Below are positions 1-53,438 of a DNA stretch of 53,438 bases, in pieces; the first letter of the stretch is position 1; each line of letters starts with the position of its first letter. Location of the stretch: NCBI GenBank assembly GCA_016182365.1, contig JACOXO010000016.1:1-53438 (forward strand), written 5' to 3'. Under the pieces are notes generated by a model. That model did no database searches. It worked only from the letters and a program-made list of their open reading frames with translations, and was not told the origin of the DNA. The position numbers and the translations under genes were made by a program. The DNA is from Candidatus Gottesmanbacteria bacterium (GTDB lineage: Bacteria > Patescibacteriota > Microgenomatia > JACOXO01).

Positions 1-828
1 TCTGTCTTGTTTATACTGATCGGGGTATTGACTGGCAGCATATTTTCACGTCGACAATTTCTTTTAAAAGATCCCATGATTGATCTTCGACTCTTTCGTA
101 TCCGAGCTTTCAGTATGTCTTTAGTTGTAAATATGCTGACAGTTTTTGTTGCCATTGGCTACTTCCTATTTGTTGCACAGTATTTACAATTGGTTCTGGG
201 ATTATCACCTTTCCATGCTGGTCTCTGGTCTGTCCCACCTGCAATTGGCTTTATTGTTGGATCCAATTTAGTACCACGAATTGCATATAAAGTAAAACCT
301 GCTTATGTCATTAGCTTCTGTATTGGGCTTGCTGCGATCGGTCTTGGAATACTTACCCAAGTAGCTGGATCTAACGGGCTAGCTGCTGTTGTTATAGCCT
401 CTGTTATAATTTCTCTGGGACTTGCTCCAGTGTTTGGATTAACCACAGAACTTATTGTAGGATCAGCTCCCCCGCAAAGAGCGGGAGCGGCATCTGGTAT
501 TGCAGAAACAGCATCAGAATTGGGTGGTGCACTTGGTATTTCAATTTTAGGAAGTATTGGTATTGCAATTTATAGAAGTAGACTTGCTGATTCTCTTCCT
601 GCAGATATCCCAAACCAAATAAAAGAGGCTGCAAGTGATACTCTGGGTGCAGCAGTAAATGTTGCACAGCAATTGCCTCCCCAACTGGCTGAAAAACTTA
701 TTGATTCTGCTCGTGCTGCCTTTGTTCAAGGTATGCAGGTTGCAGCTGTAATAAGTAGTATTGTTGCTGTTATTGCTGTAATACTTTCTCTGGTTATGCT
801 TAAAAATGTTCAAAGGAAATCACATTAA
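1..828 (+). CDS. MFS transporter (DHA2-like drug/proton antiporter), C-terminal part, truncated at window edge
   Basis: ORF 7..828 open to the left edge; multi-TM protein with MFS-like 'PPQRAGAASGIAETASELGGALGISILGSIG' motif. Confidence 0.85.
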   Translation, partial: SVLFILIGVLTGSIFSRRQFLLKDPMIDLRLFRIRAFSMSLVVNMLTVFVAIGYFLFVAQYLQLVLGLSPFHAGLWSVPPAIGFIVGSNLVPRIAYKVKPAYVISFCIGLAAIGLGILTQVAGSNGLAAVVIASVIISLGLAPVFGLTTELIVGSAPPQRAGAASGIAETASELGGALGISILGSIGIAIYRSRLADSLPADIPNQIKEAASDTLGAAVNVAQQLPPQLAEKLIDSARAAFVQGMQVAAVISSIVAVIAVILSLVMLKNVQRKSH

Positions 829-843
829 AGGAGGTGATGGTTT

Positions 844-1197
844 GTGTTAAATCTAAACTCTATAATGATTGGTTCGGAAAAGCCTAAAGTCCTTGCTGAC
901 TTTTATGAAAAAGTGCTTGAGAAAAAGCCTGATTGGACTGATGGTGATTGGGCTGGTTTTTCAACTAGCTCGTGTTTTTTAACAATTGGATTCCATGATA
1001 AAGTAAAAGGTAAAGCAAAAAATCCGGAACGAATTATCATTAATTTCGAGACAAAGGAAGTAAAAAAAGAGTTTGAAAGGATTAAGAGAACAGGGGCAAA
1101 AGTAATTAAAGAACCATACGAAATGGAAGGCGGATGGATTGCAACATTTTCCGACCCGGACGGTAATTACTTTCAACTAATGAGCCCTTGGAAATAA
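844..1197 (+). CDS. VOC (glyoxalase/bleomycin resistance-like) family protein
   Basis: 117 aa, strong SD 'aaaggaggtgatg' before GTG start; 'FSDPDGNYFQLM' C-terminal VOC motif. Confidence 0.85.
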   Translation: MLNLNSIMIGSEKPKVLADFYEKVLEKKPDWTDGDWAGFSTSSCFLTIGFHDKVKGKAKNPERIIINFETKEVKKEFERIKRTGAKVIKEPYEMEGGWIATFSDPDGNYFQLMSPWK

Positions 1198-1255
1198 TAG
1201 TAGATATATATAAAAAACCTCTTGACATTTACTATAGACTTGCTACAAATTAGTT

Positions 1256-1792
1256 GTGGGTAGAAAAATTATAGTAAGTCTTATAGGTCTTCTTATTATA
1301 AGCTTATTGATTCCCTCTATATCACTCGCTACCTATTCAAACCATGATAAAGAGAACCCAGCGGATTTTACCAGATGTCCTGATCCAGGCGGGACAAAAG
1401 TTGCCTCATATGATGAAGGCTGGCACTGGATAGTAGGAGAATCAGACTTAAGGTGGGGATCAGATAATGTTTATGATATAGGGGAACAAAGATATGTTCA
1501 GTGTTATTGTCCAACTGATGATCTAGAAGGAATTCAAACAAACTGGATGCCAACTTCACTTGTATCTGATGAAAAACAAGAGAAACTTATAAATAAAGGC
1601 TGGATTTTAGTTGATGGCGCTGATTTTGGTTTGCCTAATATCCAGTATTTAGCTAAAAATTCCAAATTTATCTGTAAGCCAAAAACCGATAATAACTGCC
1701 ATGACTGGGATATAAAAAACTATCCAAAACCTCAATCTGTAAATAAACTCCTTAAAAAATTAGACTTCAAAATCGACAAAATCCTCAACTAA
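1256..1792 (+). CDS. hypothetical secreted Cys-containing protein
   Basis: N-terminal signal peptide-like hydrophobic segment, GTG start. Confidence 0.6.
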   Translation: MGRKIIVSLIGLLIISLLIPSISLATYSNHDKENPADFTRCPDPGGTKVASYDEGWHWIVGESDLRWGSDNVYDIGEQRYVQCYCPTDDLEGIQTNWMPTSLVSDEKQEKLINKGWILVDGADFGLPNIQYLAKNSKFICKPKTDNNCHDWDIKNYPKPQSVNKLLKKLDFKIDKILN

Positions 1793-1848
1793 AGTTTTTC
1801 TAACTCTACTTTGATATAATTAATAGAATGTATTAATTATATATTTTT

Positions 1849-2154
1849 ATGAGCAATAAACATCCTGAATATCTTGATGAGGCGTTTGAGGAAGTGGAAA
1901 GAGAATTAACACAATTATTTATCAGAAAATACAAAGATTACGGAAAAGGTAATATAGTGGAAATTGGGGAGTTAGGAATTGCCTTTAGAATAATTGAAAA
2001 GTTAAGCCGACTAAAAAATTTACTGATGCAAAATAAAAAGCCGGAATTTGAGTCACTTGAAGAAACTTGGAAAGATATCGGTGTATATGCAATTATTGCA
2101 ATTTTATATAAACGAAGCTGGTTTAAGAAGTTAGAATTAAAAGAGGATAGATAA
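1849..2154 (+). CDS. DUF1599 / nucleotide-modification-associated-domain-like small protein
   Basis: 'ELTQLFIRKYKDYGKGN...RIIEKLSRLKNLL...ESLEETWKDIGVYAIIAILY' resembles DUF1599-type proteins. Confidence 0.6.
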   Translation: MSNKHPEYLDEAFEEVERELTQLFIRKYKDYGKGNIVEIGELGIAFRIIEKLSRLKNLLMQNKKPEFESLEETWKDIGVYAIIAILYKRSWFKKLELKEDR

Positions 2155-2158
2155 TTTT

Positions 2159-2188
2159 TAATTTGAAATTAGAAATTTAAATTGAATT
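2159..2188. repeat. left arm of imperfect AT-rich inverted repeat flanking the four-helix-bundle gene
   Basis: taatttgaaattagaaatttaaattgaatt; matches the reverse complement of 2574..2610. Confidence 0.6.
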
Positions 2189-2198
2189 ATTAAATAAA

Positions 2199-2552
2199 TT
2201 AATTTTTATTGATTGTAGATACAATTTTTGAAAATATTTTTGTTAATTCATAAGCTTCTTTCCACAAAATCCTAGATTCGTCTTTAACTTCAGGATTGAC
2301 TTTAACTATTAATCTTATCCAATACATCGTCTCTTTGGCTTCTTTCTTACAAATATAGATTTTATTTTTAAAATCTTTTTTCGAACTAGCCCCGTTAGCC
2401 TCACGGTAATTACTACCAATATTTGTTCCTGACCTAATTAGCTGGTCTATTAATGATGAAGTTGTCACGTTTTTGGGAATTTTTTTAACTAAATCAAGTA
2501 AGTTCTCGGAGAATATTAGAGTTCTTTCTTCTAAATCATACTCTTTACTCAT
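2199..2552 (-). CDS. four helix bundle protein (S23 / 23S rRNA intervening-sequence protein family)
   Basis: 'SSLIDQLIRSGTNIGSNYREANGASSKKDFKNKIYICKKEAKETMYWIRLI' is the family signature. Confidence 0.9.
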   Translation of the reverse strand: MSKEYDLEERTLIFSENLLDLVKKIPKNVTTSSLIDQLIRSGTNIGSNYREANGASSKKDFKNKIYICKKEAKETMYWIRLIVKVNPEVKDESRILWKEAYELTKIFSKIVSTINKN

Positions 2553-2573
2553 TAAACAATTGTATCATTAAAA

Positions 2574-2610
2574 AATTCAATTCAAATTTAAAATTAAAAA
2601 TTTCAAATTA
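2574..2610. repeat. right arm of imperfect AT-rich inverted repeat flanking the four-helix-bundle gene
   Basis: aattcaattcaaatttaaaattaaaaatttcaaatta. Confidence 0.6.
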
Positions 2611-3762
2611 TTATTCCAAATAATCTTTGAGTTTTTTGCTTCGGGATGGATGTCTTAATTTTCTGAGAGCCTTGGCTTCAATCTGTCTTATACGCTCACG
2701 GGTAACATTAAATTCTTTTCCCACTTCCTCAAGAGTTCTTGGCCTTCCATCATATAGGCCAAATCTGAGAATCAACACTCTTTTCTCACGGTCAGAAAGT
2801 GTACCTAAAATTTCTTCAACGTTTTCTTTAAGAAGCTGTCTGCTTGCCGCATCGTAAGGGGTTAATTGAGTAGTATCCTGAATAAAATCTCCCAGATGTG
2901 AATCGTCATCCTCTCCAACAGGAGTTTCCAAAGAAGTAGGTTCCTGGGAAACTTTGATAATTTCTCTAGCTTTAGTAACATCAATTTCCATGTCTTTTGC
3001 AACTTCCTCAGGTGTTGGCTCGCGTCCTAATTTTTGCATAAGTTTTCTTGAGGTTTTTAGGAATCTATTTATTGTTTCAACCATATGTACAGGAATTCTT
3101 ATTGTTCTGGCTTGGTCTGCAATTGCCCTTGTAATTGCCTGTCTTATCCACCAGGTTGCGTAGGTTGAGAATTTAAATCCTTTTCTCCAATCATATTTTT
3201 CAACAGCCCTAATGAGTCCCTGATTACCTTCCTGAATAAGGTCCAAAAGACTCATCCCACGTCCAATATATTTTTTGGCAATAGAAACAACCAGTCTTAA
3301 GTTCGACTCGGTTAATTTCTTTTTGGCTCTCATGTCACCTTTTTCAAATCTTTGAGCAAGTTCTACTTCCTGTTCGAAAGTTAAAAGGGGAATACGGCCG
3401 ATTTCTTTAAGATACATTCTAACTGGATCAAGAGAACCTTTTGGGGAAAGCCTTGATAATACTTCCAGTTCCTTTTCAAGCTGGGTTACTGATTCTAAAA
3501 CTTTCCTATCCTCCTCAGCTGATGTTGTTTCAAAAACGTCAATACCTGCATTTATCAGCTTGTCATAAAGCGTATCTAGCTCTGCAATATGATTTTCTGG
3601 TTTGGGAATAACTTGGAGGATATCATCCTGGCTTATGAAACCCTGGCTTTTAGCCATTCTATAGAGTCCATCAATGTTAATTTTTTCCTTAGGCTTTAAT
3701 TCTATTTTTGGTTTTTTTAGTTTTTTTTCTTTGTTGGTTTTTTTAGTTTTTTTTGCTGGCAT
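2611..3762 (-). CDS. rpoD: RNA polymerase primary sigma factor RpoD
   Basis: regions 1.2-4.2: '[37 protein letters not shown]', '[30 protein letters not shown]'. Confidence 0.97.
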
Positions 3763-3765
3763 AGA

Positions 3766-3799
3766 AAAAATAGCCTTAGGGAATTTTAAAGGCTATTTA
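3766..3799 (-). terminator. intrinsic terminator-like hairpin between dnaG and rpoD
   Basis: minus strand AAATAGCCTT...AAGGCTATTTTTT: stem followed by T-run, between two codirectional genes. Confidence 0.6.
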
Positions 3800-3813
3800 T
3801 TATGGTTATTGTA

Positions 3814-5613
3814 TCATGTACGACTATCTGAATCCAGTTTATTGAGCCTTTTTCTTATATTATTAAAATCTTTGTTAATTCGAGAACGCCTATCGTCATT
3901 ATCATCTTGTGCCAATTTAGTCGACAAATCCTTTAAAGTCCTTCGAAGGTATAAAACTACAATATCTTTTAAAATTTTTTCCAGCACCTTCGAATATTGC
4001 TGTTTATCAGAAATATCAAACCCCAAGTTAAACAAATACAGCTTATCAGCAAGAGGAATAAGTTCGCTATCCAACGTTTTTATAAACGCAGGCGATTGAT
4101 ACATCTCGTCTTTTAAATGTGTAATATAAGTAAAAAAGCTGACTAAAATTCTAACAATTGCTGGGTTTGTCAATGAAGTAATTACTTCGCTCTGTTTCTC
4201 CGGTACTAAAATCATATCTATATTTTTTTTAAGCGAGTTTTGTAGAACAAGCGACAGAAAATATTCTTCTTTTGTTATTCTTTCCTTGTTGTTTTTTAAA
4301 TCTTCCTTCATTGGCAGCCTTTCTTTTTTAACCAACGTATCCATTTCCTCTCTTAGTGTTTCTGCCGGAATATTAATCACACCAGATAATAAATTTAGAT
4401 AATGCGTTTGGACAATAGTATTGGTAATCCGGAAGTAAAAAGGCAGCAGCCAATCAGCTATTTTCTTTTTACCATAAGCGTCATCTTTGTTAAACCTTTT
4501 AAGACTTTCGTTAAGAAGATAGTCATAAACTGATACAGCTCCGATTACTGATTTTTTCCAAGTAGCAGGATTGTCCTTTACTACATCATCAGGATCCTTT
4601 CCTGTTGTATTATCCACTACACTTATTGCAAATCCTTCCTTTTCAGCTATAGTTATACCTCTTTTGGCAGCTTCACCACCGGCAATATCACTATCCAAAG
4701 CAAAGATTATAGTATCGCAAAAACGCTTTAATAGTTTTGCCTGATTTTCTGTTAAAGCTGTGCCCTTTATTGCAACAACAAAAGGTACACCAGCAGCAAA
4801 TGAAGACAGCATGTCAAACTCTCCTTCAACAACAACTGCTTTATTTTCTTTTCTGATTGCATCCTTAGTTATATCTAATCCATATAATGTATTGCCTTTA
4901 ATATAAACTGGAGTTTCGCTGCTGTTGATATACTTCGCTTCGCGGTCTTTCAGTTTCGATAAAGGCAATATTCTTCCGGAAAATCCGACAACATCACCCC
5001 GGTGATTTTTTAAGGTAAACATCAGCCTTCCGCGGAATCTATCGAAGTGTTTACCGCTTCTGCCGCGCAAAACTAAGCCAGCTTTGGTTAATATAAAATC
5101 GGAAAATCCCTTTTTTGATAAGTATGTATATAAACTGTCCCAAGACTCAGGCGCATAACCCAGAACGAATGTTTCAATTATTTTATCGCTGGTTTTTCTT
5201 TCTCTCAAATACTTTCTTGCAGGCCCCCCAAGTTTATGTTTTGTTAGAAGATAATGATAAAAACGGGAAGCAAGTAAATTAGCTTTATAAATATCATCTT
5301 TAATTTTCTGATCAGGCGTTACTTTGTATGAACTGGTTAGCTTGACACCTGTTTGTTTGGAAAGCTCCTCAAGAGCTTCAGGAAAATCTATATTATCAAT
5401 CTTCATCAAAAATGAAATTACATCACCACCTTCACTGCATGCCCCAAAACAATGCCAGATCTGACGCTCAGGGGAAACGATAAAAGAAGGACTTTTTTCA
5501 ATATGAAACGGGCAAAGACCAGTAAAATTTCTGCCTGATTTTTTAAGACTTACATAGTTTCCTACAAAAGAAACTATATCCAGCTTACTTTTAATCTCAT
5601 CAATATCACTCAT
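3814..5613 (-). CDS. dnaG: DNA primase
   Basis: CHC2 zinc finger 'GLCPFHIEKSPSFIVSPERQIWHCFGACSEGGD' and TOPRIM 'VVVEGEFDMLSSFAAG'. Confidence 0.96.
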   Translation of the reverse strand: MSDIDEIKSKLDIVSFVGNYVSLKKSGRNFTGLCPFHIEKSPSFIVSPERQIWHCFGACSEGGDVISFLMKIDNIDFPEALEELSKQTGVKLTSSYKVTPDQKIKDDIYKANLLASRFYHYLLTKHKLGGPARKYLRERKTSDKIIETFVLGYAPESWDSLYTYLSKKGFSDFILTKAGLVLRGRSGKHFDRFRGRLMFTLKNHRGDVVGFSGRILPLSKLKDREAKYINSSETPVYIKGNTLYGLDITKDAIRKENKAVVVEGEFDMLSSFAAGVPFVVAIKGTALTENQAKLLKRFCDTIIFALDSDIAGGEAAKRGITIAEKEGFAISVVDNTTGKDPDDVVKDNPATWKKSVIGAVSVYDYLLNESLKRFNKDDAYGKKKIADWLLPFYFRITNTIVQTHYLNLLSGVINIPAETLREEMDTLVKKERLPMKEDLKNNKERITKEEYFLSLVLQNSLKKNIDMILVPEKQSEVITSLTNPAIVRILVSFFTYITHLKDEMYQSPAFIKTLDSELIPLADKLYLFNLGFDISDKQQYSKVLEKILKDIVVLYLRRTLKDLSTKLAQDDNDDRRSRINKDFNNIRKRLNKLDSDSRT

Positions 5614-5648
5614 GGCATACCTATTATACTCTCAGAGGGAATATGAAT

Positions 5649-6290
5649 TTAGTAGTTATTAGGGTAAAATTGTGGAGAAGGATTTATATAAAGTTGTTGT
5701 GGTTGTGTATCTTTAACTTGATTAATAATTTCCTCAACGTCTCTTTTAGCATTTGGATTTTCTATAACTGATTGAATAATCCCAACTCCTATAAAACTAT
5801 TAAAGGCAATTAAAAAGAGAAGGGCAAGAACGCCAATAATCCACCTATTTTCACTGGTTTTAGTTACATAAGATCCACTAACCATATCATGCCAACCCTG
5901 CTTTTTTGGGTCTCTTATAATCCACAAAAATCCTAATCCGAAAAGAAGCGATGAAACAGTATAACCAATTATGTAACGGAATAATCCTTGCTTAAATGTT
6001 AAATAATTTCCTGCTTCGTTTTTAACTATAACTCCTACCAGCATTTTGCCAACTGTTGCACCAAACCTGCTCGTAGTAAATGCAAGGTAGAAATAATATA
6101 TAAAACCACCTAAAATTCCAAATATTGAAATTGCAACAATCGAACTTCCTATAAGTTGGGGAAGATTTTTGGTTGATAAACCTGAAAAAAATAAAAACAG
6201 CAAAAGTGCAGTCCAAAACAGTGCTATATCAATAAAATAGCCAATAAATCTTATAAAAAATCCAGCAGGCTGGTTAACTTTCCCCATCAT
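5649..6290 (-). CDS. RDD family membrane protein
   Basis: 'AGFFIRFIGYFIDIALF' ... 'RFGATVGKMLVGVIVKNEAGN' RDD-type motif. Confidence 0.8.
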   Translation of the reverse strand: MMGKVNQPAGFFIRFIGYFIDIALFWTALLLFLFFSGLSTKNLPQLIGSSIVAISIFGILGGFIYYFYLAFTTSRFGATVGKMLVGVIVKNEAGNYLTFKQGLFRYIIGYTVSSLLFGLGFLWIIRDPKKQGWHDMVSGSYVTKTSENRWIIGVLALLFLIAFNSFIGVGIIQSVIENPNAKRDVEEIINQVKDTQPQQLYINPSPQFYPNNY

Positions 6291-7252
6291 TTTTTGCTCC
6301 TGACTTGTCTATATAATATATTCCAAGTTGTATAGTTAAATATTGTATAAATTCCTCCGAATAATAAACTCAAAAGCAATAATATCAATACAATAATTCC
6401 AATAGTTGCTAACAATATCATGCCGACTTGTTTGTTAACAGACAAAAGTCCGATTCCAGCAGCAATTGCTGCTCCTATTGATGCCGCAATGGTAATACCC
6501 AAACAACAGCTTAAAACACAATTGCTGCAGCCTAAAGCAATCATTTTAAGAAAATGAGTTTTGACTAAAACCCAACCTTCTTTAAAAGATTGGTATGCAC
6601 CTTTTCCTTCAATAACGGTGATTCTTTTAGCCCAAATAATGGATGCAGAAATTGCTAGTGAAGCAAGTATCATTATAAAAAGAAATATCAAAAAAATCAG
6701 AATTCCGATAAGCCTTCCTAATGTTGAATCCCAAAGGGCAATCATTACAAAAAGTGAGATGATAAACGGGATGATTATTGCTAAAAAGTATAAAAGTCCG
6801 GGAACAATCATCAACCAGATGACTCTTTTAAAACTTCTAATTCCGTATAAAGAACCCGATCTTAAAGTAACCGGTTTATTATTATATCCATCGTTAATTG
6901 CTCCAATTGCTGCTCCCTGTGCCCAGGAAATTACAACCAATGAAATAATCATTCCCAGGATAATTGCTATAACAACACTTATAGCCAGTGTTGCATATGC
7001 AGATACTGGAACCTGAGAGAAAATGTTCATAATCGAAGATAATACGGTTGTGAATATGGAGAAATCTGGAGCTGCACCAGAATTTGTTGTTGAACCTTGA
7101 TTAAATGAACTTGATATATTTCCGAAACTCTGAAAGTTGCCTGAAAAACTGGCTCCTGAAGTTGCAACCAACACCATACCAAATACCCATAACCATCTGT
7201 TTTTCTTAACTATCCCAAACGACTTTTTATAAATCTCAATTATCCAGTCCAC
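6287..7252 (-). CDS. multi-TM membrane protein (glycerophosphodiester phosphodiesterase membrane-domain-like)
   Basis: 321 aa polytopic protein; start overlaps RDD gene by 4 nt. Confidence 0.55.
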   Translation of the reverse strand: MDWIIEIYKKSFGIVKKNRWLWVFGMVLVATSGASFSGNFQSFGNISSSFNQGSTTNSGAAPDFSIFTTVLSSIMNIFSQVPVSAYATLAISVVIAIILGMIISLVVISWAQGAAIGAINDGYNNKPVTLRSGSLYGIRSFKRVIWLMIVPGLLYFLAIIIPFIISLFVMIALWDSTLGRLIGILIFLIFLFIMILASLAISASIIWAKRITVIEGKGAYQSFKEGWVLVKTHFLKMIALGCSNCVLSCCLGITIAASIGAAIAAGIGLLSVNKQVGMILLATIGIIVLILLLLSLLFGGIYTIFNYTTWNILYRQVRSKK

Positions 7253-7306
7253 AATTCTATTTAAAACTATTTTTAATATAGGTGCAAGTGGTATAGAATA
7301 CTTACC

Positions 7307-8737
7307 ATGATTCTATTATTGGTTTTTATCTTCTTTTTTACTACTCGTATAACGAATCTCACTCTTCTTCCTCTTTTTAATGACGAATCAATTTATATCA
7401 ACTTCGGACAAAGAATGATAGAGGACTCCAACAACCGCTTTTATTCGCTTTTTGACGGCAAACAACCCCTACTTATGTGGTTATTTGGAATATCATCTAA
7501 TATATTTTCTGATCCCGCATATGCGGGGAGGCTTATATCAGTAATATTTTCTACCACTACTTTTTTCGGACTATATTTTATTAGCAGAAAATTTTTATCT
7601 AAGCCATACTTTTACATACCTTTAATTATTTACACAATCACTCCGGTATTTTTATTTTTCGATAGACAGGCTCTTATGGAAGGACCATTAAATGCAATTT
7701 CTATCTGGAGTTTATATTTTCTTGTAAAATTAATGGAAACTAAAAAAATGCGCTTCGCCTTTTTTCTTGGAACTATTTTGGGTTTAGGACTTTTTATTAA
7801 ATCAACAGCAATACTTTTTGTTATTACTTCTATTTTTTATCTTCTGTATTTAGCTTTTAAAAATAAAAAAAAGACAGTCCCATATATTTTGGTAGTTTTA
7901 ATTACTGCGGTAGTGGTTCTGTTTCCTTTAATAACTAATCCTCAGTTTTCAATTATCCTAAGTAGGGGAGACCGGTTTAATTTAACATTAGCAGAAATGG
8001 CTAAATTTCCTTTTTTCTTATGGACTAAAAACATGTTTGATTTTATAACAATTTCCTTCTGGCAACTAACTCCTCCAATTTTTACTCTTTCACTTATTGG
8101 TATTGTTTTATTTATTAAAGAAAAAAAAGGTAAGATACTTATTTTCTGGTTTTTATTACCACTAATAATATCTATTATCACTGCACGAGGATTTAATCCA
8201 AGATATGCAGAAGCATTACTTCCTATTACAGTTGTTTTTACAGCATACTCAGTTTATTATTTTTTCAGAATTATACCAATACTTATCCCTACTGCTCTTA
8301 TTTCAATTCTTCTCATTTTTAACCCGCTTGTTTACTTTAATGTTATGGATAGACTCACACCATTATTTTCCCAAAAACATGAATATGTAACAGATGACAC
8401 TTCGGGATATGGAATTAAAGAAGCTGTATCTTTTTTAAATGAAAAATCTCAAAATTCACCAATAATAGTTGGGGTAAGACTTGATGCAGGGAATCCGGAA
8501 AATGCGATTCTTGCATACTTTTATAAAAACCCGGCAGTTCAAGCAACTTATTTTGATAAGCAAATGTTCAGTAAGGATTTTGACTTTAAACTTCTCAAAC
8601 CCCAATTCCCTGTTTATTATGTTTCAAGAAGCCAGCATCAGGGCGGGTTGGAAAGTTATCTTGTTGAAGAGAAAAGATTTTATAAGCCAGGCGAGAAGAG
8701 TTTTATCGGAGTATACAGATTCGATAATAATCAGTAA
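7307..8737 (+). CDS. ArnT/PMT-like (GT39-type) membrane glycosyltransferase
   Basis: polytopic protein, 'LTLLPLFNDESIYINFGQRMI' acidic loop and 'PAYAGRLISVIF' motif. Confidence 0.8.
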   Translation: MILLLVFIFFFTTRITNLTLLPLFNDESIYINFGQRMIEDSNNRFYSLFDGKQPLLMWLFGISSNIFSDPAYAGRLISVIFSTTTFFGLYFISRKFLSKPYFYIPLIIYTITPVFLFFDRQALMEGPLNAISIWSLYFLVKLMETKKMRFAFFLGTILGLGLFIKSTAILFVITSIFYLLYLAFKNKKKTVPYILVVLITAVVVLFPLITNPQFSIILSRGDRFNLTLAEMAKFPFFLWTKNMFDFITISFWQLTPPIFTLSLIGIVLFIKEKKGKILIFWFLLPLIISIITARGFNPRYAEALLPITVVFTAYSVYYFFRIIPILIPTALISILLIFNPLVYFNVMDRLTPLFSQKHEYVTDDTSGYGIKEAVSFLNEKSQNSPIIVGVRLDAGNPENAILAYFYKNPAVQATYFDKQMFSKDFDFKLLKPQFPVYYVSRSQHQGGLESYLVEEKRFYKPGEKSFIGVYRFDNNQ

Positions 8738-10377
8738 TGAAAAAGTTTTCTATATTATTTATTGTTCTTCTTATTCTACCCTTTGTATTTCTATATTTTA
8801 AATCCGGTTATTTTTATATGACTCATGATGGCCTGTATCATCTCGAGCGGACATTTTACTATGTTGATAGCATAAAAGAGGGGAATCTTATACCATCCTG
8901 GTCCAGATACTATAATAGTGGTTTCGGATCACCAATTTTTATTTTTTTATTTCCTATTCCTTATTTAATAACTTCTCTTCTGTATATTATCGGGTTTAGT
9001 TTAACCACAACAGTCAAACTTGCTTTTGTTTTCTTTCTGGGAATCGGAATCATCTCATTATATTTGTTATTAAACAAAGGATTTTTACTAAAACAAACTG
9101 CTTCTTTATTTGGTTGTCTTCTTTTTATCTTCTCTCCCTTAACAATCTCGCAAGTTTTTGTCAGAGGATCCTTAAGAGAACTTGCAGGCATGGCAGTATT
9201 TTCATTCGTTCTTCTTGCAACTGTTCAACTTTCCAAAACAATATCGAAAAGAAAAATAGGAATTCTAGCTCTTGTAAGTAGTATATATTTCTTAACCGAC
9301 GGGTTAACAGTTATTTTATTTGCCTTAATTCTTGGATCGTTTTTATTATACTTTCTAATAAAATCTAAAAATAGACTTAAACTTCTTCTTTCTTATTTAC
9401 TAGCATACTCTCTCGGAATTATGACCTCCTCATATATGCTTTTGCCATTTCTTAAAGAAAGTAAGTATTTAAAATTAAATGTTGGATATTTTTACCGGGA
9501 TCATTTTATTTACCCACAGCAATATTTTGATCCGCATTGGGGATTTGGTTTTTCTATGCCTGGTCCGATAGATGGTATGTCATTCCAAATCGGTATAATT
9601 AATATTTTAGTTATCGCTATTTTTATTTTGTTAGTTATTAAAAAACGCATAAAACTAGATTTATTTTTTATTTTACTTATCATTAATCTGGTAGTTATTT
9701 TTTCTTTAGTAACCTACTCTCCATTAAGTCTGTATATTTGGGAAAAGGTAACTCCTCTTCGCAATATTCAACTAGCGTGGAGACTTCTTACACCTGTTGT
9801 CTTAATTTTGGCTTTAATTGGCGCCTATGTTGCTAATTATTTCAAAATAAGCAAAAAGGCAGTTATTGCGATTTACTTATTTACTCTTCTGGTTTCTTTT
9901 AAATATTTAAGAACCAATCAAATAGTTGTATATGAACAAAGGAATCTAATTAAAAATAGTAATGATGCAACTGCTTTTCATGAATTTATACCCATTTATA
10001 GAGAACGCCTCACTTTTGCGGAGTCACAAAATAAGGTTGAATTTACAACAAATGAAGTTACCATCTCAAATTTTTCAGAAAAAAACAACTCAATAAGCTT
10101 TTCAACTAACTCAGAAAAAGATTCAATCTTAAGAGTAAACACTCTTTATTTTCCTGGATGGGAGGCGAGTGTTGATGGTATAAAAACAGGGATAATAATA
10201 ACAGAAAGCCAAACTAGAAAAAACCCGAATAATCATGATTTATCAGGACTAATCGAAATACAAATTCCACAAGGAAATCACGATGTTAATCTACAATTTA
10301 AAGACACTCAAGTAAGAAAACAAGGGAAAGTTTTATCAATTCTGGGATTTATTATTTCAATTATACTAATAATATAA
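8737..10377 (+). CDS. YfhO/6-PTPS-related-type polytopic membrane protein (glycosyltransferase-like)
   Basis: 'YFYMTHDGLYHLERTFYYVDSIKEGNLIPSW' and C-terminal 'LYFPGWEASVDG' motif. Confidence 0.75.
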   Translation: MKKFSILFIVLLILPFVFLYFKSGYFYMTHDGLYHLERTFYYVDSIKEGNLIPSWSRYYNSGFGSPIFIFLFPIPYLITSLLYIIGFSLTTTVKLAFVFFLGIGIISLYLLLNKGFLLKQTASLFGCLLFIFSPLTISQVFVRGSLRELAGMAVFSFVLLATVQLSKTISKRKIGILALVSSIYFLTDGLTVILFALILGSFLLYFLIKSKNRLKLLLSYLLAYSLGIMTSSYMLLPFLKESKYLKLNVGYFYRDHFIYPQQYFDPHWGFGFSMPGPIDGMSFQIGIINILVIAIFILLVIKKRIKLDLFFILLIINLVVIFSLVTYSPLSLYIWEKVTPLRNIQLAWRLLTPVVLILALIGAYVANYFKISKKAVIAIYLFTLLVSFKYLRTNQIVVYEQRNLIKNSNDATAFHEFIPIYRERLTFAESQNKVEFTTNEVTISNFSEKNNSISFSTNSEKDSILRVNTLYFPGWEASVDGIKTGIIITESQTRKNPNNHDLSGLIEIQIPQGNHDVNLQFKDTQVRKQGKVLSILGFIISIILII

Positions 10378-10387
10378 AGAAGTTAAT

Positions 10388-10972
10388 CTACAGATACTTA
10401 AATTCAATTTTTGTAATTATAGAAACACTAGTTTGTGAAACTGAATTTCTAATATTCTTTATATAAAATTCGCGGTCACATAGTTTTTTGTAATCTGTTA
10501 TTTTCTGTGTAAATTCAACCCCTAATAAATGATCGTATTCATGTTGAATAACTCTTGCCAAAATACCATCTGTTGTCAGACGGAATTTTTTTCCTTTTTG
10601 GTTAAAAGCTTCTATTGTAATTTGCTTTACTCTCTTAACTGGAGCGAATAAACTTCCTCTAGCAACACTTCCACAGCCTTCATAGATAATGCTTGTATCT
10701 TTAGAAAAATTTACTATTTTTGGATTTATATAAATGCGAAGTTTATCTACCTGATCGCCTTTTCTTGCTTTTGTTTTTCTGGGTTCGGTTATGAATACTT
10801 GGTAGTTTTGGCCTATTTGCGGCGCAGCAATTCCTATTAAATCGTTTTTGATCATTGTGTCAACTAAATCTGAAATTAATTTTTTAACTAGAGAAGACTT
10901 AAATTTAACAATCACTTTATTTCTAGCTTTTAATGCGGGATGACCAATTTGAACAATATCACAAACTGCCAT
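10388..10972 (-). CDS. def: peptide deformylase
   Basis: 'GIAAPQIGQ', 'EGCGS', 'QHEYDHLLGVEF' motifs. Confidence 0.93.
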   Translation of the reverse strand: MAVCDIVQIGHPALKARNKVIVKFKSSLVKKLISDLVDTMIKNDLIGIAAPQIGQNYQVFITEPRKTKARKGDQVDKLRIYINPKIVNFSKDTSIIYEGCGSVARGSLFAPVKRVKQITIEAFNQKGKKFRLTTDGILARVIQHEYDHLLGVEFTQKITDYKKLCDREFYIKNIRNSVSQTSVSIITKIEFKYL

Positions 10973-10974
10973 AT

Positions 10975-11424
10975 CTAATTATTCCTTGAGGCTTCATACT
11001 GATCAATAAATTCATTTACTGAAGTTGACGCAATAATTCTTCCTATGGCATTAAGGGGAATATCGTCAATTTTTTTAAACCTGATGCAGGCTTTACCCAT
11101 ATTAAGCTTCTTTCCTTTTTCAGCAAAAGCATTTCTTAAAAATCCTTCGACATTTTTATCCTGATAAATATTCATCAAATACAGACCAATGTGATTTTTC
11201 TGTGAAGCAAGACCAATATATGAAAGCGGTTGTTTATTATATGTACTTGAATACCTATCCAAAGGTACTTCGTAGGAGATCATACCCCACCTTAATGTCT
11301 CTTGATATCCCTTGGGAATTTTCTTAAGAATAAAATTCCGAAGCTCTGTGATTATTTTTCTTCTAGATGCAGGAAGATCTTGGAGATATTCCTCAACTGT
11401 TGTGCTACTTTCATGTACCATCAA
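10975..11424 (-). CDS. DUF1801 domain-containing protein
   Basis: 'VEEYLQDLPASRRKIITELRNFI...ETLRWGMISYEVP' signature. Confidence 0.8.
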   Translation of the reverse strand: MMVHESSTTVEEYLQDLPASRRKIITELRNFILKKIPKGYQETLRWGMISYEVPLDRYSSTYNKQPLSYIGLASQKNHIGLYLMNIYQDKNVEGFLRNAFAEKGKKLNMGKACIRFKKIDDIPLNAIGRIIASTSVNEFIDQYEASRNN

Positions 11425-11435
11425 TATCTATTATA

Positions 11436-12194
11436 CTACTTCGCCTCAAATGATACTATTAATGGCCTGTGGTCTGACAAGTCATCTAGAGAAGACCTTT
11501 TTTCAATAATTTTTAAATTGGGGCTTATAAATACCATGTCAACAACAGCGGTAGCATAACCTGAGTCGGTTTTATATTTCATATTAAAGGTTGATTTAAA
11601 TTCTCCTTTAAAAACATTTTGTAAATGTCTTTCAATATTCTCTATGGTTTTAGTATTTGGATTTATATTAAAATCTCCAGTTAAAATAGTATTTTTCTTT
11701 TCCTTTATTTGGTTAACAATTTTATCACTCATCGCCAGTCTTTCATCTGTATCTTTTCCATCCAGACCCCAAATTCCATGCAGATTAAAAACATTAAGTT
11801 CCAAACCCGAAATATTAATTCCTGCATATATCATATTTTTAGGATAATGTGCAAATCCTGAACCGTGTTGTGAACGAATAAATTTATTGTATTGTCTGTG
11901 AAGAAAAATTGTATTTGTTTTACTTATTGGAAATCTGGAAAAAATAGCGTTACCCTGATCTCCTTGTCCTTCCGGCCAGGTCTCATACATTTCTGGTGAA
12001 TAATGGAAAAAATATTCTGGTAACAATTTTTTCAATCTTGTTAGTGACTGAAAATTCCCTGGCTGGTTAGAATCTCCGTTATATACTTCCTGAAGACACA
12101 GGATATCAAAGTTTTCCCTGGTTATAAACTTGGCAATATTATCCCAAAGTTTCCCACCCTCAAACAAATTGAGACTCAGAATTTTAATTTGCAT
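11436..12194 (-). CDS. endonuclease/exonuclease/phosphatase family protein
   Basis: 'ILSLNLFEGG', 'DILCLQEVY', 'LTGDFNINP', 'SDHRPLIV' motifs. Confidence 0.92.
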   Translation of the reverse strand: MQIKILSLNLFEGGKLWDNIAKFITRENFDILCLQEVYNGDSNQPGNFQSLTRLKKLLPEYFFHYSPEMYETWPEGQGDQGNAIFSRFPISKTNTIFLHRQYNKFIRSQHGSGFAHYPKNMIYAGINISGLELNVFNLHGIWGLDGKDTDERLAMSDKIVNQIKEKKNTILTGDFNINPNTKTIENIERHLQNVFKGEFKSTFNMKYKTDSGYATAVVDMVFISPNLKIIEKRSSLDDLSDHRPLIVSFEAK

Positions 12195-12265
12195 ATTTTG
12201 AAGTATATATTAAATATCCCAAAATAGCATGATAGTCAACTGTTAATACGTCTTATATATACATT

Positions 12266-13486
12266 ATGAAAAAGGTTGTTCTATTAGGCGTTACTGGTGG
12301 AATTGCTGCGTATAAATCACTTCAAATTGTAACCCTTTTAAAAAAGAAAAATATCGACGTTTTTATAATTCCTACTAAAAGTGCTCTTGAAATTGTACCG
12401 TTAAGAGAGTTTGAAAATGTATCTAGAAATAAAGTATATTTTAGACTTTTTGAAGATAACTTCGATTATAAAGAAGTGTTAAAAGAGAAGAAGGTAGAGC
12501 ATATTAATCTTGCAGACAAAGCTGACATTTTTGTAATCGCTCCTGCAACAGCTAACATTATTGCAAAAATTGCTCATGGAATTGCTGATGATTATTTAAC
12601 AACAACTTTACTTGCTTCAGCGTGCACGGTAATTATTTGTCCTTCGATGAACGTGAATATGTGGCGAAATCCTGCTGTTGTTGAGAACATAACGATATTA
12701 AAAAGGCGCGGATACTATATTGTAGGGCCAGACCCAGGACCCCTGGCCTGCGGATACGAAGGACAGGGAAGACTAAGAGAACCAAGTAAAATTGTAGAAG
12801 AAATTTTAATACACCTCTACAAAACTGATATTTTAAGAGGTAAAAAAATTGTCGTCACTTCAGGGGGAACTGTAGAAAAAATTGATGAAGTAAGAGTTAT
12901 CGCAAACCGCAGTTCTGGAAAAATGGGCGCGGCACTTGCTGAAACCTGTTATTTGTATGGAGCTAATGTTTTGCTACTTCGGGCAAAAAGCGCACTAAAA
13001 CCACGATACTTAATAAATGAAGAAACTTTTATAACCGCTGAGGACCTCTCCAAACTTCTGGAAAAACACGTTAAAAATGCATCAGCTCTGTTTCATGCTG
13101 CTGCAGTATCAGATTTTAAAGTTACTTCTTTCGAAGGAAAAGTTTCAAGTGAAAAATCTATTACATTAGTATTACAACCTCGAAAAAAAATCATAAATAA
13201 AATAAAGAAAATAAATCCAGATATATTATTAGTTGGATTCAAAGCGGAGTATAAATTATCAAAAAAAGATCTAACCAAAAAAGTTTCAAGTAAGTTTAAA
13301 GAGTCAAATGCTGATGTTATTATTGCAAATGATATTGCACAACAAGATGGAGGTTTTGGGTCTGATTACAATGAAATGTATATTTTTTTTAGAAATGGTA
13401 AAACTCATAAAATAAATCATGCTCCAAAAGCAGAAATTGCAAAAAGGATTTTAGATATCCTACTTCAAAACAAGTTTCTTAATTGA
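12266..13486 (+). CDS. coaBC: bifunctional phosphopantothenoylcysteine decarboxylase / phosphopantothenate-cysteine ligase
   Basis: 'GVTGGIAAYKS', 'PSMNVNMWRNPAV', 'VTSGGTVEKIDEVRVIANRSSGKMG'. Confidence 0.95.
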   Translation: MKKVVLLGVTGGIAAYKSLQIVTLLKKKNIDVFIIPTKSALEIVPLREFENVSRNKVYFRLFEDNFDYKEVLKEKKVEHINLADKADIFVIAPATANIIAKIAHGIADDYLTTTLLASACTVIICPSMNVNMWRNPAVVENITILKRRGYYIVGPDPGPLACGYEGQGRLREPSKIVEEILIHLYKTDILRGKKIVVTSGGTVEKIDEVRVIANRSSGKMGAALAETCYLYGANVLLLRAKSALKPRYLINEETFITAEDLSKLLEKHVKNASALFHAAAVSDFKVTSFEGKVSSEKSITLVLQPRKKIINKIKKINPDILLVGFKAEYKLSKKDLTKKVSSKFKESNADVIIANDIAQQDGGFGSDYNEMYIFFRNGKTHKINHAPKAEIAKRILDILLQNKFLN

Positions 13487-13953
13487 GAAAGAATAGCAGA
13501 CTCTCCATCAACGTTGTTTAACAAAATTTGGTGAGAAATTTTTGGAGTGTCAAAATTAGGAATCATTTTTTGAGCATACGTTTTATCAAGTGGAAATTCA
13601 CTTCGTTTATCTAATCTTAATTCTCTTATATTATCATCAGCAGAGATCAAAATAAATTTAGCTTGAGGAAAGTATTTAAGAATTTTTAGTCGATATTTTT
13701 CTTTAATGAACGTTTGAGCAAGAACTATTTTCGTATGGTAATTATGCAGGGTGTTCAGATGATCGATAATTTTTTCGAAAAAACGATCTCTCATCTTGTT
13801 AGTTATAGTAGCTTGTGTTTGAATTGCAAACATCATTTCTTCTGTAAGATCATTATCTCCCTCGTAGAAATGATAACCGAAATATTGAGAAAAAAATTTA
13901 GCTGTATATGTTTTTCCTGCTGCCGGAAGACCGAAAAGGATTATAAGTGACAT
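13465..13953 (-). CDS. P-loop (gluconokinase-like AAA) kinase
   Basis: Walker A 'GLPAAGKTYTAKFF', 'HFYEGDND'. Confidence 0.75.
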   Translation of the reverse strand: MSLIILFGLPAAGKTYTAKFFSQYFGYHFYEGDNDLTEEMMFAIQTQATITNKMRDRFFEKIIDHLNTLHNYHTKIVLAQTFIKEKYRLKILKYFPQAKFILISADDNIRELRLDKRSEFPLDKTYAQKMIPNFDTPKISHQILLNNVDGESAILSQLRNLF

Positions 13954-14002
13954 ATTAATCTATCAATCCCTAATGCAAGTTTATCAATATATTTATTATT
14001 TA

Positions 14003-14368
14003 TCATATCCAGACATCACTTGGTGCGGTTTTATTTCCACCAGCATCTCCAGTGTTTACAGTTCCGGCTGGTTCAACAAGTAGAATTTTACATTCTTTGG
14101 CCGCAAAAGGTTTATGTTCAACTCCTTTTGCCACAACATGCATTTCTCCCTCGTTTAAAGTAACACTACTATTCCTATAATCTATTCGAAGCTGTCCTTC
14201 TAATACTATAAACACTTCATCAGTATCCTTATGATCATGCCATGTGAAATCGCCTTCAACTCTAACCAACTTAAACTGAATATTATTCATTTGAGCGACA
14301 ATCTTTGGAGACCATTGTTCTGTAAACAGACTAAACTTTTGATGAAAATTGACCACATCTTTTTCCAT
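14003..14368 (-). CDS. cupin domain-containing protein
   Basis: '[49 protein letters not shown]'; likely start at internal Met of ORF 14003..14425. Confidence 0.88.
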
Positions 14369-14384
14369 AATCCTCCTTATTGAA

Positions 14385-14597
14385 TTAATAAATTTGCAAA
14401 CAACCCAGGGTTTTGTCCTTTTCAAATAAAATAATATTTTGATTGTGTTTTTTCAACAGCTGTTTGATATTTTCAGTAGAAACATTTCCATTTCGAAGCC
14501 AAACTATTTTCGGCGGGTATCCGTAAATAAGACTTCTTTCATCCTCAAACTCTTTAACTAGCTTGCGAGAAATGTTTTGATCTAGGAGTAGTTTCAT
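14385..14597 (-). CDS. DUF5615 (PIN-like toxin) family protein, apparently internally deleted
   Basis: '[51 protein letters not shown]': N- and C-terminal DUF5615 motifs with the middle absent; ATG inside the 3' end of the DUF433 gene. Confidence 0.75.
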
Positions 14598-14817
14598 GGT
14601 TGGCGATGGTGAGAGCATGTTCTCTTTCGGAGGCGTAAGACAATACTGCTTTAATATCTTTTTTTGTAAGCTCAGGGAAATCACTTAAAATCTTTTTTTC
14701 ACTCATGCCGGAAGCAAGCATCTTTAAAACATCATAGACGGTAATACGCATGCCGCGAATGGTAGGTTGCCCACCGCGCTTACCTGGCTGGATGGTAATA
14801 ATGCCTTTGTAATTCAT
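14554..14817 (-). CDS. DUF433 domain antitoxin
   Basis: 'IITIQPGKRGGQPTIRGMRITVYDVLKMLASGMSEKKILSDFPELTKKDIKAVLSYASERE'. Confidence 0.9.
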   Translation of the reverse strand: MNYKGIITIQPGKRGGQPTIRGMRITVYDVLKMLASGMSEKKILSDFPELTKKDIKAVLSYASEREHALTIANHETTPRSKHFSQAS

Positions 14818-14926
14818 GTTTGTATCTTACAGTAAAGTAAAAAATAAGGCAAATTCAATTTCACTTTTTAAATTACTCTGTTTATTTCTTTTTGATCGAT
14901 AACAGTGAGTTTTGCATAATAAATAT

Positions 14927-15301
14927 TTAATAATTTGAAGGAAAATTTAAGGGTATAGTTTCTTTAGGAATGAAAAATTTGATATATAGTGATGATCCAA
15001 AAATAACAAATAATGTAATAAGGGATAATATAACTGTATATGCAATAGCAGATTCAATCGGATATTTGCTTTTCCTAACAAGTTTAAAATAAATAATATA
15101 CGCAACAATCCAATAAATAACCGATCCAATTAATCCTAAGATCTCTGTACCACAATCTGGCTTACATACTTCTAGTGGAAAAGGATAAAATGAATAATAT
15201 CTTGGGTATGTAAGATCAAAACCTGAACTGGTCAAAATATTTAAGAAAAAAAGTGGAGGAAAAATTAAAAGTGGAAATAAAAGTGTTAATATTTTTAGCA
15301 T
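14927..15301 (-). CDS. hypothetical membrane protein
   Basis: 124 aa, several hydrophobic segments. Confidence 0.5.
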   Translation of the reverse strand: MLKILTLLFPLLIFPPLFFLNILTSSGFDLTYPRYYSFYPFPLEVCKPDCGTEILGLIGSVIYWIVAYIIYFKLVRKSKYPIESAIAYTVILSLITLFVIFGSSLYIKFFIPKETIPLNFPSNY

Positions 15302-15304
15302 AAT

Positions 15305-15592
15305 TTATTTATTCTTATTTTTATAAATAATAATCTGATAAACAATTGCGCCTGTTGTAATTACTCCGGCACCTTGACCTATTATTAACACCCAATCTTT
15401 CTCAAGATAACCATGCAGTGTCCAAAGAATATATGAAAGAAATGCCAGAAAAAAGAAAATGGTTGATAATCCTTCAGTTGATCTTCTTCGATAGTTTTTT
15501 AGAAACTGATCAGGAAAACCAATTAATTTAACAAGTATTCCAACAACAACCGTAGCAACACCAATAATTGCAGCAAGTGAAAGATTGCTCAT
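15305..15592 (-). CDS. SemiSWEET/MtN3-like (PQ-loop) small transporter
   Basis: 95 aa, three TM segments, 'GFPDQFLKNYRRRSTEGLSTIFFFLAFLSYILWTLHGYLEKDWVLIIGQGAGVI'. Confidence 0.8.
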   Translation of the reverse strand: MSNLSLAAIIGVATVVVGILVKLIGFPDQFLKNYRRRSTEGLSTIFFFLAFLSYILWTLHGYLEKDWVLIIGQGAGVITTGAIVYQIIIYKNKNK

Positions 15593-15595
15593 GAA

Positions 15596-15835
15596 TTAAA
15601 TTATACTATGATTTTTAATAAACGCTCTTCCTGAACCGGATTTTAGATATTGTTCAAACATAAAGGCTGTATGTTCATTAACAAAAGCAAAATATGCTAC
15701 TAATTTTATTGGCAATCTCTTCTTAGTTGAGACTATATACCCTTTTTTATGTCTAAGTATTCTATCTTTTAAATCGTTTGTACCACCAATATAGGTATGA
15801 TCATCGGAACACATAAGTATATAAACGTAGTACAT
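15596..15835 (-). CDS. GIY-YIG nuclease family protein
   Basis: 'MYYVYILMCSDDHTYIGGTNDLKDRILRHKKG'. Confidence 0.93.
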   Translation of the reverse strand: MYYVYILMCSDDHTYIGGTNDLKDRILRHKKGYIVSTKKRLPIKLVAYFAFVNEHTAFMFEQYLKSGSGRAFIKNHSII

Positions 15836-16010
15836 AATACGGCGTTTTCGTCATACTATGACGAAATAAAGGTGCTTTCGCTAAAGCTACAGCAACCTGA
15901 AGCGGATTTATCTCGCTGAAACCTCGCCAATGAATTTAAGACTAATTTTAAAAAGAATGTGTACTGCATTAATTGCCCGCCTTCGTTGAAAACTCCGGCG
16001 AGGTGAAAGC

Positions 16011-16097
16011 GGAGAGAGTGGGATTCGAACCCACGATGCTCTTGCGAGCATGCGAGCTTTCCAGGCCCGTGCACTAGACCAACTATGCGATCTCTCC
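16011..16097 (-). tRNA. tRNA-Ser(GGA)
   Basis: acceptor GGAGAGA/TCTCTCC, anticodon loop CTGGAAA, long variable arm, T-loop GTTCGAATC; no encoded CCA. Confidence 0.95.
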
Positions 16098-16113
16098 TAA
16101 ATCAATACGTGAA

Positions 16114-16725
16114 TTATACCTTAACGCCGAGGGTGCGTAAATCTGAGGTTAGCTGTTGTGCGTTTAAACAAACAATAGCATGCATACCAAGTCTTTTAGC
16201 AACGTTGGCATGAATTTCTTTATCATCAATATAAACTGTTTCTTTTGGGTTTTTAATATTTAATCCTTTCATTATTAACTGAAATGCTCGTTTATCAGGT
16301 TTTAATAAATGGTCTTTAAATGAAGCCACAGATGCTTGAAAATATTTGGAAAAATGCACTTGTTTATCAATATAAATAAATCTATCCTCAACAGTATTAG
16401 ATAAAATTCCTAAAACATATCCATTGTTTTTCAACTTTTGTAGTAGGGGAATCATTCCATCCTTAATAGAATAACCGGATACCCAAATATCATTTAATTT
16501 TGTCCAATCATACTTTTTACCCCAACCCGTTAATGTCTTCTTCCAGAATTCTTCTTTGGTTATTTCTCCTTTTCTATAAGCACCTCCGGTTGGACTTGAT
16601 TCAGCTAGATATTCTCTAATTTGTTCTTTAGTTAAATTTAATAGAGAGCCAATTTTTTGATAAGCAAGTGTTGTCCCGCTTTCAACAATAACTCCACCTA
16701 AATCAAAAATTATATATTTAATCAT
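16114..16725 (-). CDS. HAD-IA family hydrolase
   Basis: 'IIFDLGGVIVESG', 'LGILSNTVED', 'KPDKRAFQLI', 'VYIDDKEIHANVAKRLGMHAI'. Confidence 0.92.
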   Translation of the reverse strand: MIKYIIFDLGGVIVESGTTLAYQKIGSLLNLTKEQIREYLAESSPTGGAYRKGEITKEEFWKKTLTGWGKKYDWTKLNDIWVSGYSIKDGMIPLLQKLKNNGYVLGILSNTVEDRFIYIDKQVHFSKYFQASVASFKDHLLKPDKRAFQLIMKGLNIKNPKETVYIDDKEIHANVAKRLGMHAIVCLNAQQLTSDLRTLGVKV

Positions 16726-17393
16726 AAGGATTTAACTTCTAAAAAGCTGTTGTTATTCTTAAATAGCCCTGGAACTATATTATAACTATTTTTATTAAGA
16801 GTTAAATCTAAACTCTGGAAATCTTTCCTTACAGCTTTATAGTGGAATTTTATATACTCTATTAATTTATCAGAAACATCACTCCAGCTATATTTTTCTT
16901 CTTTGATTTCTTTAATTATTGCTTCTGCACACAGTTGGTCTTCTAAAACTTTTTTATAAAATTCTCCCGCCATAACAACAGTAATATTATTTTCTTTTTT
17001 GTTATGAATATATTTTTTGACAGCCAGCATGTTATTAAACGAACAACTTACAGTATGATTAGTTAACCTCCATACACTCTCAATTGCTTTTGTTCCGTTT
17101 GAAGACATATATAAAACTATTTTATTTTTAAATTTACACTTTATAATATCTGATGGAAAATTAGAACAAATAAAAGTTTTCTTAGGAAGAGTTGTGCTTT
17201 CCCCAATAACTAAACCGTCAGGATATATTTTCTTGGCTTTATCCAAAATTTCACCGTTTATAATAATCAGCTTCTTAGGTTTCTTGGATAGGATTATGGG
17301 AATATTAGTGGTTGCTGCAAAAGCATCAACAATTATTGCTGTGCCATCAATTTTCTCCGGCAACTCCCACATCCAGTATTTGTTTATTGACAT
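16722..17393 (-). CDS. 2-phosphosulfolactate phosphatase (ComB)-like protein
   Basis: 'AIIVDAFAATTNIPIIL', 'LVIGESTTLPKKTFICSNFPSDI', 'VLYMSSNGTKAIESV', 'AGEFYKKVLEDQLCAEAI' follow the ComB motif order. Confidence 0.65.
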   Translation of the reverse strand: MSINKYWMWELPEKIDGTAIIVDAFAATTNIPIILSKKPKKLIIINGEILDKAKKIYPDGLVIGESTTLPKKTFICSNFPSDIIKCKFKNKIVLYMSSNGTKAIESVWRLTNHTVSCSFNNMLAVKKYIHNKKENNITVVMAGEFYKKVLEDQLCAEAIIKEIKEEKYSWSDVSDKLIEYIKFHYKAVRKDFQSLDLTLNKNSYNIVPGLFKNNNSFLEVKSL

Positions 17394-17443
17394 ATTAAAA
17401 GCGTGCTTCAGAATAACAGTTTTTTAGATACTTGGCAATTTGA

Positions 17444-17842
17444 CTAGCGCAGCATGGGTAAATTACCTGTAAGCGAGTTAATTTGTTCTTCAGGTCCTAC
17501 AAACCCTAAACCCATTAATGTTACAGCGTCAATACTTTTGCCTTCAACCCTTTTTCTGTACTCACTATAGCTGGTTGTGGTTTGGGCTTCTTTAGTAAAA
17601 GCCATATATTTCAAACTCATTTTCTGGGCCCGACGGCATAAATCAACTAGAGGTGTTTTCCCTGGTTTTAAAATTAAGATTGGAATTTTGGTTATTGGTA
17701 TAAATGTAATATCTTTCCCTAAAATCTCCTCACCTACTAAATCATTACCCTCAACAAATAAGCCTGAAGTGATGCAGGCAACAGCATTTGCAAGAAGACC
17801 TGTTGGAAGTGCTGGGTTAATAATGATTGATGCTTTGTACAC
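17444..17842 (-). CDS. DUF2000 domain-containing protein
   Basis: 'INPALPTGLLANAVACITSGL' with 'DITFIPITKIPILILKPG' resembles DUF2000. Confidence 0.6.
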   Translation of the reverse strand: MYKASIIINPALPTGLLANAVACITSGLFVEGNDLVGEEILGKDITFIPITKIPILILKPGKTPLVDLCRRAQKMSLKYMAFTKEAQTTTSYSEYRKRVEGKSIDAVTLMGLGFVGPEEQINSLTGNLPMLR

Positions 17843-17843
17843 A

Positions 17844-17877
17844 AACTATGTTAAAAATTTAACAACTATGTTATAAT
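17844..17877. promoter_or_regulatory. divergent intergenic region with two direct repeats AACTATGTTA, an AT-rich palindrome GTTAAAAATTTAAC and a TATAAT -10-like box
   Basis: read directly at 17844-17853 and 17863-17872; palindrome 17850-17863. Confidence 0.5.
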
Positions 17878-17906
17878 AATAACTAATTATAATTGGTAAA
17901 ATTTTT

Positions 17907-18545
17907 ATGTCAAGTGATATTGAACTGTTTCTAAAAAGAAATCCTATTTTAACTAAATATATAAAGAGTGGTCTTGTTAATATCACTTCTCTTGCCAAGT
18001 ATATTAAAAAAAGTGCTAATCTTGACCAGAAAACCACAGTCGCTTCAATTGGCATGTTTATTCGAAGATATGTTTCTAAACTTCCCAAGATTACCAATAG
18101 ATTTTATTTACCTGGTTATAAACCTCAATTAGTAATTCGAACAGGAGTGCACGAATTAATATTTATTAAAAATAAAGAAAATAGAGAAGAGAGCTTAAAG
18201 ATTTTTAAGAACATTTCTATTACTAAATATTTTTCTTGTGTTGTTGAAGGTGAGAAAGAAATTGTAGTACTAACAGACTATCCAATAAAAGATTTATTAA
18301 AGAAAAAAGGGTTGAAAAATAAAATATCACATATAACTGACGAACTTGGATTTATTTCTATTGATTTCCCAATTAAACTTAGAGAAGTTTTGGGTGTTTA
18401 TAACTATGTCACTCAAGCTCTCTTTCTGGCAAATATCTCTATACATTCTTTCCATACAATTGGAGGAGAGATACTAATTCTGGTCAAAAATCAGGATTTA
18501 ATTAAAGCACAAGAAGTCCTATCTTCGGCCCTTCAAACTGTTTAG
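17907..18545 (+). CDS. ACT-domain-like protein, possible regulator
   Basis: N-terminal helical segment 'LVNITSLAKYIKKSANLDQKTTVASIGMFIRRYV' then two ACT-like repeats ('GFISIDFPIKLREVLGVYNYVTQALFLANISIHSFHTIGGEILILVKNQDL'). Confidence 0.6.
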   Translation: MSSDIELFLKRNPILTKYIKSGLVNITSLAKYIKKSANLDQKTTVASIGMFIRRYVSKLPKITNRFYLPGYKPQLVIRTGVHELIFIKNKENREESLKIFKNISITKYFSCVVEGEKEIVVLTDYPIKDLLKKKGLKNKISHITDELGFISIDFPIKLREVLGVYNYVTQALFLANISIHSFHTIGGEILILVKNQDLIKAQEVLSSALQTV

Positions 18546-18583
18546 TATATTGCGGTGCCTAGTTGACTATGTTGGAACCTACT

Positions 18584-19471
18584 TTAAGTTCCACTATACA
18601 ACCTAATTTCTGGGTCATCTTTCAATTGAAACTTACCTTCGTTTGTTAAAACAACGTTTCTATGCACGACCTCTACTTTACCGGCACTTTTAATTGTGTC
18701 TGCTTGTTCAGTTGTAAGGGGATATAACGCAGGAAACTCTCCAAGATACTTACCTTCTTCATCAAAAACTGCTCCTGGTTGCGGGGAGTCATAAAGCGTA
18801 AAACCTTGGGGCGTTTTAAAGAGATTGAAAACATGAGCTACTTCTTCTCCATCAAACTGGTTTTCAAGAGAATATACCAGGGTGCTATCATACCCAAGAA
18901 ATCTCAGTAAGTTGTGGGTAACAGGTGCTACCTGCGCACACACAGCAATTCCTCTACCTCGGTAATCCTTAATTGACATTGTTCCATTTTGGCTAAAATC
19001 AGTGTTTTTTCTATACACACTTTCTGTGTCAAAAGATGTGCTCCCAAAATAATCATGCACTAAACCTACAACAGCAAATGGAACAGTAGTAGTAAGTGGA
19101 GCACCTTGCAGTAATCCACTTCTAGTTAAATCGACTGCTCTATGGGCAATATCAGGATATACCTCATCATCGTCAAGCCTTAATCCAGTCTTAAAAAACA
19201 TGCTTTGGACAGGAGATTGATAGTTTTCAATAACAGATTCTGGATGTATAAACTCCTCAATAGTTCCATAGGTCATAAAATAGTTTTGCGGCTTGGCTGT
19301 AGCGGCAAGATGACCTAGCCGTTCTCTGGAGAATCTGCCGATTTGTGCATCCCTCTCGGCATCATCCTCAATATGCGTAAAGCCAGATATTCTTTGGAGT
19401 ATATCGTTAGTAGGACCAAAGATACCTTCACCTCTCAGCACTCCATTGGTAAACAGTTGTTCGTGTGACAT
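18584..19471 (-). CDS. hypothetical transglutaminase-like protein
   Basis: 'GIAVCAQVAPVTHNLLRFLGYDSTLVYS...EVAHVFNLFKTPQGFTLYDSP': Cys/His/Asp arrangement. Confidence 0.5.
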   Translation of the reverse strand: MSHEQLFTNGVLRGEGIFGPTNDILQRISGFTHIEDDAERDAQIGRFSRERLGHLAATAKPQNYFMTYGTIEEFIHPESVIENYQSPVQSMFFKTGLRLDDDEVYPDIAHRAVDLTRSGLLQGAPLTTTVPFAVVGLVHDYFGSTSFDTESVYRKNTDFSQNGTMSIKDYRGRGIAVCAQVAPVTHNLLRFLGYDSTLVYSLENQFDGEEVAHVFNLFKTPQGFTLYDSPQPGAVFDEEGKYLGEFPALYPLTTEQADTIKSAGKVEVVHRNVVLTNEGKFQLKDDPEIRLYSGT

Positions 19472-19867
19472 AGCCCATAATTATACCACTTTTGTTTGGT
19501 TGGAACCTCTCAAAAATCCAATTTCAGGCACAAAATGATGATGGTAGTAATAAAAGCACTGGGAGATAATTATGCTGGTTGGAACTTGGACTAAAGAAAA
19601 ATATAGCTTGGAAAACAAACACTCTGCAATTGTTCTTAAATATTGTTCTGACCTGCGGTGTCTGTTTGAAAATATCCGAACGGAACTGGCTGGGCTCAGC
19701 GGGCGGAATTCCCCCCCCCACACACACCTTCCGCCCGCCTCGCCTTGCTTGCCCGACCGATAGGCGGGAATCGGAGTGGAAAGGACGATTTCAAGTTTTT
19801 CGCGAGCGATAACCCGCAGGCAAAACCATAAATGGTTTTGCATTTTGGCGGCAAATTTTTTATTCTT

Positions 19868-20839
19868 TTATTGAATTTCTAGGCTTTCTGTTATTTGTTC
19901 TCTAACGCGTGGCCATAGTGTTTTAGCGTCAGGAGATATAAAAACATAAACATGCCCCCATCTATTTTTCCCTAAATATTCAGAAGTTTGAATAGTTTTT
20001 TGTGCAGATAAATCTACGACCATATCCATTTGCCAAATATCAACAGATACTATACGTGCTTTGCCTCCTCCTGGCCCGTCCAAAGAGATATAAACCCCCT
20101 TGGCCGATTGTCTTCCGAGTGGATTAACCTCAATCTTGATAGGCGTTGTCAATGTAAGATTCCATCCTTCAGGAAGAATATCTAACAGGCGGCCAACAAT
20201 AAGATATGATGGATTAAGATTTCCTGGTTGTGCTTCTATTTCGAGTATGTTTGATTCTGGAATTGGAACATCTCCAAAGGCTTTGTCTTGACCTCGGAAT
20301 TGAACAGTATATCTGCCCGGTTTGTCTATAAAATATTGAGGTGTAATATCGAATTGGTCAAAAAGAATCACAATCTCTTCTGGTTCAATAGATTTGGGGC
20401 CACCAAGTGTTTGGAAACTCCCAGCTATATATGGAGAAGTCTTCCCGTCTGGTTCTATTATGACCATTGCATTATTAACACCTGCCTGTTGTGAATCGTA
20501 CATTATAATTGAATTTCCCGTATTGATCATTTCAAGACGAAATTTCATAGATTGCCCAACTATATATTTTTGTTGCAAAGGAACTAATTTTGTCCTGAGC
20601 TGGTTTTGCGTAGGCCCCCATTCAACTGCTGTTGGCATTGATGTCTTGGACTGTCTAAGTTGATTAATTTCATTTTGGAGGTTGGTTATTTGATTATTGA
20701 GTTTTGTTTCTTTTTGTTTTCCCCACCAATAAAACCCGCCACCGACAATTAAAGCGGTTGCAATAATAGAAATAACCAAAGGAACAATTATGCGCAAGGT
20801 TTTATTTTGACCACTAAATTGATCTATTTGTTCGCTCAT
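19868..20839 (-). CDS. hypothetical membrane-anchored protein with coiled coil and extracellular beta domain
   Basis: single N-terminal TM followed by Gln/Asn-rich coiled coil. Confidence 0.5.
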   Translation of the reverse strand: MSEQIDQFSGQNKTLRIIVPLVISIIATALIVGGGFYWWGKQKETKLNNQITNLQNEINQLRQSKTSMPTAVEWGPTQNQLRTKLVPLQQKYIVGQSMKFRLEMINTGNSIIMYDSQQAGVNNAMVIIEPDGKTSPYIAGSFQTLGGPKSIEPEEIVILFDQFDITPQYFIDKPGRYTVQFRGQDKAFGDVPIPESNILEIEAQPGNLNPSYLIVGRLLDILPEGWNLTLTTPIKIEVNPLGRQSAKGVYISLDGPGGGKARIVSVDIWQMDMVVDLSAQKTIQTSEYLGKNRWGHVYVFISPDAKTLWPRVREQITESLEIQ

Positions 20840-20861
20840 AAAATTATGATTAAATTATTAT

Positions 20862-20951
20862 TTATTTTAACAAATCTTCAATTGAAACACTAAGGGCTTT
20901 TGCGATTTTCGCCAGAGTTTTAATGCTTGGCTTATTGGCGAGCCAATGACT
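20862..20951 (-). pseudogene. fragment of XRE-family HTH gene (3' part only)
   Basis: minus-strand translation '...WLANKPSIKTLAKIAKALSVSIEDLLK*' with no upstream HTH and no start codon. Confidence 0.65.
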
Positions 20952-20963
20952 TCATTTCCTAAC

Positions 20964-21052
20964 TGGCGGAGGGTACAGGATTTGAACCTGTGCCTCCCTT
21001 ACGGGAGAATAGTTTTCGAAACTATCGCCTTGAACCACTCAGCCAACCCTCC
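20964..21052 (-). tRNA. tRNA-Ser(CGA), CCA encoded
   Basis: acceptor GGAGGGT/ACCCTCC, loop TTCGAAA, long variable arm, G discriminator + CCA. Confidence 0.95.
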
Positions 21053-21053
21053 G

Positions 21054-21210
21054 TTTCTATTTTTTTAATTTCTTGTAGTAATACCGATATTTGTCTTTTT
21101 AGAAAAAGCTTGCCATCACTTGTCTTTAAAAACTTTTCTCTTCTTTTTGCATCTTCTTTTTTCAAATAAGCCTCATAGTGAATGAGCTTTATCGGACGTA
21201 AATGTTTTGT
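21054..21210 (-). pseudogene. C-terminal fragment of a GIY-YIG nuclease gene
   Basis: minus-strand translation 'TKHLRPIKLIHYEAYLKKEDAKRREKFLKTSDGKLFLKRQISVLLQEIKKI' lies between two tRNAs with no GIY-YIG N-terminus. Confidence 0.75.
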
Positions 21211-21213
21211 TGC

Positions 21214-21284
21214 GTCCCCGATCAGAATTGAACTGATATTTCAGCCTCCGCAGGGCCGCGCTCTATCCTTTAAGCTACGGGGAC
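21214..21284 (-). tRNA. tRNA-Arg(GCG)
   Basis: acceptor GTCCCCG/CGGGGAC; anticodon arm CGGCC-CTGCGGA-GGCTG; no encoded CCA. Confidence 0.9.
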
Positions 21285-21340
21285 TTAAATCTATGGAATA
21301 TACGCTATTGTACCAAAAAATAGTCAATTAAGCTTGATTT

Positions 21341-21847
21341 CTAGGCTTTTTCCAGGGGGAGGTGACGGTGCAACCAATCTGCTGCCCTATCAACCCAAGT
21401 CTTATCTGGTACATGTAAAAGGGGTAAGTGTTCATTTATCTTGTCAACAACAATCTTTTTATCAGCATTTCCTAACAGAATGATTATATGGTTTGGGAAG
21501 CCTGATTTTTTCTCTAAAACCAGCATATTCTGACCCCATTTTTCATCCAGCCAAAAACCATTTAATTCTTCCCATTTATTAATAAGTCCAGCGGTCTCAA
21601 TACCTTTTCTGGTAATTTTATTTTCAATTTCCTGCGGGGGAACTGTAGCTAAAACATAAGACACAAAAGTAATAGAAAGTACAACACCAATAAGTAAAAA
21701 TTCATTTATAAGGATAAGTATTAGAACTATTACGACTACTAATGCAATTACTGTCTGGAAAAATACCCTGTCTCTTTTTTTAAACAACCTGCTTGGAGCA
21801 CGCCAGGACAAAAGGGTCATTTTATCTTCAATAGGTTGATTTTCCAT
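21341..21847 (-). CDS. hypothetical two-TM membrane protein
   Basis: 168 aa, central hydrophobic hairpin. Confidence 0.5.
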   Translation of the reverse strand: MENQPIEDKMTLLSWRAPSRLFKKRDRVFFQTVIALVVVIVLILILINEFLLIGVVLSITFVSYVLATVPPQEIENKITRKGIETAGLINKWEELNGFWLDEKWGQNMLVLEKKSGFPNHIIILLGNADKKIVVDKINEHLPLLHVPDKTWVDRAADWLHRHLPLEKA

Positions 21848-21877
21848 AACACCTTTATAGTAGCAATTACAATCAAT

Positions 21878-22828
21878 TTAGTAAATCCCGCTGGATACTA
21901 TTTCCCAAACTACAAATACAGCATAAATTGCAAGAAGTATAATTCCATCCTTCCTTGTTATAGTATTTTTTCTATATACCATGGTGATAAAGACCAAAAT
22001 TGAAATAATCATAATTAATAAACTTACCCTAATGTTGTTAACCGAAACAACCTCAAACGGGTAAACTGTTGCTAGTAATCCTATAAATAGTACGTTTGCA
22101 GCAGCGCTTCCCAAAAAATCACCAACTGCAATATTCTCATCTTTGCTTTTTGCAAAAAAGCCGAGAGTCAATTCAGGAAGATTGGTTCCTATTGATAGAA
22201 GCAATAATCCAACTATAAGGGGCGAGATATTTAACGCTTTAGTAAATATAAGTGCAGCTTCAACAATGATTTTTGAAAATATTATTAAACCGGCAATACC
22301 TGCCAAAACTTTAATCACAAGCTTTGCAAGCTTTAATGATCGTAATGTAACTTTATCCCTGATCTCTTCTAAAATTGTCTCCTCTTTGTTCATTAACAAG
22401 AATAAACCAATATATATTCCAATTAGGACTAAACCTTCTATTCTGTTTATTCCACCATCAAAAAGAAAAACAGCTGGTAGTAAAAGCAAAACTCCTGTTA
22501 AAATAAAGTCGTTTTTGGATAATGTTTTCTTGAAACTTATTTTCCCTGTATAAATCGCGCTTACTCCCATTAAAAGGGTGAGAAGCACGATTATTCCTCC
22601 AATTAAATTTCCTAAAGACAGCTGTGGATAACCGCCAATAACACTGTTTACTCCTATAAAAAATTCAGGGCTGGAAGTGGCTATTCCCAATACAAAAAAT
22701 CCGAGTGTAAAATCGCTGATCTTTGCTCTTTTTGAAATTTGCTTCACTGAATTAACTACTAACTGAGCGCATTTGGAAATTCCCCAGCAGGCAAATGCAA
22801 GAAGGCCTAAATCAAGAAAAATATTCAT
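21878..22828 (-). CDS. calcium/sodium antiporter (CaCA/YrbG family)
   Basis: repeated 'GIATSSPEFFIGVNSVIGGYPQLSLGNLIGG' and 'SIGTNLPELTLGFFAKSKDENIAVGDFLGSAAANVLFI' alpha-repeats. Confidence 0.92.
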   Translation of the reverse strand: MNIFLDLGLLAFACWGISKCAQLVVNSVKQISKRAKISDFTLGFFVLGIATSSPEFFIGVNSVIGGYPQLSLGNLIGGIIVLLTLLMGVSAIYTGKISFKKTLSKNDFILTGVLLLLPAVFLFDGGINRIEGLVLIGIYIGLFLLMNKEETILEEIRDKVTLRSLKLAKLVIKVLAGIAGLIIFSKIIVEAALIFTKALNISPLIVGLLLLSIGTNLPELTLGFFAKSKDENIAVGDFLGSAAANVLFIGLLATVYPFEVVSVNNIRVSLLIMIISILVFITMVYRKNTITRKDGIILLAIYAVFVVWEIVSSGIY

Positions 22829-22835
22829 TAGTTAA

Positions 22836-23915
22836 CTATAACTTTCTAGATTCGATCATGTCCAGAACTTGCTGTTTTTCAGTCCCTTCTAAGAATCTTG
22901 GCTGCGAGTAGTTGTCAATCATTATAGGAAAGAACTCAAAACTTTCAAGGTTCTTTCCTATATAATTGGCTTTCAATAGAGTGCCTATTCTTGTATCCCA
23001 CGACCACATCTGGTCAAAAACAAAGTTACCTAGTGCATAAAATATCATCTTCCCTTTATAATTCTCATATCCCTGAACCCAATGAGGATGATTACCAACT
23101 ACCAAATCTGCACCACTATCTACTGTTAGATGAGCAATCTCAACTGGATCAAATGGGGCAACACTATCAGCAACCGGGAAAGGGGAGTATTCAGCGCTCC
23201 AATGATAAATAACAACCACAATGTCAGCATTTTTCTTAGCCTCAGACACCTCCTGCTGTATTTTTTCTTTATCGATACTGCTTAGATAATCCGGAAAAGG
23301 GGAGACGCCATTATATCCTAAGAAAGCAAATTTAACTCCTTTAACATCTTTATAAGCAATATTATGAATACCTGTTGTCTCAATTCCACTCCCATTTAAA
23401 ATAGAGACTGTTTCATCAACTCCCTCTTTCCCATAATTTCCCGCGTGATTGTTGGCAAGAGAAGCAACGTCAATTCCAGAAAACTTTAAACCTTCAATAA
23501 AGCGTGGATCGCCGCAAAAAACCATACCCGAGTCAGTAACCGGGCAGCCTGTTACCAATGGGGCTTCAAGATTAATTATTGTTAAATCTGCTGATTTTAG
23601 AAAATCTGCTGTATTTAAAAATGGGTAGGTAAAGTCGTTTTTACCTACCATAGTCCTGTTTACTGACCTTGCCGGAATGACATCGCCTGTGAATATTATG
23701 CTGAATTCAGACTGATTAGTTACTGCTCCTGTCGGATTTGGGCTTGGAAATCGCCCATATAACACTGCTTGGGGAATGCTTTCGTCTTTAACTGACTTAA
23801 GAACTAAAATAATTGATGAAATTCCAAAAATTCCAGCTATTGCCAAAATAAGGCAAAAAACAACTGTAAATTTTTTTACGTTTATTTTTAACAACAAATC
23901 TTTAATCTTATCCAT
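22836..23915 (-). CDS. CapA family (poly-gamma-glutamate capsule biosynthesis-type) protein
   Basis: 'IIFTGDVIPARSVN', 'LTIINLEAPLV', 'VASLANNHAGNYGKEGVDETV', 'GADLVVGNHPHWVQG'. Confidence 0.92.
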   Translation of the reverse strand: MDKIKDLLLKINVKKFTVVFCLILAIAGIFGISSIILVLKSVKDESIPQAVLYGRFPSPNPTGAVTNQSEFSIIFTGDVIPARSVNRTMVGKNDFTYPFLNTADFLKSADLTIINLEAPLVTGCPVTDSGMVFCGDPRFIEGLKFSGIDVASLANNHAGNYGKEGVDETVSILNGSGIETTGIHNIAYKDVKGVKFAFLGYNGVSPFPDYLSSIDKEKIQQEVSEAKKNADIVVVIYHWSAEYSPFPVADSVAPFDPVEIAHLTVDSGADLVVGNHPHWVQGYENYKGKMIFYALGNFVFDQMWSWDTRIGTLLKANYIGKNLESFEFFPIMIDNYSQPRFLEGTEKQQVLDMIESRKL

Positions 23916-23945
23916 TGTAATTGTGCGACGTTAGGGAGGAGGGAA

Positions 23946-24209
23946 TTATTCTCTTTCAACGGAAATAGTACATTCTGATACAAGTGCGGCAATTGCCCCT
24001 ATCGCAGCTAAAACCGGCGCCAACACTGCCCCTACTACCCCAATTGTCAGAGGAACAACAATTAAAGTTTTCCCTTTCTTATCCTTAATAGTAATTCTTC
24101 GCACATTTCCTTCTCTTATCAATTCTTTCACTTTCTTAAGAAGTTCTTCGCCCTTAACTTTAAACGTTGTTTGTGTATCCTCTTGTTTTGTTTTTGCCAT
24201 ATAACTCAC
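23946..24209 (-). CDS. DUF4342 domain-containing protein
   Basis: 'FKVKGEELLKKVKELIREGNVRRITIKDKKGKTLIVVPLTIGVVGAVLAPVLAAIGAIAAL'. Confidence 0.85.
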   Translation of the reverse strand: MSYMAKTKQEDTQTTFKVKGEELLKKVKELIREGNVRRITIKDKKGKTLIVVPLTIGVVGAVLAPVLAAIGAIAALVSECTISVERE

Positions 24210-24319
24210 CTCTTTTCAACAGCTCGAATCTAATAATAATAGATAATGAAAGCTATTGAAATAGTCAAGTTTAATTGTAATAATAAAAATTAGTTTGCGT
24301 TTTTAAAGGAGGTGATAAT

Positions 24320-24913
24320 GTGAAAATATATCCTTTCGAGAAAAAATTGGCTCTATCTTCTTTAGGAGCCGGAATTTCCTGGTTTTTGTATGCCTATTTC
24401 TTTGTGATTGCCCAGGATCCAATGCTTAGCAGCTTATTCCTTACTATTGCTGGATTAACTTCAGCCGAGGTTTTTGTAGGATTGTATCTTAAAATCCGTG
24501 ATGTCAACGAAGGATGGGCTTTGATAGCACTATTGTTTGGAGTTGTAGGAGCAATTGGTACGGCAATCCATGGAGGCTATGATCTTGCTAACGCGATTAA
24601 TCCACCTGGTACAATGAATGCTAATCTACCGAATCAAGTAGATCCTCGGGGATTTTTAGCCTTTGGTCTAACTGGACTTGCCTTACTTAAATATTCCTAC
24701 CTTATCTGGGTTGGGAAAAAGTTTAGCCAAAATTTAAGTCTTCTTGGTTTTGTTTCCGGGATTTTACTTGTTGTTATTTACCTTGGAAGACTTATTGTTC
24801 TTAATCCAGCCCAACCAATACTTAAATATCCGATTTTAATTGAAGGCTTTCTAGTTAACCCAATCTGGTATTTATGGATTGGCTATTTGTATTGGAATAA
24901 GACAAAAAGCTAA
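24320..24913 (+). CDS. hypothetical polytopic membrane protein
   Basis: 197 aa, strong SD 'aaaggaggtgata' before GTG. Confidence 0.6.
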   Translation: MKIYPFEKKLALSSLGAGISWFLYAYFFVIAQDPMLSSLFLTIAGLTSAEVFVGLYLKIRDVNEGWALIALLFGVVGAIGTAIHGGYDLANAINPPGTMNANLPNQVDPRGFLAFGLTGLALLKYSYLIWVGKKFSQNLSLLGFVSGILLVVIYLGRLIVLNPAQPILKYPILIEGFLVNPIWYLWIGYLYWNKTKS

Positions 24914-25281
24914 GAAACCTTAATATTTTTTAAAAACAGTAAAAAACAAATAAGGGTTACTAAGGTAAATAGTAGGAAAGTGAACATTTGTTCGTTGATA
25001 CCTTCCACTCCTGCTAACTTTTGACCTATGAATATTGTTGTTATTGAAATCATAAGTATTGCTAAAAAATTTATATAAACCCCAGCCATTAAATATCCAA
25101 TGGGTTTTTTCTTAATAAGAAACAACCCTGATAAAAACGAGACGGGTAAAAAGATTGATAGATCAAACCCTTGTATAACCATGGTTGTATGATGTTGTAG
25201 CGTAACTGGTACGGTTTCGTTCATAAGTGGTGGCACTATAAGAGAAAGCCAAGACCATGCGGTTCCAACTGCGCCAAACAT
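24910..25281 (-). CDS. hypothetical membrane protein
   Basis: four hydrophobic segments. Confidence 0.5.
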   Translation of the reverse strand: MFGAVGTAWSWLSLIVPPLMNETVPVTLQHHTTMVIQGFDLSIFLPVSFLSGLFLIKKKPIGYLMAGVYINFLAILMISITTIFIGQKLAGVEGINEQMFTFLLFTLVTLICFLLFLKNIKVS

Positions 25282-25318
25282 AAGATATCCTCCTACAAAT
25301 TTAATGGGTAATTTTGAA

Positions 25319-25594
25319 TTAAAATAAGAGCCTAACTTTTCTATGTTGAAGGATAATAAGTAGTGGAATACCTAAAAAAAGCGATACATGGTCTTGGGCA
25401 ATTGCAGAAATTGCAGCTTCTTTGGACATATACTGATATATCCCTTTTCCATAAATTTCAACTGTTTGGCCATGAACAGATTGATATGTATATTCTCCAG
25501 AACCATTATTTGAGAATATCCCAACGGTTGTTGCAATAAATGAAAATAGTGCAATACAAAGAACAAGAATTGTAATAGTTTTTCTGAATTTCAT
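25319..25594 (-). CDS. hypothetical membrane protein
   Basis: 91 aa, N- and C-terminal TM segments. Confidence 0.45.
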   Translation of the reverse strand: MKFRKTITILVLCIALFSFIATTVGIFSNNGSGEYTYQSVHGQTVEIYGKGIYQYMSKEAAISAIAQDHVSLFLGIPLLIILQHRKVRLLF

Positions 25595-25656
25595 AATTAA
25601 GTGTGATTATTTTCTAGACCATTATATGCTGTAATTTGATATAATTCAATGAACTA

Positions 25657-25742
25657 GGAGGGTTGGCAGAACGGCTAATGCGCAGGTCTTGAAAACCTGT
25701 GGGTGAAAACCCTTAGAGGTTCGAGTCCTCTACCCTCCGCCA
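25657..25742 (+). tRNA. tRNA-Ser(TGA), CCA encoded
   Basis: acceptor GGAGGGT/ACCCTCC, loop CTTGAAA, long variable arm, GCCA end. Confidence 0.95.
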
Positions 25743-25815
25743 GTTAGGAAATGACCATCGAAACTCCAATCGGTTATATTCTGTAACTTGAGAAAACCGG
25801 TAGAAAATAAAATAT

Positions 25816-26163
25816 ATGAAACTTGATATCATAGAACTTAATGTAAAAAATTGGGAGGCAATGATTGAATGGTACGTATCCAATCTGAATTTGAAGGTCG
25901 TTGCGCGTGAAGATGACCATAAGTACGCCTTATTAGCAGGAAGTGATGGAGCCATGCTTGGACTTTTTGGAGTAAGAAATCTACTAATGCGAGGCTCTGG
26001 CGGGTTTATCCCATATTTTCGAACGGAGAAATTGGGGGACGTAGTGAGTAATCTGAAAAGTAAGTCAGTTAATATTGAGGATACCCAAGTACAACACTGG
26101 GGGGAACAAGCAAAAGTAAAAGACCCCGAAGGGAATGAATTTTATCTTTACGAAGAAAGGTGA
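25816..26163 (+). CDS. VOC family protein
   Basis: 'IIELNVKNWEAMIEWYVSNLNLKVV...VKDPEGNEFYLYE'. Confidence 0.88.
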   Translation: MKLDIIELNVKNWEAMIEWYVSNLNLKVVAREDDHKYALLAGSDGAMLGLFGVRNLLMRGSGGFIPYFRTEKLGDVVSNLKSKSVNIEDTQVQHWGEQAKVKDPEGNEFYLYEER

Positions 26164-27497
26164 AATTGAAGAAAGTTTATATAATCCTATTATTATTGCT
26201 TTCTTCTGTTTTTTTATTCTTCGCCTCAACTTTAAATTACTATTTTATCAGCGATGATTTTGTCTATACCAGATTTAACAGTATTTCTGAACTTCTAAAT
26301 TTAAATCAGGGAGAATATCATTATAATCCTGTTTTTTGGGGACTATTATTTGCTGTAAAACAAATTTTTGGACTTATTCCCCTTTCTTACCACTTTCTTA
26401 CAGTTGTTATTCATCTTGTTAATATTCTACTCGTTTATTTTTTGGCCAAAAATTTAACAAAGAATAACAAAATTGCATTCTTATCAAGCCTTGTATTCTC
26501 TTTTTATTTTGCCAATTACGAAGTTGTTTTTTGGATAACAGGAATAAGCACCTCCTTAATGGTCACCTTCTATATCCTGGGACTTTTAAGTTTTATTAAA
26601 TATATAAAACATAAACAGTATTTATTCTATGTCCTCTTTTTAATTTTTTTTATCTTGTCAATTTTAACACATGAATATGCAATTACCCTTCCTATAATAT
26701 GCTTTATATATTACTTCCAATTTTCTAAATCCAAGGAGATCTTGAAAGTTTTAGCTTTTCCAGTTTTATTTATTTTGATTGTCACGATTTTAAAATCCTT
26801 ATATTCTAATGCTTCTTTGTTTATTTCACTGCCTACAATTGGCAGATTTTTTATATCGGTTATTAAATCCTATTTATATTTATTCATGCCATTCCCCTAT
26901 TTTATTGATTCTTTGCCTAAATTTTTGTTGCCAATATTATTTATTTTTCTCTTTTTGTTCTTACTTATTAAAAGTCTGAAAAATAAACTTAAAATATTTT
27001 TATTTCTTTGGACTTTTATTGATGTTTTTCTATTTTCGGCAACCAGCGCTACTCAAGCAAGATATCTTTATTTTTCCTTTATTCCAGCTGTAATTTTACT
27101 CATACTTATTCTCAATATTAATTCCAGAAAAATACTATATATGTTTTTAATAGTTATTGCAGGTATTAGTTTTATGCAAAAACAGAAAATATACTGGACC
27201 CAAAGCTCGGAAATCACAAAAAATACTTTGGAATATATAAAAAATAACGCGGAAGACAATAAACCACTATATTTGGTAAACTTTCCTGATAGTGTAAATG
27301 GTCCTCCCTGGAATGCATATGTATTTAGAAGAGGTTTAAATTACGCTTTAGGAAACACCAATATATTTTTCTACAGAACCATACCTCTGGATGAAAAAGT
27401 GAGAGAAGATGAACATATTGAACCTGAAAAATTAATTGAGTTGAAAGAAAAAGGAAATGTTTTTATTTTTGACAGTAATTTATTGATTGTAAATTAG
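26160..27497 (+). CDS. polytopic membrane glycosyltransferase-like protein
   Basis: 445 aa; 'YYFISDDFVYTRF' acidic motif after TM1. Confidence 0.7.
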   Translation: MKLKKVYIILLLLLSSVFLFFASTLNYYFISDDFVYTRFNSISELLNLNQGEYHYNPVFWGLLFAVKQIFGLIPLSYHFLTVVIHLVNILLVYFLAKNLTKNNKIAFLSSLVFSFYFANYEVVFWITGISTSLMVTFYILGLLSFIKYIKHKQYLFYVLFLIFFILSILTHEYAITLPIICFIYYFQFSKSKEILKVLAFPVLFILIVTILKSLYSNASLFISLPTIGRFFISVIKSYLYLFMPFPYFIDSLPKFLLPILFIFLFLFLLIKSLKNKLKIFLFLWTFIDVFLFSATSATQARYLYFSFIPAVILLILILNINSRKILYMFLIVIAGISFMQKQKIYWTQSSEITKNTLEYIKNNAEDNKPLYLVNFPDSVNGPPWNAYVFRRGLNYALGNTNIFFYRTIPLDEKVREDEHIEPEKLIELKEKGNVFIFDSNLLIVN

Positions 27498-27521
27498 TAT
27501 TGAATATAAGATTATATTTGT

Positions 27522-28238
27522 TTATGGTAGTGATATCACTCTCATAAAATTTATAGCATTTTGTTCGCTATAGTCTGTTCTTTTATACCCGAGCAAATAG
27601 GCTAGGTTACTTGACCAACTTCGACGATTTAACTGTTTATCTTGAGAAGAGGAGTTGTCTTGAATTAAAGACCAATATTGACTAACTTCTTGAGAGATAA
27701 TTTTCCTTTGATGAACATCCCGAATAATAACGTCAGTTAATAGGCCCAAACCTAAGGCCAAACCTTGGCCTTCAAATCCTTTACGTGTCATGACGACTCC
27801 ATAAACATCACACATATTGGGTCGTTCACGATGGACGTCAAATCCCAAATATCGAAGAGCAATGACCCCATTCGTAAAATCGTGCCCAAGTCCTAGTTTT
27901 TCTGGTGGAAAGCGTTGCGGTTGATTGACCGCTTTGACTGAAATTTCAGCATCGCACTTATGATAGTCAAGATATTTCAACTCTGCCGTTTCTCCGCAAT
28001 GCAAGACTTGATAGTCAAGCACATACGGTTCACCTCCAAGAACAAATTGAACCGGAGGTTCAGAATGAAATAGTTCGCTAGCTGCTTCAAGAACAGCAAA
28101 TGTTCCCGCTTTGAAGGAAAGATGTGAATCCCGTAACGCATCTGTAATAGCCTTAATAGCCTTTGGGTCATTTAAACAACTAATCTTACTACCAAGTTCC
28201 TGATAGCAGTTGATAGGCAGTTCCTTAGTAACACCCAT
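27522..28238 (-). CDS. hypothetical protein
   Basis: 238 aa soluble ORF; 'RKGFEGQGLALGLGLL' vaguely GNAT-like. Confidence 0.45.
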   Translation of the reverse strand: MGVTKELPINCYQELGSKISCLNDPKAIKAITDALRDSHLSFKAGTFAVLEAASELFHSEPPVQFVLGGEPYVLDYQVLHCGETAELKYLDYHKCDAEISVKAVNQPQRFPPEKLGLGHDFTNGVIALRYLGFDVHRERPNMCDVYGVVMTRKGFEGQGLALGLGLLTDVIIRDVHQRKIISQEVSQYWSLIQDNSSSQDKQLNRRSWSSNLAYLLGYKRTDYSEQNAINFMRVISLP

Positions 28239-28298
28239 ACATTAATTCCTCATAATATAAGATGGGCGGGAGACCGTTTTTGAACGGTGGCTGGCTGC

Positions 28299-28385
28299 GG
28301 AGGAGGTGGGATTTGAACCCACGCGAGCTTATACAGCTCAGGGGGTTAGCAACCCCCCGCAATGGACCAACTATGCGACCCCTCC
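28299..28385 (-). tRNA. tRNA-Ser(GCT)
   Basis: acceptor GGAGGGG/CTCCTCC, loop TTGCTAA, long variable arm. Confidence 0.95.
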
Positions 28386-28428
28386 CAAGAAAAAAATCTA
28401 TCTTTTATTCCACGTATTATAACATTGA

Positions 28429-29061
28429 CTATATAAGATCGCTAAACTTTTTTGTAAACTTTTCAAATATTCCTAGCATCTTTAGCTGAATTCTATAATC
28501 TCTATACCGTAAAGTGCATGTACCTATATAACCATTTCTATGTTTACCACCTCTTGGTTCTTTTATAGTAGGCTTTATAAAACATTTTTCAGGTAAATCA
28601 AGAAGTTTTGACCAGTATTTTTTTAATTCATTGTAATTGTGTGTAGTATGTATTTGTAAATGTACTGAAAATTTATCCGTATCCAAAACAAAAGCTTTTT
28701 TAAGCAACTTGGAAAATGAAAGTATAAGTTGCGGATCACTATTTGCAAATGCTACTCCGGAATGTGCCGGATATTTTGAACCTTCACATCCATAAAGAAT
28801 ACTTGCTATCAATTTAGCCTGTTTGTTACCTATAGACTTAACATTAGGAACGACTGAAAGTTCAGAGTTTTTTATTTCTTGCCTTTTTTTCTCATTTGAT
28901 TTTATCAATGTATTCCATCTGCTTCCCTCTATATCATGACACCAATTTCTCATTGTTGACGAATGCATCTTAAATCTTTTACCTAACTCTACAAAAGATA
29001 ACCCTTCTTTACGTCTTATTTCTCTCACCTTTTTAATAAAATCTTCCGAATATCTTTTCAC
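28429..29061 (-). CDS. HTH + LAGLIDADG-endonuclease-like domain protein
   Basis: N-terminal HTH 'EIRRKEGLSFVELGKRFKMHSSTMRNW', then 'KLIASILYGCEGSKY...GVAFANSDPQLILSFSKLLKKAF...YIGTCTLRYRDYRIQLKML'. Confidence 0.65.
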   Translation of the reverse strand: MKRYSEDFIKKVREIRRKEGLSFVELGKRFKMHSSTMRNWCHDIEGSRWNTLIKSNEKKRQEIKNSELSVVPNVKSIGNKQAKLIASILYGCEGSKYPAHSGVAFANSDPQLILSFSKLLKKAFVLDTDKFSVHLQIHTTHNYNELKKYWSKLLDLPEKCFIKPTIKEPRGGKHRNGYIGTCTLRYRDYRIQLKMLGIFEKFTKKFSDLI

Positions 29062-29079
29062 AATATAACAATATCACTA

Positions 29080-29097
29080 ACTAAAAGGTTTGTAAAC
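29080..29097. promoter_or_regulatory. perfect-arm palindrome AAAGGTTT-GT-AAACCTTT upstream of the HTH gene
   Basis: read directly; about 20 bp from the minus-strand ATG. Confidence 0.5.
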
Positions 29098-29113
29098 CTT
29101 TACAGTTGCTACG

Positions 29114-29326
29114 TTGCTCATGTCAATGCCCACCAATTATCTTGACAAATGGCCTACATCAGAAGAAAATGTTCCTAACATGAAAAATAGAAAAAAGGAC
29201 AATAAAAAAACTGATAAAGCATGGAGAGACATAATGAAGCTTTCAGGAAGTATTAAAGGAGAACCAAAAGACTTTTCCTCCAACATAAGTAAGTATACTG
29301 CTCAGATGTATCGAGAAAAGTTTTAA
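29114..29326 (+). CDS. small Lys-rich hypothetical protein
   Basis: 70 aa ORF between two minus-strand genes. Confidence 0.4.
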   Translation: MLMSMPTNYLDKWPTSEENVPNMKNRKKDNKKTDKAWRDIMKLSGSIKGEPKDFSSNISKYTAQMYREKF

Positions 29327-30007
29327 CTATCTTGCCAATGTCAAAGCCCATATTGTTTCTGCTCCCTGCTCTTTAAGTATTTTTGTGGCGTTTTTAAGAG
29401 TAGATCCTGTTGTCCATACATCGTCAAAAAGGATAACCGATTTTGGAACATTAAAATTTGTCTTTATTTTAAAAATATTTTCAACATTTTCCTGCCTTTC
29501 CTTTTTGGTCAATGAAGATTGGGGTTTTGTATATTTTGTTCTTTTTAAAATATCCATATAAGGCAAATTTAACAACTTAGCTAAATATTTAGCAATTAGC
29601 TCTGTCTGGTTAAAACCACGTAAATGTTTTTTGTACCAATGCAAAGGAATGGAAATAACTGTTGGTTTACTTTTAATAAAACTCATAAATCCGAAATTTT
29701 TATTGATTTTAGAAACCATCAAGTCTGTAAAAATCGGAGTAAGTTCTTCAATATACGGCTTATATTTATACTTATGGATTGCCTTTCTTAAAGAATCTCT
29801 GTAAACAAAAGCTACGCAAAATCCATCTAAACTATATATACTTTTACATTTCGTGTGAGTTTTTCCATAAACTGATCCCAGTTTGCATACAGGGCAGATA
29901 TCAAAAGGAGTTATTAGTTTACTTTGGCAATCAATGCAGAAAAAATGACCGAATTTTTTGCAGGAAACACATCTTTTGGGGAAAATAATATCCAGTATTA
30001 AATTCAT
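29327..30007 (-). CDS. ComF family protein (phosphoribosyltransferase-like)
   Basis: N-terminal 'CVSCKKFGHFFCIDCQ', C-terminal PRPP motif 'VILFDDVWTTGSTLKNA'. Confidence 0.93.
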   Translation of the reverse strand: MNLILDIIFPKRCVSCKKFGHFFCIDCQSKLITPFDICPVCKLGSVYGKTHTKCKSIYSLDGFCVAFVYRDSLRKAIHKYKYKPYIEELTPIFTDLMVSKINKNFGFMSFIKSKPTVISIPLHWYKKHLRGFNQTELIAKYLAKLLNLPYMDILKRTKYTKPQSSLTKKERQENVENIFKIKTNFNVPKSVILFDDVWTTGSTLKNATKILKEQGAETIWALTLAR

Positions 30008-30255
30008 AAACCTAAGATTAATTTTTCTTTCTGCTTTCTAGTCATTCTTTTAATATCATATTCTCTTTTCCTGGCAGACTTTTCATCCTGATGCTGTTCT
30101 TTATAAACAAGTTTTACAGGCAGACGGGACCTGACATACTTCGAGCCTTTACCAAGTCTGTGCATTCCAATCCTTTTCCCAAAATCATTTGTAATTCCTG
30201 TGTATAAAGAATTATCACTACAGCGAAGGATGTATAGATACCATAATATTTTCAT
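30004..30255 (-). CDS. GIY-YIG nuclease family protein
   Basis: 'WYLYILRCSDNSLYTGITNDFGKRIGMHRLGKGSKYVRSRLPVKLVY'. Confidence 0.93.
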   Translation of the reverse strand: MKILWYLYILRCSDNSLYTGITNDFGKRIGMHRLGKGSKYVRSRLPVKLVYKEQHQDEKSARKREYDIKRMTRKQKEKLILGL

Positions 30256-30272
30256 GCTGATATAATTGTAAT

Positions 30273-30710
30273 ATGAATAATTTGCTGTTTACAGTTAACG
30301 TTGAAGGCATTATACAAAAGGATAACCATTTCCTACTTGTTAAAAGAAGTAAAAAAGAAACTCATGCTCCCGGAAAGTGGTCTTTGGTGGGTGGAAAGGT
30401 AGAAAACCCATCTGCTATTCTTCCTGTTCTTGAGGATACTTTGAGAAGAGAAATTAAAGAAGAAGTTAACATAGAAGTAGAGAACGAAATGAAATATTTA
30501 ACAAGTTCTTTTTTCACAACAGACGATAAAAAATCAGTTATTGATATAGTTTTTCTGTGTAAATATAAAAGCGGACAACTTTCACTCGTTGATAGAAATG
30601 AGTTGTCCGAAATTAAATGGATGAGTTATGAAGAAATTATGGAAAATCAGGAAATTATATCATTTACAAAGAAGTGTATTGAATTGGTGAAAGTTAAAGA
30701 GAAGGTGTGA
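30273..30710 (+). CDS. NUDIX hydrolase
   Basis: 'GKWSLVGGKVENPSAILPVLEDTLRREIKEEVNIEV' NUDIX box. Confidence 0.93.
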   Translation: MNNLLFTVNVEGIIQKDNHFLLVKRSKKETHAPGKWSLVGGKVENPSAILPVLEDTLRREIKEEVNIEVENEMKYLTSSFFTTDDKKSVIDIVFLCKYKSGQLSLVDRNELSEIKWMSYEEIMENQEIISFTKKCIELVKVKEKV

Positions 30711-30715
30711 AGCTA

Positions 30716-30738
30716 TTACACCCGAAGGGTGTAAATTT
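30716..30738. terminator. hairpin between convergent genes
   Basis: TTACACCC-gaa-GGGTGTAA followed by ATTTT. Confidence 0.6.
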
Positions 30739-30743
30739 TCAGG

Positions 30744-31430
30744 TTATGGCTGGGTCACCTTTATATAATCCAACTTAAATCCTGTCCAATTAGATCTGCA
30801 ACAGAACGGGTTACCAAACCAAATACTTTCTGCAACTGCAGATGAAGGAGATGTATATTTAAGCACTTCATCAAGAAATAATTGGTATTTCTCTCCATCG
30901 AATACAATTTTACCAATGTGATAATCTAAATCAGGATTGTTTCCAATTATTGATTCGGTTAAACCAAAACGAACTACTTGTAGACCAAAATTACTTCCCT
31001 GCCAATATGCGATTGGGACATTTGAAGGATTATATCCGTCTTGTTGTTGAAAACCGAGTGCTACCCCAATACCTGATTCATCGACCGATGTATACTGAAT
31101 ACCAAATTCGGCTGTGAAAGAACCAGTTGAAGGAAAAGGATTTTTTTTACTCCTTATATAAAACATCGACGATCCTCCAGGAATTACAATTGAGCCATTA
31201 TCAAAACTATAATTTCCTCCATTAGTGTTAAAAAATTCCCATTTTTTGGTATTAAGTCTATTTCTATTAAATTGATCAGAAAAAATCGTTCTAGGCCTTT
31301 TTGATACTGCTGAAAAATAAGAACTGTGGTTATCTATATACACGGATTTATCATTATTAGCTTTTGTAGGACTTACGAAGGTTAACAATAAAAGTAATCC
31401 TAAAACTACTCTCGAAGCTATTTTAAACAT
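30744..31430 (-). CDS. secreted concanavalin A/LamG-like beta-sandwich protein
   Basis: signal peptide; 'FSDQFNRNRLNTKKWEFFNTNGGNYSFDNGSIVIPGG...KIVFDGEKYQLFLDEVL'. Confidence 0.6.
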   Translation of the reverse strand: MFKIASRVVLGLLLLLTFVSPTKANNDKSVYIDNHSSYFSAVSKRPRTIFSDQFNRNRLNTKKWEFFNTNGGNYSFDNGSIVIPGGSSMFYIRSKKNPFPSTGSFTAEFGIQYTSVDESGIGVALGFQQQDGYNPSNVPIAYWQGSNFGLQVVRFGLTESIIGNNPDLDYHIGKIVFDGEKYQLFLDEVLKYTSPSSAVAESIWFGNPFCCRSNWTGFKLDYIKVTQP

Positions 31431-31529
31431 ATATTTATTTTATACTAAGTATAGTTATAGATAAATGCAAGATAAAGGATTTAATATTTTCTGATTGAAC
31501 TTGAGCTTTCCGAGCCCTATAATCAACTC

Positions 31530-31970
31530 ATGAATATAGTAAATAAAAAAGCCTACAGCGAATATATAATTTCCGAAACTCTGGAGGTCGGAATTAAACT
31601 GCTGGGCGCTGAGGTTAAATCTATAAAAGGCGGAAGAATCAACCTCAATGGATCATTTGTCAAAATCGTGGGAAGCGAGATTTATCTGGTTAACGCAGGT
31701 GTACCTTTGTATCCTTACGCAAGAGTTGATGGGTATGACCCAAACAGAACCAGAAAGTTGCTGTTACACAAGAAGGAAATTATGTTTTTAAAGTCGAAAA
31801 TAGAACGTTCTGGCTTGACGATTGTACCTTTAAAATGCTATACTAAGGGTGGTTTTATCAAGCTGGAAATAGGTATCGGGCGGGGCAAAAAGCAGTACGA
31901 GAAAAGGGAAGAACTCCGCAAAGAAGCCATTCAAAGAGACATAGATACAGCGATCCGGGGGAAATATTAA
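31530..31970 (+). CDS. smpB: SsrA-binding protein SmpB
   Basis: 'LLGAEVKSIKGGRINLNGSFVKI', 'DPNRTRKLLLHKKEI', 'EIGIGRGKKQYEKREELRKEAIQRDI'. Confidence 0.97.
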   Translation: MNIVNKKAYSEYIISETLEVGIKLLGAEVKSIKGGRINLNGSFVKIVGSEIYLVNAGVPLYPYARVDGYDPNRTRKLLLHKKEIMFLKSKIERSGLTIVPLKCYTKGGFIKLEIGIGRGKKQYEKREELRKEAIQRDIDTAIRGKY

Positions 31971-32032
31971 CAATTGAATAAAAGGTAGTCCTCCTCCGTC
32001 CCGCAAGATGCGGGACTATGGCGGGACATAAG

Positions 32033-32072
32033 AAAAAGTAATCTGTCCGTTTTTGCGGACAGGCAACTTTTT
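32033..32072 (+). terminator. long interrupted hairpin between smpB and ssrA
   Basis: AAAAAGT-aat-CTGTCCG-tttttg-CGGACAG-gcaa-CTTTTT. Confidence 0.5.
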
Positions 32073-32077
32073 CTAAT

Positions 32078-32519
32078 GGGGATGGTTGTTCGATAATTGT
32101 AAGCTCTTTAAAATTGCACGCCGGCAATAGTTAAACGCCGTCTCGCCTCGCTAGTCGAAGCGGGAAAACTTAACTAAAAAATATTTGCTAACAAATTTAG
32201 CAATAGCATTGCAGATGCCAAGAAAGCTCTTCTTGAGTCAGTATTGGGAATCGGCAATGTCCGACCACAGGCTTTAGCATTTGCTTAAGCCCTAGGAAGG
32301 CATTTTATATTTCTTTCTCTGGCGGGGAATATAAGGTGAAAACACAGTCAGAGTGCATACTTTATGCCTGACCAGCGTAAGGAGTAAGTACAAAAAGGTC
32401 TTAGTATATTTTTTCCAGTTGGTTGGATCAAAAATATACGAGCAATAAAACCAACTACGCGTGTAGAAATTTTAAAATGTTTACGTTACACCCCGGTTCA
32501 ACGCCGGGCATCTCCACCA
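32078..32519 (+). ncRNA. ssrA: transfer-messenger RNA
   Basis: tRNA-like ends GGGGATG...GGTTCAACGCCGGGCATCTCCACCA; immediately downstream of smpB; internal reading frame beginning GCT AAC and ending TAA. Confidence 0.93.
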
Positions 32520-32543
32520 AGATATATAATTTTTAATGTTATT

Positions 32544-33020
32544 ATGGGTTTAGAGAATAAATCGGTTTCTCAAATACAGACAATTCAACGAATACAAAAA
32601 GCGCAATCACTACTTGAAAACCAAATTGTTAGAATGCACGAATCACAAGATCCTGAAATGCAGAGACGTATGGTATCGGGATTCCAAGCATTTATAGGAC
32701 GAGTATTCGATCAACCGAATCTACCTCCAACTATATTTTTTATGTCCACAGAAGATGAAATCGTAAGAGCAAAAACTTTAATTGTAGATGTTTTAAAACA
32801 ACTACATCCATTAGAAGCTGAGGTTATTGTTCAACGGTTTTCTCTAGATGGTGAAAAAAGAAAGACATTATTAATGGTTAGCCAAAGTTTAGGTTATCAG
32901 AACAGTGGAGAAAGAGCTCGTCAGCTTGAGGCAAGGGGTTTAAGAAGTGCTAGAAGATTTCTTCGACAACATGAGCTTTCACCTCTAGTGTTTCAAAGAG
33001 CATCTTCAGCTTCTGCATGA
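32544..33020 (+). CDS. sigma-70 region-4-like orphan protein
   Basis: 'LHPLEAEVIVQRFSLDGEKRKTLLMVSQSLGYQNSGERARQLEARGLRSARRFL' resembles sigma region 4. Confidence 0.55.
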   Translation: MGLENKSVSQIQTIQRIQKAQSLLENQIVRMHESQDPEMQRRMVSGFQAFIGRVFDQPNLPPTIFFMSTEDEIVRAKTLIVDVLKQLHPLEAEVIVQRFSLDGEKRKTLLMVSQSLGYQNSGERARQLEARGLRSARRFLRQHELSPLVFQRASSASA

Positions 33021-34933
33021 ATATCAATTGAATAAATTAAACTTCCTGATAGTAGGAATATTTTACCTTGATCCTCGGAAACTACCATGTCAGTGATCCC
33101 TGATACAGCATCAACAAAATATTCGCTGTTGTATCTTCCATCGGTATCTAAAACCACCACCCTATTTGTTCCTGCATCATATATATATAAGTATTTACTT
33201 AGGTCATCTATAAATATATCTATTGCATTAACTAATGGATTATCAACTCCTTCAATTGTAATAAATTCCTCGTTTCCTCTGACATATTTTTTTACTCTGT
33301 TTTCTCCCAGTATCCATACTGAACCATCAATTGCCATTTTAACAACATTTAAAGGAATCGTTTCGTTTTCTGACAAATACGGACGGGCTGTGGTAAAGGA
33401 ATTGCCCGATGGGGCAAACTTCCATATCTTTTTATTCCCGCCATCCAAAACGTATACATTGCCTGCATAACCAACCATATCTGAGGCGTTTGCAATTTCA
33501 CCAATATCAGAAACAATTACCTGCTGCCTTTTAGATCCCGTTTCGGTTCTTACTAATCCTTTATCAGTTAATGTAAAAATGCTGGAGCCATGAATTGCAA
33601 TATTTCTTGGATTAGGTGTATCGGCGCCTCCGCCGACTATTTCAGTTGAGCCACTAGCATCAACCAGCATAATTGACGTGTTAGTCTTATCCAAAACAGC
33701 TATATCTCCTTCATATATTGCTATTCCGTCACCATGGGCACCTGGTTTAACAACTGTTAAGTCTGCAAATATATTCGGAGAAACATGATAGGATTTTGAA
33801 ACTGTCCCCAAAGCCTGTCTGGCTCTGGTTAACAAAGCTTCTGCCTCAATCCTTTCTTTTGTACCCTTTTTAAGGGTTTCTATAAATGAAACCAGCTCGC
33901 GCTCCGCTGAAGTTAAACTGATTTTGGCTCGTAAGGTATTAAGATCTGATAGAGCCTCGCCTTCTTCAATTCTGAAGGTTATACTTTCAAGCTGGGCACT
34001 GACTTTTGAGTTTGACGGATTTGACACTTTATCTCCAACAACAAAAAAACTTGCTCCCAAAAGACCAATAAGAACAAGGGCAATTACAAGAACTCTTTTT
34101 TTAGGGGTGGTAACAACTAATTTTATCGGGCTTGCGTTTAAGGAAATTCCTGGTTTATCAATAACCGGAGTTTTTTGAGGAAAAATAGCTTTTACCCTTG
34201 ATATTATGCTTGGACTAGGAGCGACTACCTGAGGCTGACCGCTTACTTCTTTAAGATGCGTCATCTCAACAGCAGTCAGTTTTTCTGAAATTGAAGGTTT
34301 TGGACTTATTGAATTTTCTGGTACGACTTCGACGTTTAATGAAGTAATTGGGATTTCCGTCTTTTTAAAATAAGCGAAAATTGCTGCTGCTCCCTTGGAG
34401 TCATCGAAATTATGCAAAGCTGCACCGATTCTTTCCCCAGCAATTTGCGGATCACCTTCTTTGATAAAACGGTCAATTACTCCACTATGAGGTATGAGCT
34501 TCTCAAAAGCTTCTGTAGTTAGAACTAAAAGATCATTTTCAATTACTGTCCCCACCGCCAGACCATCACCTTTGACAATCTCACTCCACAAATCCCCTCT
34601 TTTTAAAATAGCAGCTCCATTCTTATAGCAGTATAAGAAGAGATTGTTTACGTTTCTCAAGCCAACAACCAAGCTTTTTAACTTCATCCTGTAAGGGCTA
34701 TTTTCTATGTAGCCGGCAACAATTCTTCTAAAAGCCTCTTTTTCCTGGGGTTTGTGTCTATTTACCAGTTCAACAAGACCAGTTAAAAATACACTCGCCT
34801 CCTCTTTTATAGGAGTGAATCCGTCCCCCTGCATTTCGATAGTTGCAATAAAGTTTCCTTCAACCATCGTCTGGGACCATAAGAAATCATTACTTAAGCC
34901 AACAACTTGTGAGGTTATAAGTTCAAGTTCCAT
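32993..34933 (-). CDS. membrane protein with degenerate PP2C-like N-domain, TM segment and beta-propeller-like extracytoplasmic domain
   Basis: N-domain 'FIATIEMQGDG...VVGLRNVNNLFLYCYKNGAAILKRGD', TM 'RVLVIALVLIGLLGASFFVVGD', then propeller-like repeats. Confidence 0.5.
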   Translation of the reverse strand: MELELITSQVVGLSNDFLWSQTMVEGNFIATIEMQGDGFTPIKEEASVFLTGLVELVNRHKPQEKEAFRRIVAGYIENSPYRMKLKSLVVGLRNVNNLFLYCYKNGAAILKRGDLWSEIVKGDGLAVGTVIENDLLVLTTEAFEKLIPHSGVIDRFIKEGDPQIAGERIGAALHNFDDSKGAAAIFAYFKKTEIPITSLNVEVVPENSISPKPSISEKLTAVEMTHLKEVSGQPQVVAPSPSIISRVKAIFPQKTPVIDKPGISLNASPIKLVVTTPKKRVLVIALVLIGLLGASFFVVGDKVSNPSNSKVSAQLESITFRIEEGEALSDLNTLRAKISLTSAERELVSFIETLKKGTKERIEAEALLTRARQALGTVSKSYHVSPNIFADLTVVKPGAHGDGIAIYEGDIAVLDKTNTSIMLVDASGSTEIVGGGADTPNPRNIAIHGSSIFTLTDKGLVRTETGSKRQQVIVSDIGEIANASDMVGYAGNVYVLDGGNKKIWKFAPSGNSFTTARPYLSENETIPLNVVKMAIDGSVWILGENRVKKYVRGNEEFITIEGVDNPLVNAIDIFIDDLSKYLYIYDAGTNRVVVLDTDGRYNSEYFVDAVSGITDMVVSEDQGKIFLLSGSLIYSIDIHAEAEDAL

Positions 34934-34945
34934 ACCTATTTTAAA

Positions 34946-35173
34946 TTACAAAATAAATATTGATATAACAAATAGGAATAACGCCCCAATAAAGTGGGCC
35001 AGAGACAATACTTGAAAGAAAGAAGCAACCGGTACTTCTACTGTAGTTGCCATAAGCCTTTCCTGACGGTATAAAACAAAGGCAAAAGAAATATAGATTA
35101 TTTCCAAAAGCAGAACAAAAATTTTAACTATGAAAAGCGGATTTTGTGAAAATAGATTAATTATAAAATCCAT
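34946..35173 (-). CDS. small two-TM membrane protein
   Basis: 75 aa, two hydrophobic segments, between codirectional genes. Confidence 0.55.
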   Translation of the reverse strand: MDFIINLFSQNPLFIVKIFVLLLEIIYISFAFVLYRQERLMATTVEVPVASFFQVLSLAHFIGALFLFVISIFIL

Positions 35174-35177
35174 AAAT

Positions 35178-35747
35178 TTAGCTTCTTTGCAACAACCCTG
35201 TTATTATACGGGAAACCGTACTAGGATGAGGAACAGATAAAAATTCGATATTGGGATCAGATCCTGCTGTTTGCACAAATACATTGCCGTAATCAAATAA
35301 TGAACCCAAAAGGCCGGCCCTTTTATATGTTACATCTTCTACATTCCCAATAACTGTTGAAGAGATCTCGTTATATAGAAGGTATATAAAATCAACATCA
35401 ACAATTCTTTGTGTTGTGATTATATTGACGTTGTAAAACCAAAAAAGGAAATTCAAAAGTATATAACCTAAAGTTACTAAATACCAGAAAGCAAAACCAA
35501 CAATTATATAGCCAAATGGAGTTGTAGGTGGAAGCAAATCAATAACATCAATAAATGGGAGGCCAAACACCGGAATAATGATAAGAAGGAAACTGACAAG
35601 AACCCAGCCAGTATTGGTAATCCAATGCTTTCTTAAAAATAAAAGGATTTCCTCCTGGGGATGCTGACCTCTGAACTTAATACCCAAAGGATGCTCAACA
35701 AACGTTGAAAACATTCTGGCAGGAATATGTTTGACTGATTCTGTCAT
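35178..35747 (-). CDS. PH-domain (YdbS-like) membrane protein
   Basis: two TM segments followed by 'VNIITTQRIVDVDFIYLLYNEISSTVIGNVEDVTYKRAGLLGSLFDYGNVFVQTAGSDPNIEFLSVPHPSTV'. Confidence 0.8.
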   Translation of the reverse strand: MTESVKHIPARMFSTFVEHPLGIKFRGQHPQEEILLFLRKHWITNTGWVLVSFLLIIIPVFGLPFIDVIDLLPPTTPFGYIIVGFAFWYLVTLGYILLNFLFWFYNVNIITTQRIVDVDFIYLLYNEISSTVIGNVEDVTYKRAGLLGSLFDYGNVFVQTAGSDPNIEFLSVPHPSTVSRIITGLLQRS

Positions 35748-35761
35748 CTCCAGCGATTTTA

Positions 35762-37501
35762 CTACTTCCTCTCTATATTGAAAAGCGCGCTTTTAAGATG
35801 AATTGCTCCCGGGACTCTAAGATTAAAGGCTTTGTAAAATTTCTGTCCGTCAAATTCCTTTCCATCAACAATTACTTTCCCTGTAACCCCATTATCCTGA
35901 TACTGTACAGATACCGATGAAACTGAGGTAAGACCGCCACCGTATTTATCAGCCTCCTGTTTTAACCTTTCTTTACTCCATGGCTCATCATTTCCGCCAA
36001 AACAACTTCTGACATCTTCAGGGAATATCCCGCTTGTATCACCTCCTGAGGAATAAACAATGGCAGCATTTACGATGTCCGCAAATTCAGCGCTGGTTAG
36101 CCAGGGATGAGATCTTCCGCAAGTAGTACCACTTCTTGTTTTGTACCAACCTTTATAAAACCAGGGGCTGCCGCCAATTTTCTCGTAAGCCGCACTGGTC
36201 CAGCCCTGTCTGCCATTTTTAGTATCCCAAAATCCGGGAGTTGAATGGCCAAGAGAATTATAAGATTCTTGGTATCCTCCTGAAGTTGAGGCGTAAAATG
36301 CATTTACCACCTCCCCACTGGAGTTACTTACAAGTATTTTACCCCTGGTATCTGAAACTGCTGCTGCCCAAGTACTATCACCTGTCTTGCTTGCCTTGTA
36401 AACCTGACAATTCTCAGAAGTACATATAGTGCCACCGGCATTTCTATTGCCCATTCTCCAACCAACGTATGCAAGAGCATAACTTCTTGCAGCAATTGCC
36501 TGGGCTTTTAAGGCCTCATTTCCACCTTCCCCTGCCCATGAAGATGGCATTTCTGCAATACCTTTAAGATAATCGTCTTCAAAACTTTTTGAACCTTGAT
36601 CTGTATTAATATTCCCCGGCGAATCAATGCTCTCTATTCTCACATCTCCAAAATAGCTTTTCAGAATTAGCTCATAGTTTTGTCCTTCTTTGGCTCTTCC
36701 AAAAGCTCCATATTGGCTCATACCTTTAAAGTGCGGGGCTCCAAAGGAAAATGCTGCAAAAGCAGGAGAAAAACCCGGATTATAATCAGGGCGGCTCCCT
36801 GGATCATCTGCAATTGGTACTTCTCCAACAGATGTTGAAAATAAACCGACTTTTGCTGCCAAAAGTTCATTTTGACGAGCTGACAAAACAGCGATTTCTT
36901 TGTCTAAATTTTCCTGGTATGTTTTGGCTCCAGCAATTTCTCCTTTTAAAAATTGCGCTTGTTTATCTATATCTCCTTTAATAACAGCTAGCCTATTTTT
37001 CTCTCCTTCCAACTCTTTTTTCTTATCCTCAAGAGCCCTGACATATAGAACTATATCTGTGATTACCCTTTTATCCTCATCAATAACTGATTTTCTGTAA
37101 GCTGCGAGCCTTAGTGTTTCTCCTAAATCGTTGGCTGTTGACAGTAAATGAAAACCCATGCCAACATCAGCAATACTTGATTTGTAAAAAGAGCGGACTC
37201 TTTTTTCTAAAATATCCTGCTGTAAAACTAATCCTTCCTCCCCTTCCTCTACTTCTTTTTCTTTCTCTAGAACCTGTTTTTCTACAACTCCAATTTTCCG
37301 CAATAGTTCATTTAAATTTGCATCAAGCCTTTTCAGATTTGACTCTAAGGGAGTGGTTGCAGCCTTGCTCATTTCCAATGCATTTTTAAGATCAGATAAT
37401 TTTTTCTCGATCTCTTCCAGCTCATCAGCATAAACTGGAGTAAACGCAGTTACTGTTATGATAAATATCAGAATAAAAAGGGAGCAGATCCTTTTAATCA
37501 T
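35762..37501 (-). CDS. SpoIID/LytB domain-containing protein with N-terminal coiled coil
   Basis: signal peptide, long coiled coil, then 'DDYLKGIAEMPSSWAGEGGNEALKAQAIAARSYAL...VNAFYASTSGG'. Confidence 0.9.
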   Translation of the reverse strand: MIKRICSLFILIFIITVTAFTPVYADELEEIEKKLSDLKNALEMSKAATTPLESNLKRLDANLNELLRKIGVVEKQVLEKEKEVEEGEEGLVLQQDILEKRVRSFYKSSIADVGMGFHLLSTANDLGETLRLAAYRKSVIDEDKRVITDIVLYVRALEDKKKELEGEKNRLAVIKGDIDKQAQFLKGEIAGAKTYQENLDKEIAVLSARQNELLAAKVGLFSTSVGEVPIADDPGSRPDYNPGFSPAFAAFSFGAPHFKGMSQYGAFGRAKEGQNYELILKSYFGDVRIESIDSPGNINTDQGSKSFEDDYLKGIAEMPSSWAGEGGNEALKAQAIAARSYALAYVGWRMGNRNAGGTICTSENCQVYKASKTGDSTWAAAVSDTRGKILVSNSSGEVVNAFYASTSGGYQESYNSLGHSTPGFWDTKNGRQGWTSAAYEKIGGSPWFYKGWYKTRSGTTCGRSHPWLTSAEFADIVNAAIVYSSGGDTSGIFPEDVRSCFGGNDEPWSKERLKQEADKYGGGLTSVSSVSVQYQDNGVTGKVIVDGKEFDGQKFYKAFNLRVPGAIHLKSALFNIERK

Positions 37502-37563
37502 CTTAAATTTATTATATCATCCTATTTCCTTGCATTATCCTACCTATATTAGATACACTGGTA

Positions 37564-38091
37564 TTGATGAAGACTTTCTCTTCCATAATTTTACTGTTTA
37601 TACTTATCTTTGTAACTTTTAGTTTTGATAAAGTTTATGCACAGACGCCAACACCAATACAAAGTTGTGATCTTTGCGGCTGGTGCAAACCAGGCACAAC
37701 AAGACCTTACGACTGGCCTGACTGCATGCAGTGTCTGTTCCCAACGACTACAATTCCTGGAGATGGGAGTAAACCTTTAGCTAACACTAAATACCCATCT
37801 CACCCAGAAACTCCCAAGCAGTGGACTGTTTTCGGATGTCTGGATGTTGGCGCAGGAGGATTTGTAAATCAGATTTATAAACTGATAATTGCCTTTGGAT
37901 CTGGATTTGCATTCTTGGCAATTATTTATGGAGGATTTAAAGTGTTGACAGCCTCAGGCGATCCAATTCAGGTTTCTGCTGGAAAACATATCATTATGGG
38001 TGCAATCTCTGGTATTCTACTTATTATATTCTCAATATTTTTGTTACGATTAGTAGGAGTCGAGATTATTAGATTGCCAGGGTTTGGGTAA
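37564..38091 (+). CDS. T4SS-pilin-like membrane protein with Cys-rich N-terminal region
   Basis: signal peptide, 'C..C..C' region, then 'YGGFKVLTASGDPIQVSAGKHIIMGAISGILLIIFSIFLLRLVGVEIIRLPGFG'. Confidence 0.75.
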   Translation: MMKTFSSIILLFILIFVTFSFDKVYAQTPTPIQSCDLCGWCKPGTTRPYDWPDCMQCLFPTTTIPGDGSKPLANTKYPSHPETPKQWTVFGCLDVGAGGFVNQIYKLIIAFGSGFAFLAIIYGGFKVLTASGDPIQVSAGKHIIMGAISGILLIIFSIFLLRLVGVEIIRLPGFG

Positions 38092-38097
38092 ACCATT

Positions 38098-38694
38098 ATG
38101 AAATCTAAAACTTATCTATTTGTTGATGGAAGTAATCTTTACGGTGGACAATACGAACTTTTCGGACCAAGTAAGTATTTGGATTTCGATAAGTTTATTA
38201 AAGAAATTGAGGATAATTTACAAATTAATTTTGATAAAATCTTTTTTTACGCTTCATATTCACCAAAGCCTAAAAATATAACTAAAAAACAAAAACTATA
38301 TTTAAAGAATGAAGGCTTATTTTATAAGAGTGTCAAAAATACCAAAAATACGACTTTTTTTACTGGTTACCGCTCTAAAACTAGCGGAAAAGAGAAAGAA
38401 GTAGATGTTAAGCTTACCGCAGATTTGGTAAGTTTTGCCTACCAGAAGAAGTTTGAAAAAGTCTTTCTCTTTTCAGGCGACGCAGACTTTTTACAAGCTC
38501 TTTTCACCATAAAATCTCTAAGTAAACATATTTATGTGATGTGTATTCAAAATAAAGTAATGTACCGCGCCACCTTTCATTTTAAAACATATATATTCGG
38601 TATTGAAGAGTATTTAAAGCTAAAGTTTTTGAGGTTTCAAAAATTTGAATATTTTAAACTTAAAGAAAAAGATGTAAGTTGCAAGATGTCATAA
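38098..38694 (+). CDS. NYN (PIN-like) domain protein
   Basis: 'YLFVDGSNLYGG', 'KEVDVKLTADLVSFAYQKKFEKVFLFSGDADFLQAL'. Confidence 0.88.
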   Translation: MKSKTYLFVDGSNLYGGQYELFGPSKYLDFDKFIKEIEDNLQINFDKIFFYASYSPKPKNITKKQKLYLKNEGLFYKSVKNTKNTTFFTGYRSKTSGKEKEVDVKLTADLVSFAYQKKFEKVFLFSGDADFLQALFTIKSLSKHIYVMCIQNKVMYRATFHFKTYIFGIEEYLKLKFLRFQKFEYFKLKEKDVSCKMS

Positions 38695-38706
38695 AAAAAG
38701 CCCCCG

Positions 38707-38730
38707 CATGCATGCATGCGGGGCAAGTTA
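38707..38730. terminator. GC-rich hairpin downstream of the NYN gene
   Basis: GCCCCCGCATGCATGCATGCGGGGC; A-run on its left side (T-run on the minus strand). Confidence 0.5.
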
Positions 38731-38829
38731 AAATATTTATAACATATGTTTTACCAATTGTCAATGAAAAAACCAGTCAAAAATACCCAAGGTGCTGCCT
38801 CAATTCCACCTCTAAGGTGGGATGCTAAA

Positions 38830-38912
38830 CTAGTTGGCGTAGAAATTATTGTGTCCTTCCGTATCCCGATTTAATCGGGAGAAGGAGGATTAAGTTACAA
38901 GGGTTTGGATAA
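38830..38912 (+). pseudogene. candidate 3' relic of a pilin-like gene split by a palindromic insert (38854-38889)
   Basis: 'ctagttggcgtagaaattatt' (LVGVEII) and 'aagttacaagggtttggataa' (KLQGFG*) match the pilin terminus LVGVEIIRLPGFG*. Confidence 0.5.
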
Positions 38913-38925
38913 ATAAAAAGGAATA

Positions 38926-40923
38926 ATGAAAAAGATATTTTTAATTGTTTTCTTAATTTTATATCTAATATTAGGATCTTCAAAATATTCTTATTCAGCT
39001 GAAGGACGATGCGGGAATATAGAAATAACTCGGACGGTAAATAATGAAAATATCAATTTTCCCTCTGATGACAATAGAATTTATCCTGGCGATACTGACA
39101 TAAGTCTAATGATACAAATACAAGGCGATGTTAACCCGAACAATTATTACTCATATTATGTCAAGAGGGTAAACGATTCAAATAATGGTGGTTGGATTAA
39201 GGCAGAACAAAATGGGGTAAACATCGGATCTACTTTAGGAGTTAGACGCGACAACAATGGATATATTAATTTAAATGTTAAGCCAGGAAATGTTTATAAC
39301 AAGCGTAATCCTGGAGTTCAACGAGATAATGATATATCTTTAATTCCAAATTTAGAAAATCCTATCAACTGGAATGATGATGATCTGATAATACAGATCA
39401 TTGAAACTCAGGGAGAAATACCTAGATTAGATGCCTCTCCTGAAAATGTAGTGTGTGAAGTCCAACTTAAACCAACAATCAACTGTAATGAATATGAGAA
39501 TTATTATTTTGCTCAGGGCAGTAACGGTTTCGCTATGAGTTTTAGAAATAATAATTTTATTCCTCCTACAAACAACGAGAATAGTTTTTATTTTGAACTA
39601 AAAACCCCTAGTCTGGAGAGGAATGCTGCAGATAAAAGAAACGCCACTACGAATTTTAGCACTCCTGATTTAAAAATATTTGCTTTACGTAACAGCGGAG
39701 AAAATAGTGCTTTTTGGGGTACTGATCCCACATATATAGGTTCTGGGAAACTAATACTGAGTTACTATAATAAAGCTATTTGCCAACAACCTTATCTTAG
39801 TCTCAATAAAGAATATGAACAACAACTCTCACAATGCAAAATTACAGCCGAAGTTGACAACGACTTAAATTATACAGGTAATATAATAATTGAAAACACA
39901 CCAACTAAGATATTAGATAGTCGACAGCTTGATTGGTTAGATACGGGTAAATCAACTGCTCTTCCTAATGGCACTATTATATACGCATCGCCTTACGTTA
40001 TTGCGCTACCGTTAAGTGATTATAACTCATTATTTACTTTGCAAAATCAATCGCAGTCACCAACTCTACATCCCACTAATGTATCTGGAATATATAGCTT
40101 TGACAAAAATATTTTAAGTAATGATCCGTTAGCATGTTTCAATGATAATCAAACAAATTGTTTTAAAATTAACAATAATGTCAAAAGTAATCTAAATAAA
40201 AATCTTACTGCGAACGAGAAATATTTTTTTTCTATTGTCTATGATGTCTCAGGTATAGGGGGTCAAATTGCTTATAAAATTCCATGTCAAACAGTGTTTG
40301 AGTACACACAAGGAGGTAAAATAACTACCTACCCCACGCCTACAGCGTACCCAACGATTGCCTACTCTGCAGACACTCCTACTCCCCTTCCAAGAAATGC
40401 ATTGTGCAATGCAATTAAAGACCCTGATGAAAAGAGTAAATGTACCACATGTATTGGCAATAACGAGGATAATTCAAGCGCACAAGGAGTGTGGACGGGA
40501 ATAGGGTGCATAGAAACCGGCATTAGTCAGTTTATATCCAGATTTTTCTCAATTGGCCTGGGTTTAGCAGGCGGAATTGCCCTTCTATTTTTTATCTATG
40601 GAGGATTTTTGGTATTGACATCTCAAGGAAATGCAGAACAAGTTCAGCAAGGAAGGGAGATTATAACTTCTGCAATAGCCGGACTTTTACTTATTATCTT
40701 TTCTGTCTTTATATTACGTTTAATCTCAATCGATATATTAAAATTACCAGGTTTCGAAACTAATGACGTGTGTTCAGAATCAGGAGGAGAATGTAGCTTA
40801 AGTTGCGATAACAACGATAAATATACAGGCGTGATAATATTAAAAAATTCTTCAGAAGACTCTGACCGGTTGATTCAATGCAAAGTTGATGATCAAGATG
40901 CTTTATGTTGCCAACTTAAGTAG
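38926..40923 (+). CDS. large surface protein with C-terminal pilin-like two-TM module and Cys-rich tail
   Basis: signal peptide, about 490 aa extracytoplasmic region, then 'YGGFLVLTSQGNAEQVQQGREIITSAIAGLLLIIFSVFILRLISIDILKLPGF' and 'CSESGGECSLSC...C...CC'. Confidence 0.75.
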   Translation: MKKIFLIVFLILYLILGSSKYSYSAEGRCGNIEITRTVNNENINFPSDDNRIYPGDTDISLMIQIQGDVNPNNYYSYYVKRVNDSNNGGWIKAEQNGVNIGSTLGVRRDNNGYINLNVKPGNVYNKRNPGVQRDNDISLIPNLENPINWNDDDLIIQIIETQGEIPRLDASPENVVCEVQLKPTINCNEYENYYFAQGSNGFAMSFRNNNFIPPTNNENSFYFELKTPSLERNAADKRNATTNFSTPDLKIFALRNSGENSAFWGTDPTYIGSGKLILSYYNKAICQQPYLSLNKEYEQQLSQCKITAEVDNDLNYTGNIIIENTPTKILDSRQLDWLDTGKSTALPNGTIIYASPYVIALPLSDYNSLFTLQNQSQSPTLHPTNVSGIYSFDKNILSNDPLACFNDNQTNCFKINNNVKSNLNKNLTANEKYFFSIVYDVSGIGGQIAYKIPCQTVFEYTQGGKITTYPTPTAYPTIAYSADTPTPLPRNALCNAIKDPDEKSKCTTCIGNNEDNSSAQGVWTGIGCIETGISQFISRFFSIGLGLAGGIALLFFIYGGFLVLTSQGNAEQVQQGREIITSAIAGLLLIIFSVFILRLISIDILKLPGFETNDVCSESGGECSLSCDNNDKYTGVIILKNSSEDSDRLIQCKVDDQDALCCQLK

Positions 40924-40935
40924 TAGAATAGAAAT

Positions 40936-41292
40936 ATGGAGAAAGTTTTGAGTCAAAATTTAATATTACCAACAGTTGAACACCAACCGGGGATATCACC
41001 TGCGCCAACTATTGTGGTTTCAGGACCGTTAGATGCAGTAAGATTTCCAGATTTAGGTGCAGTAATAACTGAACTTCTTAAATACCTCTACCCTATTGCC
41101 GGGATTATATTATTTGTATATATAATTGCTGCTGGGTTTCAGTGGCTGACAGCTAGTGGTGATCCTAAGAAAATTGAGGCGGCAAGACAAAGACTTACTT
41201 ATGCAATCCTGGGATTTATCCTTCTTATAGCTTCACCCTGGGTAGCAAGAATTGTGGAACTTATTTTCTCCCCTAATGAACCGTTCTTCTAG
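40936..41292 (+). CDS. T4SS-pilin-like membrane protein
   Basis: 'AAGFQWLTASGDPKKIEAARQRLTYAILGFILLIASPWVARIVELIF'. Confidence 0.8.
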   Translation: MEKVLSQNLILPTVEHQPGISPAPTIVVSGPLDAVRFPDLGAVITELLKYLYPIAGIILFVYIIAAGFQWLTASGDPKKIEAARQRLTYAILGFILLIASPWVARIVELIFSPNEPFF

Positions 41293-41341
41293 TTTGTACA
41301 AATTTGACAAATATTACAAATAGTGATATTGTAGTAATACT

Positions 41342-41620
41342 ATGAAAAGTGTGAGTATAAGTGATGCCCGAAACAACCTTGCTGAACTGGTAAACCAGGT
41401 TGCTTATGGCAATCAACAAATAATAATCAAAAAAATGGGTAAACCATTAGCTATTCTTATAAACACAGAAGAATTTACTCATAAAAAAACAGTGCGTAAA
41501 ACTGGAAAACTGCCTTCATTAACCGCAGGAACAATCAAGGCTCCAAAGTCATTTGATATTACAAAAGTATTTGAAGCCATAAAAGAACCTTATGACACAA
41601 AAAGTTTACTTGGACGCTAA
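41342..41620 (+). CDS. Phd/YefM-family antitoxin
   Basis: 'SISDARNNLAELVNQVAYGNQQIIIKKMGKPLAILINTEEF'. Confidence 0.9.
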   Translation: MKSVSISDARNNLAELVNQVAYGNQQIIIKKMGKPLAILINTEEFTHKKTVRKTGKLPSLTAGTIKAPKSFDITKVFEAIKEPYDTKSLLGR

Positions 41621-42044
41621 TATTCTAATTGCTCATCAAATACAAAACCATCCCTTTTACGAAAAATCGCTTGAAGTTATTGACAGTTTTTTTCAGCAGA
41701 AATTTGTTTTTGTAATCGCAAGCTTAACTATGGATGAATTTATGTACGGTACTATTCAAGCATTAAAAATTATTGATAAGAACAAAAAATTTGAATATAT
41801 AATTGATGAATTAAACAAAGCTACCCGAGCCGTATTATCGTGGGAGAATTTGGAATTAATTGATTTTCAGCATACATCATTGGAACTTTTAACAGTTATT
41901 AGTTTAATGAAAAAATATCATTTAAAACCTAGAGATGCTTTTCATCTAAGAATTATGCAGCAACAAAATATCAACAACTTTATTACTTTTGATCATGATT
42001 TTGATATTCTATTAAAATCCGGAAAAATTAATATCATTCACTGA
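41592..42044 (+). CDS. PIN-domain (VapC-like) toxin
   Basis: 'KVYLDANILIAHQ', 'ASLTMDEFMYG', 'LKPRDAFHLRIMQQQNINNFITFDHDFD'; overlaps the antitoxin gene. Confidence 0.88.
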   Translation: MTQKVYLDANILIAHQIQNHPFYEKSLEVIDSFFQQKFVFVIASLTMDEFMYGTIQALKIIDKNKKFEYIIDELNKATRAVLSWENLELIDFQHTSLELLTVISLMKKYHLKPRDAFHLRIMQQQNINNFITFDHDFDILLKSGKINIIH

Positions 42045-42054
42045 ATGAATTCAT

Positions 42055-42213
42055 ATGTTCACAAAACACGTAACAGTATTACTTGATAAGGAAACCCACT
42101 CTATGCTTGTTGCTATTGCAAAAAGAGAAAATACAACAATAAGCGCACTTATCAGAGAAGCTATTGATTCTATGTTTAAAAGAGGTAAGAAGATTAATAA
42201 AAATTCAAGATAA
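42055..42213 (+). CDS. ribbon-helix-helix (CopG-like) small protein, not in the ORF track
   Basis: translation MFTKHVTVLLDKETHSMLVAIAKRENTTISALIREAIDSMFKRGKKINKNSR*. Confidence 0.75.
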   Translation: MFTKHVTVLLDKETHSMLVAIAKRENTTISALIREAIDSMFKRGKKINKNSR

Positions 42214-42224
42214 AAAAATCATAT

Positions 42225-42917
42225 TTATTTCCCAAAATTCCTTTTTCTCCTCTGATATTCCTCAATTGCTTTATCAAATTCCGAAACTGTAAAATCCGGC
42301 CACAAAGTTGGAGTGAAGTAAAATTCAGTATATTCCATTTGCCAGATCATAAATCCGGAAAGCCTGATATCTCCCCCTGCTCTTATTAATAACTCAGGTT
42401 CCGGCTGCCCCGCGGTATCTAAAAATTGTCCGAAGTTTTGAGTTGTTAAATTTCGAATTTCGAATTTCGAATTTCGAATTTTTTTTATGGCTCTGATGAT
42501 TTCGTCACGCCCACCGTAATTTAAGGCAATATTGACAGTGATTTTCTTATTATTCTTTGTTTTTTCTACCCAATAAAGTGTTTTTTCATAAATATCTTTC
42601 GGAAACTCTCTTAAATTACCAATTATTTTTAACTTCACATTTTTCTGATGAAAACTGTCAACTGTTTTATCTAGGTTGTTGCGGAATAAATTTAGAAGGA
42701 ACTCAACCTCTTTTCTATCTCTCCTCCAGTTCTCAGTTGAAAATGCCCAAAATGTCAAATATGGGATTTTCAACTCAATCGATCTGTCTATTATTGGCTC
42801 AATTCTGTCCTGTCCAAATGTATGGCCTTTGAAAATTGCAAAGCCCTGTTTTTTTGCCCATCTTCGATTCCCGTCCATTATTAAGGCTACATGTTGAGGT
42901 AAATTATTTTTATCCAT
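42225..42917 (-). CDS. uppS: isoprenyl transferase (undecaprenyl diphosphate synthase family)
   Basis: 'HVALIMDGNRRWAKKQGF', 'TFWAFSTENWRR', 'NIALNYGGRDEIIRAI', 'LIRAGGDIRLSGFMIWQ'. Confidence 0.94.
   Translation of the reverse strand: MDKNNLPQHVALIMDGNRRWAKKQGFAIFKGHTFGQDRIEPIIDRSIELKIPYLTFWAFSTENWRRDRKEVEFLLNLFRNNLDKTVDSFHQKNVKLKIIGNLREFPKDIYEKTLYWVEKTKNNKKITVNIALNYGGRDEIIRAIKKIRNSKFEIRNLTTQNFGQFLDTAGQPEPELLIRAGGDIRLSGFMIWQMEYTEFYFTPTLWPDFTVSEFDKAIEEYQRRKRNFGK
42450..42480. repeat. heptanucleotide tandem repeat (ATTTCGA)x4 inside uppS
   Basis: read directly; encodes 'RNSKFEIRN' segment. Confidence 0.9.
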
Positions 42918-42928
42918 AATTAAAATAA

Positions 42929-43351
42929 TTACTTATTTAACAATTCTAAATATTCGCGAGGAGACAATATCTTTATACCTTTATAATCAGCAAATGGAAA
43001 GTGTTTCTTGTTTCCTGTTACAATATATTTAGCTAAACCCTCTATTGCACAGGCCAGTATCATGTTATCATCAGGATCGTCTTTTAATTCAGATACTTCA
43101 AGAATTCCTTCAGTAACAAAAGATTTTAAATTAAGCGTTTTTATAAATTCATTAACTTCAAAAGTTGTTTTACGAAGTAGTTTTAAAACGCCTGGTCTTA
43201 GTAAGACTTCATGCAATTCAATTATTAATTGGGGCGATGCAATCAAAACAAACTGTTGTCTTCTCCAGGCATCAAGAATCTGTCCAGGAGGCGTGTTTTG
43301 AGATTTAATTCCAGAAATAAAAACATTAGTATCAAGAACGACTCTTAACAT
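42929..43351 (-). CDS. PIN-family toxin
   Basis: 'RVVLDTNVFISGI', 'LIIELHEVLLRP', 'DDPDDNMILACAIEGLAKYIVTGNKKHF'. Confidence 0.92.
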   Translation of the reverse strand: MLRVVLDTNVFISGIKSQNTPPGQILDAWRRQQFVLIASPQLIIELHEVLLRPGVLKLLRKTTFEVNEFIKTLNLKSFVTEGILEVSELKDDPDDNMILACAIEGLAKYIVTGNKKHFPFADYKGIKILSPREYLELLNK

Positions 43352-43646
43352 TTTTAGCTTTTCTAACCTCTCTTATTGCTTTCTCAATAATTTTTTCCGC
43401 TTCCTTAACTGACACATTTTTACTTGCTTCCCTTGCTTTGTCAATAAATTCAAATCCTTTTTCCCACTCTTCCTTTGTAAAACGCTTTGCTGGATTCATA
43501 ATTTTTTCATAATCACTGTAAGCTACAAGAGCTGCAACCGGCTTTCCATTCTTGGTAATCACAACTTTTTGATCTCCGTAAGCGACTTGGGATATTAAAT
43601 CAGAAAGTTGCTCACGAATTTCTTTTAATGGTACAACCTGACTCAT
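43332..43646 (-). CDS. Phd/YefM-family antitoxin
   Basis: 'LKEIREQLSDLISQVAYGDQKVVITKNGKPVAALVAYSDYEKI'. Confidence 0.9.
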   Translation of the reverse strand: MSQVVPLKEIREQLSDLISQVAYGDQKVVITKNGKPVAALVAYSDYEKIMNPAKRFTKEEWEKGFEFIDKAREASKNVSVKEAEKIIEKAIREVRKAKNVKSRS

Positions 43647-43710
43647 AAAACTCCTTTTCTAAATTAATAATATACCAAGTATAACAAAAAGTTATAAACA
43701 TTACAAGTAT

Positions 43711-44676
43711 TTAAACTATTAAGTGTGCTCCTTTTGCAGGCTTATTTATAATAATATCCCTAATCACGTCTAGTTCTTTTAATTTTTTAGTTAATTTATT
43801 CAGATTCTTTTTTTCAACCAGTATATGGACATCCTGGCCGGTATTGATTGTGAAATATGCTTCCAGACCGTCAGTCCTTAGTCTTTTTACAAATTTCATA
43901 ACTGTCAAACTCTCGGCTGTCCAATATATAAGTGAGGGGTGTGAAGTTAGCATTACAGCGTGCATTTCCAATGCTTCGGCTTCGCTCAGCACACCCAATC
44001 TAGTAAAATCTTTAATTTTCAAAGCTTGTTTGCATTCCTCTATCTTCTTTTTCATTCCCAAAAGTCTGGTTTGAAAAAATGGACTGGTATCTACTAATTT
44101 CTGCCCTTCGGTACTCCCTACTTCTTTTTTATTTTTACTAACTACAACCACAACATCATATATTTCCCAATATGATGGTGGGTATAAAGATACTGAATAT
44201 GATGTGCTACTTGTATCACCGTCTAACCACTCAACAATTCCATCAGGAATTGACCTGCATGCAGAACCAGAACCCTGTCTTGCCAGAATTGATAACTCCT
44301 TTTCTGACAAAGATAATCCAATACTTTTTGTAGCAGCAAGCGATAATGATGCAAAAACTGAAGCTGATGCTGAAAGACCTGTGGCAACAGGAAAATTGTT
44401 CTCAATTGCAACTTTTGCCCTGGTAGTTTTTTTAGCCAGCTCTCTTACTCTATCTAAATGACCACTAACTCTTAAAAGAACTTGGTTATCCTCTTTACCG
44501 TTAAATAAAACCTTGTCTTTTGTTAATTTGTCATTAAACTCAACAGTTGTTTTTGTTAACAGGTTGCTTAAATTCATACTAATGCTTCCGTTTTGGGGAA
44601 GCCTTAGAATCTCATCTTTCTTACCCCAGTATTTTATAAACGCGATATTAGAAGGTGCTATAGCTGTATACTTCAT
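43711..44676 (-). CDS. mvaD: diphosphomevalonate decarboxylase
   Basis: 'APSNIAFIKYWGKKD', 'ATGLSASASVFASLSLAAT', 'GSGSACRSIPDGIVEW'. Confidence 0.95.
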   Translation of the reverse strand: MKYTAIAPSNIAFIKYWGKKDEILRLPQNGSISMNLSNLLTKTTVEFNDKLTKDKVLFNGKEDNQVLLRVSGHLDRVRELAKKTTRAKVAIENNFPVATGLSASASVFASLSLAATKSIGLSLSEKELSILARQGSGSACRSIPDGIVEWLDGDTSSTSYSVSLYPPSYWEIYDVVVVVSKNKKEVGSTEGQKLVDTSPFFQTRLLGMKKKIEECKQALKIKDFTRLGVLSEAEALEMHAVMLTSHPSLIYWTAESLTVMKFVKRLRTDGLEAYFTINTGQDVHILVEKKNLNKLTKKLKELDVIRDIIINKPAKGAHLIV

Positions 44677-44678
44677 AA

Positions 44679-44760
44679 GATCAAAAGATCATAGGATCAA
44701 CAGATCAAGACATTAATTTTTGTTCTTTTGATCTATTGTTCTATTGATCTCTTTCTGTTC
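44679..44760. repeat. inverted octamer array A (GATCAAAA-type then TTTTGATC-type)
   Basis: gatcaaaa gatcatag gatcaaca gatcaaga ... gttctttt gatctatt gttctatt gatctctt. Confidence 0.85.
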
Positions 44761-45682
44761 TCACTCCTTCAGCATTTGTTTTAACATTAATAATCTCTCC
44801 TCCAGATTCAGTTATGGCTTTTTCAACTGATTTTTTTCTATCCTCATTTACCAAAGCGATCATACAATCTCCTCCTCCTGCTCCTGATAACTTTGCTCCC
44901 CATGCGCCGTTTGAAATTGCACTCTTACACATTTTATCAAGAAGGGGTGTACTTACACCTAACTTTTGTAAAAGATTATGGTTTTTAGTCATCAATAAAC
45001 CCAATTGCTGATAGTCTTTATTTTTTAAACTAATACTGGCTTTATCAACAATTAAAGTCATTTGCTTAAATAGCGAATCCAGCTTGGCTCTTGATTTATT
45101 ATATTCCTGCCTTACTTTATTGATAAGAGTTGGAGTATCTGCTTTTACTCCACTGTAACCTACAACTAAAGGCAACCGGCTACTTTTAATTTTTTCAATT
45201 TTTTTACCGCCTTTTATATAATAAATAATTCCTCCATAAGTTGCTGCGGCAACGTCAAAACCTGAGCCGACTTTTTGAATATTAAGTACTATCTGATAAC
45301 TTAATTTAAAAATCTCTCCCTTAGAAAGATTTATATTAAACAGTTTGCTTAGACCTTCAACTAGGGCAACAGTAACAGCTGATGATGAACCTAAACCTAC
45401 TCTATGGGAAAAATCACCATTAGTTGTTACTTTAACTGAAGAATTAATATTAAATTTTTTCTTAAATAAATTTAAAGTCTCTATTACAAATTTAGTTTCT
45501 TTTACCTGGGGAGCTATAACTTGATCATTATTACCATTTATAAACTCAACTGTCACATACATTCTGGTATCCATGGCTGTAACTATGCAAGGATAGCCAT
45601 AAACAACAGCGTGATCGCCGAATAATAACAATTTACCCGGAGCAGAAACTTTGATCTTTTGATCTTTTGATCTTTTGATCAC
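44741..45682 (-). CDS. GHMP kinase, probable phosphomevalonate kinase
   Basis: 'SAPGKLLLFGDHAVVYGYP', 'VGLGSSSAVTVALVEGL', 'VGSGFDVAAATYGGIIYY'. Confidence 0.75.
   Translation of the reverse strand: MIKRSKDQKIKVSAPGKLLLFGDHAVVYGYPCIVTAMDTRMYVTVEFINGNNDQVIAPQVKETKFVIETLNLFKKKFNINSSVKVTTNGDFSHRVGLGSSSAVTVALVEGLSKLFNINLSKGEIFKLSYQIVLNIQKVGSGFDVAAATYGGIIYYIKGGKKIEKIKSSRLPLVVGYSGVKADTPTLINKVRQEYNKSRAKLDSLFKQMTLIVDKASISLKNKDYQQLGLLMTKNHNLLQKLGVSTPLLDKMCKSAISNGAWGAKLSGAGGGDCMIALVNEDRKKSVEKAITESGGEIINVKTNAEGVRTERDQ
45653..45681. repeat. octamer array B (GATCTTTT)x3+
   Basis: gatcttttgatcttttgatcttttgatca; spans start of one GHMP kinase (MIKRSKDQKIK) and stop of the other. Confidence 0.9.
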
Positions 45683-46677
45683 TTGACTTCTAATCTCACT
45701 CCTTCTTCACCAAGAGCTATTGAATGAACTATATATTTATACTTCTTGGCAATTTTTTGAATTAATTTTTCATCTCTTGTATAACAAAGCATAAGTCCAA
45801 CAGGCCCTTTACTGCCTCCCCCTCCACAGATTTTTACTGCCCAGCCAGCATCTTCTATATCCTTAATAAGCGGCATAACTTTTAAAGATACAGCGCCCAA
45901 TGCCTCAAGCGTTCTTTGTCCGTTTCTGATCGCTTGCAATAAAAGAGGTTCATCGCCTGTTTTTAATGCCATCGTCATGTCTTTTACCGCTCTCTCGTTT
46001 TCATCCAAAAGTCTTGCTGCCTTATCAGGATTTTTCTTAATAAAGTCAGAGACAATTGCTATCATTTCTCCTGTATGTTCAACTGGGCTGCCGGTATCAA
46101 TTAATATAAAGCTGCCAAGTTTTTTTGAAGGCTTAAATGGAAGCTGCCAAACACTTTTTAAGAACTCTAATTCTTTCCTATACCAAATAAAGCCGCCGAA
46201 AGTAACTGTAGTATTATCTCCTCCTGAAGGATTGCCATGTTTTTTCTTTTCCACTTCATAGGCCAATTCATTTATAAGCAGGGGGTTCCATACTTTTTTA
46301 AGATAGTATAAAAGTGCTCCAAGTGTAGCTACAGAAACTGCTGCAGATGAACCAGCGTGTCTGCCAATAGGAATTTGGGAAGAAACACTAATTATTACTT
46401 TTGGTTTTTTTGTCAACTTAAGTTTATTACAAACAATTTTTACTGATTCGTTAATAAGCAAATCACTGTCTGCTTTAATGGAAAAATTTGTCGATGGTTT
46501 AACAGTTGCATACAGCCGCCAGTTAATCGCGCTTATAAGTGCTGGTTTACCATGAACAATAGCATGTTCTCCCATTAGATTAATTTTCCCAGGTACGGAA
46601 ACCGTAACACTACTTGGAGATGAGTTTGAATTTTGCACCATAAGGTATAACGCCTTCCCGATCAGTTTTTTTGACAC
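45679..46677 (-). CDS. mvk: mevalonate kinase
   Basis: 'SVPGKINLMGEHAIVHGKPAL', 'HAGSSAAVSVATL', 'KKKHGNPSGGDNTTVTFGG'. Confidence 0.85.
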   Translation of the reverse strand: MSKKLIGKALYLMVQNSNSSPSSVTVSVPGKINLMGEHAIVHGKPALISAINWRLYATVKPSTNFSIKADSDLLINESVKIVCNKLKLTKKPKVIISVSSQIPIGRHAGSSAAVSVATLGALLYYLKKVWNPLLINELAYEVEKKKHGNPSGGDNTTVTFGGFIWYRKELEFLKSVWQLPFKPSKKLGSFILIDTGSPVEHTGEMIAIVSDFIKKNPDKAARLLDENERAVKDMTMALKTGDEPLLLQAIRNGQRTLEALGAVSLKVMPLIKDIEDAGWAVKICGGGGSKGPVGLMLCYTRDEKLIQKIAKKYKYIVHSIALGEEGVRLEVK

Positions 46678-46918
46678 GCCTTAAAACCACTTCAACAACT
46701 GCCCCAATTTTTACTTTATCAAGATCACAATCAACGATGCTTGCTGTTAATTTAGATTTTCCAAAGCTAGCCAGAGCCACAGGATAAGGAACCTGTCCTT
46801 CAAAACCAGAAGGAGGAACAAAAATTATGGTAAAACTTTCAATCACTCCAATTTTGCCTATAAGAGAAGCTATTTTTTTCTGATTTCTCCAAATTTTAAC
46901 TGGCGAGATGTTATTCAT
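46610..46918 (-). CDS. DUF35-type OB-fold protein of the thiolase/HMG-CoA synthase complex, lacking the Zn ribbon
   Basis: 'GKIGVIESFTIIFVPPSGFEGQVPYPVALASFGKSKLTASIVDCDLDKVKIGAVVEVVLRRV...VIPYGAKF'; no CxxC pairs. Confidence 0.8.
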   Translation of the reverse strand: MNNISPVKIWRNQKKIASLIGKIGVIESFTIIFVPPSGFEGQVPYPVALASFGKSKLTASIVDCDLDKVKIGAVVEVVLRRVKKTDREGVIPYGAKFKLISK

Positions 46919-46921
46919 AAA

Positions 46922-47000
46922 ATCAAGAGATCAAAAGAACAAGAGAACAAAAAATAATAAAAAATTTGATCATATGATCTATTGATCTTTTGCTCTTTTG
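46922..47000. repeat. inverted octamer array C
   Basis: atcaagag atcaaaag aacaagag aacaaaaa ... atttgatc atatgatc tattgatc ttttgctc. Confidence 0.8.
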
Positions 47001-48142
47001 AAAATGTTAACAACGGCAACAGCTCCGCTACCACCTACATTATGAGTAAGTCCAATTCTTACATCTTCAACCTGTCGTTTATCAGCTTTACCCCGCAGCT
47101 GTTCTACTACTTCAACAATTTGTTTAACCCCTGTTGCTCCAACAGGGTGACCACAAGCTTTAAGTCCTCCTGAAGTATTAACAACAAGTTCTTTAGACCT
47201 ACCCAATGTTAATTTCTCTTCAAAAATAGCTTTGCCTGATTTTCCCTTTTGATAAAATCCTAAATCTTCGAGGGCCATAATTTCAGCAATCGTAAAACAA
47301 TCATGCACTTCAGCGATATCAATATCAGCAGGTTTAACATTTGCTTGTTTATATGCCTTAATAGCTGCCAATCTGGCGCTTTTTAAGGAAGTAATGTCGT
47401 CTCTTTTTGAAAGTCCTAAAGAATCTGTGGCTACCCCGCTTCCAATTACCCACACTGGTTTATTTTTCCCACCAACATTTTTTTCATTTACTAATACAGC
47501 GGCTGATGCTCCATCAGATATTGGAGAGCAATCAAGAAGAGTTAAAGGATCGGAAATCATGGTGCTTTGAAGAGCTTTCTCAATTGTTATTGCTCTTTGA
47601 AATTGAGCCTTTGGATTAAGACTTCCATGATAGTGATTTTTAACAGCAACTGAGGCTAAATACTCTTTTGGAATTTTATACTTATTTATATAAGCTCTGG
47701 CCATAATTGCATATAATCCTGGGAAAGTAATTCCTGAAACTCTTTCTTCTTCACTGCCTGCTCCCATAAGTCCTGAGGCCACTTCATCTGGCTTATGATC
47801 AGTCATTTTCTCAACCCCAATTACCAAAACTCGATCATATGCTCCTGATTTAATTCCTAAATAGGCATTGTGAAATGCCAAACCTCCTGAGGCACATGCT
47901 CCTTCAACTTTAAAGGCCGCACAATTTGCTCCCAATTCCTCTGCAAAAAATGATCCCAGATTTTCTTGATTACCAAGAATTCCAGAAAGCATGTTACCAA
48001 CATAAATAGCATCGATATCAGCAATTGATAACTGCGAAGCTTTAAGAACTTCATTTGCTGTTTGACTAACCAACGTTCTCGGAGAAACATCCCATAACTC
48101 TCCAAATTTTGAGGATGATACTCCTAATACCGCAGTTTTCAT
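46979..48142 (-). CDS. archaeal-type acetyl-CoA acetyltransferase (thiolase)
   Basis: 'KVEGACASGGLAFHNAYLGIKSG', 'AEVHDCFTIAEIMALEDLGF', 'NTSGGLKACGHPVGATGVKQI'. Confidence 0.93.
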   Translation of the reverse strand: MKTAVLGVSSSKFGELWDVSPRTLVSQTANEVLKASQLSIADIDAIYVGNMLSGILGNQENLGSFFAEELGANCAAFKVEGACASGGLAFHNAYLGIKSGAYDRVLVIGVEKMTDHKPDEVASGLMGAGSEEERVSGITFPGLYAIMARAYINKYKIPKEYLASVAVKNHYHGSLNPKAQFQRAITIEKALQSTMISDPLTLLDCSPISDGASAAVLVNEKNVGGKNKPVWVIGSGVATDSLGLSKRDDITSLKSARLAAIKAYKQANVKPADIDIAEVHDCFTIAEIMALEDLGFYQKGKSGKAIFEEKLTLGRSKELVVNTSGGLKACGHPVGATGVKQIVEVVEQLRGKADKRQVEDVRIGLTHNVGGSGAVAVVNIFKRAKDQ

Positions 48143-49173
48143 ATTGCACCTCTTGCTTTCAAATAACCAATATAAGAAACGTATTTTTTATCCTCAATCA
48201 TATCTTCAACAGTTTTGCCAAAATTAATTTTTGCAATAGCTTTTGTAGTTTTTAATATTATGCTATCTGCTCCTGCTCCTGAACCATAGGAAGCCAAAAA
48301 AATGTATTGATTTGGTTTGGATTTCTCCAAAACAGTTGCCAGCCCTATTAAAGATGATGCTGAATAGGGATTGCCAATCTTTTTAACCACCATTGACTGT
48401 TCTAATTGCTCCCTGGTAAAACCTAATCTTAAAGCTGCTTCTTTAGGAAAGTTGCCATTGGGCATATGAAAAACACAACTGGCAAAATCAGAAGGTTTCA
48501 TATTGGTTTTTTCTAAAAGTTGTTTTGAGGCAGATAAAACATGGGTAAAATATGCAGGTTCTCCTGTGAATCTTCCAGCATGCGAAGGATATGCAATACC
48601 ATCCCGTCTCCAAAAATCAGGGGTGTCTGATGAATATGACGTATAATCTAAAATTTCTGCAATAACTTCGCTACTGCCAGATCCAACAATATAACAACCT
48701 GCACCTGCTCCAGCTGTGTATTCTAAAATGTCATGAGGTTTTGCCTGAGCACAATCTGCTCCAATTGCCATTCCGTAAGCAACTTTTTTTTGGGAAACAA
48801 GAGACAGAGCGTATAATAATCCTGTTGTTCCAGCTTTACAAGCAAACTCCAGATCTGAAGCCATATAAGAATTCCCGGCTCCCAGAAATTCACCAACAGT
48901 TGTTGAAGTAGGTTTTACTGCGTAGGGATGTGATTCGCTTCCTAAAATTAAACATCCCAGACTAGTTGGTTTTAAATTTACTCTTCGTAATGCTTGCCTT
49001 GCAGCTTCAATTGCCACTGTTGTTGTGTCTTCATCTAATCCCGCAACAGCTTTTTCATAAACTCCAAGAGAACTAGAAATCGTGCTACCATCTTTACCCC
49101 AAACTGAAGCGATTTCGTTTATGGTCAACCTGTTTCTTGGTATGTATGTTCCAAAACTCACAATCCCAGTCAT
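48139..49173 (-). CDS. archaeal-type hydroxymethylglutaryl-CoA synthase
   Basis: 'GIVSFGTYIPRNRLTINEIASVWG', 'LGSESHPYAVKPTSTTVGEFLGAG', 'DLEFACKAGTTGLLYA'. Confidence 0.93.
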   Translation of the reverse strand: MTGIVSFGTYIPRNRLTINEIASVWGKDGSTISSSLGVYEKAVAGLDEDTTTVAIEAARQALRRVNLKPTSLGCLILGSESHPYAVKPTSTTVGEFLGAGNSYMASDLEFACKAGTTGLLYALSLVSQKKVAYGMAIGADCAQAKPHDILEYTAGAGAGCYIVGSGSSEVIAEILDYTSYSSDTPDFWRRDGIAYPSHAGRFTGEPAYFTHVLSASKQLLEKTNMKPSDFASCVFHMPNGNFPKEAALRLGFTREQLEQSMVVKKIGNPYSASSLIGLATVLEKSKPNQYIFLASYGSGAGADSIILKTTKAIAKINFGKTVEDMIEDKKYVSYIGYLKARGAI

Positions 49174-50324
49174 ATTTTCTCACCTCTTCCTAATTTTCTA
49201 TGAGCGGCAGCTAATGAACCCTGGGAAAAACTAGCTAAAAGTGATAGCTCACCAGCCAGTACACTACCTGCTACGATTTCAGCAAATTTCATGGCATTAT
49301 TACCATCATTTCCTCCATAAACACCTAATAATTCCAAGGCTTCTTTTTGTGTACCTAGAGCTGTACCTCCTCCCACTGTTCCCAACATAAGATCAGGGAG
49401 ATACACGCTTATATACAAATCTCCCTCTTTAGTTACTTCAGTCGTGGTTATACCCATAGATCCTTCGACTACATGAGCAATATCCTGACCCGTTGCAGCA
49501 AATATCCCTGCAACAACATTGGCAAAGTGAGCGTTGAATCCCATAGATCCGGCAAGAGCTGACCCTATCATGCATTTTCCTAACCAGACTTTATAAATAT
49601 CATCAGAGGTTGTTTTTAAAACAGCTTTTACTGTATTTTTATCAACTGCTGCCTCAGCCCAGGCTTTAATTCCTCTTTTTGCAATCATATTTAACCATGC
49701 TGGCTTTTTATCAATATCAAAGTTTCCGGCAACCGACAAACATTTAAATCCGGTTTCTTCCTCAATAACAGAAACTATATTTTGGGTAGCAATTGTAACC
49801 ATATTCATCCCCATAGCATCTTGGGTATCAAAATAAAACCTGATAAAAACATAAGAAGCGGTTCCGGTAACTTCTGATTTTTTGTATTTTATGTGCTGGG
49901 AAGTAGACTCGGCCGCTTTTTTAATTACTGACTGATTATTTTTAATCCAATCATATAATTTTTTCTGATTATCTAGTGTACCCACATAAAATACAGGACC
50001 ACGGGTAGTACCAACTCTGTAAGCGTATGTATTTACTTCTGATATTGCCTTACACCCTCTATTTACCGAAGCCACAAGAGCGCCTTCTGTCGTAGCCAAA
50101 GGTATATAATATTCCTTAACGCTTGACGCTCGACGCTTAACCCTAAGCGGTCCAGCAATACCCATAGGAACCTGAGCAATTCCTATCATATTCTCACAAT
50201 TCTTGCTTGAAGCCATTTTTTCATCCAATGTGAAACTGCCAATGTTTTTCAAGTGAACATTTGTTAATTTCTCAATATAATCTCTTCTGTCTTTAACTGT
50301 TTTAAAATCTCTTAAACTTTTCAT
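49170..50324 (-). CDS. hydroxymethylglutaryl-CoA reductase
   Basis: 'ENMIGIAQVPMGIAGPL', 'PLATTEGALVASVNRGCKAI', 'DAMGMNMVT', 'GTVGGGTALGTQKEAL', 'AAHRKLGRG'. Confidence 0.96.
   Translation of the reverse strand: MKSLRDFKTVKDRRDYIEKLTNVHLKNIGSFTLDEKMASSKNCENMIGIAQVPMGIAGPLRVKRRASSVKEYYIPLATTEGALVASVNRGCKAISEVNTYAYRVGTTRGPVFYVGTLDNQKKLYDWIKNNQSVIKKAAESTSQHIKYKKSEVTGTASYVFIRFYFDTQDAMGMNMVTIATQNIVSVIEEETGFKCLSVAGNFDIDKKPAWLNMIAKRGIKAWAEAAVDKNTVKAVLKTTSDDIYKVWLGKCMIGSALAGSMGFNAHFANVVAGIFAATGQDIAHVVEGSMGITTTEVTKEGDLYISVYLPDLMLGTVGGGTALGTQKEALELLGVYGGNDGNNAMKFAEIVAGSVLAGELSLLASFSQGSLAAAHRKLGRGEKI
50115..50141. repeat. heptanucleotide tandem repeat GTYRAGC (x4, minus strand) inside the HMGR gene
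   Basis: minus strand GTTAAGC GTCGAGC GTCAAGC GTTAAG; encodes 'VKRRASSVK'. Confidence 0.8.
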
Positions 50325-50929
50325 ATAAATGGAATTCTAAATAAACCTAATTTATACGTAAAAAGAGAGTATAAAATGGCTAAGGGAACAATAATTATTG
50401 TCGAAAGGATAATCTTTCCCAGACTTAACTTGTGGCCAAAGCGTAATGTTAAATAGTAAAGCATACCTTTCCAATAAAAACATGTTATTGATATTCCGAT
50501 AAAAACTAAACTAAAAAGCTGGCCTTTTAGGGAATCAGTTCTTGGAGGTGGAAGAAGAAAATAAAAGAATGAAGCTGTTAAAAACCATAAAAGTGTAGGA
50601 ATAAGTGAATATAACCAGGGATAGAAAATATTCGAAGGACTTGCCTTTCCCCCAAACAGTTTTCCCACAAAATAAATAATACCCCAGGAGAAAATAAATG
50701 TAAAAATTATACCTGAGAACAATTTGCCAAAATGCAAAGTAAGAAGAAGTGATCCGCTATCCAACCCTTTTCTCAAAAGTGAGGCCAAACCAATATAAAT
50801 TACAGCAAGTATATTTATATATATAATCTCCAAAGGATTTACGCCTTTTGATAAAGAGCGCATGGTCTCATAAGGCCTGATAATAATACCCAGCAAATGC
50901 CTCAAAAATAAAGTAAAGGATGTGTACAT
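50321..50929 (-). CDS. Yip1-like domain membrane protein
   Basis: 202 aa polytopic; 'GIIIRPYETMRSLSKGVNPLEI'. Confidence 0.6.
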   Translation of the reverse strand: MYTSFTLFLRHLLGIIIRPYETMRSLSKGVNPLEIIYINILAVIYIGLASLLRKGLDSGSLLLTLHFGKLFSGIIFTFIFSWGIIYFVGKLFGGKASPSNIFYPWLYSLIPTLLWFLTASFFYFLLPPPRTDSLKGQLFSLVFIGISITCFYWKGMLYYLTLRFGHKLSLGKIILSTIIIVPLAILYSLFTYKLGLFRIPFI

Positions 50930-50932
50930 AAG

Positions 50933-51166
50933 CTAAAAGCCGTACTGAAGAAGACTGACAATTCTTACAATTAGAGTACCCAAAATGACCCAAGCAAATA
51001 GTGTTGATAAAAATCCACCCAGCATTAAAAATCTAATTGGTGATTCTTTGATATGGGGAACTATTTTTCTCCAAAAAGGAGTGAGAAGTCCAATGTCCTG
51101 AGGGGGTACGCTTGATACAGCATACATCCTTTCTTTTAACTGCTGATACAATTTATCTTCTTTCAT
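50933..51166 (-). CDS. small single-TM protein, candidate anti-sigma partner
   Basis: 77 aa, one C-terminal TM, ATGA overlap with the sigma gene. Confidence 0.5.
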   Translation of the reverse strand: MKEDKLYQQLKERMYAVSSVPPQDIGLLTPFWRKIVPHIKESPIRFLMLGGFLSTLFAWVILGTLIVRIVSLLQYGF

Positions 51167-51720
51167 ATGGTTGCCCAGATTTTTACAAAAGCTTTCCTTG
51201 CCCGGAATAACATAGACTCGGCGCTTTTAAATGAGAGCTTCAATTCTTTAGTTATTTCAATTATGCTTTTATCATCAACATACTTAAGAGTAATAATCCT
51301 TCTATAAGATACGGGTAAAAGCGAAAATACTCTATCGATATCAATCTTTTTTTGTTTATTTGCCAAAATCTCCTCTGGTCCTAAAAGAGTTATAAGCAAT
51401 GATTCTAACCTTGGAGACTGGGAAAAAAATATTTTCTTGATCTTTTTTTTCCTGTAATAATCAATTACTTTATTTTTGGCAATCGAGAATAAAAAAGTAC
51501 TTAGCTTTGATTTATAAGAAAAATCTCTTAAAGCATCTATTGAAGAAAGAAGGCTGTCCTGCAAAATTTCTTCTGCATCCTCAATAGTTGCCGTCCTGTT
51601 TTTAATGAAAGTAAAAAGCCGGGGTGTATATAAATGATAAAAAATCCGCAGAAATTTTTCATCTCCCTGCAAAATACCCAAAATCAGCTCTTTTTCGTCT
51701 TTTAACGAAAATGCTTTCAT
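51163..51720 (-). CDS. ECF-type RNA polymerase sigma factor
   Basis: 'RNRTATIEDAEEILQDSLLSSIDAL', 'FSIAKNKVIDYYRKKK', 'LPVSYRRIITLKYVDDKSIIEITKELKLSFKSAESMLFRARKAF'. Confidence 0.9.
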   Translation of the reverse strand: MKAFSLKDEKELILGILQGDEKFLRIFYHLYTPRLFTFIKNRTATIEDAEEILQDSLLSSIDALRDFSYKSKLSTFLFSIAKNKVIDYYRKKKIKKIFFSQSPRLESLLITLLGPEEILANKQKKIDIDRVFSLLPVSYRRIITLKYVDDKSIIEITKELKLSFKSAESMLFRARKAFVKIWATI

Positions 51721-51771
51721 AATATAGTAGTCGTCACAGTTGCTAAAATCATTCTGCTATAATTATATCTT

Positions 51772-52353
51772 ATGGACAATCCATATTACAAACAGGAGCT
51801 ATTTGTAGCCCAAGTTGATAAAAAAGATAATGTTATTGGAGAAGTTGAGCGCTGGAAAGCTCATAAAGATGGAGCCTTACATAGAGGATTTACAGCAATT
51901 CTTACTTATAATGGACAATATCTTCTTCAACACCGCAAGCACCCAGCTTTTGACAAATATTGGGACTTTACATTTTCATCTCATCAGATATATGAAAATG
52001 GACAACTTGAGAGTGATTTAGATGCAATATATAAGGCCTTATTTAGAGAATGGAACTTAAATAAAACAGATATATTTGAAAAACCTAAAAAAATAGGCCA
52101 AGTTTATTACTTGGCAAAAGATCCCCACAGTATTTATACAGAACATGAAATTGACTATATATATTTGGCCAAAATCAAAAAACTCCCCCATCCTAATTTA
52201 GACTATTCCTATAAATATGAACTTATTGATTCGGTTGATAAGATAAAAAAACTGCCCGCTTCGCCAAAGCTTCAGCGAGGCGAGCCTTCATCCTATATCC
52301 TCGCCCCATGGGTAAAACAAATTATCACTGATACACCGTTTGACAATAAATGA
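51772..52353 (+). CDS. isopentenyl-diphosphate isomerase type 1-like NUDIX protein
   Basis: 'FVAQVDKKDNVIGEVERWKAHKDGALHRGFTAILTYNGQYLLQHRKHPAFDKYWDFTFSSHQ...EHEIDYIYLA...LAPWVKQI'. Confidence 0.8.
   Translation: MDNPYYKQELFVAQVDKKDNVIGEVERWKAHKDGALHRGFTAILTYNGQYLLQHRKHPAFDKYWDFTFSSHQIYENGQLESDLDAIYKALFREWNLNKTDIFEKPKKIGQVYYLAKDPHSIYTEHEIDYIYLAKIKKLPHPNLDYSYKYELIDSVDKIKKLPASPKLQRGEPSSYILAPWVKQIITDTPFDNK
52258..52288. repeat. GC-rich palindromic element in frame within the idi-like gene
   Basis: cgcttcgccaaagcttcagcgaggcgagcc; encodes 'ASPKLQRGEP'. Confidence 0.65.
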
Positions 52354-52375
52354 GGGGGGATCTAGACTAGTTTTA

Positions 52376-52702
52376 ATGGAGATAATAAAACAAGTTCACG
52401 CAGAAGTTGACATCATCACGCCCTTTAAACCAGCCCAAACTTTTCCAACGATTGGCTCTCTTATAAACGTACTTGCCAAAAACGCCATGGTATTCGCCGG
52501 CATAATATTTTTTATCATGTTTATCTATGCTGGTTTTAAATATATTCAGGCTGCAGGAAAAGGTGATCCAGCTGAAATACAAAAAGCAAACAGCCTGGTA
52601 GGCGCATCCATGGTTGGACTATTGCTGGTTGTAGGTGCATACTTTATTGTATATATAATTGAAACCGTAACTGGAATTAAAATATTAAATCCGGGTTTTT
52701 AA
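52376..52702 (+). CDS. T4SS-pilin-like membrane protein
   Basis: 'YAGFKYIQAAGKGDPAEIQKANSLVGASMVGLLLVVGAYFIVYIIETVTGIKILNPGF'; probable start at internal ATG of ORF 52340..52702. Confidence 0.75.
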   Translation: MEIIKQVHAEVDIITPFKPAQTFPTIGSLINVLAKNAMVFAGIIFFIMFIYAGFKYIQAAGKGDPAEIQKANSLVGASMVGLLLVVGAYFIVYIIETVTGIKILNPGF

Positions 52703-52703
52703 T

Positions 52704-53060
52704 ATGTTTTCAATAATACTTCCTCAACTTTTTGGCACAATCGAACCGCCAATTGGCGGATACTCTGCTGATATATCAGGACTAACTCAACTTGCCACCA
52801 ATCTTATAAGGCTTGCGATATTAGGAGCAGGCATCTGGGCATTTTTCAATTTTCTTGTTGCCGGATTTAGCTTCTTAACCGCTTCCGGCGATCCTAAAAA
52901 AGTTGCAGCTGCCTGGGAAAGAATATATTTGAGTGTAGTCGGACTTGTAGTTATCATTGCTTCGTTTATTCTGGCTGCTGTAGTTGGCTTTGTGGTTTTC
53001 GGTGATCCGTTATTTATACTACGACCACAGATATATAAACCTGTTGTACCAACACCATGA
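52704..53060 (+). CDS. T4SS-pilin-like membrane protein
   Basis: 'AGFSFLTASGDPKKVAAAWERIYLSVVGLVVIIASFILAAVVG'. Confidence 0.8.
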   Translation: MFSIILPQLFGTIEPPIGGYSADISGLTQLATNLIRLAILGAGIWAFFNFLVAGFSFLTASGDPKKVAAAWERIYLSVVGLVVIIASFILAAVVGFVVFGDPLFILRPQIYKPVVPTP

Positions 53061-53438
53061 ACATTATAAGACCAGTATTTGCTGAAGTTACACCTGTACC
53101 TGCAGGAAATTTCTGTGATGGAGGAGGATTAGGTCCGTTTGCAGACTTCCTGTGCAAATTGAATAGAAATCCAAACGATCCTACTCAAAGTGCTATAAAT
53201 GCAGGCAGCGCATTTCTTGCATTTGCTACTCTTATATCAAATATAATTGGAGTTTTTGTGGTTGTGGCCGGACTGGTTTTTCTGGCCCAATTCATGCTGG
53301 GAGGGTTTAAGTGGTTGACAGCGGGCGGAGATAAAGCAAAGTTGGAAAGCGCCCAGCAATCTCTTCTTCATGCTGTAATTGGGTTGGTTATTGTTTTGGC
53401 TGCTTTCGCAATTGTTTCTCTGGTTGGATCAATTCTTG
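53057..53438 (+). CDS. T4SS-pilin-like membrane protein, truncated at window edge (absent from ORF track)
   Basis: ATGA overlap with previous gene; 'MNIIRPVFAEVTPVPAGNFCDGGG...GGFKWLTAGGDKAKLESAQQSLLHAVIGLVIVLAAFAIVSLVGSIL'. Confidence 0.8.
   Translation, partial: MNIIRPVFAEVTPVPAGNFCDGGGLGPFADFLCKLNRNPNDPTQSAINAGSAFLAFATLISNIIGVFVVVAGLVFLAQFMLGGFKWLTAGGDKAKLESAQQSLLHAVIGLVIVLAAFAIVSLVGSIL

Follow-up and report, generated by a model that had tools for sequence, protein, structure and literature searches.

Organization of the mevalonate locus

The window, by which we mean the whole stretch of DNA that was analysed, is a complete 53,438-base contig (C23) from a 42-contig, 1.04 Mb genome judged to be 92% complete. 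An ORF check located seven uninterrupted mevalonate ORFs on the minus strand, running from 50324 to 43711 in the order HMGR, archaeal-type HMG-CoA synthase (HMGCS), SCP2-type thiolase, DUF35, a putative mevalonate kinase (MK), a putative phosphomevalonate kinase (PMK) and MvaD. Family scans agreed with these identities, in line with the seven codirectional genes of the original prediction. The host had been described as CPR-like, and both the genome size and the nearest named relatives (Levybacteria, Gottesmanbacteria and kin) bear this out. The features of the locus are as follows.

51772..52353, plus strand: Nudix protein, type I IPP-isomerase-like (TIGR02150, 43 bits)
51163..51720, minus strand: ECF-type sigma factor (PF04542, 45 bits; PF08281, 34 bits), with a 4-nt overlap with the next ORF
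50933..51166, minus strand: ORF of 77 aa, apparently with a membrane segment, its position kept in related loci
50321..50929, minus strand: Yip1-domain membrane protein (PF04893, 33 bits), with a 4-nt overlap with HMGR
49170..50324, minus strand: HMGR, class I (PF00368, 389 bits; TIGR00533, 411 bits)
48139..49173, minus strand: archaeal-type HMGCS (TIGR00748, 401 bits)
46979..48142, minus strand: SCP2-type acetoacetyl-CoA thiolase (NF004720, 473 bits)
46610..46918, minus strand: DUF35 protein of 102 aa, putative scaffold (PF01796)
45679..46677, minus strand: MKA, putative mevalonate kinase (TIGR00549, 150 bits; motif HGNPSGGDN)
44741..45682, minus strand: MKB, best read as phosphomevalonate kinase (motifs GSGFDVAA, SGAGGGDC)
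43711..44676, minus strand: MvaD, diphosphomevalonate decarboxylase homologue (TIGR01240, 269 bits)
42225..42917, minus strand: undecaprenyl diphosphate synthase UppS (PF01255, 255 bits)

From the sigma factor to the thiolase, successive genes overlap by 4 nt, save for one 3-nt gap, and gaps of 60 and 64 nt lie 5′ of DUF35 and MvaD, respectively. The sigma factor, 77-aa ORF and Yip1 genes directly precede HMGR in many related loci. Because the spacing is tight and relatives share the arrangement, the transcription unit probably starts at the sigma-factor gene (51720), upstream of HMGR. A Pfam scan of the 77-aa ORF returned no match, and its position suggests an anti-sigma-like protein. The seven mevalonate genes occur in identical order in 22 named Microgenomates-group contigs, so the arrangement is not due to chance.

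Archaeal-type enzymes of the upper pathway

HMGR was assigned to class I, scoring 411 bits with TIGR00533 against 49 bits with TIGR00532 (NCBIfam), with 6HR7 as its best PDB match (358 bits). HMGCS exceeded the cut-off of the archaeal profile TIGR00748 (401 bits against 353) and scored 112 bits with the bacterial profile TIGR01835, while the thiolase scored above the cut-off of NF004720. The best PDB sequence matches of HMGCS (6ESQ chain I, 357 bits), thiolase (6ESQ chain A, 294 bits) and DUF35 (6ESQ chain E, its only PDB match) come from a single archaeal complex and represent its three subunits, confirming the predicted archaeal-type HMGCS and thiolase with a neighbouring DUF35 gene. HMGCS retains Glu80, Cys112 and His236, HMGR retains Glu80, Lys206, Asp281 and His375, and the thiolase retains Cys83 and His280, with a further His near 331; we take the catalytic roles of these residues to be established family knowledge. 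Missing catalytic residues would have counted against the original prediction; HMGCS, thiolase and HMGR have theirs, but MvaD is without the conserved catalytic Asp. DUF35 of the archaeal complex joins thiolase and HMGCS round a shared CoA site, and acetoacetyl-CoA stays unreleased (PMC12329534).

A DUF35 protein lacking the zinc ribbon

The window DUF35 protein scored 45 bits with PF01796, above the cut-off, and is shorter than its 6ESQ counterpart (102 versus 130 aa). Its helix VKIWRNQKKIASLIG aligns with VRSWRHMKERYNLIG, residues 3-17 of 6ESQ, in a sub-threshold alignment piece, and its residues 19-100 align with 6ESQ residues 48-128. As the two proteins align on both sides of the ribbon, the ribbon between has been deleted; the N-terminal helix is joined straight to the OB fold, and a search for the four-Cys zinc ribbon revealed no CxxC. 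An AF2 model (pLDDT 87) retained the helix and five strands, and its best fold matches were the DUF35 chains of 6ESQ (TM 0.71, E 1.6e-7).

At loci of the Microgenomates class (below, the class), 61 of 63 DUF35 proteins were without any CxxC (median length 100), whereas 41 of 42 at archaeal and other loci contained at least two (median length 134), the ribbon being missing in 1 of 42. The two class exceptions with CxxC (L162, L248) come from a family with divergent HMGCS. A fusion of DUF35 to a kinase was observed in family f106.

Every DUF35 protein that had been structurally characterised as of 2019 binds zinc, and the cleft between the DUF35 ribbon and OB fold is what contacts thiolase in the archaeal complex (PMC6996347). 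In a related aldolase, the main interface consists of the N-terminal helix and OB fold (PMC12329534), and this interface would be retained in the window DUF35. By analogy with 6ESQ, thiolase and HMGCS probably form a complex through this minimal, ribbon-less protein, making it a test case for whether acetoacetyl-CoA channelling needs the zinc ribbon.

Distribution and phylogeny

Archaeal-type HMGCS scoring above the cut-off was detected in 97 of 374 class genomes and in 29 of 380 genomes sampled phylum-wide, the named relatives including Levy-, Gottesman-, Davies-, Roizman- and Curtissbacteria. Two unrooted trees, with 101 and 105 rows, were constructed for HMGCS and thiolase, with archaeal sampling mainly from the best 80 named matches. 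One branch (support 99 for thiolase and 95 for HMGCS) split archaea and a few non-CPR bacterial labels from CPR. A single Falkowbacteria-labelled contig, probably mis-binned, sits with the archaeal side, and all other CPR sequences lie opposite.

The operon had been predicted to be a chimera or an early transfer, its upstream half archaeal and its downstream half bacterial/eukaryotic, an origin that would be compatible with classical-pathway function. The best solved matches of HMGCS, thiolase, DUF35 and HMGR are indeed archaeal, and that of MvaD comes from Chloroflexota. However, in both unrooted trees the CPR proteins lie on one side of the supported branch and are not nested in any sampled archaeal group, which gives no support to a recent transfer or half-and-half chimera. 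The operon is moreover conserved across the class. HMGCS, thiolase, DUF35, MK, MvaD and PMK also stand together on L086, an archaeal contig, so such a mixture occurs outside CPR too. A chimera of two halves thus appears somewhat unlikely. The sequence data are consistent with a single old acquisition, or with common ancestry, and later inheritance within the class; the unrooted trees give no direction. Chimeric pathways have been described in Asgard archaea, with sequences intertwined with bacterial ones, CPR included (PMC11052028).

Two kinases and the exchange of PMK for IPK

MKA fell short of the TIGR00549 cut-off (150 bits against 163), its motif HGNPSGGDN is mevalonate-kinase-like, and its true start may be the ATG at 46641, within the DUF35 overlap. 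MKB scored above the cut-off of the same profile (216 bits), i.e. its NCBIfam label is mevalonate kinase, and did not reach that of the PMK profile TIGR01220 (121 bits against 166). Its motifs GSGFDVAA and SGAGGGDC match Listeria and pneumococcal PMK and agree with the PMK patterns GS..D[VI]A and SG.GGGDC. In a quick tree with some long branches, MKA formed its own clade (support 99), and MKB fell together with the PMKs of Listeria and pneumococcus and one archaeal PMK-like protein (support 96), separate from the reference mevalonate kinases. In both the profile and the fold comparison, MKB was nearest to archaeal mevalonate kinase; the fold comparison did not separate MK from PMK. The predicted division into a mevalonate kinase and a PMK-like kinase is thus upheld by motifs and tree against the automatic annotation, and MKB is best read as a phosphomevalonate kinase. 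Automatic labelling of PMK as mevalonate kinase may account for some pathways described as 'near-complete'. A fourth GHMP kinase (contig C8) was considered as the PMK and rejected, since it forms a fusion with a sugar nucleotidyltransferase and the next gene resembles a phosphosugar isomerase (identified by eye).

The 74 class genomes carrying this HMGCS divided into 59 with MKB only, 10 with IPK only, 5 with neither and 0 with both (Fisher 4e-9, kinship ignored), and since the two never occur together, the exclusion was counted as independent support for MKB being the PMK. IPK adjoins MvaD inside the operon in L068, L167, L243, L249 and L250, and the exchange is seen within genus code g77, where G082 carries MKB and G092 and G227 carry IPK. 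MKB was detected in the window genome with 458 bits, and IPK was not found there (best score 32 bits against a cut-off of 120, in a 92% complete genome), placing this genome on the classical route. Such exchange of PMK for IPK between sister genomes makes a switch between classical and alternative pathways testable.

An Asn-type MvaD

MvaD scored above the cut-off of its family profile TIGR01240 (269 bits against 171). Its best PDB match was 6N0Z (289 bits), presumably the entry for the Anaerolinea thermophila phosphomevalonate decarboxylase, an enzyme reportedly found by Thomas et al. in 2019 to take both substrates. Alignment placed Asn278 of the window protein, within FTINTGQDVH, at the position of Asp in the Anaerolinea sequence YTLDAGPNVH. 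To our knowledge, all characterised MvaD relatives have the catalytic Asp at this site. A structure of the phosphomevalonate decarboxylase from A. thermophila (Chloroflexota) has been described (PMC9254496). The conserved Asp corresponds to Asp282 in E. faecalis and Asp283 in S. epidermidis, and activity is lost in an Asp283Ala mutant (PMC7414129); with Asp281Thr or Asp281Val, the Sulfolobus enzyme makes the 3-phosphate intermediate and no IPP, i.e. it acts as a kinase (PMC7414129, PMC9254496).

Asn occupied the catalytic site in 28 of 41 PMK-type CPR operons, in 0 of 10 IPK-type genomes and in 0 of 5 fusion-type genomes. On the MvaD tree the site changed about three times, nearly all Asn types falling in one 28-row set (support 96), so the association with PMK amounts to one main event; one member of this set (L075) has Asp. 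Most Asn types carry the motif NTGQD, which looks like an exchange of positions between Asp and Asn, and about seven have Asn at both. A single MvaD copy was present in each of 20 genomes tested (20/20), the window genome included, leaving the Asn278 enzyme as the only decarboxylase candidate. The window protein has Lys at position 21 and Arg at position 27, the former a feature of diphosphate-specific enzymes and the latter of many phosphate-specific ones (table in PMC3857490). In IPK-type MvaDs, the basic residue 21 is replaced by Gln, Asn or Met in 6 of 9 readable sequences.

The replacement of Asp in so many PMK-type operons, together with the behaviour of the Sulfolobus variants, could mean that MvaD with Asn278 is solely a kinase, carrying out 3-phosphorylation of mevalonate 5-diphosphate, with decarboxylation occurring elsewhere or slowly without an enzyme. 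This appears unlikely, as no partner decarboxylase was found beside the one MvaD homologue in each of the 20 genomes tested, the operons are otherwise complete, and L075 within the Asn clade has Asp at the site. The long conservation of Asn-type MvaD argues against decay, and on the favoured reading the enzyme with Asn278 would still decarboxylate. Natural Asp-to-Asn decarboxylases would bear on a debated catalytic step.

The same proteins could also be arranged in the alternative route, in which MvaD would act on mevalonate 5-phosphate to yield isopentenyl phosphate, IPK would finish the pathway and MKB would be a second mevalonate kinase. The closest solved relative of MvaD, 6N0Z, has the same Lys/Arg pair at the equivalents of positions 21 and 27, NCBIfam scores MKB as a mevalonate kinase, and MvaD is paired with IPK in ten class genomes. 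We regard this arrangement as very unlikely for the window genome, given the failure to find IPK in the 92% complete assembly, the PMK motifs and kinship of MKB, and the retention by its MvaD of the basic residue that most readable IPK-type enzymes have lost. That the operon comes from a contaminating or mis-binned archaeal contig is extremely improbable. The related bacterial-labelled contigs L050 and L096 do fall among archaea, but the operon lies within a 53 kb contig, copies from the class group by themselves and the layout is common to 22 named contigs.

Proposed pathway

The locus likely encodes a complete classical mevalonate pathway that leads from acetyl-CoA to IPP, with a pared-down archaeal-type complex of thiolase, DUF35 and HMGCS supplying it. 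This reading draws on gene content and order, protein families, the catalytic residues of thiolase, HMGCS and HMGR, the kinase motifs and the apparent absence of IPK and IspH, all taken from sequence. In the proposed pathway, thiolase and HMGCS, held by the minimal DUF35, would pass acetoacetyl-CoA on directly, and HMGR would then form mevalonate. MKA would convert this to mevalonate 5-phosphate, MKB to mevalonate 5-diphosphate and MvaD to IPP. The Nudix protein may isomerize IPP to DMAPP, and a prenyl synthase and UppS would lead to the carrier lipid. The candidate isomerase gene is divergent to the operon; its product scored below the TIGR02150 cut-off (43 bits against 106) and has Ser in place of the catalytic Cys in an alignment to human IDI1/IDI2. 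No PF02401 match for IspH of the MEP pathway was detected in the assembled genome (92% complete). The genome encodes one polyprenyl synthase, and UppS, whose gene is close to the operon in many relatives, likely consumes the pathway product. More tentatively, at somewhat less than even chance, a large CPR clade makes IPP with an MvaD without the catalytic Asp, fed by a complex with a ribbon-less DUF35.

Comparison with known systems

CPR bacteria are missing many biosynthetic routes, and there is dispute over the source of their isoprenoids; for part of the Microgenomates class, the operon predicts a full pathway. Earlier studies have already recorded mevalonate genes in CPR, and the literature also cites Hoshino and Gaucher (2018) in this connection. 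A 'near-complete' mevalonate pathway is described in Peribacteria (PMC4736985), a KEGG summary includes the mevalonate pathway for Microgenomates (OP11) (PMC5383146), and a 2022 freshwater survey credits C5 isoprenoid synthesis to Gracilibacteria alone (PMC9166423). The passages on the pathway in the Peribacteria and OP11 reports do not treat DUF35, the identity of the kinases, the IPK exchange or the MvaD Asp (PMC4736985, PMC5383146). As far as this literature extends, three features appear to be new: the absence of the ribbon from DUF35 across the class, the exchange between PMK and IPK, and MvaD of the Asn type.

Like the classical pathway of eukaryotes and bacteria, the window system has homologues of MK, PMK and MvaD, with IPK not found. 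It differs in having a short, MK-like PMK that scores too low for TIGR01220, an MvaD with Asn in place of the catalytic Asp, a class I HMGR and an archaeal-type HMGCS. With the alternative pathway of haloarchaea and Chloroflexota, which uses phosphomevalonate decarboxylase and IPK, it shares an MvaD resembling the Anaerolinea enzyme; some sister CPR operons have IPK instead of MKB, whereas in the window genome MKB is present and IPK was not found. The closest parallel to the first enzymes is the Methanothermococcus thermolithotrophicus complex (6ESQ, 6ET9), whose three subunits are the best solved matches and whose counterparts here are encoded by adjoining genes. The DUF35 helix and OB fold and the catalytic residues of HMGCS and thiolase are retained, but the zinc ribbon is deleted, and the module stands in one operon with HMGR upstream and the kinases and MvaD downstream.

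Kinase genes in related mevalonate operons

Mevalonate operons from genomes of another Patescibacteria class (family f106; loci L147–L151 and L229–L240) contain neither phosphomevalonate kinase (PMK) nor isopentenyl phosphate kinase (IPK). The last gene of these operons encodes a fusion protein, in which a DUF35 part without the CxxC zinc ribbon is joined to a divergent domain resembling guanylate kinase. All 12 f106 genomes additionally encode a stand-alone guanylate kinase of more canonical type. Inspection by eye suggests that the guanine-binding part of the fused domain has been lost. The fused domain may be a non-orthologous PMK or IPK.

In the IPK-type genomes, including L068, L167, L243, L249 and L250, IPK is found instead of MKB (the probable PMK) and adjoins the gene for the diphosphomevalonate decarboxylase homologue MvaD in the sister operons. 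Position 21 of MvaD (Lys in the window protein) has mostly lost its basic residue in these genomes, and f106 MvaD carries Asn there, like some IPK-type enzymes. At residue 278, the window MvaD (43711–44676, minus strand) has Asn in place of the catalytic Asp, a substitution often paired with a reciprocal Asn-to-Asp change four residues further along.

In the HMGCS tree, L050, a contig labelled Falkowbacteria, was placed inside Diapherotrites, and is probably mis-binned.

Genes flanking the mevalonate operon

50321–51720: ECF-type sigma factor, 77-aa ORF and Yip1 protein
51772–52353: Nudix IPP-isomerase-like protein

In many relatives, too, the first set lies just ahead of the mevalonate genes, and possibly provides their dedicated regulation. 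Two Phd/YefM antitoxin and PIN toxin pairs also lie near the operon (41342–42044 and 42929–43646). T4SS pilin-like proteins (PF18895) are encoded at 38926–41292 and 52704–53060, one of them inside a 665-aa protein. A search with the ORF at 52340–52702 as the query returned several similar ORFs adjoining sister operons.

Among other CPR homologues of the Nudix protein, the catalytic Cys site is occupied by Cys, Ser, Thr or Ala; the window protein has Ser, as does human IDI2.
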